Part shown: piece after piece, positions 1 to 64,000 of the stretch
Numbering within the stretch: the stretch's first letter is position 1
Layout: every line of letters starts with the position of its first letter
Assembly: GCF_021134715.1 (NCBI RefSeq)
Contig: NC_060024.1
Location: 992,001 to 1,056,000 of the forward strand
From: Daphnia pulex
Taxonomy: Eukaryota > Arthropoda > Branchiopoda > Diplostraca > Daphniidae
Direction: 5' to 3'
Length of the DNA stretch: 64,000 nucleotides
Notes under the pieces: generated by a model
The model's input: the letters and a program-made list of their open reading frames with translations, nothing else
What the model was told of the DNA's origin: nothing
Database searches by the model: none
Made by a program: the position numbers and the translations under genes

Positions 1-492
1 CACTTCACACCCAGAGTGAACACGGATTTTGAAATTTTCACGTTTCGACAGTCAAGACAGCTAGAAGGTGAGTCTTTTTATGCATTTCACACGCAACTCC
101 AACAGTCAGCAAAAAACTGTGGCTTCACAGACAAGAACAGAGAAATCAAGACCCAATTGCCAATAGGTTGCATCTCAACCGAGCTCAGACGAAAAATATT
201 GGAAAAGCCAGCTATGACACTAGACGGTGTACTGAACAAGGCAAGAGCCCTAGAAGCAGCAGCCACTCAGGCAAACAAAATGGAAATAGAAACTGTTCAA
301 ACAGCCCTATTGATGCGGCGCAACAAACCAACTCGAGATCAACCGAATTGGCGAGGCCAAAATGATCAACACAACGAGGTGAACCAGCCAAAGCAACCCA
401 TGGTCCGAAAAAATTGCTCCTTCTGTGGCGGCCAGTTCCACCAACGACTATCAATATGTCCTGCCACTTTCATCAGTGCAGCAACTGCCTAA
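1..492 (+). pseudogene. Ty3/gypsy gag fragment with zinc knuckle
   Basis: The reading frame enters from the window edge and runs to a stop at 490-492. The protein resembles gypsy Gag: a helical capsid-like segment (FRQSRQ, then LRRKILEKPAMTLDGVLNKA) followed by a basic tail and a CCHC-like knuckle beginning CSFCGGQFH with a last Cys in SICP (C-x2-C-x4-H-x4-C). Gag would package element RNA. The N-terminus lies outside the window. It is followed in the same direction by protease and pol segments, so this is the 5' part of one gypsy internal region. Confidence 0.75.
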
Positions 493-845
493 CTATCCAT
501 CATTTTGAGCAGTTCTGTCGTTGGCCTCGAAGAAAGAGAATTGGACAATCCAGTAGCAGCATCTTAAAACAGCAGTAAAAATCCTACCACCCTGCAAAAC
601 AAAAGGAACGAACAAACGTAACTATCGTCAAAAATTCCGAATCGAATCGGAGGATGAAGACACCTTTCAAATCACGACAAAGGGTCTTCAAAACACCCGG
701 TACGAAGTAGCCGTGAACAAAATCATTATTCCAGTCATCGCGGATTCCGGTTCCACAGTGACTCTCCTAGACCGAACAGCCTACCGCCGCCTAGGAAAAC
801 CCAAGTTGGCGGCAACATCCGTCAAGATATACACCTACAACGGAA

Positions 846-908
846 AAGAACCACTGTCCCTTAAAAGTTCTCTGCAGTGTAGATCGCTTTTAAGGGGCAG
901 TGGTTCTT
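846..908. repeat. Hairpin, 22-bp arms, inside gypsy pol
   Basis: Arms 846-867 and 887-908 are reverse complements with one mismatch, separated by 19 nt. The hairpin lies between the protease and RT segments. Confidence 0.8.
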
Positions 909-913
909 AATAC

Positions 914-964
914 ATTGTGTGAGATTTGAACCTGTAGAGTCTACAGGTTCAAACCTCACACAAT
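914..964. repeat. Near-perfect palindrome, 24-bp arms
   Basis: Arms 914-937 and 941-964 match as reverse complements with one mismatch and a 3-nt centre. It lies 5 bp after the previous hairpin. Neither is expected in a gypsy coding region. Confidence 0.85.
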
Positions 965-3357
965 AGTCACACTGTTGCAGGAACGGCATAAATCTGTACA
1001 GGGGACGGTGCAAATCTATTAAGCGGAAAAATGGCCTCCAAACTGGGCTTGATGCAAATGACCAACGCAATGTCAGTCCGAAAAGAAACTAGCAGTACTC
1101 TCAAAGTAAAAGCAAAGTTACCCAGGTTGTTCAATGGAATTGGAAAGCTGAAAGATTTTTCAGTCAAACTCCACATCGACAGATCCGTCAAGCCGGTATT
1201 CAACACTCGTTGTCGAATCCCCCCCCATCTCCAAGTTCCCGTCGAAAAGGAACTCAAACACTAAGTTGAAATACACATCATTGAGCCAGTTGACGGTCCA
1301 GCACCGGGGGTCTCTCCTACCGTAGTCACAACGAAGCCGCACGACAACACCAAAATAAGAATTTGTGTCGACATGGCAGAGGTTAACAAAGCCATTGAAA
1401 GGGAGCGTCATGTCACACCCACGCTTTATGACATTTTATCTGACCTAGATGGAGCGGTGATGTGATGACCTGACTCACGGCTACCATCGACTGGAACTGT
1501 ACGAAGAAAGCCGATTCATCACAACTATCTCTACTTACGTAGGACTCTGGTGGTACAAACGTCTTTTCTTCGGCGTAAATTCAGCAGCGTAAGTGTTCCA
1601 AAATGTCATTCGTCAGACCCTAACTGGTTTAGATAATGCCATCAACGTCAATGACGATATCCTTGTTTGGAGAAACAGCACAGAGAAACACGCCACCAAA
1701 ACGCAGTGCCATCAAAGCTAAAGTTGCCCTAAAGCTAAGTGAAAATCACTTTAAACGAAGCAAAGTGTCGTTTCCGGCAGACTGAAATCAAGTTCTATGG
1801 ATTCATTTTCTCACGGGAGGGCATTCAAGCAGATCCCGAGAAAATAGTGGCAGTGATCTCCCTCAACACTCCTGAATCGTGCGACGAAGTGAGAAGCTTT
1901 AATGGCATGGCAAATTACGTGTGGCAATTCATACCCGGTTTTGCCGGAGTAGCATCTCTACGAGAATAACAAAAAAATACGCAACATTCCAATGGACGGC
2001 TGAATGTGAGGCATCCGTCAACTCCATAAAGAACTATTGGTCAACGAGCCAGTCCTGGCGTACTTCAACACATATATCCTGTCCGAAATCATTGTCGATG
2101 CAAGCCTGATTTTATTAGCCGCAATATTGAATCAACGTTATGGAGACGACGATTTCCGCATCATCGTGTTTGCAAGCAAGTCGCTAAGTGTCACGGAACA
2201 ACGGTACTCCCAACTCGAACGAGAAGCGCTCGGGGTACTCTGGGGTTGCCAATACTTTCATATTTATATTTTTGTAAAACCTGTGACGGTGCTCAGTGAT
2301 AACAAACCGTTAATCTCCATCTTCAATGGCATGTTGCATCGCAACACAAGATTAGAAAGATGGAGCCTCAAACTAGCTCCATACAACGCGACATTCAAGC
2401 ATATTTCGGGCGCAACAAACCCAGATGACTACCTGTCGTGCCATCCGATCGCCGTCACTCATGACGCGATTGCAACTAGAACGGCAGAAAAACACATGAA
2501 CTTCATCACAGCGTCCCTCATCCCGAAATCGATGACCATCCCCGAAGTCCAAGAAGCATCTGCAAGATCCAGAAATTCAAGCAGTAATCAAGGTGACGTC
2601 TCAAACTGGACAAATTTGAAGACATTGGCGTATTTTAAATGTCGTGGGAAGCTAGCGGTAATTACTGACGGGGGAAAAAAAATAATAAGAAGTTGTGCAT
2701 TCCCCGAGCACTGCAGGCAAAATTCAATTTGCCCATCAAGGCCATCAAGGAGTGTCAAAACAAAGGAGCTGATTAGAAGCAAAATCTGGTTTCCAACCAT
2801 CAACAAAGCTGTAGAAATGGCGATCCTGAGGTGTCTTTCGTGTCAGGCATGCGCCGCCTCTCAAAAAAGGAACCAAAAGTTATGTCTCTAATGCCGTCGG
2901 GCCCGTAGGTCAATCTCAGCATGGATTTTTACTCTTTCCCAACAGGTTAAGAGGTATTCGTCGTCTTTGACAATTACTCCCGTTTTCCAGAAGTACACCA
3001 TGTGAAATCCATGTCGGCCAAAAGTACAATCGGATGTCTCGAGCGTATCTTCTCTCAACACGGAATCCCAGATATCATTCGCGTTGACAACGGAGCGAAC
3101 GATTTTACAGTTTAGAATTTGCAAAGAATATGAAGAAAATGGGAATTCGTCTGCGAAAAGTAACCCCGGTTTGGGCTCCAGCCAACGGAGAAGTTGAAAG
3201 GATCATGCAGCCCATCACCAAAATGGTTCAAACCACCGGCGTGGAAGGAAAGAATTAGAAAGATAGCCTGGACCACTTTCTCTTAAGCTACCGAGCCACA
3301 CCAAACACCGTTACGGGTTTCTCTCCAGCTAAACTCCTTTTAAAAAGGGAACTTAAA

Positions 3358-3843
3358 ATGGCCCCAGTATTCTTTCCCGAACCACTAATCATAGCTAAAA
3401 ACTGGCAGCATGATCACAGCATCAACAAAAAAGTCAATCACAGAAATTCTTCTTTCTTTAAGCCTTTCATTGGTGGAGATCCCGGATCTTTGGAAAGCGA
3501 TGTTGCTGGAGCCCCACCGCCGACCGTATTTCCATCTTCCAATCCTCCTCCCCCGAATGCTGCATCTGAACTATTCTATGTAAATGTAGCTGAGCGGTCG
3601 GTACCCTAGGGCGGAGACGACTTCAACGGGTGACCGGAAGCGGAAGTGTTCCTTCCATCACCACATGAAAGGGAACTCTTCGATGCCGAAAAAATCCCCC
3701 CTCTACCATCCGACGAAGATGATGACTCACCACAGAATTCGGTTGCACCAGAGCGTCGCCAATCACGGCCCAGGAAACGCCCGGATCCTCTTCACTACGT
3801 GAAAAAGGCATACAAAGAAAAAAAGCAAGACTACAACAACTAA
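3358..3843 (+). pseudogene. C-terminal tail of gypsy pol
   Basis: Two proline- and charge-rich frames (3358-3609 and 3646-3843) follow the integrase with one frame change near 3610. The end is basic (SRPRKRPDPLHYVKK). It probably represents the integrase C-terminal extension; no separate envelope gene is visible. About 170 bp of noncoding sequence separates its stop from the putative LTR. Confidence 0.5.
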
Positions 3844-4017
3844 CAAATTTAGATTTTGTGTCGCATTCAACGTTGCTATCCCAACTCGCACACTGTCAAA
3901 CGTTATTCCCTATGTAATAGTAGACCCGTGGTCCACTTAAACAATCCTGAAATTCAGATAACCACCCCATATCATGTCAACATGTATTTCGTGTCTTTTA
4001 TCTAAAGTGAAGAGAAA

Positions 4018-4206
4018 TGTAACACTCCCAAATATTGCAACACCGCCCTGATAGCGGTAAGCTGAGAGCAGTTGAAATACAGCCATTCAGGAACAAACAA
4101 GGTCATCAAGTTATTTCCCATCATCGTCTATTTTTCTAGTGATAGGTCCGAGTTCTACCCCTCAGTTAGAACGTCACAATAAACATCGAAGACTCAATAA
4201 ACATCG
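4018..4206 (+). mobile_element. Putative gypsy LTR
   Basis: A purine-rich stretch (AAGTGAAGAGAAA) runs into TGTAACACTCCC, a typical gypsy LTR start. Two AATAAA signals lie near 4180-4200. The segment is followed at once by TTTGGCGCAGC, a form common in gypsy primer-binding sites. The matching LTR is outside the window, so both boundaries are inferred. Confidence 0.45.
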
Positions 4207-4490
4207 TATTTGGCGCAGCTAGTTCGGTCCCTGTCAGTCCTGTCCTTCCAAAATTATCGTGGCAGCCGTCTCTACCTGGACCGGCCCACCCGGAGCATCC
4301 TGTCGTCATCCCAGCAATACCACAATTGACAGAATCAACTTAAACAAGTCCTACAACGGTGCGAAATCGTCGTGGTCGACCATCCAATCCGACAACCGCA
4401 CCGCTACCGTCATCCCAGCAACAGGTGATTCCCATGGACACAGTTGATCGTCAGCCAGGATCAAGTCGATCTGGTTTTCCGTACTTAAAG
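4207..4490 (+). pseudogene. Primer-binding site and start of a second gypsy gag copy
   Basis: After the putative primer-binding site at about 4209-4226, one frame reads a Pro/Ser/Gln-rich segment (for example PLPSSQQQVIPMDTVD) and stops near 4496. Gypsy gag proteins often begin this way. A gag start downstream of the LTR that ends a same-direction pol suggests a head-to-tail pair sharing one LTR, with the second copy truncated. Confidence 0.35.
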
Positions 4491-5423
4491 TCCTAAAACC
4501 AATCGTTCCTCTCCATGTATGGTAGTGTGTATTCTATTATGCTACGTCATTCAGCTGATTTGTGTCACATTTCTCATTCCTTTCATGTTATTTGTTTGTT
4601 GCAAGTTAGGTGGTTTGAGTTGTTCGGTTTCCGCAATTCAGCCCTGTGGGTGTTAAATGATAGCATATGACCGTTACATATGATTATGTTCGTTTCTGTG
4701 TAAATTACCCGAAGGGTTTCTGGTCAAAGTTACAGTTGGTTTACATGTGGGCACCCTCAGTTATCATTACACTACACAGATGGCTTTTTGCAGTTCCACA
4801 ATACTTCATAGATGGCTGTGGCTACATCAGACGGAGTTCCTGTTACTTTTTCACAGAATTTCAATAGCTGTTACAGCAGACGATAACACAGAGACATGTG
4901 ATTGTGTTGACAGGAATAAAAAAAACGTTACTGGAATCATAAATGCTTAAATATAAAATAAACAATAATTACTTGAAATAAATATCATTCGTCGTGAAGC
5001 CTTTTTTATACTGATCAAAGTAGTATAGTCTCAATTGTAAATGATGTAATTGCCCATATGATTATTGAAAACCAATTATTTCATTCCTTTATTCTGACAT
5101 TGTTCTCATAGGTTAGGATACAACCAACAATCCAATCCTTTATAAATTTACTGTCTGTAGTTTTTTTCTAGGCTAGTTATTATGCCTAGTTATCACAATT
5201 CCACCAAGCCTAATATACCATCACTGCAAAGTAAAAACATGAGCTGGTGATTTAGTTCATAATGATTAATTGCTGATGAAAATACTGATCAGATTGTTCT
5301 CGTCTAGGTTGCTGCATGTAGGCTGGGAGATTCAACGATCAACTCTATCAGCAAGATCTTCGGTTATATAATAACTAGGCATAGTTATCAGCACGACAGC
5401 ACCAATTTCCACCAAATCACTCT
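4491..5423. other. No gene seen; AT-rich spacer
   Basis: Only short, stop-rich frames occur. A short direct repeat (TAGTTATCA followed by TTCCACCAA-type sequence) appears near 5185 and 5375. Nothing else is supportable. Confidence 0.5.
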
Positions 5424-5745
5424 AAGTTAGACTGTGAGGCCGTATAACGCGTATGAGGCCAAGGTGAACGTAAAAAAACAACAGGCTCAGGCTGCTCAGC
5501 AATCCAGAATCTTTCTAGAAGAAGTGGACACATCAATGTACAACTCCTCGGATCTACCATCACAATTACGTTCAGATTATTAAATTGGTCTCGGAAGACT
5601 TCTTTCCGGTGCAAGAGCTGCAACAAATGGCGAAACTGTTGGGGCGCCGTTAGCAGCTTTTTTAGCAGGAGGAAAATTTTTTGAATTGTCACATAATACA
5701 TCCTAACACTCCTAACACAGGCACTAGCCTATTTGAATGGATTCG
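5424..5745 (+). pseudogene. Unrecognised coding relic, shared with 51.9-52.05 kb
   Basis: One frame gives a protein-like stretch (KVNVKKQQAQAAQQSRIFLE), then a stop, then GARAATNGETVGAPLAAFLA. The second part matches a relic at 51890-52020 (ARAAANGETV, and PLATFAAGGR in a shifted frame). I do not recognise the family. Two decayed copies 46 kb apart point to an uncharacterised mobile element. Confidence 0.35.
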
Positions 5746-5751
5746 ATCTAA

Positions 5752-6054
5752 ATGTGTCAATTAACACAAGGAATTATTATGGCCGGTACACATGACTATG
5801 TCAACAGATCACGAACATCCGAAGCAATAAATATGTGGGAATTCACCACGACTCAGGAAATTTGTAAACTGGAAAAGTCAAGAGAACTAATAAGCGACGA
5901 CCATAAAATTTATCTATTTGACATGGATGACAGCGAAATTAATGACGTCGACGATTTAGAAAGGCGTAACTCTTCAGCCCCTGTTCGACATCACTTCCTG
6001 AGAGAGCATAATTTACATCAAACTTATGTTCAGCGAAAAAACCAGGCAAAATGA
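5752..6054 (+). CDS. Hypothetical acidic ORF
   Basis: A 100-codon frame with an acidic centre (FDMDDSEINDVDDLE), directly after the previous relic. I recognise no domain. It may be a fragment of the same element or chance. The 600 bp that follow (6060-6680) hold no gene that I can support. Confidence 0.2.
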   Translation: MCQLTQGIIMAGTHDYVNRSRTSEAINMWEFTTTQEICKLEKSRELISDDHKIYLFDMDDSEINDVDDLERRNSSAPVRHHFLREHNLHQTYVQRKNQAK

Positions 6055-6723
6055 AAAATTGTTTTGGATGGCTTGCGGCAACGTGACCCAGCCTCTCCTT
6101 TATCAAGGCTAAGTGCTTCAGAGTTAAATGCCTTAAAGGCTGTCTCGTTGTCATGGAAATTAAGCCTCTTTTTCGTTTCTAGAATATTACCCTATACCCT
6201 AACTGTCTGGTTACATCATGTCATCATGCCGCGAACCGATAGGTGGCATTTTTTTTAAAAAGGGTAGTCGGATTTTTATGGAAGATACTGTACATTAACA
6301 CCAACACATTGCTGGGCCTTGCGGCCTATTCACAGTCAATTAAATAAATAGTGAAATGAAATTTTAGGTGCCATACTTGTGCAGAGCTACTGCATTGTGT
6401 TTCAGCCCATCGACGGCTTTCCTTAAAACATTTTTGAAGTTTGTTCTATACTTGGGATAGAAGTTTTACTAAAGTTCCCAAATTCACTCTTTCAATAACA
6501 GCTGAGAGCAATCTTGAAACTTTTACTGCCGGACCCTTTTCCTTCCCGCTATTAGGGGTTCCGCTCCACCTATAAGCTTTCATCAATTCTTTCGTCATTA
6601 CCTACCACCATATTCTTCTGATTGTGTCTTCTACGTTCTTTTCAAAGAATGGACGTAGCATTTCCACCTTAATTGAAAGTATGATTTGGAAACAGATGAC
6701 TCATTTACGAAGGGTACACCACA

Positions 6724-7351
6724 TCAAAAATCGGTGTGGTGGAAACCCATAGCTCTTTTACCACATTTTTTGGAACTTTCAAGATTGTTGTTAACTTCCG
6801 GTTGTATCAGTTCCTTCTCAAAATGTAGGAAGTCTTCTTTTGTGTTTAACGGAAGGCTGACGTGTCTCTGAAAGACTTGATGGCGATTTCCTTCGCTGTT
6901 ATTGTTCCGCACTTCAGATTTCTTTGCAATAATAAGCCGACGCAAATCTCGTTGCTCTGCTCTAATGTCAGATAATTCTCTCACCATCACTCGTAAATAT
7001 TGATTTTGGTCTGTAATAAAAATATCAAAAAATTCATAATAAAGATTTCGACAAGCAAACATTTCAAATTTCTCACTCGCAAAATTTTTCAGAACTTTTT
7101 TTTTCAAAGAGTATCTATATTCTATTTTCTTAGGTGAACCTGAAGTTTAATAATCCATTAATATATAATTTATGTGTTTATGAAATATGCGAAGAATTCT
7201 AACCCATCAATCGGGGTTTTGCGCTTTAATTGAGGGTTAGTTGTCTCTTGGGAGGTCGAAGGCATTGCCATTAGTGCTTGTGACTGTATCATGCTAAAGT
7301 CCTCACCATTTTGGGCACGAAAAGTCTCGCCTGAATCGCTCGTCCCTGGCT
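6724..7351 (-). pseudogene. DUF4806-type gene, 3' half
   Basis: Two exons read on the minus strand. The upstream exon starts at about 7351 after a polypyrimidine tract ending ACATCACAG and runs to a donor near 7187. The next starts near 7016 after TTTTTATTACAG and ends at the stop at 6724. The second exon has a helical stretch (LSDIRAEQRDLRRLIIAKKS) and the motif LPLNTKEDFLHFEKEL, characteristic of DUF4806, a domain of unknown function with many copies in arthropod and cnidarian genomes. The end is shorter than usual and may be decayed; a possible donor lies near 6770. N-terminal exons probably lie at 16.1-15.5 kb, beyond a composite transposon. Confidence 0.55.
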
Positions 7352-7363
7352 GCTGTGATGTAA

Positions 7364-7985
7364 CAGTAGGTTGCAAAAAAAAAACGTATGAAGGCTTTTT
7401 ATGAGTGATGCTGCTTGTCAAAATACTAAAAAGCAGCCAGATGTCTCACCTGGGAGGATTAAGTCTGATTTTATTATGCATTTAAGACTTAAACGAGAAA
7501 ATGTCGTCTTGACTGTTTGTGTATTGTGTTTGTGTATTCCTGTTCCGGATTCTGAACAATTTAATTTTTATTTCGGTTTTGTGCTTTATATACATTGTAT
7601 GGAAAATTGCTTGATGGCAGTATTGTATAAAAAAACAAAAGAAAGTAACGAGGAAGATCGAGAACAGAAGTGTTTAAGTAGTGTACATAGTGTGAAGGAC
7701 TCTTCTCCGAATAAAGGTAATTTTCTTAGTCTTTCTTAAGAGAATTAGCAATATTAACTCAGTTTTCAATTACAGCGAGCCACAATTGCTAGTTGCAGCT
7801 GTCATGTTAGTAGAACTCAGCATAACATGCCAGACCATGTAACGATACTTCACAATTTCAGAAAAAGTTGCCAATAACAGTTTTTTTTCTTTTCAATTGT
7901 ATTAGGTCATTAAATGGGTGTGTAAATGATCAATAGCTTGTGAAATGGGCATGTCCAGTTACGGCATGACACGGCCAGCGAAATG
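7364..7985 (+). repeat. Left arm of composite transposon
   Basis: Shared landmarks with the right arm, read in reverse complement: CAGTAGGTTGC, CCAGATGTCTCAC, GATGGCAGTA, GTGTGAAGGACTCT versus GTGTGAGGGACTCT, TAACATGCCAGACCA and GACATGTCCAG. Small indels are frequent. The ORF at 7401-7739 lies in the arm and is probably not a gene. Confidence 0.65.
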
Positions 7986-8154
7986 GGCCACCAAGGAACC
8001 ATTCTCAGATTCATGATGTTTTGGAGAGGAATTGACTTGCATCACTGGATTACCTCAAAGATGAATGGATGAAATTACCGATGACATTCACACAGTCTGC
8101 CTTATCATTAAAAGTTAGTTAATAATCTATTGTTTTATTATAGGAGAAATGAAA

Positions 8155-9431
8155 AGTAGGCAGAGCTTCTCTGTCGTTGGAAACCGGATATAACTATTCT
8201 CGGAAGAAGATACGGTGCCGGAAACCCAGACGGATCACTGCGAAACGCGACCCACGTTTGAAGAGGCCAAAGATTTGCTCTCCTATAGAAAGACAGATAG
8301 CGCCAGGTCTTTTTGCACGATTAACATTTATTCGAGAATACTTCAACTAATTTAATGACTTATTTCTTGTCAGAAATTTAGGGGGGAACTGGCTAGCCTA
8401 CTGGAAAACGAAGCTGGAAGAACCGAACGCGATACCCGATTGAATTTCAATAAGCAGATTCGACCGCTGAAGTTAAATGGCAACTCGTAGGGAATTCTCA
8501 GTATTCACCTAATCTCTATCGAAGCCTTTTGCTCTAACGAAAGGTTGCCACCGGCGGGACGTTGGAACATGATTCCGCTTTCAGCGCTAAAATGAAACTA
8601 AATACATAAACGTTCTGTTTCCAATAATGGCTAGCCGCTAGCATTATGAAAGCTACATATCCCCACCCTAATAAACGAATTTTTGCTGATACAAAATACG
8701 TTAACCTTGGTTTTGTTTTAGGAATCATAGGAAATAAGACGGGCCTTAGCTAGTTTTTCTCCAAAAAGGCTGTATCTTAACCTTCCCCCTGTTGACCACG
8801 GTCATGGTCAGATATATATAAAAAAAAGGATTCTTGATCCTGCAGCGTCTTCGAGGAAAACATTTTCCGCACCCATCCTTAAACATAGACATAATTCTGG
8901 AAATAACTATAAATCTCCCGCAGTTGTTCAGCGATTTTCATTCTGACAAGATTTCTTCATTCTTAAGTAGCTGGGAGGTAGAAAAGCACATGCAGTTTGC
9001 TACTGAAAATTCTGGGAATTCTTGGGAAAACGTTATTTTTGCAGATATTGCTACTTTCAGGTGAGATCTGCGTTATCATTCTTTAAATGTTTCATTTGTG
9101 TTATTTTTACCCAGAAATTACCCTGAAAAAATTTAATTTTCTTTTATTATTTAGTAAACACTCAGCTGGTTTTGTCTTTGGTGGCACACAGCCGTTCATA
9201 TCTTCAAATAAAACCAGTGCTATCGTCTGTGTTTTGGCTTGGTTTTCATCGGAGGGTGCTGGATCCATTGCGCAAATTCAAAATTTATCGGAAAACCAAT
9301 TCCTGGAGCTGCTGGAGGAAGAGCTGATTCCAAAAGCAGCCGCCCGTTTGGGAGTGGGTCCCATTAGTTTAATGGATAATAGCCGGTCTCGTACTGCTTG
9401 CTTAATCCATTTATTTAACGACTTCAAGTAA
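8155..9431 (+). pseudogene. Tc1/mariner-like DDE transposase relic
   Basis: The best-preserved part (about 9150-9431) reads CVLAWFSSEGAGS, LSENQFLELLEEELIPKA and MDNSRSRTACLIHLF. This follows the Tc1/mariner DDE layout: a VWG-type segment, a helix ending LLP, then a DN-x-HTA-type motif in which HTA is now RTA. Upstream, fragments in several frames include an arginine-rich piece (RRITAKRDPRLKRP, about 8215-8265) like a Tc1 DNA-binding linker. Frameshifts and stops show that it is inactive. It sits in the composite transposon and may be its own decayed transposase. Confidence 0.45.
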
Positions 9432-10146
9432 CTGGAACGGACGGCATCGTTCCAGCAACTGAAGTGGCCTCCGAAGTCTAGCCACATGTGAGCGCTTGAG
9501 TGGTCAGCCTCTCTTCTGGAAAGGAGTTATAAATCAGCTTAAAGCTAAATTGAACTCTATTGTCGCTTCCGGAGGAGACATGACCGAGACAGAAGAAACC
9601 TTTTAACAATTCAAACATTTTGTTCAATTTTAAAAAGAAATGTATTGTGGTACTGAAATACAGAAATGACACCTTGAAACATATAATTTTTTTTTTCAAT
9701 TGTGTTCTTTTTTCTTTGTCCGCTACACTTCATTATAAAGTTCTTCTGCGGATGACGATCCATGTGGGTGTCGCTCGATTCGGGTGCAGATATATTCGTG
9801 GCTTGCTATCCATGAAGGTGAGAATCGGAGCTGGTGTCTCTACTACTTAATGAAACAGAAAGACCTCGTGATTAGAGTATGAAATGATCTTCGCTATGCA
9901 AGCTACGCCGAGTATATGCGGCGGATACGCACGCAAGAATACGTCTGATACAAATACATAAAACCAACAAAAAATTCTCCCCCACCCGAGCATATGGCTA
10001 ACTCTACCTCGGGAAACTCTACCTCGGGGTTTGACGTAAGGGGGTGAATTCAAAATTGAATGAAAAACGATTCCTTTGCTACAACCTAATAATAAAAATT
10101 GAAGTGATGTTTAAATTTGCAGATTAATGTTGGCTTTACATACCGT

Positions 10147-10697
10147 AAAGGTGACGTTGCGTTTATTGCCATCCTCGTAGTCTAACAAACCAGAAGATGC
10201 TATCCTTAGGGAAAAGGTTCCATTATTATTAAGGCCTGTGCTAGGACTCAATTCGGGGCAAACCTTCGATCGACATGACATAAGAGCCAGAGTCTTTCTG
10301 TGTTTAATAACAAGTTGAAGTCAAACAATTAAATTTTTCGGCCATTGTTAAATGAGAGTGAAGTATTTACCAGATCAGGATCAAAGACTAGGATGTCCAT
10401 TTGTGACAGCCGACCCACGAAATCTTATTTAATATAATTACATCAACCAAGCAGGTTGCTGTAATGCTTAGATAAAAGTAGAAGTCAAAGTCTTCGACGT
10501 CACGGTCAATCAGTTTGGCTATTTTCACTTCACTGGTCGTTGGATTAATCAAGAAACTGCCTCTAGGATCTGACAGAAAGTTGATCACTGGTATTCGTAG
10601 AAATAATTAGGGAAACAGACCTACCGACTAACGAGTAATCGATTGCGTTCACTGAAACGTCTCCGTCTTGAGCTTGGACAGAAAACACGATCTTATC
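10147..10697 (-). pseudogene. Cadherin-like exons captured in transposon
   Basis: Three minus-strand exon-like blocks resemble cadherin repeats. Block 1 (10697 to about 10625, after TTTAG) has VFSVQAQDGDVSVNAIDYSL. Block 2 (10587 to about 10450, after ACCAG) has INPTTSEVKIAKLIDRD, the cadherin pattern of DP-TGEI-VAKPLDRE. Block 3 (about 10305-10147) has NNNGTFSLRIASSGLLDYED and ends at a GT donor. All blocks follow the same order and strand, as in a host cadherin gene, with a stop and frame shift in block 2's downstream part. Cadherins are membrane adhesion proteins; this piece has no start, no membrane segment and no complete repeat, so it is probably a captured fragment. Confidence 0.55.
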
Positions 10698-10888
10698 CTA
10701 AATTGAATAGTAAGAATAATAATAATATTAAGAATAGTAATAGCCCATTTCTATTATATAAATGGCATGCCCAGCCTGGACATGTCCATTCCACTAGCCG
10801 TTAGCCATTTACACATCCATGACTACCAAATAAAAATGGGAAACAAACTTTGTTAATGGGCACTTTTTCTAAAATTATGAAGTATCGT

Positions 10889-11183
10889 TGTTGGGAATAT
10901 AATGACTCCCAACAGTGATCGACACTTTACTATTGTTAATTATGTGTAATTTGTAGGGACCTCAACAGAGGGCCCCAATTTTACCCACTCTTCCCACTCA
11001 ATCTATTGTTCCCTACCCTATACTCAACCCAAAACTAGCTATTGAAATCCCTAAATGATGTATATAGATCAGTGTGAAATATAAGGATCTACTAGCAACA
11101 ACACAAAAAAGGTGTCATCTCTAAATTCTCATTCTTGGAAGTTGAACGGTCCGACACCGCCAACAAGAGTTCCATTTCCAACA
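10889..11183 (+). repeat. 5' LTR
   Basis: 295 bp, identical to the 3' copy. A possible TATA-like GTATATAGATC lies near 11059. Confidence 0.92.
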
Positions 11184-11539
11184 TGGTCCTTCGAACATTT
11201 GTTTTCTCCAACCAGTGTTAAGTTTATCCTATCACACTCAAAATTTTCTCTCGTTCTTTTTCCTTTGATTGTCATCGTCGTCACCTCTCGTAAAATTTTT
11301 TTATGATGGCTGATCAATCACTTATCAGTATTCTTATCTCTTTCTCTGAATTTAACTTAATTATTCTCGGGGTCTAGTAAGTAAATAGACCCCCTTCAGT
11401 CAGTAAATTAAATTTGCTCTCTCTTGAATTAAAGCTGAAATCTTTCAGAAATTTCGTAAAATTTAAAACACATTTTCTTAGTCAAAATTTTGAGGGGTGA
11501 ATTTTTTTTTCACGCAAACTATCATCGCCTAAGTTGATT

Positions 11540-12125
11540 ATTCTCTCTATTCTCTCGTTCATTAATTGAGCTCTCTACCTCTTCAACGTGTTCACCTCGT
11601 GTGAGCCCTAGGCGATATTCCCTCTCTCTCTCTATTGATAAGCCCCACGGCATTGTCATTGTCAAACGAATCTCAGCTGATTTGGGTTGACTTCCCGTTC
11701 CTTTAAACTGGGATAACACGGGAATCTCTTCCCTTTCAAGAATTTTTTGGGGGGCTTGCTTCCCTACCTCTTAGATTGGGAAAAACGCGGGATTTTCTCT
11801 ACCCTTTCAACGAGTTCGCCTCGTGTGAGCCTCAGGGTGAAAAGACTTTAATAGTTTCTCGATATCTTTGCTATGGCCTTCTGCCATTTCCCGAAACAAA
11901 TCTCTCTCTCATAATTGTTTGCACTTGTATTATTTAATTTCAATACTGGTGCGTGAATATCTCTCTGTCTCAGAAGACACAACGCTTCCTCTGAGTAAAA
12001 AAAGAAGAAAATTTTTCTCTCAATTGGGCTTGCTTCTCTTCCCCTTTAAAACTAGAAAAAGCGGGAACCCTCCCTACCCCTTCAACGTGTTCGCCTCGTG
12101 TGAGCCTTAGGGTGAAAAAACTAAA
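11540..12125 (+). repeat. Degenerate tandem repeats in LTR-element leader
   Basis: Three diverged copies of a unit of roughly 250-275 bp. The landmark TTCAACGTGTTCGCCTCGTG (with variants) followed by TGAGCC occurs at about 11581, 11807 and 12079, each preceded by a CGGGA-type segment and followed by pyrimidine-rich sequence. The leader between the primer site and the ORF is about 1.4 kb, unusually long, and otherwise noncoding. Confidence 0.7.
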
Positions 12126-12601
12126 AATCTCTCTCTCTCTATTTTTTCAAAGGCCTTCCGCCATTTTCAAAACAAATCTCGCACTCATTCTTACGCTCTT
12201 GCTTTTTTTTTTTCTTCATTGCGCAAAGAAAAATCCTTCCCTCTTTCAAAGGAGGCATAACGCGCCCTCTGAGTACAAACAAAAAATTGGGAATTAAAAG
12301 ACGCCATCTTGCGTCAAAAAACTCTTTCATTTCCTTTTTTTAAATTGTTATTATGCCGTTTGTACAATTGTGCGGAGCTTGGAAATTACCCTAGCTCCAT
12401 AAATCAATTAGTTCTTGCAGATACCTTCACATAAAGAAATTCAAATAAAGTGGAAAAGAAAGCAGGATATAATTCGGCACCACGAATCTCCGAAGACCGA
12501 GCAGAACAACAAAAAAGGCTAATCAACTCAATCAAAATTTTTTTTTAATTATCTCCTTCTTCTCGTACTCAACAGCTCTTGTGGAGCCAGTTGTATCAAG
12601 A

Positions 12602-14476
12602 ATGGCTCCGAAATTCGCAAGAACTATAATCAAAAGGCATCTCACCCGCATTATCAACCTCGCTGAAGCGTACGAAACAACCGTTATGACGTCGGAAGCA
12701 TTCAGCGAAGCCGAAAAACTAGAAAAAAAGCTAAATGGATTCCACAAGACTTATGAGATATTCTCAATCAGGATCCTAGAAGAAGAAGATTATATAGACG
12801 AAGCAACGTTCGAAGCAGACGTCAACACCATGGAACAAACAGCAGACGAGGTTAGAGCCGCCAGAATAATAGTCAAGACGAGACGGCGGGAATGGTCAAA
12901 TGCTGAAGAAGTGAAAAAACGTGAGGAAGAACAAAGAATCAAAAACGAAGCTGAAGAAGTAAAATGGCGCAACGAACTCGAAGCCCGCAGAGTGAAATGC
13001 GAGAAAATAGTTCTCGAAACCAAACAACTGATGGCAAACCAGGCAGCAAACCCAACAGTCAATCAAGATCAACTAATTCGTGACATAGTCATTCAGAAAA
13101 TAACAGCCATCTATTCAGTGCCCGTATTCACTCCAGGAGCTGTCAACCGATTGCCAGCCGCCTTTCAAAATCTGAACTCACTACAACCAGTGATTGATCT
13201 GAAGGATGTCGCAGCTCTGCGAAACCTTCAATTTAAAATAGAACCATCCGATTTAAACCTCACCACATCTCAGTTTGCAGCAGCGTATATTCCAGACCCA
13301 ATTCAACCAGTTAAGTCGTCGCTTGCGACAGAAAGCTGTTGTGTTTCAAACTTCCCTTCTTACCAGTCAAAAGAAAATATCCAGAAGGAAGGAATGGAGA
13401 CTGGAACGACCAGTCTCCCCCACCCACCGAAAAAAGGCGACTCACTCTCGGAGTTTCCGGATGGGCCAGAAGGATATCCAGACAACAAAAGGTTTGAAGG
13501 GGATGAAATCGAAGAAAATAATTCTTTTGTTTTGAAATCAGAATACACAGCAGAACTGGAGGGAGCAGAAAAAATCCCAATGGAAGAGGAGGCTGGAAGT
13601 ACCAGTGTCCAACAACGACCAAAGAAAGGACTATCAATCTCAGATGTTCCGGTCGTATCCATTGAAGATGGTATGGAAGCAGTGGAGCCCAAAATTCTCT
13701 CGAGCTCCTCTCGCAACCAAAAAACTGCCTGTACACTCAATCAGCAAGAAGCTCCAGCATATCAAGCAGAAGCTCCTTGTTCTCTCATTATTCAAGAAGC
13801 TCCAGCTACACCAGCAGAAGCTCCTTGTTTTCTCATCTCTGAAAAAGCTCCAGCCAATCCGGCAGAAGCTCCTCAATCTCTTATTCAGCAAGAAGCTCCA
13901 ACTTACCAAGCAGAAGCTCCTTGCACAATCCATTGTCTAATAACTAAAGATTCATGCATTAGGATTACGCCAGCCGACTCAAAAGAAGAGGCTGATTCCG
14001 TTCTTTTTTTTCCCCCGGGAAGGCCAGCTGCATCGCTGGAAGCATTGAAAGAAGATCCTCAACAAGACGCTGCTTTTGTCAACTCAAAAAGCGCAGCAAG
14101 TAACCAAGAAATAATTCCGAAGTTTAGATCACCGTGCAGTCAAGCATCCATCTTTCCGGAATTCGCTACCCATCAACATTTACTGAAACGGAAACGCTTG
14201 GAGCCAGTAAAACCAGCTCCTCAACGCATCACAAGGTCACCAATCAAAGAAGAAGATTTCATCGACCAGTCGTTGTTCTCAAAATGGTTAACCCAGGTAC
14301 CTAATAAACACGTTTCACTCCAACTAAAAACTATTCTTGTGTTAAAAGCCATCAAAGAAAATCCTAGCGCACACCAATCGGTATGGGATCCTGGTGGCAA
14401 ACTTCCAAAGAGAGTCAGCAAAATCTCACTCGGAAACAAATGGAATGGACGATTGACTGAATCCGGAGCCAGTTGA
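12602..14476 (+). CDS. Gag-like protein of the LTR element, 624 aa
   Basis: An intact ORF; the first ATG is at 12602. The N-terminal 170 residues are helical and highly charged with a coiled-coil-like KKREEEQRIKNEAEEVKW segment, similar in style to BEL/Pao Gag N-termini (AR-x-IIKRHLTRII). The middle is acidic, Pro/Ser-rich and internally duplicated (HPPKKGDSLSEFPDGPEG against QQRPKKGLSISDVPVVS). Residues about 382-445 hold four 16-residue EAP repeats. The C-terminus is basic. I see no zinc knuckle. Its likely role is to package its own RNA; function is inferred from position and charge pattern. Confidence 0.75.
   Translation: MAPKFARTIIKRHLTRIINLAEAYETTVMTSEAFSEAEKLEKKLNGFHKTYEIFSIRILEEEDYIDEATFEADVNTMEQTADEVRAARIIVKTRRREWSNAEEVKKREEEQRIKNEAEEVKWRNELEARRVKCEKIVLETKQLMANQAANPTVNQDQLIRDIVIQKITAIYSVPVFTPGAVNRLPAAFQNLNSLQPVIDLKDVAALRNLQFKIEPSDLNLTTSQFAAAYIPDPIQPVKSSLATESCCVSNFPSYQSKENIQKEGMETGTTSLPHPPKKGDSLSEFPDGPEGYPDNKRFEGDEIEENNSFVLKSEYTAELEGAEKIPMEEEAGSTSVQQRPKKGLSISDVPVVSIEDGMEAVEPKILSSSSRNQKTACTLNQQEAPAYQAEAPCSLIIQEAPATPAEAPCFLISEKAPANPAEAPQSLIQQEAPTYQAEAPCTIHCLITKDSCIRITPADSKEEADSVLFFPPGRPAASLEALKEDPQQDAAFVNSKSAASNQEIIPKFRSPCSQASIFPEFATHQHLLKRKRLEPVKPAPQRITRSPIKEEDFIDQSLFSKWLTQVPNKHVSLQLKTILVLKAIKENPSAHQSVWDPGGKLPKRVSKISLGNKWNGRLTESGAS
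13745..13936 (+). repeat. Four 48-bp coding tandem repeats (EAP repeats)
   Basis: Each unit encodes 16 residues with the core QEAPA-x-x-AEAPC. Units differ by a few substitutions, and all are in frame within the gag-like ORF. Confidence 0.9.
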
Positions 14477-14606
14477 CGAAACAGCTCCTCGTAATCCAGG
14501 CCATCCATGTTCACTCAAATTCTCAATTCATCACAGCTCTCCCATCCAACGGATAATCAAGTCGATCAGGATGTCGAGCCAATTGAACGGGCTCTGCCGG
14601 GGAGAA

Positions 14607-14901
14607 TGTTGGGAATATAATGACTCCCAACAGTGATCGACACTTTACTATTGTTAATTATGTGTAATTTGTAGGGACCTCAACAGAGGGCCCCAATTTT
14701 ACCCACTCTTCCCACTCAATCTATTGTTCCCTACCCTATACTCAACCCAAAACTAGCTATTGAAATCCCTAAATGATGTATATAGATCAGTGTGAAATAT
14801 AAGGATCTACTAGCAACAACACAAAAAAGGTGTCATCTCTAAATTCTCATTCTTGGAAGTTGAACGGTCCGACACCGCCAACAAGAGTTCCATTTCCAAC
14901 A
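14607..14901 (+). repeat. 3' LTR
   Basis: 295 bp, identical to 10889-11183 and followed by the ATCGT duplication. Confidence 0.92.
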
Positions 14902-14906
14902 ATCGT

Positions 14907-15425
14907 TACTTGGTCTGGCATGTTAGGTTGACTTTCACTAACATGATGTCTGCAAGTAACAATTGTGACTTCCTGTAAGTTAAAACTTAGTTAATGTTGA
15001 AGATTCTTTTGATTAAAAATCAGAATATTAACTTAATTGGGAGTAGAGTCCCTCACACTGTGTCGAAGACTTGGCATTTCAGCCACATTTAACAATTGAT
15101 ACACACATTCCGGTTCTCCATTTTTCTCCTTTGTTTTCTTTTGTTGCTTTAAACAATAGGCCTACTGCCATCAAGCAGTTTTCCATTCAGCAATTAATAA
15201 GAAGCACATAACTGGAATTCACAATCTGGGAGGTAGAAAAAACAACACACTATAAACAGAAGACAGTGTTTAAGGCTGAAATGCAAAATTAGGAATCCGC
15301 AATTTCCTTTGAGGAAAATAGAATACACCTTAGTTCTCCTACGTGAGACATCTGGCGTCGTGTTGGTATTTCTACAAGCTGCGTACTTTATAGAAAGCCT
15401 TCACACGTTTTTCCGCAACCTACTG
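14907..15425 (-). repeat. Right arm of composite transposon
   Basis: Reverse-complement homologue of the left arm. Its inner piece continues at 10883-10755 because the LTR element split it. Confidence 0.65.
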
Positions 15426-15484
15426 TACGCGTACCACCAAGTGATAGTGTTTTGCTTGGCTCTAAAACTCATAAAAAACCAATA

Positions 15485-16110
15485 TTGAAAACGAGACATT
15501 AACGAATAAAATCAAACATAGATTACCAGAAATTGAACGAAAACGGTGTGTGGTTGTTGATTGCTGGGTTACCGGACCAGCATTGATAATTTGGGATATG
15601 TTACTCTCTTCCATACCGGAATCCAAATCTTCGTGAATAGTAGTTTGTAACGAGGATTTTTTCTTACTTGTTGTTTTTGGTTTTATAGGAACATGTCCAA
15701 TACCAGTATCAATTGTATCGATTTCATCGACAACTCTCTCGTTAGAAACGATGTTGGAGGCGGGTAAGAAAAGCTTAACCTGCTGGTTTCTTTGTCGTTG
15801 AGTTTGTATTCTTTTTGATCCTTCCGATCTCAAATTATGCCTCGAGCCACTAAAATATACTCCTGCTGAATCCGAAGTATAACACTCATCTTTTCTGTTC
15901 AAGGCTTCTTGAAATGTATCTTATAAAAATAAATAAATGTATTAGTAGAATACAGTTGCAACATGACTAACAAAAATTACCGTGACTCGACAGAAATTTG
16001 CATTCATACCGTTCCCATGCCATTTTCAACATCTCACAGTTCTCAGCCAACTCGAGAATATTCTTTGATGGCAAAGAACACAATGAGTCATTATACCAAG
16101 TGCTAGGTAT
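15485..16110 (-). pseudogene. DUF4806-type gene, 5' half
   Basis: Two exon-like blocks on the minus strand. Block 1 (about 16100-15982) reads LPSKNILELAENCEMLKMAW and ends GTCACG|GTAATT. Block 2 begins near 15922 and reads DTFQEALNRKDECYTSDSAG, then a polar stretch to a donor near 15520 (SISG|GTAATC). The W/Y-rich N-terminus followed by an EALNRKxExxTSD-type segment is how DUF4806 proteins commonly begin, as I recall them. The C-terminal DUF4806 exons at 7.35-6.72 kb lie on the same strand beyond the composite transposon, so both probably belong to one gene. Confidence 0.45.
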
Positions 16111-16566
16111 GATTCGTTACCTCCACTTCCTTCTTGTAATTTGACGATAAAGAAGGTAATCATTTTATCGTCAGCAGTCGGAAAATATAAATATAAACGA
16201 TAAATTGCACAGAGGAAATGCTTTTTAGATCACAGAAAGATTAAACACCAGTTACTATTTCAAATTTGACTAGTCTGGAAAAAGGGGCGTATTTCTTTTA
16301 ATGGTTAGGGAATCGAGACTCACTTTTGTTGCGTCACTTGTTTTTTTTCCCCATCCTGTCGTCCATAATCTTAAAAATGTCGTCTGACAGTAGTAGAATT
16401 ATCAAGTCTTGTATTCTTTTACCAATATATTGATAATTCGTTTGTTATTGACGTGCGTTTGTTAATTGAAACTATTACTATAGGTACGTGTATATGATAA
16501 TGGAAATTCTATTGTAATTGTAATTAAATTACGCTTTAATTTTTTTAACAACCGCAGAGAGGAATG

Positions 16567-17160
16567 ACAGATAGAACGAAAAGGAGGCAAAATCAGGAAA
16601 ATGCACCATACTTGCAATTTAGATGTGAACGTGACAATTATTCAAATGAAGTGTCTGAATCAGATGTCGAACGTTCTTAGGATTCCTCTCAGCTTGATTT
16701 TATTGAAGTTATTGGTATTGCCCCAGACACACAAGCAGAAACACGAGTTCAACAGTTATCTACATTGGAGGTGAAAAAAACATTATCTTAAGTACATATT
16801 TACGGGGATATTATATAAATACCTTTGCTTAAAAAAAAGAAGCCGATGTTCTCATCGGATGACTATTCTGATCAGGATGTACCAGACAGTAGTGGTAGTG
16901 ATCTTGAAAACTCGCCATCCATTTCTGCAGAAGAATCAGATGTTGACGTTCCAAGTCTGCAAGATGTTTCAGCTGGTGAACTTGCACTCAGGACACAGTT
17001 AGAAACGTGGAAAATTGAAAATAGGAATTGAATAGGATTATCACATTTATTTTTCCAAGTGTGATCAGCTATTGAAAATTCTGCATGCGTACCACTCTTC
17101 TCTTCCTCTATCGACAAGAACTCTAGTGAAAACACCAAGAACAGCGGTAACACTAAAAAC
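16567..17160 (+). pseudogene. tnp2-like transposase family gene, N-terminal part
   Basis: It starts ATGACAGATAGAACG at 16567 and divides into exon-like blocks: MTDRTKRRQNQEN..., DSSQLDFIEVIGIAPDTQAE after an in-frame TAG at 16678, an acidic block at 16841-17030, and LLKILHAYHSSLPLSTRTLV near 17065-17125 after a frame change. The last motif, preceded by LRTQLETWKIEN, is typical of a large invertebrate transposase-like family that also has NIDGLPLF and GDNLG-type motifs. I recall that family as CACTA/tnp2-like but am not certain. The gene is divergent from the DUF4806 gene, about 450 bp away. Confidence 0.5.
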
Positions 17161-17164
17161 TACA

Positions 17165-17434
17165 TTCATGCTTGAAAGTTTCTGGAGCAGGCAAATTGCT
17201 CTATGTAATTTTAAGTAAACTTGACGAAAGGTATAGCTGACGAAGCACACTATACCTCTAATTTTTGTTGATTGTGGTGAGAAAGTTGAAAGAGAGAAAG
17301 GACGGGAAGAAGAGAATGAAGAAGCGCAAAAGAAATATAAAAAGGGGAAAAGGTGTGCTTTTCGGAATACCTTCCGTCGATTTAAAATACAAACATATAG
17401 AGCAATTTGTCTGCTCCAGAAACTTTCAAGCATG
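17165..17434. mobile_element. Small inverted-repeat element in the tnp2-like gene
   Basis: Arms of about 40 bp (17167-17207 and 17394-17434) are reverse complements with two or three mismatches. CATG lies at both ends. The interior has no gene. Host-like coding resumes right after it with the PGKYYHLSLLREF frame, as expected from the family, so this is an insertion. Confidence 0.75.
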
Positions 17435-17435
17435 A

Positions 17436-18021
17436 CTGTATATTACCCGGTAAATATTACCATTTGTCATTGCTAAGGGAATTTTGGATACTCTGTTGAT
17501 AATGCATATTGAACAATTGTTTGTTAATCCCGTCCCGTTGTGTGTTGCAAAAGATGGTGTCTTTTCAACAGCTTGTTAAACGTCTATTAGAAGAAGTCCA
17601 AAATCAAAGTTTTGTCACCCGAAATATTGACGTCTGCAACGAAATAGAATTTCTTGATAGATACAACAGTTAGCCCATCTTGGAAAACATTCATGGTATA
17701 CAATTCAGATCAGTAAAAATTCCTAAAGTTTGTTACTTGAAATCTAATGAAGAAGCCGACAACTGTAGGTTTCTTAAAGACATGTCCGTTTTTGTGATTT
17801 ACGACATAGTTAAGTGCCCTTATAACAATGTTGTAATTGGAAAAAAATTTGAAAACCAACATGATGCATTGAAAACTAACTCCTATCTCTGTTGTTCGTT
17901 TGTAATCCAAGAATTTGTTTTGTTTCCTCACTTTCTGTTAACTTTCAATGTTGGAACATTGGAGACATTTTGTGTAAGGCAGTTAGGTTGCCTAGTTCAG
18001 CCTCACTGGAATCATTTGTAG
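17436..18021 (+). pseudogene. tnp2-like gene, middle and C-terminal remnants
   Basis: After the insertion the frame ILPGKYYHLSLLREF continues the family motif (GGKYYHFGL-type). Then come stops, a piece VLQKMVSFQQLVKRLLEE and a 113-codon frame (17680-18021; SVKIPKVCYLKSNEEADNC, SVFVIYDIVKCPYNN). The conserved central part of the family (DNLG region) is missing here, so this copy is internally deleted. Confidence 0.4.
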
Positions 18022-18099
18022 TTTAACCGTTGAAAAAACAACAAGTTTTCAGTTGTTCTTTTGTTTATTTTGAAAAAAAAAGTTTAATTTGACATTCAG

Positions 18100-18690
18100 A
18101 AGTATTTCAGCCACGATATCGATTTCAAAATTACCGGTGTAACTTCGACTGTGTCCGGAACATCTTCAAGCCATCTTGAAGACCACTTGATATATTCGTT
18201 TATGGCGTATCCAGAAGCCATCTTTAAGTTGACCGTAGGAATCCATATTTTAGTCTTGAAATCGCTTGAAACACACAGGAAAAATTGGCTAAAGTTCGCC
18301 TTGTCGAGACGCCTTAAAGACATCCTGGGAGACATCTTCTTCTGGTCCTGTTTTCTACTTGTACAGTGGTCTCGAGATAGTATGATCTCAGACGTCATAT
18401 GGGCATCTTATTTTAGTACCATTGCTACGTACCGAGTTCGTCTTTTCGTGGACATCCTTAATAAATATTGTTGTAGTCTTCCATTCGCCTTTTCCTACAG
18501 TAGACCTGGCAAGACATCCAAAAGACGCGTCATTTTTCCGTACTCGAATTCCGTTGGCCTAAGGTAGTCCTGACTAGACGTCTTTAAGATGTTCTTTTTT
18601 GACCGTGGTGTATGTGTCCCGGGGTAGGTCTAGTCGAACATCTTTAAGACGTCCTGGTTTAGTCTGGGATGTGTTGGGGGTCATGGGACA
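18100..18690. repeat. Degenerate repeats of a GACATCYTTAAG-type motif
   Basis: Variants of CATCTTTAAGACGTCCTGG and GACATCCTGG recur about every 50-150 bp in both orientations (near 18170, 18215, 18305, 18327, 18575, 18640). The frames at 18151-18567 (+) and 18096-18398 (-) overlap on opposite strands without recognisable motifs, so I treat the stretch as noncoding repeat sequence. Confidence 0.4.
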
Positions 18691-18693
18691 ACC

Positions 18694-20167
18694 TTGAGAT
18701 ATGTAAAAAAGACTGGGGATACATGGGAGGCCACCCATACTGTAACAACATGTGATGGAACAAGGCCAATAATATTGGAATCAAATTTCCTGACACTTAA
18801 TGAACAATCTCAACATTGGCCTCTGAATGCCAAACAACACCAAGCGTTCCTGTTGACATGTGCCGCGCTTCTACAACATGTTACAAAGGCCAACTCCATA
18901 CTACCAGCAGCAGAAACTTGACGACTGCAATAACAGAACATCTCAACATTCTTTTGCTAAAAGATAGTCAGCTGATTATGTACTTGGGAGGATCAGGGAC
19001 TACAGGAATATCGCGTGTAATCCAATGGTTTTTCGACTTCTCTCGTCATTGGCTAGCAACAGCTTTGACAGTAATTACTGCAGTATCGGTAGTGGCGGCA
19101 GTTTTGATTGGAGGATCCACTATTCATTCTGCTTTAGGATTACAAAAATCAATTAAACCTTCAGACCCGACGCCAGCTATGATGGCTACTTGGTCAGATA
19201 TTGGTTTGATGTTCATCGACCAATTTTGAATGGTGAAAGTGATACGATCTTATCGATACTTAACTTCAAAAGCTGAAAGGCAGGCCAGGCAAACCTTATG
19301 GTGGAGTTCATATGATATACAGTGGAGACTTTTATCAGATACCACCGGTTGGAAGCAGTCTTTTCACTCCGCCAACTCGCCAGAAAATGCTAGCAATAAA
19401 AACGCTCTGTCATCGATGCGCGGAAGTGACAAATGGTTAAAATTAACAACGGACACAAAAGAGCTGCTAGAAAACCACCAAAAAACAGATACTTCATTGA
19501 CGGAATCCCAACAGCGACGGAGAATAAACCAACCGACAAAACAAGACATCGAAGACATCAATAGTCGCTATCTCGAATCTCACTCTGATCACATCCAAAA
19601 TCAGCCAACGGCAGGTACGATTGCGGCAGTGCCAGACAATTTAACGAGAACTAACGAAATTTGTTACTGCGAGTCCCAATTTCTGTCATTTTCCCTTTCA
19701 ATCCAGCCATCGCAATTAGAATGGCGCAATCAAGGCTTAATTTTTATTCGGTCAAAAGTGGCACGAACAGCACCAGTCTATTCAGCCAGAACAAATTGAC
19801 TACGCAGTTCGATGTGCTGCAACAAAAATGAAAACTGTTAAAGATTTATTGTGCGTAGTCGGTGCGTCGTATATGGTCAACACGAATATGGACGTCACCA
19901 AAGGAATAGCAAACTGGACCATCGAAACTTTTAATGACTTTGCATTGGTTCCAAGTGCTAACATTAGAATATTTCCTTTGAAGACGGAAATGAAGTTCAT
20001 TCAGTTCATGCAGACGAAGTGAAATGCGTAATCTTAAAGTACTCCCGCCCAGCTCAAAATAACAAAAAGACATTTCCCAGTTTGCAAGTTTGCCGACCGG
20101 TTGCTTTCCAGTTATACCAATCAAGTGCAACGTTACGTGCAAGCTTGGGTCGTCCGGTAAAAGTTTC
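18694..20167 (+). pseudogene. Helitron PIF1-type helicase, interrupted
   Basis: Successive motifs of the Helitron RepHel helicase are visible in shifting frames: LNEQSQHWPLNAKQHQAF; motif I as YLGGSGTTGISRVIQ (the Walker A GKS is now GIS); IGGSTIHSALGL; LMFIDQF where IDEFS is expected; YGGVHMIYSGDFYQIPPVGS; RINQPTKQDIEDINSRY; and GASYMVNTNMDVTKGIAN. No Rep/HUH domain is present upstream. The helicase unwinds DNA in rolling-circle transposition. The Walker A change, stops and frameshifts make this copy inactive. A LINE fragment is inserted at 20167, after which coding resumes. Confidence 0.85.
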
Positions 20168-20707
20168 CGCGCCTGTTCTCTCTTCGTTGGTCTTCCTAGC
20201 ACTTTGCTCTCTAAGCTGCAGCGCGTGATAAACGCTTCCGCTCGTCTCATTCTTCGTGTGAGGAAGAGAGACAGCATTCGTTCCCATCTGCGCTCCCTTA
20301 ATTGGCTCTGTGTTAACGACAGAATCACTTTTCGTATTGCCACCCTGACCTATCGCTGTTTACATGGCTCTGCACCTTCTTACCTGTCTCGTCTAATCAT
20401 TCCTCTAGAAAACTCACGCAGCCTACGCTCATCTTCATCTTCTCTACTTCGCGTTCCTCGCACTCGCCATGTTAATCTTGGTGATCGATCTTTTGCAAAG
20501 GTCGCTCCATCCATCTGGAACCGACTCCCTCTTGCTGTTCGTAATGCCACCACATTCCCCAAGTTTCGCTCTCTTTTATTCAAACACCTTTTCGATTGAT
20601 GTGTCTTATGCTTTTTCTTTGACTTTTTACCCTGACTGTACTTTCCGCGTCATTAGAACTTAATTTGGATAATGCGCGTTATAAATCAAATCAAATCAAA
20701 TCAAATC
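20168..20707 (+). mobile_element. 5'-truncated CR1/L2-like LINE with target duplication
   Basis: One frame from its first base encodes the C-terminal end of a non-LTR reverse transcriptase: LLSKLQRVINASARLILRVR, LRSLNWLCVNDRITFRI, CLHGSAPSYLSRLI and FAKVAPSIWNRLPLAVRN, ending at a stop at 20599. A short 3' UTR ends in an ATCAA-type microsatellite (about 20682-20707). AAAGTTT occurs on both sides (20161-20167 and 20708-20714). Discounting the insert and one AAAGTTT joins the Helitron helicase frame exactly. Confidence 0.85.
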
Positions 20708-20970
20708 AAAGTTTTAAAGTCAGAGTTACACAGCTGCCTTGTGTGTCGTCCCTTATGCATACATGCTATAAAATTCAAGGAGAGACTTTAATTCAGTGAT
20801 ACTTGGATCGTTTTCTTCCATTCATCGAAGCGGACAATCAGGATGTATTTATGTGATTTTGTCTAGAGTACCCACATTAGAAGGACTTTTCCTTCTGATG
20901 AAGTTAGAAGAAGACTTCCGTAAGTATATGCCACGCAAAAATGTGACGAAAGAAATGTCCCGGCTGTGAA
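20708..20970 (+). pseudogene. C-terminal end of the Helitron helicase
   Basis: The reading frame resumes with FKVRVTQLPCV, MHTCYKIQGETLN and YVILSRVPTLEGLFL and ends at TGA 20968-20970. These are the last helicase motifs of Helitrons (QLP, AxTxYKxQG, YVxLSRV). The C-terminal block is intact; it is separated from the rest only by the LINE. Confidence 0.85.
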
Positions 20971-21543
20971 GAATCGAAAAATCAACCATTGCTTGGATTC
21001 ATTCCATTAGTCAATTGAAATAAAACAATTAAAAAATATTTTGATCAGACTCTAGGTTTCTTTTAATGATTTTTTTTAAATTTTTTGAGCTATTATTGAT
21101 GTAATTCTTTAATGTTAAGCGCACTGTGTTGGTTATTTAAGCTATTGAGGTTCCATACTTGCAATAACGGAATTAAATTCTTAGATATCGTAAAAGAAAC
21201 AGAATCAAGATTTGAACCAAATAGGTTTGGTTTTGTTTAACTTAACTCCGATTTACCCAAGAGAGGTTGAGAAGGGATACAAAAATACGAATATGTATCT
21301 TTTGGTTTATTCATTGGCATATTTTTCTTCTCTTTTTCCTTAATTATGCGATGGTTTTTGCTATGTGGTAAGTAAACAGCAAGGTCATTTTTTTCTGAAC
21401 CTTTCGACTGACCAAAAGTAAAACTTCCGTCTATTTAAGACGGAAAACAGGGTAGGCCTCATTCTTCTTAGACATATTGAATTGAGTCACCCCCCCTCTT
21501 CTTATTTGTTAAATTTCTTTTGGATTTGAACTAAAAGAAAATC

Positions 21544-22971
21544 ATGTTTGTTGTCAGTAACTCTAACTTAGAAAGAAAACGAAAATATGTCGGTAAAGTC
21601 ATTGCTTGTCCTTCCCCGACCAAACAGGCGTTTAAAGAGTCTTTGTCTATTCCCGTAAACTTTTCCAAGCGTAAATTTGTCAATCAATAAAATATTCAAC
21701 TTGAAAGAGTTCGACTATCCAAGCTCGTTAATTGTGTGCAATCATGGCTCTGTGTCGTCTAAAAAAATCAGTTTTCTTTCGCTGGTTTTTCTTGGTGGTA
21801 GGGGGCAAATTTGCGCTACAATTTGTCGAGAAAATTTAGATTTATGGCTACAACGCTTAGTAATCAACAAAGTGTATGACGTCTCAAATTTCAAGGTTCT
21901 CGAATCAGAACAACGGTATTCACGGATTAGGCCTGATAAATACCAAATTAATTTTGAGAAATACACGAAGGTAAAGTTTTCCTTATTATCTTTCTATTTT
22001 TAACTTCTTTTTTTTAACTGATACAATTATGTAGTGTGAAGCTGTCAGCGATAACGATCTGGCTCCAAATTTCCCTGCACTGGATTGGAAGTTGAAAACC
22101 TTCAATTGTAATGATGCTAACCGATTGAATGATTAGTTGAATGAATAAGTATAAATTTATGAATGGAATTAAGGAGTGGTAGAGAGACGACCAGTACAAT
22201 GTGTTAGCTAAGAGTAGACTGAATAGTAAGATATCCCTAGTGGAATTATATATGCTGCGGAGAGCAACATGAGAGCGGGATGTGTAAGACGAGTGTACAT
22301 AAGACGTCATCACATCAATCAAATTGAAACCATTATTCTTATGGTGAAGATAGTAGGCATATACTAGAATAATTCAAAGTAGTATGTTTTATTTTTGTAA
22401 TATGTAATTTAATTCATTTCAGACATGGGCCATTGGGCCTCTTCGTAGACTGTTCCTTGCCCGGTACCTCAGGTAAATCAACAGATGGTCCTTTGCGATG
22501 GGCTGGAAGGGAAGCGTGTAAGTATTCTGAATTGTGTTGCTATTCTTTTATGTACCTATTAATTAATTGTTTTACAGGTTTTCATTTATAAGGTACAATG
22601 TATTCTTGGCCAGCTTGGAAACTACAAACAAGTTCTCGTCAAGGGCAAAACTATACTCAGGTTAAAGGGTGTCAAAGTTTGGGGTTTCCAAACTCCTTTG
22701 CAAGCAGATGCCTATCAAGACACTGTCATTGAGGTATGTTTATCACATAAGTCCAAAACGATCATCAATTAAATTTTCTTTGTCTTGCAATCAGTTACTA
22801 ACTTCATCAGATGACTTCTTACCGGTACAACTCAAGGAATGGTTTGAAGAAATATTTGAAAGTGAAAGTGATGGAGAAAAAGACAAAGAAGAAGAGCTGG
22901 AAGGAAAAGAGAAAGAGCTGGAAGGAAAAGAGGATGAGCATATTGGTCGTATATTTAATTTTTATCGGTGA
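21544..22971 (+). pseudogene. RPA1-like single-strand DNA-binding protein
   Basis: Five exon-like blocks: 21544-21970 (a frame break near 21680), 22035-22107, 22423-22520, 22578-22733 and 22795-22971, with GT-AG-type boundaries at most joints. Block 1 has the OB-fold style stretch LQRLVINKVYDVSNFKVLES followed by RYSRIRPDKYQINFEKYTKV, resembling RPA large-subunit DNA-binding domains. Later blocks give QVLVKGKTILRLKGVKVWGF and an acidic repetitive tail (EELEGKEKELEGKE). Some Helitrons carry RPA-like genes. Its place 0.57 kb after the helicase on the same strand suggests that it belongs to this Helitron. Confidence 0.5.
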
Positions 22972-23097
22972 AATTGAAATCGGTAAAAATTGAATTAAAA
23001 TTGTGGACTTATATTTACACCCCAATCCCTTCGGGTACCTTGCGGCGTGCGAACGCTGCCAACAGTGTGTATTAACTTGTTAACTAAGAAGGGGGAG

Positions 23098-23215
23098 ATG
23101 TTGTAGATCTGACCACTAGAGGTCACCCGATCAAAGTAGACCCCCCAGATGCTGAGCCCGAATACAGTCAGTCGTCTGCACACACTTGATGTTATAAAAC
23201 ACAGTAAATTAGTTT
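23098..23215 (+). mobile_element. Possible start of a copia-type 3' LTR
   Basis: AAGAAGGGGGAGA directly followed by TGTTGTAGATC looks like a polypurine tract and LTR start. No second copy or gene is visible. Confidence 0.2.
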
Positions 23216-23485
23216 AGAAACATGGATTTGGTTCAAGGGGGTCATGCAAATTGATTGACGTATTTTTTCTTGTTTCCCTTTTCCTATTCATACTGAATAT
23301 TTGGGCATATCGGCGTGGAGGGTACTTGCTGCAAGATTCTCCATTTTCTGACCAAAATTTTGCCCGGTTTTAATTAATTAATGAAACTAGGCTTTTATTG
23401 GTTAAAAAAACATTAAACATTGAAATTATGCCTTCAAGGTTTAACCGTATTTTTTGGCCTTGAAATTCAACAAAAAAGTGAGAAG

Positions 23486-23522
23486 AGGTTATCCCCTAAG
23501 AGGATAACCTTGGCCGAGCTAG
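23486..23522 (+). other. Candidate Helitron 3' end: hairpin then CTAG
   Basis: A hairpin with 9-bp arms (23486-23494 and 23502-23510) is followed 8-9 nt later by CTAG (23519-23522), the arrangement expected of a Helitron terminus (hairpin, about 10 nt, CTRR). The next base is A, whereas Helitrons normally have T there, so the call is tentative. Confidence 0.35.
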
Positions 23523-24417
23523 AAGAGAAGGGGGAACAATAACAGGGGTTGAGGATGTCTAAGTTTATATTTAAGTGTGTCTCACTAAGACAATTCATAG
23601 TATATAAATTTACAAACATAATTTTCAACTATGTATATTAGTTAAACGTGGAGCCGATTGAAAATTGCAAATTTAATTTTTAACCACGAAATTATTTTTA
23701 CCAAACGATGTAGACTAGTTTCAGCGACTAAAAACTTTTCAGGACAAAATAACATTTTTCTTGAAAACTCGCTAGTAAAAATGACACCCAAATGTGCTAC
23801 AACTATAATTTGATATGCATACATTTCAGCTTATGGAACAGCTAAATACAACGCAATTATTCCGTGTAACCACTGGCAGTGCCTCTTCTATTTGAATTGC
23901 AATCTGTTTACGTAAGTAACACATGGGTTTCAATGAGTTCATTTCTACAATTCTACGTGTCACCTGGCACGTTCACCGTTTTATTGATATAAGGAACATG
24001 TATTTGTCTCTTTGAATCTTCGAACCACATTAGAAGAAAGACACCGAATTAATTTTGTATTAAAGAAAAAAGTATTCAATTTTTATTATCTTCTGTGTCA
24101 AGAATTTATATTCTATTTTGAATGCATGAATGCATGTTTAAATTGTTTGTTTCAACATCCAATCCAAGAACAAATAATCTTGCATAGAAATTTAGGCGAA
24201 GTTCATCAGTCTATGGGAAATTCTATAAAAATGGTATCACATCGTTTCCATCAACTTGTAATTATAATCTTTTTCTTAATTTATAATCATTACATTAATA
24301 CCTGCTTTTCTCATTGAAGATTTTCATCATATCGGAACCAGTCAGAATGACTGCTTATTTCTCCAGAAACAGTCTCGAGGCATAAAGGAAAAAGTGTATG
24401 CTTGCTTTTGCTATCGA
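23523..24417. other. No gene seen
   Basis: AT-rich sequence with short frames only. No repeat pair or domain was recognised. Confidence 0.4.
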
Positions 24418-24788
24418 AACTTCTCACAATTGTTCAAAGTTCAATCCAAAAAATAAAATTTAGAATTATTGCTGGAAAATGAAATTTTTAAAATTTTTAA
24501 AATTCATTTTACCAAAATTACTAATTGAGAAAGAATTGACGTTGTAAAGGACGATGTAAAGTTCATCATAGACTTTTTTACCGTTTTTAATTTTGTTTTC
24601 ATCTAAATAGATAGAGCTACATTGAAGTGACTGCAAATTAGCTATGTCTTTGACTCGTCCAGAAAACTGATACCTTCACCCAGAAAACTTCTCAAAATCG
24701 TTCAAAAATTCAATCTGAAATATGAAATTTAAAATTACTGTTGGAAATGAAATTTTTAAAATTTAAAAAAAAAATTTACCAAAATTAA
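24418..24788. repeat. Pair of direct repeats, about 105 bp
   Basis: 24418-24520 and 24689-24788 share CTTCTCACAATTGTTCAAA-type starts, TGAAATTTTTAAAATTT and TTACCAAAATTA ends, with scattered differences. The segment between them is noncoding. Confidence 0.7.
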
Positions 24789-25289
24789 AGGTTTGCATGA
24801 AATGGAACACATCTTGGACGCCACCAACGTTACGGAATCCATCGTTGAACAAATTATACTGCGTGACTGATATAAAATACCAGCAATCGGTATGTACTTA
24901 ATTTTATTTTCATCCTTTAATGGATGAATTATGTCCTTGTTACGCGCAAGACCACTTCCACTTGACCCAATGGGTGGCATAGTTACTTGGACATTAGTTC
25001 CCAGAGTCGGCATCCTAAAATGAACGATGGAATATTAGTACTAAAGATAGAAGTAAAATGTAATTGCTATTAATATTTACTCATTAGTTGTGTAAAATTT
25101 TTTCAATTCACTATAAACACTGCTGTGAATATAATGTCTTCGTGATTGTCTTGCGATCACACTACGAAGAAGAAAATCACGAATTATTGGTTTATCTAAT
25201 TTGTCTTTCTTATTGATCATCCACTTGCATTCTTTGAGCAACACTATACAGTGGCTTAAAGGATTTGCTAGGTGATGGATTGGATGGAG

Positions 25290-25880
25290 ATGCAACGTTC
25301 ATATCTTGAAAATTATTGTCATCTGTAAATTCTGTTGCACCGTCGCCACTCAAAGATTCTATTACACCTTCGTCCTCTAAAGATTTTACTACATCGTCGT
25401 CATCAGAAAATTATATTGCACCCTCATCATCCAAATTATAAGCACGCGTCTCGTGACGTCCAAGAATTTTTTCATTAACTGCCACCCATAATGTATCTTC
25501 AGATAGGGGCCCATCGTTCCCATCGTTAGTATACATCGATAGAGCCTGAAAAACCTCCGGACGTAACCTCCAATCACTCCAGTCTACTCCTCTGCGGAAT
25601 TCTCATAAACAATATTCCTCGCCTTTCAACTCCGAGCAATATCTAGCGCAAAATTATTTAGAGATGCCTATCGATTCCCTCTTTCTTTATTCACATACGC
25701 TACCGTGGTCGTGTTGTCTAATCTCAACTCGATAGTACAGTTGCGCCTAGAGCACGAAAAGGCATTAAGTGCTCCTTACATTTCAAGCTCATTGATGTGA
25801 CGGTTCATCTCATCGTCCGACCAAGACATGCCTTTCGTGACATTGCAAGACAATCACGAAGACAAATTTGATTGGCTGCG
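25290..25880 (-). pseudogene. DIRS-like retroelement fragment (RNase H region)
   Basis: The minus strand reads SWSDDEMNRHINELEM, then ELRLDNTTTVAYVNKERGN, then ASLNNFALDIARS, broken by stops and frame changes. This matches the DIRS/Ngaro RNase H layout (HINVLEL, DNTTAVAYINKQGG, L-x-LA-x-IW). A downstream block DWSDWRLRPEVFQAL-like (about 25560) fits the WxLxxxVF motif that follows. The last part is an acidic repeat (SDDDDVVKSLEDEGVIESLS). DIRS elements integrate with a tyrosine recombinase; none is visible here. Confidence 0.55.
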
Positions 25881-26239
25881 TTGTTAGTGGTGACAAGACG
25901 AAATTAATAATTGGTTATTTTTGCATCAATTTGTTTTTAATTTGAAAATTTTGAATGAAAATTTTTCCCTTTTGATTTAAAATGAAGACAAGTTTTCTCG
26001 AGGTAACGATAACAAGTAAGGCCAGATGGCAAATTATTCACGTGACAATCCTTAATGATGCCAAAATTGGATTTATCACTAGTTTTAATATTCAAATCAC
26101 TAGAAATTTGCTGTTGATGCAGGAGTGCAAATTTATCTGAATTGCCGTTGCCATTGCCGATGGAGCATGAAGCCTTTCTATTCTCTATATAGAAAGACAT
26201 ATCCTTCTTTAACCAAACAAGGTTGTCAATCTGAAGTTA

Positions 26240-27660
26240 TGTAAAGGTGGAACGATCTAAAGAACTACATAGATTTTTAAGAACAGACTATAACTGGTTA
26301 AAAGACCTTAATCAGATAGCCTTGAAAAAGAAAGGTCAACTCATTTAATTTTGGGGAAAACAATCATGCAAAGAAAAAGATAATTCACAGTTCTCGGTTT
26401 TCGAAATCTCGGTGAATTCAGAAAAGTTTCGCGAGCCTGAATCTGGTGGCAAACAAGAATTAATGCTGAAGATGGTTGTGCCTAGTACTGGAAATATTAA
26501 TTACAAAGTTCTACAACAAGAGTTGCAGTTGCTACTGTTCAAAATTAATTAGAATCAAAGATAAATATCTTAAATTTTGATCTGATGGGATTGATTGGGC
26601 ACCAAAAATATGGGCTTACAAGTAAATCTCAAGATGAGGAATTATAGAAAAAAGCTGAATTAATAGCGACACTTAGAAAAAAAAGCTGAAAAAGAAAAGT
26701 AAAAAAAAATCGATGTTTATTAATTGATGTACTAAACTCTATTTAATTGCTGACATCTTCTCATAATATTTTTTCTCTTTTGTAATTATTTTAGCCAGGA
26801 AAAAAGCCAAAATTGAAGCTACTCTAGACAAACAGTCAGATCTTCGTGAAAAATTGACAGTTAAATTGAAACCTGGTAGGCCAAGGCTTGAAGAATCTCA
26901 GCCAGAGCTTCTTAAAACAATAATGAATTTGACTATTTACAACTCTGCTGCTCATGAAAAGAGACAGTCGTAGGTGTAGCGAAGCATATTAACTCTGAAT
27001 GACCTCCACGATCAACTAAAGAAAGATTGGTTCCACCTGAGTTGCAGTGGACTTTATTTACACCTCATGCCGAAAAGGAGCTCTTCGTTAAAAAGTAAAC
27101 AGCATAGTTCAATCGTTCGTGTCAAGCTAATTCGTGCGCAACAACGACCACCATCAGAAGCACGTAGATGGTTTTTTTTGCATCAGCTACCAAAAACTTT
27201 TTGGAAGAGATTGGATCCATTCTTGGAAGGGATGAGTTTTTTTAGTAGAGATGACAATTGTCGAGTGGCAATCGGACTGACGAACGGCGAATAGGCAAAG
27301 CCCAATTTTAATGGACTGTGAGTATAGAGTGACTTTTACCGATCACGACTGGGTCGTCGCAGTCCAGCACAAGCACATTCCTTCAGTTTATGCGGGCATC
27401 GAAATCATATAAAATGGGCTTGAGATTGCAATGTCATCAAAACTAGATTTCTTCCCCCTCCCATTCTGATTTCGTAAACCAGCGGAGGACTAAAATTTCC
27501 TGATTGTTGTTCTGGCGGTTCATCTCATAAATTAACTACTCTTTTCGTGTTAAAATGTTTGAATGTTAAAGAAACACTCTCTAGGTCGGCTAACGTTCCC
27601 TGAAATTCATTTCCTTATGATTTATACAGTCCTTCAATTCAATCCTTCCTTAATGACAGT
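26240..27660 (+). pseudogene. Uncharacterised transposase-like family relic
   Basis: Exon-like blocks read ELHRFLRTDYNWLKDLN (26270), SGGKQELMLKMVVPSTGNIN (26440), KLKPGRPRLEESQPELLKT (26860), FFSRDDNCRVAIGLTNGE (27240) and CEYRVTFTDHDWVVAVQHKH followed by IPSVYAG (27320-27405). I recall a many-copy invertebrate family with these motifs (GRPRLE, SxDDKARV, DHDWVVA, HKLIPSVYAGI) but cannot name it. The aspartates in RDD and DHD would suit a DDE-type nuclease; that is an inference. Stops at 26330, 26971 and 27292 make it dead. Confidence 0.45.
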
Positions 27661-28394
27661 ATGCAAAACTTGCCATTTGTATTTTGCCTCTCTAGTTATG
27701 TTAAAGTCTCATTTTTGTCAGCAACAAAAGAAACCAATTTAAATTGTTACGAGGATTCAACCGGTGCGAGTTGTTGCCAAAAGGCTGCGTGAAAGTCTTT
27801 TTATAATTGCGAATTATCTGACCGAAGAAAGTGTTGAGTGGATGGATGAAGATAAAAATTAAGATTAGGTTTGATTGAAATGCCCCAACCCACAGTAGAT
27901 GAAAAATAGAAAAACTGCCAGTTTATTCTTTAAAACAAAATTTGAATTGCCCATGGGAGAACGACGAAAAAGTTGAAAATAACTAATTTTATTATTGTCG
28001 TGCTTTGTAAAACAATCGTAAATTGATTCATGAAGCTGACAGTTCATATTTCAAATAAATTTAGAGAGAGAATTTTTTAGTTTTGAAGGGGTCTTATTTA
28101 TTGTGACGTATTTTCTAGAAGGAGGGGGGGGTCTACGCGTACGACGTGATTTATGAACGTCCCCTAAGATATAAATATGAGAATCTTAGCTCTCTTTTCG
28201 GTCAATTGAGAAACCAATTCTAGAGGGGTCTCTGTCAATCGCCCTTTGAGCAATAATAATGAAAAAATCTTAAAAATGGAAATTTATTTAAAATATCCAA
28301 ATAAGATATCCATTACCTCAGATCGAGAGTAATTTCCATCTCCTTCACGAAACAAATATTTTACAACTTTAGACTTCTTTATCGGATTTTGGCA
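27661..28394. other. No gene seen
   Basis: Short frames only. A G-run (GGAGGGGGGGG) occurs near 28125. No repeat or domain was recognised. Confidence 0.4.
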
Positions 28395-28860
28395 TTATCG
28401 TGTTAGTAACAATATAACCTCTTATTATCTTCACCTCGAACAAGTCTTAAAGCTACTCAACGAGGCGGGTATGAAAATTCAAATCCAAAAATGTCGTTTC
28501 TTAAGGAATGCAGGTGAATACTTAGGACATATCATTTCCCACGAAGCCATTAAAACTGACCCAAAAAAGCTACAAGCTGTCAAGAACTATTCAATTCCCA
28601 AAAACCTCGATGAATTAAGATCCTTCCTATAGGATTTGCTAATTATTATTGAAGATTTATTGATCCATTCTCCAACAAGAAGAATCACTCACCCAGCAAA
28701 CTCACCCACAAAAAGTAAAGTGACGTGGAAATGGGGAATTGAGGAGCAGACGTGCTTCGATAAAGAAATATTGTGCTCTGTTCCTGACCTCACGTATCCC
28801 GATTTTTCTACGCCTTTCATCATCCACACGAATGCGTGCGGATACGGAGTTTGAGGATAT
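28395..28860 (+). pseudogene. Gypsy reverse transcriptase / RNase H fragment
   Basis: HLEQVLKLLNEAGMKIQIQK is followed by KCRFLRNAGEYLGHIIS and SIPKNLDELRSFL, then after a stop by KSKVTWKWGIEEQTCFD and DFSTPFIIHTNACGYGV. This is the RT thumb to RNase H start of Ty3/gypsy (the FILTTDAS motif now reads IHTNAC). There are no LTRs nearby. Confidence 0.8.
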
Positions 28861-29149
28861 TCTTTCCCAAATGCTTTCACCTCAGGAAAACCTGGATTTA
28901 TTTTAAAATATGAATATAGTTTTTACTCGCATTAACCAACTTCCTAATCATTCCTTCTAAAATGATATTACATAAAGATCTTTAATCAAACAGTGTTGGA
29001 TGTACTCTCACTCTCATATCGAACCAACACAAATTAAAAGATCGTGATTTAGGCAAGAGTTTCATTCTGAAAATAGTGAATACTCCTGATTAAGTATCTG
29101 AGCTAATGCAATAGGGTTTTAGATGCATCAGGGAATCATCTGTGATACC

Positions 29150-29420
29150 CAAAAACCTTGATGTATTAAGATCCTTCCTAGGACTTGCTAACTATTATGG
29201 AAGATTTATTGGGTGATTCTCCGACAAGAAGAAGCACTAAAACAACTTTCAAAAAGTAAAGTGCGGTTCAAATGGGGAATTGAGGAAAAGACGTACTTCG
29301 ATTGCATTACAGAAATTTGTGCTTCGCTCCTGTCCTCACGTATCTCGATTTTTCCAAGCCTTTCATCATCCAAGCGATTGCGTGGATATCGTATAGCAAG
29401 ACCTGTGATGTATAACAAGG
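29150..29420 (+). pseudogene. Second copy of the same gypsy fragment
   Basis: It corresponds to 28590-28850 with point changes: the GLANYY motif is kept here (CTTGCTAACTATTATGG), then KSKVRFKWGIEEKTYFD, then decay. The two copies are 0.56 kb apart in the same direction, so either a local duplication or two related insertions. Confidence 0.75.
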
Positions 29421-30055
29421 GACTGTAACTGTGAGCCTCCTAATATTCACAAGCCGACGTGTTAGGTATTTTGCCAAATTTTACTTAATTAACTTTATTT
29501 TATATGTCAAAATAGTTAGAAATAGGCCAATTGATCAAAAATTACCGGTTATCTCCTGAACTGTCGTGGATGACTTTTTTTGTTAAGACAAGAAAAATAT
29601 ATTTCTCATTTGCAGGGGTTAATTTTATTTGCCTACCAGAACCCCGTTTCCTCATTATACTGTAGCAGCCCCAACATCCATAAACAGCATCAATATATGT
29701 ATGGCTTGATTATATTTTAAATAATCATTTTATTTATCATGCGACTGTTGGTTATGTCAGTCTTGACTCGACGGAAATAGTCGGCGAATGAGTAATACAA
29801 TAAAATTCCGTTTTTATATATTTGTTTTTGTTATATATTTATTTATTTTTATAAAAGGCCATTGGCTCGGTGACCCAGTATGGCCCAGATATTAGATATA
29901 ATATATAAAACAATATAATGAGACGGGTGAGAGAAATAGTGCAAAAATAATTTTTTTTTCGAAATTGAATTTAGTTAAGGTAGAAAATATCGTAAAAATG
30001 TCATTTCCAAGATAAATACTGAGCTAACGAAACTTTTTCTTATTGACATTTAATC
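29421..30055. other. No gene seen; very AT-rich
   Basis: Short frames only, with TATATA-rich stretches near 29815-29850 and 29895-29920. Confidence 0.4.
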
Positions 30056-30059
30056 TCTC

Positions 30060-31405
30060 TTGATTTGCCAATTACTAGAGGAAGAGGGAATATTGATTAA
30101 CATTCCGGGGTTAGGCTTTAAACTAATATTTGCGTTTTTCTTACAGTTTACGGGGGATAACTTAGGAATTAACAAAGCCTTTGGCTTAATTACCTGCTTC
30201 ACGGCTGACTGTGTTTTTCCATTCTGCTATGGAACTAAAGAAGAGTTCCAATTATTTTTCCGAGAAAGTCAATTTGAATTGAGAACATAAGATGAGTATC
30301 ATAGGGACATATTGAAACTATCAGACCTTCCTATCGGATGACACCATCGGGGTGTTAAAAACACATGTGAACTTAACAAATTGAAACATTGGAAGTTTGT
30401 GCAAAATTGGACAAATGATTGTTTTCATACAATACTACAGGGAATCGCTACTGACGTCATCGGCTGCGTTTTATTTAGACTAAATGACGATGACGTTGTA
30501 AATTTAGAACAAGTAAATTAGCGCATTATTTTCTTTTCCGCCTTTTTTAGAGTGGATAAAAAAAACCTTGCTGTTTGAACAAGTTGAAAAGGCCGGGAGA
30601 GGGACTTTCTCCCAAGCCTGGGGCAACTGAAACGTGGTGTTTCCTTCGTTTCCTACCCCTTGTGTTTTCAGATTTAATTGAAGTCGATAACAATTATTGG
30701 AAGCTATTTATTCTTTTTCAAGAAATAATAGATATCATTTTTTCATCTGGAATCTATGAATCAACTCTTTTGCAATTTGAGGATATTTATGTAGAATTTT
30801 TGTCAAGATTCAAGGCGCTGTTTCCAAACGTTAACATTAAACCAAAATATCACTTTCTTATTCATTTCCAAACGGTGGTGAGAAAGAATGGACCACCGAA
30901 AACTTATTGGGTTTTCAACTATAAAAGGTTGAACGGCTCAATAAAAATCCCCTCTCGTATCATGAATAACTTTAAAAACCCTGCAAAAACGTTAGTATAC
31001 CGTAGACAATCAACTGCCTTACATCATCTACTACATAATGACTTCCAGTCATTGTCTTTTACTTACGGTGCAATAAATTATCAGCAAATAGACTTGGATC
31101 TCTACGACTATGACGAAATTTTGTTTTCTGATCTCGTTTACAGCGAGCAACGGATCCCTGTTTTGGACAAGGTCATAAATGGACCCGAGTATAGGAAGGG
31201 GGTGTTTCTCATAATGGATCGAAGTAATAACGGTGACCTTGTATTCGGGAAAATCTCTATTTTTTTTTGTCCTTCAAAACATGAGCCCCTTTTTGTTGTA
31301 TCGGTTTTCAAAACCCTACATTTCGATTATCATAGTTTCAGCTACTGCATACAGAGAAGGGTTCCATTTCACCGCGAAATTTTGAAAATTAAAGATTTGT
31401 GTTGA
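30060..31405 (+). pseudogene. tnp2-like transposase family, C-terminal half
   Basis: The first block (30060-30290) has FTGDNLGINKAFGLITCFTA, the GDNLG-N-LG motif of the family. After a gap, 30575-31405 (276 codons) reads IKPKYHFLIHFQTVVRKNGP, then YWVFNYKRLNGSIK (family: W-MRFEAKH-FK), then YRKGVFLIMDRSNNGDLVFG. The KPKxHFLxHY-GP-W-RFExKH block is the hallmark. RFExKH is altered (YKRLNG), so the copy is probably inactive, although the 276-codon frame is open. It may descend from the same family as the gene at 16.6-18.0 kb, which lacks this half. Confidence 0.5.
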
Positions 31406-31419
31406 ATTTAATATTACAA

Positions 31420-31690
31420 CCCCGAGATCACGGTTGCTGAACCCCATGTGTTGCATAACCCAATCCTCTCTTCCCTTCCTTGACATCTAGCATATAGTCG
31501 TCTGCAAAGCCCCGATCTCACTCACTCTCACACTGACACCACGTCTGTATTGCTGCTGTACCTCTCTAAGTATACTATCACTGTGTGTCACTTATAACTT
31601 GTCACGTGTAAGTTGTACTGCTGCCATTTTCTATTGTGTAGATTAATAAATAATCTCAACAATTTGTTAGACTACCACCCGTTAGACGGT
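31420..31690 (+). mobile_element. Possible solo LTR (copia-like)
   Basis: A noncoding stretch ends AATAAATAATCTCAACA, and GGTATCAAGGC at about 31689 resembles the initiator-tRNA primer site of copia elements. No second copy is visible. Confidence 0.25.
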
Positions 31691-32099
31691 ATCAAGGCGT
31701 CCCATAATTATATTCATGTAAGATTGAAATATAAAATTTGTCCACCTCTTACTTGTTAAAATGGGTTTAGTGTAATCGGTGGCACTGCATTGTCGAAGAA
31801 ACCAAATTTAAAATTAGCATTTAGTATTTTCTTATTAGAAAAGACTAGTGTTCCAGAACAGAGTAAAAAAAGGTTTTCCATTTGCAGCTCCCTCTCTGCA
31901 GCTGTAAACGCCCACTAAATCATTTAAAATTTTAAAAAAATCGGAAACGGGTAACCATTTATTGACATCTCATATACAATTTTTGGATCTTTGAAGTTCA
32001 GAGTATCCCATGAATAGCTTTGCCCAAGACCGCGAATCAATCGTCGTTAACGGGAAAAATTTGGCATACAGACACACAAATTTTCAGTTATTCCGCTTT

Positions 32100-32411
32100 A
32101 GAGGGATAAGATAATACCTGGAGAAGTGAAAAATAAGTTACACTCAAAGTCAGGGAATGAAAAAAAGTGCGTAAATAGTTTAACATACTCTGTCCTATTG
32201 TTAAGCAATAACCAAGAGGTCACATTTTCCTTCAACAGCATCAAATCACTGTACGAGGGTCCATCAAGCAATGAATTGATTAAGGTTCTTGATTGACCCT
32301 CGCACATGATTTGTAAAATGAGAGGAACTGGATACAACTGAAACAATATATTTTAATATTTCTTAAATAAAGTGAAATTTTCGAGGTCAATCAGCTTACT
32401 TCTTCCGACGA
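32100..32411 (-). CDS. Unrecognised two-exon gene fragment
   Basis: The minus strand starts ATG at about 32411 (MSFSSEE, ending GAAGAA|GTAAGC), with a roughly 50-bp intron ending TTTCAG, then LYPVPLILQIMCEGQSRTL and further hydrophobic/polar residues to SFPDFECNLFFTSPG|GTATTA. The start, canonical intron and second donor look genuine, but I recognise no family and see no clear third exon. It may be the start of a gene decayed downstream. Confidence 0.35.
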
Positions 32412-32429
32412 AAAGGACATGGTAGTATT

Positions 32430-33335
32430 AGAAAGGGAAAATTAAGATGATAGTTTTAATCCAGTTGCAGGATAATGGAAACGTTACTGAAGGCTGTTAA
32501 TAACTACCGAGTTCTATTAACGAATAGTGGAATATAGCATTAGGAAAAGAAAGAAAGATGTTGAAATGTTAGAAGAAAGAAGTAAAAAAAATACAATCAT
32601 TTCCCTTTTTTCGTGGTGGGATTGCGCCGTGTGGGAAGAGTGGGAACATTTTTCTTAGAGAGTACTTCTGCCGGGCTCATATTGTCGGAAAAACAACAAA
32701 AAGTGTATTGTTGATGGCTAAAAATTTATCGTCTTTTCACGACTCTGTATCGTATAAATGCAATCGACAAAATATTGTCGCCTTTTTCACGACTACCGTT
32801 TTAAGAGAGTATATTGAAGTCATCGTATAATGGGGTTATTTACAAAGAAAAAGAATTTTTGACTCCAATAAATGCCGATTTTTTGTTATTCTCTACAATT
32901 AACGTTTTTAGACCTTTTAAACATAACAAAACAGTGGTCAGATTTTCATACAAAGTGTTTGTACATACATAGTGACTCACTATTAGTGAGATACAAATTT
33001 ACAGTACAATGAATTTTTATTATAAAAATATTGATATCGAATAAATTCAAATAATTAGTATAATTTCTATTAGTTAAATATTGGAAAGTTTCCATCCCAT
33101 CAAACTGATCCCGCCAACATTTCAGTTATACATGATAGAAGTTGCAAACAGACCGATATATCAAAATATTGAAAACTGGTTTCTTTCCAATATCTCAGTT
33201 ATATATGATTAATGCTGGAAAGACACTGATCGTTTTCAATACTTCCAGAGGTAACATAATCATTGAGATTTTCGTCTGCTTCTCAGTCTGACGTACGTGT
33301 TTTTATCTCCTCTCAAAACCCAACTTTTTTATATT
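32430..33335. other. No gene seen
   Basis: AT-rich. The short similar segments CAGTTATACATGATAGA and CAGTTATATATGATTAA lie 80 bp apart near 33122 and 33205. Nothing else was recognised. Confidence 0.4.
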
Positions 33336-33339
33336 ACTT

Positions 33340-34570
33340 AAAGTGAACTACGCGTGCAGCCTGAATCCCCTATACAGTCTTCCACGGTGTCCAATAATTC
33401 GACTGGCTGAATTAGCAACGCTTGCGTATATTTTGATCTCGTGAAGTTAGTAATCACTCTAGAATGTTCGTGGACGACGACGATGGTTCCACCACCACTT
33501 CTCCACGCTCCACTGCTCCAAGATGTCAAAGACAGATAAAAAACAACCAGTTGGAAAAAAGAACTGCTCCACTCCTAACACCATGACAACCAGCAACGTA
33601 GATGAGCCAAACGGTGAGGTGTCGTTATCCTCGGATACTCAACCAACATCGCAATGTGTTGGCCAAAGTCTACATGCCAAGCAACCCAGGCCAAAAGTAC
33701 TGCAACTCTGCCTGCTACCAGAAAAACCGATCCAAAAAGAACAATGAAATCTTCTTCACTCCAGCTGGAGCAAAAGTGAAGGGAAAAAGAAGCCACGACA
33801 GATCCTGAGGTAGATATAGCTAGCAAAAAAGCCAAAAGGGGCCAAGACGGCGTCACAACAGAGTTTGATGAGATAGTGTCATTACCCAGATCTGGTCAAC
33901 CCGGACTGCATCACTTAAGAAGACCTGATAAAGAAGCGGGAACACATCCTGGCCTTTTTACACCAACAAAACAGCACATTCTTGAACCTTCAGGGGAGAT
34001 CAGAAAATTAGACAAGGACATCGTGACCATCAAGCTGGAGTTTGCCAACAACGCCATACAGTCATACAAGGAAAGAAGCACGGCCGGCCAGAAAGTAAAT
34101 CAAACACCCTGTACCCAGCTGTGGCCTTATTTGTTAGTCTTAACTTTACGCCTTCTCTAAAAGACGAACTAATGTACAGAAATGAAGACCTAAACGGCAA
34201 AGTACACTCCTAAGTGAAAGTGTACTCCAAACCAGGTTACGACCTAGGTCATGTAAAATTTTGCCTGACTTGCCGTGAAACGAGGGACAATCTGCTCTTC
34301 CTTGGAGGAGTGAATGTTTTTAACACCAGGCCCAACCTTGTTGAGGTAGATCTCAACAGAAAGGTGAGGAGATATTTCATCTGCCATGGCAATACGGCCA
34401 CGTTCAGGCAAACTGAAGAGCCAAGGAGCCACGATGTGGTAAGTGCAGTGGCCCTCACTGAACGAAAAATGCACTTCCGCTGACAAAAAATGTGCCAACT
34501 GCTACAGGTCACATCACTCCGGTGACAAGGCCTGTCCAGTGCAGATAAAAGCAGTTGTTAGGTATCGCGT
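33340..34570 (+). pseudogene. Non-LTR retrotransposon ORF1 (gag-like)
   Basis: Broken frames: MSKTDKKQPVGKKN at 33523; DKDIVTIKLEFANNAIQSYK at 34010; SKPGYDLGHVKFCLTCRETR and VEVDLNRKVRRYFICHGNTA at 34220-34400; and a knuckle CANCYRSHHSGDKACP (C-x2-C-x3-H-x6-C) near 34492 after a stop. This is the nucleic-acid-binding ORF1 of an endonuclease-type LINE (LOA/R1/I-like by impression). Confidence 0.65.
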
Positions 34571-34585
34571 ATCCCTCAATCGACA

Positions 34586-37500
34586 ATGATGACAGACGCA
34601 TTCCTTAACTCCGGTAGCCCGCTTGCACCACTCACAATTTTAAAATGTCTCCAGACAAACCTACGCCACTCGAAGACAGCAGCAGCGACTCTTGCACCAC
34701 TAATTTGTGAAAACGCTCTTGATGTAATCCTCGTTCAAGAACCGTGCGATCTGAGCTTCAAAAAACCAGTAGTTGCTGACAACCAACCTGGCTAACGATC
34801 CTTACATACCTTAAATGAGTCGCGCTGGTATAGAGCAGCAATACTAGTAAAGCTGTCCCTGGCATCATCCATGCAAACCAAAAAATTCGCTTGTCCCGAG
34901 CAACCTCATTGCATGCGTCGACATAGGCCCTTTTCGCTTTATATCCGCCTATTTTCGGCCGTCTATTGAGATCGTTGCCACTTTTTTTTCTGCTGACATC
35001 CTTGGACTAATATCCAAACATGTCATTATGGCAGTAGATTCGAACGCCAGAAACCCCCTGTGGAGCAGCCAGGTCACACACGCAAAGGGGCGCAAGCTGG
35101 AAGGCATCATTTCAGATTGTAAACTCAACATGCCTAACAGAAGTCTCTCAGACATAAATTTTGTCAAAAAAACTAGTAGACTTAACGTTTACGGAAGGCA
35201 AAGATCTCGGTGGCGAATGGTTTGAACTGTACCTTCCCTCCTTCTCCGACAACCAGGATTTTTATTTTGAGGTGCTACGATCTGTAAAGCGCCCGCCGGT
35301 CATCAAATCTGCTTCGGGTCCCAGTGACCCCGACATCTCACGACTATATCTTTCCCTTTGTAAACTTAAAATAGATGCAGGTATGAAGTCGTCCTAACTT
35401 ACTCGCGTCGCTGATCCCCGACCTATCCGTTCTCATATCGGTCTCTGCCCCGGAATTCTAAACTACCTAGGTCAGAAGAAACACAGATATTTGCACAAAA
35501 GATGCCTTGGTGGTCCAAGGTGCTGCAATCTCTATTTCTCAAAACGAATCTTAAAAGCATTCAAGCTGTTGGCCATACAGAAGGCGGTCACCAGCAGAAT
35601 GGCCTACGCGCAGCTGAAAGTGACTTACCAGCGCGCACTGCGTAGAGCAAAAAGGGCGACACGTGACAATCTCCGCAGCTCTAAACCCGACGGAAAAGAA
35701 ATCTTTGAAGCCCTTAAGGTACTTTCTGGGAAATCAGCTTGTTTATCATTTCCGCAGACTCTCTCGGTGGACGGATATGAAGCCTGTTACCCAAAGAACT
35801 GTGCTAAACATTTTTTCCTGGCAGATTCACCTCCGCACCAGACCCATCACATCCGCCAATTGGGACGGAATGGGAACTCACGGCCAATGTAGATTCACTG
35901 AATGCGGAGTCGGCCAAGGAGTATGATGGACTCTCATTAAAGCTCATCAAAGCGTGCTTCCCTGTAATAAAGCTACATCTAATCTATGTCGTAAATTCAT
36001 GTTTTCTCCTCGCTTTCTTTCCTGAGTCGTGGAAGGTCTGCAAAGTCACCGTGATTGGCAAGCAAAATAAAGCCTTCCTTTAAATGTTTGAACTCCTTCC
36101 GCCCAATCAATTTAGTCAGCAATCTCGCCAAAACTCTTGAAAGAGTCAAACTCAACTGGCTGACGTGGAATGCAAAAAACGACCAATGGATCAGCTCCAA
36201 CTAGCATGGTTTCACTGACGAAAGGTCCACCGAATCTGCACCCCATTCCCTTGTCTCTTTTATTGAAATTGGTTTTCGGGGCAAACAAGTGACAGCCTGC
36301 GCTTTCTTAGACATTTAAAGCGCATGTGGCATGGCCTGGCAACCAAAAATTATTGCCGCACTCATAAAGCGTGGCTACTCTCATTACTTATTCTGCATTT
36401 TTCGCAGCTTCCTCTCGAATAGGACAGCAATTTTTTCGCGCAACGGCGTGACCCTGTCTGAAAACATAAATTTAGGCTGTCCTCAGGTTGGGGTTCTTTC
36501 TCCGTTTCTCTGGAATTTGCTTACTGATGACATTATGAGGGTTTCTTTCCTTTTTTCGTTCCACATATTGCATACGCTGACGATCTCACGGTCGTCACCT
36601 CCCACAAGGACTCCAAAAATTGCAAATAGAAATCTAGGACTAGTGTAGAGAATTTAAATTTTGAGAAGACAATCCTCATGTTTTTCTCAAAGCGCCCATC
36701 GCCTAACGACTTTGTCGATCACCATCTGCTCGTCAACGAAGCGTGAATCTGCCAATCGAGTGAGACCAAATTTCTCATGTCTCATGTCTTAAGCAAAATA
36801 ATTGATGCAAAGTGATCGGCCTTTGCTCTAAAAAAACTACCTTAGTGCCACCTGGGGCATTGATAAAAGCCGACTGAAAATTTTAGTCTCAACCACTATT
36901 GAGCCCGTCATTTTTTTTACGGAATGAATACTGAGTATGGGCTTCCTATCTGCAGTCGAAAAAGGGGGTAGAGCAACTGAGGGCTTTCCAGCGTTATCTC
37001 ACCATAGCTGTAACGAATTCTTTAAAAACAGCATCGAAAGAGGCGCTTCTGTCTAATTCTGTCTAACACCATAACACTTGACCTGCGCGTTTTTTAAATC
37101 ACCTTAACAAGATATCGCTCAAATCCGTTAGGAAATTTTTCCCCTTCGACTGTCATCTGGTTTACGAAGCGAGTGCCCAACCTAGACTCGCTGGCTAACG
37201 TGGAGAGTGCATCGCGCCTCACCTCCTTTATTGTTCCCTCATGGATGCTGGGCTCCGCCATTACGGTCGAAGCAAATGAAATACTACTCTGCCAAGACGA
37301 TGCGGGCGTTTTGCGGATCTACTCCACGGCCAAAAAATGTGAGAGTCGATAAGCTTTTGTTTGATAACGACAACCTCGGCAGGTTCCGGCAAATATTTTC
37401 AAGTAAGTCACTCCGAGCACAGATAACTCTACACAAGCCGTGCAGTGCTCCATACACGAGTCTCTGATGCATAAAAACTGATTTTTCTATTTCACTAAAT

Positions 37501-38100
37501 CGGAGCTAGTCACCGAATCTCACTCCTACTTCTACTTTTTATATCCTGGTAAGTTTCTCTATGAACTGCAGCTGGCAAATCTTAGCACTCTCTCAGTGAC
37601 CAAGAATCTTGAGCTCATTGCTTGCATCAACTCCAAGACCCCAATGGGATTACAGATAGCTGAGGAGTTCTGCCGGCTAACTTGCCAAGGAATAGGAACT
37701 CACATACAACAACCACCACCAACTAAGCAGACAATAAAATCTTCAAAAAGAACACTCACACTGAAGCTGTGGAATAGCCTCTTCTACAGGTGGCTGCTCA
37801 ACGAAAAAGTTTTTTTCCATCCGTGACCTCTTCTGCCTCAATAGCAAAACAACATCTGTCCTGTGAGCTAAGCCGAATTGTTACCAATCACTCCCTCCTA
37901 AACTTTCACCAACACCACTTTAAATCTTTAAACTCCCCGGCATGCGCATGTGGTCAATCAGAAGAGACCACGAAGCACTTTATTTTCCATTGCAAGAGAT
38001 TTTCTGCGGGTCGAGATTGTTTTCGTGACCGCTGCATGTCAACCATGACATGCACCTCAACTGACCAAGGGTGGTCAGGCCACCTCAACTGATTGCTATC
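34586..38100 (+). pseudogene. Non-LTR retrotransposon ORF2: endonuclease, RT, C-terminal knuckle
   Basis: The AP-endonuclease start reads LKCLQTNLRHSKTAAATL and DVILVQEPCD. Further on comes IMAVDSNARNPLWSSQ (35027). RT pieces include MAWQPKIIAALIKRGYSHYL (36331), SFLSNRTAIFSRNGV and GCPQVGVLSPFLWNLLTDD (36477); the FADD box region near 36570 is out of frame. The C-terminus has ACACGQSEETTKHFIFHCKR (C-x-C-x8-H-x4-C, near 37945). At least eight frame changes or stops occur, so it is a fossil. The order and knuckle indicate the R1/LOA/I group. Confidence 0.8.
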
Positions 38101-38429
38101 ACTTCATGCCCTCAAGTGTGGCTAACGATGCGTGAATATATTCATGCATCCAGGCGACTGGCCAGAATCATTGCTCTATTGTAAGATTTTTAGTAAACCG
38201 TGCATGAAATTGATACTAAAAACCGAAGAGAAAAAATATCAAAAATTTTATTCAAAAAAGGAAAATACCGGAGATGTAAATTCCGATAAACGTTAAATAT
38301 AAAAAATTCCGAAGAATCCCATGTAAAAACTTTGTGTTTGCTGTTTAGCCCCCTCAAAAAATAGAAAAGTAACAAATTTTGATTTTCTTACTACGCCGAA
38401 CACGACCACGCTTTTAAAATGTCTTATTA

Positions 38430-39360
38430 AAGTGTAGAAATGTGTGAAAAAGATAATAAAACAGTGATGCTGGAAGTAACTTTTGCCAAACGAACAAAGG
38501 CTGAGTACGAACTAACTTTCAAGTCTCGTGAAGATATTGGGGATGTAGAAAATTTAGCAAGCAAGCTGAAATAGAAATCGAAAGAAAATACTGTATTTCG
38601 TCAAATATGATGGCTTTTGTGATTTTGCACAGGAAATAAGCACAATGTTTCAGGGTAGATGGACCTCAGTTGGGGAAAACTTCTCAATTAAACATCTTTC
38701 TTTCTTTAAATGTCAAATTGGCCAAAGAAGGAAACTAGAATTAACTTTAAAAATTTCACCAGAAACTGGCGATGATACTAACTCCTATTGTTGATATCAT
38801 TCTTTTAATAGTTCATATTCCTTTGTATTATTTTTATTTAATAACATTTTAAAAACTATATTTAAAAAATGGGGTCACAGTTCCTCAAGAACAACTAAAC
38901 GAAGAAAATGAACAAGATATGAATGCTGCGAATTTGCTGAACTTATCGGTCAACCATTTAATGACTCCAATACTTCTAATAGTCCAACCCCAAGCACATC
39001 AAAGGAAGTTGACAAAACATAAAAATTCAGTTTAATTGAAGCTATGACCAAAGAACCAATTTCTTTGATTTGGCGTAGGATTGCCGGGCCAATAGAAGAA
39101 GTCTTATTGTGCCCTTGTGTAGATTCCGTCAGGCTTGTAGTTCAGAAGTTATTTTTTAACTTAATGAAACCTTTATTTTACATATAGAAAGTGATAGCTA
39201 ATAAGATACGCGCATTTTATATCGAGTTCGAAGTGCTTCTGGCAATCAAATAAGCAAAATTGGAGGAATACAAGTAGTTGGCAAGGCAATTTCTTATTTG
39301 GATACTGTCCTACACCAAGTTGCATCTACTTCAGAGAGTGAAGGTACTCCAGTCAATGCT
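38430..39360 (+). pseudogene. Unrecognised decayed multi-exon gene
   Basis: Protein-like blocks in one direction: KTVMLEVTFAKRTKAEYELT (38460), SVGENFSIKHLSFFKCQIGQ (38667), EAMTKEPISLIWRRIAGPIE (39040) and QVVGKAISYLDTVLHQVAST (39268). They are separated by stops and intron-like AT-rich gaps. I recognise no family. The ORF at 39278-39715 overlaps in another frame and is probably chance. Confidence 0.3.
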
Positions 39361-39715
39361 TAATAAACTGATGGTATTTAAATCTCAATTCCTTCTTATT
39401 TATTTATTAGACATGGTTTCCTATGTAGAATATGTGAAAATACTACTTGAACTCAATAGAACCGGCACTGGATCTTCAAGAGCTATAAATTCGCTGTTCG
39501 AATTGACATTCAAAGGTCGACGATTGCAAATAACAAGCGGGGAAGCGGGATATCCGGCCGAACCACCAGGATTACGGCCTATTTACGGGAATATGATCTT
39601 CGGGGCCCCCGATAGGTGGCCCCTTGTCACCCGCTTGATTGTGCTAATTCTTTGTGCCCTTTCCCTCCCTGGTGTCAATGTAATATTCTGGAGGGCGTCG
39701 GGCCTCTCTGTCTAA

Positions 39716-40635
39716 AATCATCTATCTAACAAGTCAGTCGTAATACAGATCAGCGTCACAATCTCTATACTTGTGTCATCATCTTCATTCTTTTACATCT
39801 AAATTCGGTAAGGTAAGGCTTGACACACTATTCCTTCCGAACAGTTTCCCTCAGTAACGAATATCACGAAGTTTTATCATTTGCTGTCGAATAACGAATA
39901 TGACGAGATCACATTTGATAAAATGAAGAGAAGAGGAGAAGAAGAGTGTATCTAAAATTATTTTTCTTGTCTAGAGTGTAAAAGCTGTGCCGTCATTGAG
40001 TTGCTACTGATTTTGACATCTTCACCAAACCCAGGAGTTGAATCGAGGAATTTTTTTTCATTTGCGTAAGATAAAAGGAATAATAAGTAAAACAAGTAAA
40101 CAGGCTGAGCAAACAAGTAATACTTTATTTCTGATCCCAGGATTTCGTTAACCTCGCAGAAGCGATTAAAAGTCCTATACGATTAACTCCTTTCATTCGA
40201 AAAAGTTTATGAATCGTTTCTAATAATGAGGCTTATACAGAAGAAAGGGAACAAATATTCCTATTCGAAAAGACGAGATACAAAGAATTTAAACCAATCA
40301 ATTTTAAACCAATTGGTCATTTTTCAAGCAAAAAAGTATCATTTAGGTAGATCAGTTCTATTGCACTGTTGGTCCGCCAGTGCACTAAGGTACATTTTTC
40401 TACTGCACTGGTGGTGTTAATTTTATACTAATTTCACATTTGATTTCATGGGAAGCAACTAAACAAAATAATATAAATCCGTAAAAAACATAGAGCCCCT
40501 AAACCAGTAACGAGGGAACAAATGTTTCAGGAAAGTATGGAGCTTTTTCGTTCAATGGGGAATACTCTGAAAGATATGTTTCATTCTAGCTATCAGAAGA
40601 GTGTGAGAGTTCTGTCACAGATCCATTAATATACA
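39716..40635. other. No gene seen
   Basis: Short frames only. LLLILTSSPNPGV near 40005 faintly resembles the GDIExNPGP segment upstream of some LINE ORFs, but nothing follows it. Confidence 0.35.
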
Positions 40636-41880
40636 TTGGAAATGCGGCCATTTCATTTTACTCTTTCGTCATCTTGGCCTGTGTCAGTTCAAGAAGACCC
40701 TGTTGTTGATTTAACCGATTACGCCCACGCTGAAGAATTAGGAGCTGTTACTACAATAACCCAGAGTAGGCTACACCCGAGGGACTTGTTGGGCCAGCCG
40801 ATATGGAAAATCTTGAGGGAGCAGCTACTACAACTATTTTGGTAAGTGAACCGGAGCCAAGGGAAGCTGTTACTTCACACCGTGACTGTACACGCCAGAT
40901 TGAGTTAGACGACGAAGTAAAAATTAGGTAATACCCGAGATAATCGATTATTTGGAAACAATTGAAAGAAAGACAAAAACGAAAGTCTAAAAAACAAGGA
41001 GTCGTTAATCCCCTATGAGGTGCAGGGCAGTTGTGGAGAAGGAAATGATGGCTGCTTTCACCGCGGATCCAACAAGTAACCAGCCCATAGGACGTAACTT
41101 ACGAGCTAGCCGTTCAGAGATAGAAAATGGCTCAGTTTCCAAAAATCCAATAGACCAATCTTCATTTTGATTTTGGTAAATAACTATTTACATTATAAAT
41201 TAGGATGGGAGAAGAAAGTTTGGAACTTGGGTGTTCATTTCATCTAAACTAATCATTCTATAGGAAGCAAATTGGTTTGGGTCCACTCTATCAAAGAGAC
41301 AAAGACATTCGAAAAATATGCCGAGAACTTCTAATCTCTATCTTGTACCACTCAATGAAATCGAAAAGACGATTCAAACACATTAAAAAAAATGCCACTG
41401 ATGCCCTAGTTCGTCATGTCTGCTGCTATATTGAAAACACATGCATCAAAAGTACCCCCTTCTGGCCTTCTTCTTCATGGCAAATGTTAATACAATTCGT
41501 TAATACAAGAACTAATATCAAAGTTGAAAGCGCGTGCAATAATTTAAAAGACGTTGTCAGTTAGTTGAAATTTTAAGATGTAAAATATCAAAGACTAAAA
41601 GAAATTTTTATTTTCAAGGTTCTGCAAATACTTACAGCATTGTAAAATTTCTATCCCTCACTAAAGAATAAGCTACCAAATTAGCATTAACTGCTAAACT
41701 TCTTTCAGAGAAACAAGTATTAAAAAAGATAAACAAGAACGCAAAATCGATTCAGTACCAACTATCCAATCTCTGGGATTCGTACAAAAGGGCAATCAAT
41801 CCCATATCCTCTGAACAACTCTTAGAAGAATTTGGTCAGTTGACAAAAATTCACTCAAAGGCTCAACTAAGGTAATTACA
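40636..41880 (+). pseudogene. Unrecognised gene remnants
   Basis: Frames: SVQEDPVVDLTDYAHAEELG (40690), RDKDIRKICRELLISILYHS and ALVRHVCCYIENTCIKSTPF (41277-41564), and LLSEKQVLKKINKNAKSIQY (41695). The last follows CTTTCAG-type sequence. Stops separate them. I see no known motif. Confidence 0.25.
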
Positions 41881-42655
41881 AAATGCACTTTGACCAGAAA
41901 AAGAACGTGTAGAGTCAGACTAATCAGGCACGAGCACAGCAGTACGGCTGTAACAAAGGCTGGGGAGAGATTGAACTATTTACTATCCAATAAAATCCAA
42001 TAATATCAAATAAAAGCACTACACTTTTTTTAAATCAAAGGAGATGAAAAGAAACAAATCAAAAACAAAAAAATTATAGGCAGGAAATATCTAAATGAAA
42101 ATAACCCGTCTACCCAATCCCATCACCAGACGATTCCAATGTTTTCTTCTGGTCATACTGACATAGGAGCATTGTTCCTCCTACGGCCCAATCGTACCAG
42201 CCATTAGCCCCCAGTTTCCCATTTCCAACCAGCTCCATCAGTAGCCTCTTATGGTGCTCTCCTTCGTCTGCTGGAGGTTATTAGAACTTACAGTTTTTGG
42301 CAAATAATTGATCTTCAATGAATATCAATTAATGTATTAATTTTTAAAAGTATACTAATAGGGTCAGGACCGATGAAATTTTAAAAAATGACTTACTAAC
42401 TACTAAAATTAAGAGAAAAAAAATTAAAAAAATTTCAACTTTAATTTGTGTCTCGGAAAAAATTATTTTAGAAGTTATTTAGCTTTAAAGTTTCGATCAC
42501 GGGACTTTCCTCAAAAACGGAGGAGGTGGCTTCTTCCGTGGTTCATGAACAACCAATAGAAATGGATCACGTGATCCGCGAAACCAATAGAGTGCGTCAG
42601 CCTCAAAACTTTTTTAGCCCGCATCACTATTTCTTTTCAAACGACCAATAGAATA
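41881..42655. other. No gene seen
   Basis: The sequence just upstream of the SWIM gene (42480-42655) contains repeated CAATAGA blocks, at 42555, 42587 and 42647. No coding signal is present. Confidence 0.4.
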
Positions 42656-42659
42656 CAAG

Positions 42660-43460
42660 ATGTCTAACCGTCTCTTGGACGGCTTTATTAAAGCTGATTC
42701 AAATAATATTCCTGTCGTCGATATACATATGTTTACTGATTACATAAAAAAATATTCTAATTTCATTTCCCCTGAGATCTGTTGTGTCAAAGCAACAAGA
42801 AATGGACGCGAGTCCTATGGAAATTCAGCGATTAGCTATGAACAAGTAAAAAGGACGGAAAAGTTTTGCACTATTGTTGCAGCATGCTGCCCGGAACAAA
42901 GTGTTCGCAGTAAAAGTTATAGAGTCCAAGCTGAAGTAGACTTGGAAAATTCAGAAATAAAATCTGCCCTTTGTCATGACTGTGTGGCCTCTGCAGGTGG
43001 TTGCAAACATACCCTAGCTGTGTTAGGCTCGCTTCATAGAGAAAGTGAAAAGAAGAGCGTTAAGGAAGTAAAGACTTACTGGAAAAAAAGCAAACTATTC
43101 AGAGTTGGAAGCACTATTAAATTTTTCGAGGCCAAGGCACTGTATTCCAAGTAAAAGAAATCAAAAGATCCTGTCAAGCGACTTCGAAAATCAAGCCCTG
43201 CGAACCGTTTTTACCAAGAAATTGTAAACTGGTCTAATACACTTACATCACAATCATCAAGATCTTAATCGACATTGCACTATCATGTAAATGCAGAACT
43301 GAACTGGTGTGACACTGTCGACATTCATGTCTTGTCTCTTCTGTATAGAATTGGCAATCAATCAACGAAAGTGAACGACTTCTTCATCTTTTTAAAATCA
43401 CATATGACAATGGAAAACTGCCGAGTAGCTGAACTGAAAACACAAGATCAATCAGCATAG
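42660..43460 (+). pseudogene. SWIM-finger protein (YqaJ-nuclease family type), truncated
   Basis: The 164-codon frame from ATG 42660 includes SYGNSAISYEQVKR, CPEQSVRSKSYRVQAEVDLE and the zinc-binding HDCVASAGGCKHTLAVLGSL (C-x2-C-x6-C-x-H with the preceding Cys), a SWIM finger. A second frame (43275-43460) continues with DFFIFLKSHMTMENCRVAEL, the linker that in related proteins precedes a YqaJ-type exonuclease domain (WxxLRxGRITAS). It ends at 43460, before that domain, where gypsy sequence begins about 40 bp later. Such genes occur in many copies in invertebrates, which suggests mobile or viral ancestry. Confidence 0.6.
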
Positions 43461-43499
43461 AACAAAGACTGGTTCAGTCGTCCACTATGAAATAGGGAG

Positions 43500-44690
43500 G
43501 CGCTGTCCCCGTCCATCAGCTCAAGACGCCGCCGCAAAAATATCCTCAGGCAAACAAGCCCTTCAGCACCGTCATAAGAAGCGTGGCAGACCAGCAGCTG
43601 GTTGGCATCCGCACGGATAGCCGTATCGATTTTTGAACAGTGGATCTGCCTCTTGCTAAGCTAAGTAAGATTGCCCCGCTTTCGGCAAAGATTGTCAGGG
43701 TGGCCAAAAAACAGGCCACTTCTAAGCCGTGTGAACGCAAAGCAGCGGTTCGGTATCTAAACCAGATACGGCCGGCAGCATCACTATCCAGTCCATCGTT
43801 CCAGACGACATGGTCCAGCTTTACAATTTCTCCGGATTGCAACACCCCTACCGTTTTCATCCGCGTGCTTCCGGACTCCAACGCTTCTATAGACGCCATT
43901 CCTGCCACCATGATCTGGAACCACTTCAAACACGTTCGGTTGGTCGATGGAGGACCACATGCCACCACGGCCACTGGGTCGGCGATATCTTTAATGGGTA
44001 CTTCCCAGCTTCATTGACATGGTCCACCGGATCCATTAACTGCGTCGCCACAACTATCCACGTCCTCCGGGACCTTCAGCAGCCTGTGCTATAAGGCATA
44101 GCAGAAGAAGTTCGGTATGCTTCCGTCTCAATACCCTCACGCCTGCGTGTTAGCAGTAGTTACACCGCCGTCGTTGACCGCAACTGCCCCGATGAGTGAC
44201 GTGATGCCTGCGTTACGTAAGTTAACAGCGGAATGCCCACTGATTTTTTATGGTGTGTGCAGGGCAGTGCGAGGTCCCCCATGCCATTTTCAACTTAAAG
44301 AAGACGCAGTCCCTTCTGCCGTCTATGAGTCCCGTTCCATTGATTTACCTCTCATGCCGAAGTGGAAACAGGAGCTGGATTCGCTGGAGAACCAAGGCAT
44401 CATCAGCAAGGTGTCAAAGCCAACCTTATCGTGATCGTTCCAAAAGGATATTGCTGAATCCGCATATACGACGTCGCTTAACCACTGCATCATCCGGCCC
44501 ACTTTTGATTACACGACACCCTTCCAGGCGGTCCGGACTATTCCGACGGGGATGACATTCTTCACCTTGATAGACGCCCTAAAGAGTTACCACCAGGTGG
44601 AGCTGAATGAGGAGTCCAGCGCTATGACCACATTCTCCACTCCGTTTTGCCGCTACAATAACTACCGTAAGTTTTCTTGGATACTTTCTA
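43500..44690 (+). pseudogene. Second gypsy relic: protease and RT start
   Basis: The protease region reads CNTPTVFIRVLPDSNASIDA; the DSG active-site motif is DSN. RT begins ECPLIFYGVCRAVRGPPCHF, LPLMPKWKQELDSLENQGII and after a frame change TFFTLIDALKSYHQVELNEE with TFSTPFCRYN. It stops at the position corresponding to the RT fingers, near 44690. The style resembles the Mag group. There are no LTRs. It abuts the truncated SWIM gene, so one may have broken the other. Confidence 0.75.
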
Positions 44691-45058
44691 CAAAAGATTA
44701 CAATCGGCAATTTCGCTCAGGTATGGCGGAAATTAACAAACGAAGTGGTAATATTAAACAGATAAAGTCCTAAACATGCGAAGGTATTCGGGAAATTTAA
44801 AACGGCAGTGTCATTAATGTTGAAATAATTCAGAGAATTCAAACACAATTTGCGGAAAAGGATAGGGAGAAGCTAATTAAAAGAATTTTACATTACAACT
44901 CTTAGCTGATAACTTTGAAAAACTTGAAAAAAGGCAAATTTGTGAGAAATAGGCAAACATGATGTTCACCAATTCTAGACGGCAGCACTAGACACCTGCT
45001 TCTGCCCTTGACTACTAGTTCTGGAACTGTCTAGTATGCTACTGTTTATCCTCACTTC

Positions 45059-45077
45059 TCTCTCTCTCTCTCTCTTT
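45059..45077 (+). repeat. (CT)n microsatellite
   Basis: Short uninterrupted CT run near 45058-45076. Confidence 0.85.
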
Positions 45078-45186
45078 TGACGTCTTTTCCAGGCAAGTCT
45101 GAGACCTTCATTAGCTCTTCTTTTTCGTTTCATCTTATCTTATCTTTTCGGTGTATTCTTCTTTCTTTGGTTTTTTACATACAAGT

Positions 45187-45690
45187 GCAGGCACTCGGGC
45201 AATATTGCATATCACACATAGCATTGTACTTGTATGACAATTGTGTATGTATTCCATGCAAATCCTTGTCAATACAGAAGCCTGGTCATGATAGAATCAG
45301 CTTATCTTGTATTTCTTTCACTCTCCTATTCATTGATATGTAATGTCAAAGTATTACACTTTTTCGAGCGTGTGTAAGACGGTGTGAAAAGCCGCCTTTT
45401 CTTTTTGATATTTTTTGCATATATAAATTTCCGACAACACAACAGCAATGATAAATAGAAATGGTCCTCTTTCGATGTTTTCATCAGCGATACGAAATGT
45501 CTTTCATTCTGGTTTCCAGTAGAATTATAGTTCCAACGATGAAATGGCAATACTCAAAATAAATCATGGAAAACTTGAAGAAGCAATAACTTCTTTTTTG
45601 TTACTACGGCAAGCCTGAACAGAGCCTTATACGGAACTGCAGTCAAATCGGTAGAATAATGAGCATTTAACCTATCGTTACTACATGTAC
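45187..45690 (+). repeat. 0.5-kb direct repeat, copy 1
   Basis: It starts GTGCAGGCACTCGGGCAATA and ends CGTTACTA. It is about 95% identical by eye to 49467-49966 and contains GCATATATAAATTTCCGAC. The frame at 45326-45550 is inside the repeat and is conserved between copies. Confidence 0.85.
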
Positions 45691-45721
45691 CTAAATTTGG
45701 ATACTCAATCAAATTTAATTT

Positions 45722-48006
45722 TTAATTTTTAAGATTTTGAATATTTACCAAATGAAATTCACATATGTCACGTTTTATGGAATACAGACAGATTAAATCC
45801 TTCATTTCTCTTTCAATCTTTTGTGATACACAGATTATGATCCAACTGTTTGTTTTATTCATTTCCAAATTAGTGATTTCAAAGTTTATTATTCTTGAAG
45901 GAAGCTCAAACACTTTTTTGACTTGCGAATGATTGTCCCAAACCAATACGTTCTGTTAAAATTTGAAAAATGATTATACATTTTTAAGAAAATGAATTAA
46001 AGTGCCCATATACATGGATTTTTCCTTCCAACGAAACTAATTGAATATATTTACTTTTCCTGACACCAATCCAATTTTTTCTGCAGAAATCCAACGCCAA
46101 AAATTCACATCCGATAGTTAAAAAATTATGAGCAAGTTTGATAACTGCAAAATGGCGAAATCTGCATGTTTATCTGCAAAGAAAGATATTGAATACCTTT
46201 TTTTCAATTTGGAAAAAATTGTGAATTTAATTTATATAACTGAACGCAGTGAATGTATATGTAGAATTAACTACTGCATGATCTGCATCTATCCGATTAG
46301 TAATCTTTTTTTTCTTCTCCAAGTCACAAATAACAATTTGATTGTCTTCACCCAGTTCTTCAATTAATGTAACCAGGGATTCATTGCTCCAATGGAGGGA
46401 GTGCATCAGAAAGATACCGTTTTCACTTACGCCCAAGTTGCTAAGCAAAGAAATTTGTACTGGGTAGGGCAGTCCTGGGTCAGGCAATCCGAAAAACAAA
46501 TTCATATTGATTATGGATCCTATTTGAAATTTAACCTGTGGTATTTTAGTTAACATAAGTTCTACATCCATAATAATAAATTTTGCAATAGAAGATTAAC
46601 ATTTAAAAAATCATACATAGAGCAATAACGCAATCCTTTTCCTGGGTATCAAATACGGACTCCTCGGCGATGGGTTCCAAAGGATGGGACAATAAATTAT
46701 TCCTTCCTCGTCCAAAACCATGGGTTGATAACCTTCGATTATAAATTTAAATTAATTGTGCATCATTCCAAAATTAAAAAGACTAATGATAATTTTTGTG
46801 ACGTTAAACACTTACAGCGGAATTCCGAACTTCCGACTTTATCAAGAGGAAATATACGAATGAAGTAAGCAAAGTGGTATAGGATTCTAGACTATCAGGC
46901 ATTCATATAAGTAAATCATTAGAAGGAACTTACCAAATAAATGGGGAAGCAATGCAGCGCATCAGGATGATTCATACGAATAACAAAATTGGTTGAGGCA
47001 GTGCGAACAACTGTCCGAGCAATTGAAAGGAGTACAGCATAAGATATTCTCAGCTTTCCACCATCATTACCTTTTGCATCGTGCACCATGTTTGTTAACG
47101 AGTTGGCAGCTGTTGAAAATGCCGTAACCAAAGATGAAAAAATCAACGATGGACCCAAGAATGAGCTAAAAATTATCAATCGAATTTTTAAAAAATGTAT
47201 TAACAGTTTGTTAATTGTAGTTAATTCAATTAATGCACCTTAAATTGCTTGCAATGCATTCTTCAGTTCGTTTCATCTGTGCATCTTTGATAAGTCCAGA
47301 CGAGCTGAGTCTTGCCAGAACAAGCATATATGTTCGCTCAGTCCATTGTTCCTCTGGAGGAACTGGATTAACACAATGAAATTTCTCTTCATCTATCATT
47401 TCAAGAGCTCTGATGATGTTGATATGTATCAAATTTCTTTGACATCCACTTGGGCAGTAGAAATATAATGGCGTTCCATCCATGTCTGGGAAAAAGGAAA
47501 AACAAGCCAAGATTTCTATATATGTAATCTTAATTAGAAGCACGTTACAACGACAAAATGACGAGAAAATAACACAAAAAAAATTATTTTAAAAAATCCT
47601 TTTTACCAAGCTCCTTCGAAGCCTTCATAGGATGACACACCTTTCTGCAATGTTTGTATTCACGCTTGTGCTTGAATTCATGCCATTCCAAAATTTATTC
47701 CAGTGAAGGTTTTTGTGGGAATATTGTGTCCTGACAAGATGGTGTTGGATTTCCTTGTTGACCAAGCACAGTTTTTAGATGTTCAATTTCTTGTAGAGCA
47801 CTTTCAGTTTCATTGGAATCCATAGCTTTTCCCTTTACTTGATGTCTTTCTACAAAAATGAAAAAGGTATGAGAAATCTACCCATTTAAAAACAAATAAC
47901 AAAAGAAATAACCTTTCATTAATCCAGAAAAAATAGTGTGATTAATACGACTCAAAATATGTTCAAGTTTATTTTTTAAAACTTCTCTCAAATATTCGTT
48001 CGACAT
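45722..48006 (-). pseudogene. Unrecognised multi-exon gene with in-frame stop
   Basis: Minus-strand exons with GT-AG boundaries: 48006-47913 (MSNEYLREVLKNKLEHILSR), 47849-47607, about 47486-47233 (DMDGTPLYFYCPSGCQRNLI), about 47165-46933 (SSFLGPSLIFSSLVTAFSTA), about 46882-46816, about 46735-46630, 46571 to about 46270 and 45946-45745. Exon 2 has TAA at 47697-47695 in the frame set by exon 1, before HKREYKHCRKVCHP, a Cys/His cluster that may bind zinc. Several later exons stay open. I cannot assign a family. It lies between two direct 0.5-kb repeats, suggesting a mobile or duplicated segment. Confidence 0.5.
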
Positions 48007-48104
48007 CTTAATGAAATCTGAAAAATAAAAAAAAATAATAATTTAAAAATTTGTAAGTTTAAAGAGCAACGGCAATCGTGTAATGAAGAGGGGCGATATC
48101 ATTA

Positions 48105-48801
48105 TTACCCAAGTGAAACACAAAAATAAAGAAATTGGTTAAAATTAAAAAAATGGCCTATATCACTAGAATTGAATCTCGGTGCAAGGTTATTGGGTAA
48201 TAAATTGATTAGCCAATTAGTTTCGACGGACGATAAGGTCTTGAGGTTCTGGACGGAAATTTCTTTTAGACCAACGCAGCGTGTCTTGTTGGATTTTATG
48301 TTTCTGACTCGCACCAATTTCCGAGGTGGTGACGGTGGCACAAGTAGTGGTGTTGGTTCAGGGGAATCGTCTTCCGAGAAGGTGCCCACCTCACTGCGTA
48401 CCTCACAGTCAGAAAGGTTGGGGATGAAGTCGTCTTCTTCAGATTCCGGATGGCCTGGTGGTGTAGGTGGATCATCTATGGGCGAGGGCGACCGGTCGTA
48501 AGGGCAGTGGAAACGCCTAAAAGTTGGAGGCGGCACGAAATCCGGAAGACGTGGCCTTTGGTTTTTTTTCTTCGATATCTACGACAATAGCAACGGCAGC
48601 GGGCTCGTCAACAGGAACGTCAACTATTTCGACGGCAGCGGCGTCTATGGCAACGGCTTTGACGGCAGCGACGGCGTCGGCGTTGGCGAAATACGCGATT
48701 GCTGCTTCTCTTTCCGCTTCAACCCTATTTGTGAACTGAATTCTTGATATTTTTATTTTATCCTCAATCTTCTTTTCCGGGACATTAAACTTGCGCGGCA
48801 T
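48105..48801 (-). pseudogene. Unrecognised Ala- then Pro-rich protein, frameshifted
   Basis: The minus strand starts at 48801 (MPRKFNVPEKKIEDKIKISR), runs through an Ala/Val-rich segment and shifts frame near 48535. It then continues PPPTFRRFHCPYDRSPSPID, an acidic part and SVQNLKTLSSVETNWLINLL, ending at 48105. The two frames complement each other over 20 bp, so this was one protein of about 230 aa. A TATA-like stretch (TTTATATATTTCC) lies near 48999 on this strand. Proteins with basic, Pro-rich and terminal helical parts are common among retroelement ORFs; function unknown. Confidence 0.4.
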
Positions 48802-49165
48802 GATGAAGCTGGAAAACCTGGATACGGGAGATAATCAAGAGATCGGAAGGCTGGAAGACACAAACCAAGGCGGGTGATAAGCCTGGTTGACAAGAAGAGA
48901 CGGCCAACTAAAAAACAGAAACTCCAATTGACCAGCGAAAATGCCGGACAGATTGGATGGGAACGATAGCTGACGCGCTCTCCTCTTTCATGGAAATATA
49001 TAAATAAACATTATTAAATATATAAATAAAACCCAATTAACTTAAATTTTGTGTGCCTGGGCGTAATCCCGTGGTGAGTGACTTCAGTTGTGTCTCAGTG
49101 GGCGAAAACGAAAAAAAACCATCAGCACAAGAAGTTGCAGTAGCTAAACAGCAGTCACAGACCAT

Positions 49166-49461
49166 AGCGTTAACTCTTATTCATTAATATGTAATGTAAA
49201 ATTTTTACACTTTTTCGACCGTGTGTAAGTAGGAGTGAAAAGCCATTTTTTCTTTTTGATATTTTTTGCATGTATAAATTTCCGACGACACAACATCAAT
49301 GATAAAAAGGAATCGTCCTCTTTCGACGTTTTCATCAGCGATACGAAATGTCTTTCATTCTGGTTTGCAGTAGAATTATATTCCCAACAATGAAATGGCA
49401 ATACTCATCGTAAATCATGTAAAACTTGAAGAAGCAATAAATTCTTTTTTGTTACTACGGC
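49166..49461 (+). repeat. 0.5-kb repeat, truncated diverged copy
   Basis: It aligns with the 3' 300 bp of the unit (ATTCATTAATATGTAATGT to TTACTACGGCAAG) and is joined directly to the next copy. Confidence 0.8.
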
Positions 49462-49466
49462 AAGCG

Positions 49467-49966
49467 AGTGCAGGCACTCGGGCAATATTGCGCATCACAC
49501 ATAGCATTGTACTTGTATGACAATTGTGTATGTATTCCATGCAAATCCTTGTCAATACAGAAGCCTGGTCATGATAGAATCAGCTTATCTTGTATTTCTT
49601 TCACTCTCCTATTCATTGATATGTAATGTCAAAGTATTACATTTTTTCGAGCGTGTGTAAGACGGTGTGAAAAGCCGCCTTTTCTTTTTGATATTTTTTG
49701 CATATATAAATTTCCGACAACACAACAGCAATGATAAATAGAAATCGTCCTCTTTCGACGTTTTCATCAGCGATACGAAATGTCTTTCATTCTGGTTTGC
49801 AGTAAAATTATAGTTCCAACGATGAAATGGCAATACTCAAAATAAATCATACAAAACTTGAAGAAGCAATAACTTTATTTTTGTTACTACGGCAAGCCTG
49901 AACAGACCCTTATATGGAACTGCAGTCAAATCGGTAGCATAATGATAATTTAACCTACCGTTACTA
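49467..49966 (+). repeat. 0.5-kb direct repeat, copy 2
   Basis: Full-length partner of 45187-45690. It lacks TG...CA ends, so an LTR identity is not supported. Confidence 0.85.
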
Positions 49967-50198
49967 GCATTTTTATTTGCAACTTATTGCAAAAGATTTC
50001 TTGGTAATTTAACATTGTTTTTTTTAAACAAAATGAAATGTCAAACTCATACTTATTCTAAAACGGATGAAAAAAAATCCCGAAAGTTAATTTTCTGTCT
50101 ATAGCTGACTTTTTTATTTTTGTATTTGCCTTTAATCTTTTTGACGGAAGAAAACAAGAAAATAAATAATTCTAGTCAATAGAAAATCTTTTCAACTG

Positions 50199-50392
50199 TA
50201 GCCACATTCGAAGGGCCTGCAACCTGCTGTGGACGAGAAATTCCTTCAACTTCACGACTATCATTAGCCGGTGGAGAGCCGGCTAAAGCTAGAAAAATTG
50301 CTTCACCTTCACGTGCTGCCTCCGTCCAACCACAGTGTAGTAGTCAGCGTGGTAAATTTTACCACCCCGAAAGAAAGCTCCAGCCAATTCAA
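50199..50392 (+). other. Exon-like segment, unrecognised
   Basis: After TTTTCAACTGTAG one frame reads TVATFEGPATCCGREIPSTS and RKLQPIQ, ending at ATTCAAG|GTATGC. The splice-like ends and open frame suggest a stray exon. No family was recognised. Confidence 0.25.
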
Positions 50393-51740
50393 GGTATGCC
50401 AATATGTTCATGAATGGATTGTCTACAATCAATAAAAATGATATGTTATGATGAGTAATTTTAATGGTAGATGTTTAATAGAAGTTTAACCAAAATATTT
50501 ACCCTTTCTCTTTCTTCCTCTTCCGTCCAAGGGAAGAAAGAGATTTTGGGATATAGCAACACTGGTGAGGGGGAATCAAGGGAAAAATTCGGAAAACTTA
50601 TAATTTGTGTTTTCATATTCAATTTCATTACTATAAATGAAACTTTAAAAATGTGATCTTATGACCACACATAGAGCTAATGCAGCTCTTTTTTAAGAAC
50701 TTTCCCACACTATAATATTACGTAGTTACCGAAAAACAGGACTCCAAAGTAAGCCCATTCCCTACTAGGCCTCTCGGCCGTACGGATACTTACGCAACGC
50801 GATAAAAACCACATGTCGCGTTGTTGAAAATTTCCCCCAAAAAATCACATAAAACCCCACCCTAATATTAACCTTAGAAAAACATTTATTGAATTCCACC
50901 GATAATTCTATTAATGGGAGTGTTTTGAAAAACCCGTTTTCTCTACTGATGCTCTCAGCCGTACGGATACTTTCGGTACCCACTGTATAGTTACTGCACC
51001 TCTTATCCATCCAACTGCTTGTCAATATGCGCGTCAATACAAGCACTTGCCAGGCAAGTAGTTGAGAGAGCCGATCCTGCCCTCTTCTCTCTCGTCTCTC
51101 TTTTTATACAGCCTATTAGAAGCCCTAGCATCCCACCCATCTTACCTCTACAAACAAGTTAATCTACGTCGGGACACTGGGGATAGCAGCTCGCTGGGAC
51201 TCGTGTGTCTGTGGCTATGCCAGTGGCCGTCAGTCGGCCTTGAAGGTACAACCAAGCTGGAAAGGCACATCCAAAGGGCTCACGAGATCTCCAGTGGGGT
51301 TAGCATGAACCAGTGTTAGGTCCCCGCACCGCCTGACAGGCCCAGCTTCCATTTTAATATTGTAACTCATCAACCCAATGATAATAACCCATTTGTTATA
51401 TTTGTAAAACTGTAAAAATCTGAATCGGCAATACACTGGGCAGCGCTCTTACATTGTACGTCCATTAAAACATTAAAACAAATGCGCGATTGGAAACATA
51501 GAGAAAGCTGCTTCAAGAATGGAAGGAATAAAAATACAGATATAACAATCCTCATTTACCTATAAATAAAACCACCGTGGAATCAATTTTTGTATTAATT
51601 TAGGCTCTGTCACCAAAACGACAACCGTTGTATGCCCTCAACGATACCATCATCCATCTCTGAATCATCCTGCAGAAAAGAACCCAGTTTATTTTTTTTG
51701 CCGACTGCAACATGTATGCACTAACCTTTTCAACTGAAAC
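50393..51740. other. No clear gene; short repeats
   Basis: GCCGTACGGATACTT occurs at about 50776 and 50949. A frame at 51214-51319 contains a C2H2-like C-x3-C...H-x4-H piece (CLWLCQWPSVGLEGTTKLER then HIQRAHE), too short to call. Confidence 0.35.
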
Positions 51741-51742
51741 AA

Positions 51743-52060
51743 TTGCACTGGCTACGTCAAAAATCAAAAAGTGATCCTCTTGTACACCTTGAAGCACAGT
51801 ACATACGCAAAACGAAAAAAATCTTGCTGAAGTGTAGCTTGCATTATCCTGGTACTAAGAAAAGCTTAAGAACCGCAAATTACTTTACGTTGAAAATCGG
51901 AATCGGCCGATGTTTATCTATTGCCAGAGCAGCCGCCAATGGAGAGACTGTAACTGGCCACTTTTGCTGCAGGGGGTCGACTTGTTCTTCGACATGTCTC
52001 ACATTACTACCGTTTTACCGTTGACACAAATACTGGCATTCCTACAAGCAAATTTTATAC
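51743..52060 (+). pseudogene. Second copy of the 5.6-kb coding relic
   Basis: IGIGRCLSIARAAANGETV matches GLGRLLSGARAATNGETV at 5.6 kb. In the next frame PLATFAAGGRLVLRHVSHYY matches PLAAFLAGGKFFELSHN. The upstream piece (KILLKCSLHYPGTKKSLRTA) extends the family. Function unknown. Confidence 0.35.
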
Positions 52061-53366
52061 AAACGAAGATAAACAATAAATGAAAAGTTTTCCGTGCTGA
52101 GTTACGATAATTGCAATAGTTTTTCTCGGTAAGTCAGTCAGCATTTTCTTGGACGTCCTTGATGACAATGTGTCACTCAATTCGGATGGCTGATGTCAAG
52201 GTGTTTTTGCAATCTTAGCGGAGTTCAATCAATCTCAGCTAAAGTTTCATTGTCCAAATTAAATTGTAGTCATTAATCACTTTAACAGTTTTCATTGCTA
52301 TCTGTAAATGTAATCAATCAATGGAGGTTAGGTTGGTGGGAATAGGTGTAGACCAACTAAAAATGAAGTTGATTGCATGCTATCATCATGCAGCGTTCCA
52401 TCAAGAGAATTGGCCCGAGGGAATAGAGGGGAGAAGAGGAAAGTAATATGAAAAAAAGAGTGGCCCATACTTTCCCTTTCCCCCCTTCTTTCCTCGGGCC
52501 AATTCTCTGTTGATTCGTTAACGAAAAAATTAAACAACAGGGGAACACATTTTTTTAAATACATGGAATGTGATCTGGAGACACAAATTGCTACACATAC
52601 TAACCAAGATACGTAGCAATTAACTGACAGAAAAAAAATGGAAAAAAAATTACACACTGATTCAAAAAACCAACTTTGTATTGGGAAAACAAACTTTCAG
52701 CCAAGGACCGGACCCATATTTCGGACACTGTACCACGTTAGACAGGGTCGGTAAAAATAGTAAAAATCATTTTAAAATCAAATTTTTCTACACTTTATTT
52801 TTTGTAGTGTAAGCATTAACTGTTATAAGTTTCATAAAAATCTTATGATTATTTCCTGAGATATTCAAGGAATAAAAAAACACGGGAAAAATGCGCAAAT
52901 TTTTTCCCCACTAATTGTGCAATTGAACCCAAGTTTGACGGATTAAGTAAAATCTGCTCACATAAAAACATTTGCCTACACTATTCACCCAAATTTTATA
53001 TTTATTTTGAGAAGAAGAAACATGGGTCCCCTTTTTTTTCGTACGCCCTCCTCCCTCCCATTCGTCCCATTCTCCCTCTTCTCCCCATTCTTTCCTCAAA
53101 AAACGTAAACAACGCGTTTAATTCATTTTTAACCAATAAATGGGAATTCAAACAAATAAATAAATACATAAAAAAATTCCCTGTTCAATTCCCTATTTCC
53201 CTGTTGCAACAAAATTTTACCATTTTAAACTAGAGTAAAACTACAGACTAAAATCTTTCGTTTTCTTTCTTTCCACCCAAATTTGGGTTAAAAGCCAAAA
53301 ACAGTTCCCCGCAATATTGATAGGTGGCTGTTTGGAAAAAAATCGCTGTTCGGATTTTTTTGCAGG
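52061..53366. other. No gene seen; one small hairpin
   Basis: Arms 52403-52419 and 52493-52509 (AGAGAATTGGCCCGAGG and its reverse complement) enclose about 73 bp. Otherwise AT-rich noncoding sequence. Confidence 0.5.
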
Positions 53367-53995
53367 ATGGAGTAGTTGGACATCCTGCGTTGCGCATTCT
53401 CCGCAAATTCGAAAATCTCATTTGTGTCCAACTCGGTCTGTGTCGCCTACAGCGTCTTATGGGAAAACCAACTTCTTCCCGTTAAAACAGTTGTTTTCTT
53501 ACCTATAACTTTGATTTCCCCCCTTTTCTTCCTAACAGTGAATACTTTATTCATTTCTCTATTACCTAATTTTTATTTCTATCCCCAATTCCATCTGGTT
53601 AATTTTTAATTAATTTTTGTTTGTGACTGGTTTTTTTGTTGTCTCCTGTAGCAGAAGAATTTCGTTCGTAGCGTGGTCGATTCTGTCTAGAAACGTCTAG
53701 AAACGTCTGCTACAGGAGACGAACAAAAAAACCAGTCACAAACAAAAATTAATTAAAAATTAACCAGATTGAATTGGGGATAGAAATAAAAATTAGGTAA
53801 TAGAGAAATGAATAAAGTATTAACTGTTAGGAAGAAAAGGGGGAAAATCAGAGTCATAGATAAGAAAACAATTTTTTTACCGAGGAGAAGTTGGTTTTCC
53901 CATAAGACGCTGTAGGCGACACAGACCGAGTTGGACACAAATGAGATTTTCGCATTTGCGGAAAATGCACAACGCAGGATGTCCAACTACTCCAT
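53367..53995. repeat. Long inverted repeat (290-bp arms, 50-bp loop)
   Basis: Arms 53367-53655 and 53706-53995 are reverse complements with roughly 5% differences by eye. The loop (53656-53705) contains GTCTAGAAACGTCTAGAAAC. The arms carry frames on both strands (53376-53609 and 53753-53986) that are the same sequence read twice; no known protein is apparent. It ends about 270 bp before the FARSB start codon. Confidence 0.92.
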
Positions 53996-54268
53996 ACTGT
54001 ACATAGCATTTCATTTGGATTCAAAAAGGCTACCAAAAGCCGTCACCAGATGGGGGTTTTAACACTGACGGGCAATCCGGCAATCTAGTCTGCACTCGGC
54101 AGTCGCCAGCTCATTGAAACCAGAGTTGCAAAGTTTTTCGATTCCATCCTCCAGCTTGTCCAAAAAACCAGGTGGCAACTGGGTGGCAATTGGCAAGTTT
54201 GATCACTGATATTGCAGTCCTGCTGTTAATTTCTTTATCATCTTCTGCAACTTTTCCAGAACAACACC

Positions 54269-56707
54269 ATGCCTACCATAAGTATCAATAGAGATTTACT
54301 GTTCAAAGCCCTTGGAAGATCTTACAGTGAGTTGAGATCACGTATTTGCTATAAGTTCTTTCAGTTAAACTTCAATTTAACTTAGTTAATATAATGTTAT
54401 TTCTATATTTAGCGGAAGAACAGTTTGATGAACTTTGTTTCAAATTTGGCATCGAACTTGATGAAGTTGTAAGTACCCCTCCCCCCTAAAAAACCAACAA
54501 ACAAAACAATATGAATTGTATTTGATATGAAACTTAATGTGTTCTCCCTATGCAAGTTACTCGTATCTATTTTTATTATTTCAGACGAGTGATAAACTCA
54601 TCATTTTGAAAGAACAAGGAACAGAACGATCAGCTGGTGCATCAGAAGAAATCATTTACAAGATTGATATTCCTGCCAATAGATATGACTTATTGTGTTT
54701 AGAAGGTCTTGTGCAAGGTCTTCAAGTATTTTTGGGAGAGTAAGATAAATTCATAAACAAAACAAACTTATCATTAAATCAACAAATACCACTTTTTATT
54801 ATTTCAATTAGAAAGCAATTTCCAGCTTTTAAAGTTGTTCCACCAGTGACAGTTCCTCAAAGATTAATTATCAAGCCTTCGGTGAGTCGTCATAAGAAAT
54901 TTGTCATAATTATTATTTCAATTCAATACTATTTTTTATTACAGACTGCATCAATAAGACCACATGCTGTTGCAGCAGTTCTTAGAAACATCCACTTTGA
55001 CCAAAACACTTTCAGTAGCTTCATAGATCTTCAGGATAAACTACATCAAAACTTGTGCAGGAAACGTAGTCTTGTTGCAATTGGAACTCATGATTTGGAT
55101 ACAGTCCATGGTCCATTTTTCTATGAAGCACTTCCACCTGATTCAATTAAGTTCAAGCCATTGAGCCAGAGTAAAGAGTTTACTGCTTCTCAGTTAATGG
55201 ACTTGTATTCAGTAATCTATCTATCAATTGTGTCATTTTATGCTTTTAAAAATTAAAGATAATCATTTTTTACTAATTCAGACTGATAGCCATCTTCGCC
55301 ACTATTTACCAATTATACGCGATAGTTCAGTCTATCCTGTTATCAAGGACAGTAATGGAGTAGTTCTTTCTATGCCACCTATTATCAATGGTGAACATTC
55401 AAAAATTACCTTAGATACGAAAAATGTTTTCATTGAATGCACTGCTACAGACCTAACCAAGGTAAATTGCCTTTATGAAAATGCAATTTTTTAAATTGCT
55501 TCTTTAATTGTTTAAATGTCTTCTTTTAGGCTAGCATCGTTTTGGACACTTTGGTCTGTATGTTTTCTAGGTACTGCGGGGATCAGTTTACTGTGGAGAT
55601 ATGCGAAGTAGAGACTCCAGAAGGAAAAATCAACAACTATCCGATTTTAAAAAATCGACATGAGAAAATCAGTGTTGACAAGATCAATACAATGGTGGGT
55701 ATCAACGAAAAAGCTGACGAAATCGCAAATTTACTCACCCGAATGTGTTTAACTGCCACCGTGGAAGGAACTGGTTCCATTTCGGTAAAAAAAATGTAAT
55801 GGTTAAATTATAGGATTTTGAAAATTCATGTAAAAATATTCCCTGGCAGGTTGAAATACCCCCCACTCGTCATGATATCATTCATGCGTGTGATGTCTAT
55901 GAAGATGTGGCGATTGCTTTTGGATACAATAACATAACCAAAACTCTACCGAAAACTAACACCATAGCTTCACAGTTTCCCCTAAATAAGCTGTCAGATC
56001 AGTTGAGAGACCAGCTTGCTCAAGCCGGTTTCACAGAGGCTCTCACATTTTCGTTGTGCTCGAAGGAAGACATAAGCGAAAAGCTGAGGAAACCTCTGAA
56101 CTCCGTTCCTGCAGTTCATGTTTCCAATCCGAAAACTTTGGAGTTCCAAGTAGCACGCACGACCTTACTTTCAGGTTTGCTCAAAACTATCGCTGCCAAT
56201 AGGAAAATGCCTTTGCCCATGAAGGTAAAACCTATTTATTTAATAAGATAAGTTATAAAAGTTGTAAAACATATGGTTTCTGTTCTTCAAGCTATTTGAA
56301 GTATCCGATGTGGTAGTGAAAGACAGTCAGCGAGATGTTGGAGCTCGTAATTGCCGCAATCTGTGCGCCGTTTATTACAATAAGTCGCCTGGATTTGAAT
56401 TAGTTCATGGTTTACTAGATCGCTTAATGCAATTGTTGGAAGTTCCACTGGATCAGAGTGGCAGCAAGGGATACTTCCTGAAACCATGCGAAGGTTCATT
56501 TCATATACTGCATCAATATTTTGATTACCTTCTTCTAAAGCTATAAAATTTACAGATGCAACTTTTTTCCCCGGACGATGCGCCCAAATCATTTTTGCTG
56601 GCACTGTTGTCGGAATCGTCGGAGTCTTACATCCTGATGTTGTGACATCCTTTGATTTAAATCTTCCATGTTCAGCTTTGGAGTTGAATATTGAACCGTT
56701 TTTGTAA
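54269..56707 (+). CDS. FARSB: Phenylalanyl-tRNA synthetase beta subunit, cytosolic
   Basis: Ten exons: 54269-54326, 54413-54468, 54585-54739, 54812-54881, 54945-55211, 55282-55461, 55530-55784, 55850-56224, 56292-56493 and 56556-56707. They total 1770 nt (589 aa plus stop), the length I recall for the animal protein. The beta subunit pairs with FARSA in an alpha2-beta2 enzyme that charges tRNA-Phe in the cytoplasm. Visible landmarks are [19 protein letters not shown] at the N-terminus, [31 protein letters not shown], a B3/B4 editing-type region, the B5 motif [20 protein letters not shown] followed by IAFGYNNI, the synthetase-like core [20 protein letters not shown] and the C-terminus [12 protein letters not shown]. 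No stop or frameshift is present, and introns are 58-116 nt. Intron 9 uses a weak GTTCAT donor. Confidence 0.97.
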
Positions 56708-56719
56708 GCAGTTACAAGA

Positions 56720-56725
56720 AATAAA
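56720..56725 (+). promoter_or_regulatory. FARSB polyadenylation signal
   Basis: AATAAA 12 nt after the stop codon. The 135-bp gap to the ARPC2 stop means that the two 3' UTRs must be very short or overlap as sense-antisense. Confidence 0.6.
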
Positions 56726-56842
56726 TGTGGTCTGTCATTAATGAGAAGCTAGTGTATTATTGAAAAATGTGAAACTAAGCGTTACAATTTAATCAATGAA
56801 GAAATCCTAATTAGGTAAACAGGGAAAATGTGCATTTAAACA

Positions 56843-58078
56843 TCATGGAGTACGAATGAAAGTACGGCCGGTGATCGTTTTCTTTTCCACCGTTTTTGGT
56901 TCAGGTCGAGCTCGGTTTAATACTTTCAAAAAATCAGAAGTTTTGGCTCTCATGCGTGAATGAATGTAGGCTTTGCTACATTTGATGTGGTAGTGCAAAT
57001 AGTCACGGAAGAGATGAATCAAATTAATGGTATTTTCGCGGACGTTTTTGTTCGTATGCCGTGGAAACAAGACTAAAAAGAATTATGACATAAATTTTAC
57101 AGAAATCCATGTGTAAAAATAGAAATGATTTCATACCAAATGTAATGTATCCAATATTGTCACCAATTTTAGCATTTGTACTTTGAAGTTCCAGAGGAGG
57201 TTCTCGGTGAGAAAAAAGAACTTGTGGGGCAGTGTGAGAAGCTCGGCGACCTTCGCGAAGTTCTTGTAAGAAAACTTTACCTAACACAATATCATCCTCA
57301 TCACGGAATACAGTGCTGAACACTACTGTTACTCTGTCTGCCTTAGCTTCTATGTACAATGTCTCTTCATCACGATAATTGATAACTGCTCTCTTGTGCC
57401 CTTCTTCACCTTATTAGAAAAGAAAAATTATAGAATTTCAGAGTATTGCTTTTGCTCATTATTTTTTTACCCTTTTCCTGAAATTCAAAATACTTCTCAA
57501 AAACAGATGCAAAGCAATTTCTTTTCAGCAGTCCAATTTTTTTTACTATTTCTTCCCAATTGCCAGGTATGTTATCCAAATCCAAAACAAGGGAAATATT
57601 GTACCCTTCAAAAAAAAAAAAGGATAAATAAACAAAGAAGATAAATAAAACCTTTTCACCAATAGGATATTACACATACCATCTTCAGCTTGACATAGTA
57701 GGTTCCCATATTCTCTTTTTAGTAACTCATCAGCACCATGTTCCTGAAGGTCTTTATAGAATTTCAGTGAAATGCTAACCTATAAAAATAACAATTAATT
57801 AATCCTGCAACATTTCATTTATAAGGTTTTCTTTCTAATAACTTACTCGAACTTTGGATTTATCAGAATCAGGGTTGGCAATATGAAAAAGAACCCCATC
57901 GAAATCAGCAATGACTACATTTACGGAATCCGGTTTATTTCTATACAAATTAGGAATAATATGTTTCGTAGCAATTCAAAAACAAATGTATATAAATTAT
58001 TTACCCGGCAAGCGAATTTTTTATTTTAACTGTAAGGGTATCTTCAACAATTTTGTTATTTATTTCCAGAAGAATCAT
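56843..58078 (-). CDS. ARPC2: Actin-related protein 2/3 complex subunit 2
   Basis: Six exons on the minus strand: 58078-58005, 57940-57847, 57779-57680, 57605-57471, 57409-57137 and 57072-56843. They total 906 nt (301 aa plus stop), matching the roughly 300-aa animal protein. ARPC2 (p34) and ARPC4 form the core of the Arp2/3 complex, which nucleates branched actin filaments at membranes. Landmarks are [15 protein letters not shown], the [20 protein letters not shown] segment, [43 protein letters not shown] and the very conserved [20 protein letters not shown] followed by [15 protein letters not shown]. All introns are GT-AG and 62-67 nt. The P-like transposon ends 200 bp upstream of the ATG. 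Confidence 0.97.
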
Positions 58079-58278
58079 CGCGACGAAATGTGAATGTGAT
58101 GACTTGTATCACAAAATTAAACAAATTTCAACATAGTCAGCACACAAGGAAATGTTAATGTTATCTGTCACAACTCACAAGACAACCACAAAAGAAAAGG
58201 GAGTGGACTTGCCGTTTGCCAGATTTCAACAAAGCAGGTGCGGTACGCAAGCACCAGCATGGTGTCATAGACAAAGAC

Positions 58279-58330
58279 CATGGTTGTTGATATAATGGTT
58301 CCCACTGTCTGTGTTATAAGGTCCCATAAG
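58279..58330 (+). repeat. P-like element terminal inverted repeat (ARPC2 side)
   Basis: 52 bp. It pairs with 61551-61602, differing only at the tenth base. Confidence 0.93.
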
Positions 58331-60657
58331 GCAGCTGATTTTTTTGTGATCTTTGGTTACTGCGACAGCCCCGCGACCTGGTGTTGGAAGGGTGGAAGCT
58401 TACACTGAAACAACACAGAAATTTTCTAAGTCCCTCGTAAACAAATCAGAGCTATGCGTACTTTGCGCATCCGTTAAACAGATTGATTGACGATTTTCTA
58501 ATTAAGATTAATTTCAGATGATAACAATAGATTTCATTGGTTCAATTTATAACTTGTAATGTGTATTAACGGCAGTCAGTGGAGCTTAATAACTTCCTTA
58601 TGCTTTCAAGACTCGGAAGTGGTAAAATTCCATTTGCTTTCAAATGTCTATATGTCTTGCTGCTTTTAAGTCGAATTTGAAGACAATGCATCAAAAATAA
58701 AGGGTCGTAACGCATTCCTTTCTTACAGTTATCTTTTCCCGGTTTTGCTTTAGCTTTGTCCATCATAGTTTTCACGATTAACTGTTCCTGATAGAGATTT
58801 GAAAAATCTATTAATAAACTGATATATGATATGGTCTTTAGTAAGTATGGAATGTCATTGTCAATCGTCTGGAATATTATTTTTGAATAGTCTTGCGAAT
58901 AAGTTGGATTTCACAAATGTGAGGGTTGGAATAAGGAATGATATCTCTATCGAAATAATTGGAAAACATTGGTCAAATAGGGAAGCATACATATAGTCTA
59001 GTCATGAGGTAATTAAATTAGTATTTCATTGTTACCGTAGGACTCAGGCACTTTAGTTTTTCGTCAAAGTTATTCTTTTTCTGTTCCTTAATCAATTTTT
59101 GGTTTGTAATAGTCAAAGTCTGCTTTTCTTTTTCTAAATTTGACACAATTCCAGAGACCAACTAAAATTACAAATAGAAAATATATTAATAGTAATCGTA
59201 TGTTAATTTATGAATAACAAAAAAATAATTACTTTTCCTTGTTGGAGAATTCTTCTCATTGCTAAATTTCTCTTTTGCTGTTGGTTTTTCTTTTGAATTC
59301 CTGTCCTCTCAGCCTTACAACCTAATTGTTTCTTGCGAGTCATCAGATATTTCTTAAGGAATTTGCAATTCAAACAAACATTGTTTTCAGTAAGTCCTGT
59401 GCACCGGTTAGATCGTATGATTTTTCCGTCTTTCACAGCGCTACATCGGGACGTCACACAAACATTCGCTAGTGATAGTTCAACAATTCCATCACACACA
59501 TTGCTTACTTCCACGGCACCAATAATGTTAGATAAATCTTCAATTACATTGAAATTAGTCTTAACATTACGGGGAAATATTTGTTTTCCATTGAGGAACA
59601 ATTCCACCTTATTCATGGAGACAACTGAGATTGTTTTTATTACAATTTTGCGATCTGGAGAAAATGAATGACTGAAACACACGAGGGTTTTGTTAACCTT
59701 ATCTTCTTGCCACATCCACGAAGAGGAAGGTAGTTTGACTCTCGCAATAACATCAGTGTATGTAGCTGGGTCAAGGTATCCTTCCATTTCTGTCTCCCGT
59801 GCTGTTTGTTCTGAATTTTCTTGTAACATTTCTTCTGTCATTTCACCCGGTGCTCCAATCAGTTCATCCACTTCCATATCATTTGGTTCAAATTCTACTC
59901 TCAATTGAGATTCAGATTCAGATTGTAGTTCTTTTTCAGGTGGAATGTGTAGGAGTGTTTCAGTAGTAGGTTCCTGGAACATGTCTTCTGTTGTTACACA
60001 TGGTAATGCCACAGGTTCAGCTGCTTCCATATCATTTACTTTTCCTTTTTCAGCGTCAAGTTGGTGTATAGCTGTAACATAACATGTCATGTTTTTAAAA
60101 AATATCTTATTACACTTAGTTTTTAATTTACCTATGCTATTTGACGTTGACTTCTTTGCATGTGATGGGATCAATACATTGGTGTTGTTATTCGACAAAA
60201 ATGATTGATTGTCCAACTGCAGCTTAGGATTAGCAGCTTTAGACTTTGCTGTTATATTTCGATATGGTGACTTAAACCTATCACTGTGAACATACTTCTT
60301 TGCAGCAGGTCTTTCGAGTACGCTGACATCATTTCCTGTTAGAAACATACAGAATTAGCAGTATTAGTATAACTTAACATTGTCATGGATAATTAAAATT
60401 TGAGAATACCTAGCAATTTACTGGGCCGAGCACCTGATTTTAATTTCCATTTCGGATAACTGTAAAACACGCCTTGAATTTCTCTCCCTTTAAGTATGTC
60501 GTTCTCTTCAAAATGAATACTGCAAATTCTGGACTGGCAAGTGAGTCCTGGCTTTTTAATAATTTCCTGCCAGGAATTTAGACACAACTTCGGTGGATGG
60601 AAAAACGCAAGACTTTCAATTTCTTTGTTATAAGAAGATTTACAATTAAAAACGAAA

Positions 60658-60842
60658 GGTTAAATCTATTGCCACGACATGATGTCGTGGCGCGACGGTC
60701 AAAACTGTCTATTGTCACGACATCTGTCGTGGCAATAAAGAGAAAATTGTCTATTGCCACGACACGCCACGATACGGCTATACTTCCTCTCTGATCTCTC
60801 ATATCGTGGCAATAACACGAAATTTGTCTATTGCCACGACAT
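60658..60842 (+). repeat. Foldback element terminal inverted repeat, left
   Basis: It pairs with about 61200-61373. The left copy has roughly 10 extra bases (CGACACGCCA-type) near 60760. The subrepeat ATTGCCACGACA recurs near 60668, 60753 and 60830. Confidence 0.85.
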
Positions 60843-60873
60843 ATATTTTTTTAAAATTCGACATTCACGCATG

Positions 60874-60950
60874 TTAGGTTAGGTTAGGTTAGGTTAGGTT
60901 AGGTTAGGTTAGGTTAGGTTAGGTTAGGTTAGGTTAGGTTAGGTTAGGTT
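60874..60950 (+). repeat. (TTAGG)15 arthropod telomere repeat array
   Basis: 77 bp of perfect TTAGG pentamers, the telomere repeat of most arthropods. It is internal to a transposon core and bounded by unique sequence, so it is interstitial rather than a chromosome end. Confidence 0.95.
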
Positions 60951-60982
60951 ATGTATGTCAAGTTTTTTACAATAACATTTCA

Positions 60983-61064
60983 GCAGTGGTAGCCGAATGG
61001 TCAGCGATGAATGCCACCATGCGATAGCATGGCGTTCGATTCTCCGTCGAGAGGGTAATTTTTT
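60983..61064 (+). ncRNA. tRNA-like RNA polymerase III unit
   Basis: The A box TAGCCGAATGG (60990-61000) and B box GTTCGATTC (61034-61042) both fit the consensus exactly (TRGYNNARNNG, GWTCRANNC), 33 nt apart. A T6 terminator lies at 61059-61064. The start resembles tRNA-Ser/Leu (GCAGTGGTAGCCGAATGG). A hairpin CCATGC-GATA-GCATGG (61017-61032) lies before the B box. The acceptor ends do not pair, so it is not a working tRNA but a tRNA-derived unit that could be transcribed. Confidence 0.6.
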
Positions 61065-61199
61065 ATTTGGAGATTACAACAAAGGTTGAGTTTCACGGGA
61101 TAATTGACAAGAAAATTGATGCGGGAATTATGCACATGTAGTTTTACCCTATTTAGTAGTTTTCCTAAACATCTTCTGTGGAACTTAGTACGAAAACGC

Positions 61200-61373
61200 A
61201 TGTCGTGGCAATAGACAAAATTCGTGTTATTGTCACGATATGAGAGATCAGAGAGGAAGTATAGGCGTATCGTGGCAATAGACAATTTTCTCTTTATTGC
61301 CACGACAGATGTCGTGACAATAGACAGTTTTGACCGTCGCGCCACGACATATGTCGTGACAATAGATCTAACC
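61200..61373 (-). repeat. Foldback element terminal inverted repeat, right
   Basis: Reverse complement of 60658-60842. Confidence 0.85.
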
Positions 61374-61550
61374 AAAACGAAACATGGTTTGCGTGTCATT
61401 TTACATTAATCTGCATTTCCGCCATTAAAACGTGAATTCTTCGTTTCTGCAGTAAGCCATTCAGTTAGAGATTGTGTGGGCAGATGGCAGCACTTTCGTA
61501 GTAACCATGCCCTGAGGAAAGATCATTGACGGAGAACTTTCAATTTTTTT

Positions 61551-61602
61551 CTTATGGGACCTTATAACACAGACAGTGGGAACCATTATATCTACAACCA
61601 TG
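61551..61602 (-). repeat. P-like element terminal inverted repeat (distal)
   Basis: 52 bp, followed by the ACAAAGAC duplication. Confidence 0.93.
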
Positions 61603-61688
61603 ACAAAGACCACTGGTTGATGCTGTCCATAAGAAAATTAACATGGCCAACTGTCGCCAGAATTCTTGCTACCCTTCCTCCGATTTTC

Positions 61689-61993
61689 CCGATTCTGTTT
61701 TGCTTGTCCTGCCCTCTAGTGTACGTTTTGTTCTCTACACTCTGCTTACATCTATTCCATTGCAATCATTCAATTGATTTCTCTGCTTTTGCAATTGGCA
61801 AACGTCAAAATTTAATACAAAATGACTTTTAAGTAAAAATTTGGATGAAAAAATTACCTAGAACTTTTAAACGCCAGCAAAGAATTTTACCAAGACAGAA
61901 GGAAAACAACTTTCGTCTGCAACACCCTTGCTAGCCACGGTGCAGTACAGCAGTTTATCCGCTAGGGGCAGGACAAGCAAAACAGAAACTCGG
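61689..61993. repeat. Small inverted-repeat element
   Basis: Arms of about 32 bp (61689-61719 and 61962-61993; core TCTGTTTTGCTTGTCCTGCC) enclose about 240 bp without a gene. Confidence 0.65.
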
Positions 61994-62065
61994 GGTCAGT
62001 AGGGATAGGGCTAAAAGGATAGGACATGCGAAACCAGTCTTCTTTATCTATGATGGTGTATTAGC

Positions 62066-62644
62066 ATGGTGTATTAGTATGGTGGGGGGACTTATGGTTG
62101 GAATCGGCTATCTCGGCTGAAGCCAGTGGTCGGCTATGATCAGCGCTGCCTGGTGGACAATTGGGTGAACTATGAGCTATAAACGGTTTGAAAATTTTCT
62201 AAGTCCGATTGCAGTATTGCACTTTGCTTATGTACTTATAAAGCTATAAAATCGTAAAAAATGAGTCAATAACAATAATTAAGTATTATTTTTTGAGCTT
62301 TAATTATTTTAAAATTAATAGAAAAAAAATATGAAAAAAAAATGATGAATAAAGGAAGCGAACCTTATTCCTCAAAAGTCGTGGCTCATTACTCTAACCA
62401 CTGCGTCAACCGGTTAATATCTGCACTCAAAAAAGTTAAATATATATACTCTTTTACAGACGAATTATTTTACAAAAGATATGTATTTTGGTTCATAGAG
62501 GGCACTGACAATAGCCGACCAGCCCTGCAATTGGCTGTTAAGAATTTCGACTTTTGCACTAAGCTCCGCCTCTTGTCCGGAAACTGGCTTCATTCGAGAT
62601 AGCCGATTCCAACCAAAGTTCCCCCACCATACTAATACACCATG
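62066..62644. mobile_element. MITE-like element with about 65-bp inverted ends
   Basis: The ends read CATGGTGTATTAGTATGG...CCATACTAATACACCATG. The inverted homology runs through GGAATCGGCTATCTCG to the GAAGCCAG motif. The 86-codon frame inside (62342-62602) ends in the inverted repeat and has no known motif. Confidence 0.8.
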
Positions 62645-62859
62645 GTATTAGTATGGTGGGGGAACTTATGGTTGGAAATTGGAATCGGCTGTCTCGGCTG
62701 AAGCCAGTGGTCGGCTATGATCAGCGCTGCCTGGTGGACAATTGGGTGAACTATGAGCTATAAACGGTTTGAAAATTTTCTAAGTCCGATTGCACTTTGC
62801 TTATGTACTTATAAAGCTATAAAATCGTAAAAAATGAGTCAATAACAGTAATTAAGTCG
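62645..62859 (+). repeat. Partial second copy of the MITE, same direction
   Basis: It matches 62071-62284 (an 8-bp deletion and a few changes) and starts where the first copy ends, giving a palindromic junction CTAATACACCATGGTATTAG at about 62633-62652. Confidence 0.85.
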
Positions 62860-62954
62860 TTTATAAGTCTAATTTCAATTTTTAAATAATGGAGTTAAAA
62901 AACAATGGATTAGCGAAGCAGAGAACTAGCAAAACGTGCTAAAATACGGGGATT

Positions 62955-63026
62955 TTGGGTTGGTAAAGTAAAGTAAAGAATTGTTTATTACACTATAGTT
63001 TATTGTATTTTACTTTACCCACCCAA
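62955..63026. repeat. Short hairpin, 18-bp arms
   Basis: Arms 62955-62972 and 63009-63026 (TTGGGTTGGTAAAGTAAA and its complement, one mismatch). Related TAAAGTA runs continue to 63115. Confidence 0.6.
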
Positions 63027-63158
63027 ATACCTTGTTTATCCTCGTTGCATTCGAGCTCATTCCCGCTTAGATACTTTACTATACTTAGCATATAGTACAG
63101 TACTATAAAGTAAAAACCAGGTAGTTAAACTAGACTTTTACCCAATTATGTCTCATAA

Positions 63159-63406
63159 CATGGGTATGGAGAGGTGGTTCCCAATGAGTCAATGACAGTG
63201 TTAAATTTCCTGTAAGGGGTCGTCCGCTCATTTTACTAAAAGGTTGTAGTGGAATGCCCATATGTCGCAAGAGCCTAGATGGCGCTGACTCACTACAACC
63301 TCCCTATCAGCTCCATACAAATTCGCTTGTAAAAAAGTACCTTCCCGTCGAATCCCCTAATGGGAAATTTAACACTGTCATTGGGAACCACCTCTCCATA
63401 CCCATG
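63159..63406. mobile_element. MITE-like element with about 45-bp inverted ends
   Basis: The arms begin CATGGGTATGGAGAGGTGG. The left arm has an 8-bp duplication (AATGAGTC) absent from the right. A second, inner pair (AGGTTGTAGTG and CACTACAACCT, 63241-63251 and 63293-63303) is nested inside. The frame at 63254-63502 overlaps the arm and is probably not a gene. Confidence 0.8.
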
Positions 63407-64000
63407 CCCATAATGATAAATGGCATTAATGTCCATTCGTCATTTGTCCCAAGCTATTTATTCTCAAATTTGGCATCCCTTCAGCTTAGCGACAGAATTT
63501 AAATTGGTTTTCTTCAAATAGCTTGTACTGCGTGAATGTCAATCGGTTTTAGATTATTTTTATTATATGTAATCCAGCAACGCGTGGTAATACAGACTTA
63601 TTTTGTTGGAGGGAATTACAGAGAGTTTCAGCTGCGACGTGAATTGATCAAGAACAGCGTCGCCATTATAACGGGTCACCTTCGGATGTTAAGGATCTTC
63701 GTACCGGTCGGCCATGACAATGGCGAAATGAAAAGAATCCTATTTCGGTATCCTATTACCGCCTATTACGATGCTAGTATTCGATAGCCGTACGCATCAT
63801 TTTTAATATTTGCTACTTGTGTCGTTTGGAAATTAGGCTAAGTCGTCGGGACATAATTCGTCGGGACATAAGAGCTTTGGATCTTTTAGCCACAATTACT
63901 GGAATTTAAAACAATCGGTTACATTTACTTTTGGCACACATGTAATAATTTGACAATGGGACCTATTCGACATGTTACCTAATATGAGCGAATAGATAGG
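63407..64000. other. No gene supported
   Basis: An 83-codon frame (63536-63787) lacks known motifs. The tandem GTCGGGACATAA occurs twice at 63845-63870. Confidence 0.35.

Follow-up and report, generated by a model that had tools for sequence, protein, structure and literature searches.

The stretch of Daphnia pulex DNA analysed here, hereafter the window, comprises 64,000 nucleotides (contig NC_060024.1, positions 992,001 to 1,056,000), and contains at positions 60658-61373 a foldback element of 716 bp, with termini GGTTAAATCTATTG at 60658 and CAATAGATCTAACC at 61373. The element is flanked by the 9-bp target-site duplication AAAACGAAA, which occupies positions 60649-60657 on the left and is matched exactly at 61374-61382 on the right. 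Its left arm (60658-60849, plus strand) consists of repeated modules around TCTATTGCCACGACAT, arranged as inverted repeats I1 and I2 and direct repeats D2 and D4, and its right arm (61193-61373, minus strand) was delimited by inverted-repeat analysis. Within the arms, one inverted repeat spans 87 nt at 99% complementarity and another 84 nt at 93%, giving the long inverted ends made of internal repeats by which MULE foldback elements are recognized, and termini, arms and flanking repeats together confirm the foldback or MULE-like element with exact 9-bp duplications proposed in an earlier, sequence-only reading. Rfam matches on the arms are to hairpin models, the best with an E-value of 0.0083 and 24.9 bits against a cut-off of 67.

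The region between the arms, read on the plus strand, begins with a left spacer (60850-60873) whose 3' end is ATTCGACATTCACGCATG and which has no detectable similarity to a related, array-less family described below. It is followed by a telomere-type array, (TTAGG)15, at 60874-60948, in which the fifteen perfect units previously reported were counted again, and then by a partial unit, TTA. An interior shared with the array-less family starts at 60949-60989 (TTATGTATGTCAAGTTTTTTAC...), continues with motif matches to an A box (TAGCCGAATGG, 60990-61000) and a B box (GTTCGATTC, 61034-61042) and with a run of six T at 61059-61064 that may be a Pol III terminator, and ends with the remaining interior at 61065-61192.

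The insertion has split the THAP exon of a dispersed gene. Protein and paralogue comparison place a 383-codon open frame of this gene at 59206-60354 on the minus strand, with the interrupted THAP exon lying upstream, and the joined flanks of the element, when read across, match the THAP domain (PF05485, E 2.2e-10). A search with the next exon of the gene returned 20 matches, made up of six close relatives (88-99% identical over the first 141 to 207 residues), 13 more distant ones and the window itself. At six paralogous sites the sequence is uninterrupted where the window holds the element, and these empty sites are 98.6-99.5% identical to the joined window flanks over 432-443 bp (n = 6). Each of them has the 9-bp target once, with a single altered base at L129 and no change at the other five. 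Since the empty sites are nearly identical to the joined flanks, the insertion is real and younger than those gene duplications; the window element is thus a real, recent insertion into the THAP exon. The THAP gene (window positions 59206-60657 and loci L126-L131) is nearly identical in its first exons at seven places and may therefore itself be mobile, and the protein matches of its next exon end at differing points, so that later parts may diverge. Elsewhere in the window, positions 2010-2891 form an open frame that by eye resembles an LTR retroelement in its reverse transcriptase/RNase H portion.

Genome-wide searches covered 133,188,837 bases in 13 contigs, one of which (C13) yielded a fetched piece in which translation with the invertebrate mitochondrial code shows, by eye, a frame resembling cytochrome oxidase I. 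The element produced 88 matches, several per copy, and the family search scored 40 of 70 candidates, so that copy counts are lower bounds. There are at least eight full-length copies of 706-791 bp, besides older and broken ones. Exact 9-bp duplications, all different, flank seven of the eight, the exception being L011, where no exact target duplication was found. Together with the empty sites and with L132, a short element assessed by eye, they agree with the 8-10-bp, mostly 9-bp, duplications of MULE foldback elements. The eight full copies are short, non-coding, similar to one another and differently flanked, as MITEs are. Among the 18 copies or relatives that were oriented and read, a TTAGG tract is present in 15 and absent from three (L022, L024 and L035).

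The eight full copies have 15, 17, 13, 15, 14, 13, 20 and 28 pure TTAGG units. Six older or broken copies have 12, 9, 3, 5, 19 and 3, and the more distant L099, which falls outside the family on the tree, has five. With variant units counted, the array comprises 13-30 units in the seven full copies other than that of the window. The left joint, GCATG joined to TTAGG, is common to 13 of the 15 tract-bearing copies, the exceptions being C12:5.65M, with an extra GTTAAG, and L099, with a different left flank. To the right of the array most copies have TTA with small changes, and C3:5.59M diverges beyond TTA. Outside the array, the window copy differs from L010 by one mismatch and no gap columns in 641 bp (15 against 17 units) and from L011 by two mismatches (15 against 13 units); L010 and L011 are one mismatch apart (17 against 13 units), and L014 and L016 three (13 against 30 units). 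Copies separated by one to three mismatches in 641 other bases hence differ by 2-17 whole units. A variant unit, TTGGG, is common to L013 and L016, which are sisters on the interior tree, and is surrounded by differing unit numbers in the two.

The common left joint, the shared TTGGG and the whole-unit differences between near-identical copies argue that the array was inherited and not freshly captured: they are predicted by inheritance with whole-unit change, and not by repeated fresh addition. Judged from these sequence comparisons, the array of the family appears to be an inherited passenger that changes rapidly in whole units. The recent capture at this locus suggested by the sequence-only reading is not borne out, given that the array is internal, occurs in 15 of 18 copies and has the same left joint in 13 of 15; for the same internal position and constant joint, neither is the action of telomerase on an excised end. 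The array was also considered as a chance repeat, a possibility rejected on a control repeat in which the TTAGG pattern is reversed, (GGATT)4, with no occurrence in the 133-Mb genome.

A genome search with the interior returned 40 matches, about 20 to 21 of which form a second foldback family, mostly 72-81% identical. Fourteen of its members were read (L054, L055 and L057-L068), and the 13 in which both ends were recognized measure 601-668 bp, have the ends CATGGCCTACT...AGTAGGCCATG, with variants, and show duplications that match over 7 bp in 11 copies and over 8 bp in two. Two differently ended foldback families, one with 7-bp and the other with 9-bp duplications, share this one interior block. 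A SINE origin for the spread of the interior is unlikely, for it was matched at just 40 places and the intact copies read sit within foldback ends, a judgement that refers to the copies read (in the array-less family, 14 of about 20 to 21 places).

None of the 14 array-less copies read has two or more consecutive TTAGG units, and 11 of them carry a single GTTAGG at the homologous point. To the right of this point the two families align above chance, with at most one of 300 base shuffles reaching the observed score in 12 comparisons; to its left they align no better than chance, with 42 to 247 of 300 base shuffles reaching the score in 16 comparisons. Because similarity extends only rightward from the GTTAGG point, the tract marks the boundary between the shared interior and family-specific sequence, and the alignments suggest that the array lies on an old joint. 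Among the copies found, none combines the left arm of the family and the interior with zero or one TTAGG unit.

We consider it probable that this locus holds a non-autonomous Mutator-type foldback element, in effect a large MITE, with an inherited, fast-changing TTAGG tract on an old chimeric joint. Such an element would depend for its mobility on a transposase supplied in trans that acts on the termini. Its interior would be an old chimera, in which the A/B-box-like block, present also in the differently ended family with 7-bp duplications, was joined to the family-specific arm at a TTAGG unit. The tract would have arisen at this joint before the sampled copies diverged, a single origin being the simplest case; more than one birth is nonetheless conceivable, given the five units and different left flank of L099. 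It would since have been copied with the element, its whole units changing, to judge from the copy comparison, far faster than bases, presumably through replication slippage or unequal exchange, and the box-bearing block would be a passenger with putative Pol III motifs. For the birth of the tract, we assign about an even chance to a broken arm healed by telomerase or telomeric DNA and then joined through TTAGG microhomology, and distinctly less, although still an appreciable share, to slippage from one pre-existing unit; the rest is left over.

The best-surviving rival is a version of the same account that differs solely on tract birth. It takes the array to be a classical microsatellite, slipped from the single TTAGG of the array-less family, with its telomere identity incidental, and we hold it to be plausible if not favoured. 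The lone GTTAGG of most array-less copies, the whole-unit changes accompanied by almost no other indels, and the shortness of several older copies (three to five pure units in L019, L020 and C12:5.65M) all fit this reading. It is harder to reconcile with the genome-wide absence of (GGATT)4, the one control repeat used, while TTAGG arrays recur in several contexts, with the location of the tract at the very point where left-hand similarity to the array-less relative ends, and with the 19 units retained by the diverged copy C3:5.59M. In a mammalian study of break repair, as far as its available text goes, the bases at the break are in register with the repeat (PMC2246262). Such register fits break repair, yet a single pre-existing unit would be a start for slippage too, so that this point fits either birth.

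The proposed passenger status of the box-bearing block stands against a reading in which it is a functional tRNA-like Pol III gene and a selected cargo of the element, which on sequence grounds seems unlikely. An A box, a B box and a T-run terminator do occur in order, as in Pol III type 2 units. Scored against A- and B-box consensus sequences, the window contains one strict A-box/B-box/T4 combination, whereas 60 dinucleotide shuffles average 0.05 (maximum 1). The combination is present in 12 of the 18 family copies, but in none of the 14 array-less copies, one of which has a looser pattern. Similarity between the families is 0.83-0.85 for the boxes and the T run (0.83 for the A box, 0.84 for the B box); it falls to 0.64 in the stretch separating the boxes and to 0.58 in the bases that follow the B box. 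In the roughly 140 bp farther downstream, including the remaining interior at 61065-61192, it is 0.81-0.87, however, and of the 210 windows of 11 bases in the interior, 42% are conserved at least as well as the A box and 38% at least as well as the B box. The boxes thus appear no better conserved than the interior overall.

No tRNA is found among the 18 Rfam matches over 60600-61450 at E up to 10, and ARAGORN, with its bacterial-code setting, reports 0 tRNA in the window; in view of these results, and with neither cloverleaf nor covariance support, a tRNA gene was rejected. The A box, B box and T6 run described earlier are present as motifs, then, and the label tRNA-like applies to the two boxes only. 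The description of boxes and array as a pair of cargoes is similarly half right, as the box-bearing interior appears to be an older, shared part, found also in the array-less family. We would regard the block as a tRNA-like relic or a motif pair, possibly transcribed.

Whether either passenger is needed for movement can be judged from the ends. The outer 22 bases of the element, searched genome-wide with up to 2 mismatches, match 55 places, 28 of which belong, by place, to known copies or pieces. Of the remaining 27 termini, 10 were read, in nine stretches that extend about 620 bp inward in eight cases and measure 151 bp in all for L132; these contain neither array nor interior. L132 (G000:C1:1247805-1247893) is a complete, largely palindromic element of 89 bp that has the family ends, is flanked, by eye, by the 9-bp duplication TTTGCATTC, and carries neither TTAGG array nor box-bearing interior. 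An element with the same ends and neither cargo had been named beforehand as evidence against the sequence-only proposal, and this one instance was found. The cargoes are therefore not needed for movement: the element ends alone move. L133 and L134 (G000:C2:10431750 and 10436340) form a tandem pair, 4.6 kb apart, in which an end and arm are followed by unrelated sequence, and which is possibly a longer relative of the family; the remaining stretches read look like broken ends. MULE domains have 55 matches in the genome, and at the 12 of these loci inspected for family arms, 1.5 kb on each side, only chance-length matches and no autonomous partner were found.

Six of the eight full copies are found no more than 1.06 Mb from a contig end, in a zone that makes up 19% of the genome (binomial P about 0.001; P 0.0001 in a simulation on the median), in a post hoc test with n = 8 and a threshold picked after seeing the data. 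One of 14 older copies or pieces falls in the same zone, as do two of the 21 array-less-family places, 14 of which were read. By eye, the repeat in which L012 is embedded also makes up contig ends. This clustering is suggestive, and one could suppose that the TTAGG array makes the element reach chromosome ends preferentially, which we think doubtful. Another dispersed family that bears such arrays has only two of its 27 places (8 read) near ends, which counts against TTAGG itself as the cause, and TTAGG occurs within the last 60 bases of just six of 24 contig ends, one end being all N. Slightly less likely still is that the array is working equipment, which through telomere-protein binding or recruitment to telomere clusters brings the element near ends, where young copies insert; if this were true, the transposon would both seed interstitial telomere tracts and use them for addressing.

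A partial census of arrays, in which two of five possible start contexts were searched, places the family among the TTAGG carriers of this genome. It identified 38 array starts (29 + 9), seven of them telomeric or subtelomeric, those other than L084 and L091 being grouped by position only, and 31 lying in 26 interstitial arrays, that is, in repeats of the species' own telomere motif away from chromosome ends. L084 and L091 lie about 47-54 kb from contig ends; at both, a satellite whose repeat measures about 127 bp passes directly into long TTAGG arrays. Twelve of the 26 interstitial arrays belong to the foldback family or its older relative L099, and the suggestion that such elements seed interstitial telomere tracts is borne out to this extent. 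Eight more lie in the other dispersed family (L085-L088 and L094-L097), where arrays of various lengths stand beside a subrepeat of roughly 35 bp (CACGGCGAAGCCGTG) and some copies, with flanks that are in part about 99% identical, differ in unit number. A further foldback element, L081 (G000:C2:8780636-8780965), accounts for one array. By eye it has the 9-bp duplication AAGGATACT; its arms are GCGC-rich and its loop has about 30 TTAGG units. A complete copy was found at a single place, and pieces of its arms, about 79-86% alike, occur elsewhere. One further array, L093, lies in a repeat common to L082 and L083. In all, 22 of the 26 lie in repeats, and four (L089, L090, L092 and L098) were placed in none.

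Telomerase activity and TTAGG repeats have been reported in Daphnia (PMC4427308, available text), and AACCT ranks second in abundance among the short repeats of D. pulex and D. magna according to the available text of PMC6934441, which contains no word beginning with 'transpos'. That telomerase or break repair repeatedly adds TTAGG to excised ends, so that arrays are gained independently, is very improbable: the reported activity, one telomerase RNA-binding domain in the genome and the arrays in other repeats speak for it, but the arrays of the family are internal, 13 of 15 have one left joint, sister copies share a variant unit, and seven of eight full copies have clean outer ends and target duplications.

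Interstitial telomere tracts are usually attributed to chromosome fusion or to break repair at single loci. In the present case the vehicle is a mobile family, which multiplies the tracts that it carries. A small non-coding family offers a simple route for telomere-like repeats into chromosome interiors, and in the same genome such arrays also occur in another dispersed family, in another foldback element and in one more repeat. This affects the reading of interstitial tracts in karyotype evolution and of TTAGG counts as telomere length. Moreover, near-identical copies with different unit numbers are a natural assay of the rate at which telomere-type repeats change away from chromosome ends.

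As far as the listed matches show (titles or abstract openings of open-licence papers), no telomere-repeat-bearing MITE or foldback element has been described among them. MITE-borne microsatellites and Mutator foldback families are known, and, judged on that literature, their combination with a telomere-type array is new; the family may already bear a name in a transposon library such as Repbase. Hitchhiking (GTCY)n microsatellites in insect MITEs (Coates 2011) and MITE-borne tandem repeats in Xenopus (Hikosaka 2004), to judge by their titles as cited in PMC6947457, follow the same principle with other motifs.

The available text on Tm1, a Mutator/Foldback family of root-knot nematodes (PMC3169594), describes inverted ends of composite structure that contain internal repeats, target duplications mostly of 9 bp, and both MITE-like and cargo-bearing versions, all as here, and an outer motif, CGGTTAA, that resembles the GGTTAA of the window element. 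Unlike the window family, for which none was found, Tm1 has a transposase-encoding copy, and that text describes no telomere-type array. Tetris of Drosophila virilis, as presented in the available text of PMC4079207, is likewise a foldback element, which its authors place in Mutator, with non-coding copies, 8-10-bp duplications and tandem repeats, although its repeats are units of about 220 bp in the arms, whereas the window family has a telomere motif in its interior. Interstitial telomeric sequences at mammalian double-strand breaks also place telomere-type repeats at a joint, as here; in the available text of that study (PMC2246262) they are one-step insertions at single loci, whereas in Daphnia the tract is carried by a mobile family.
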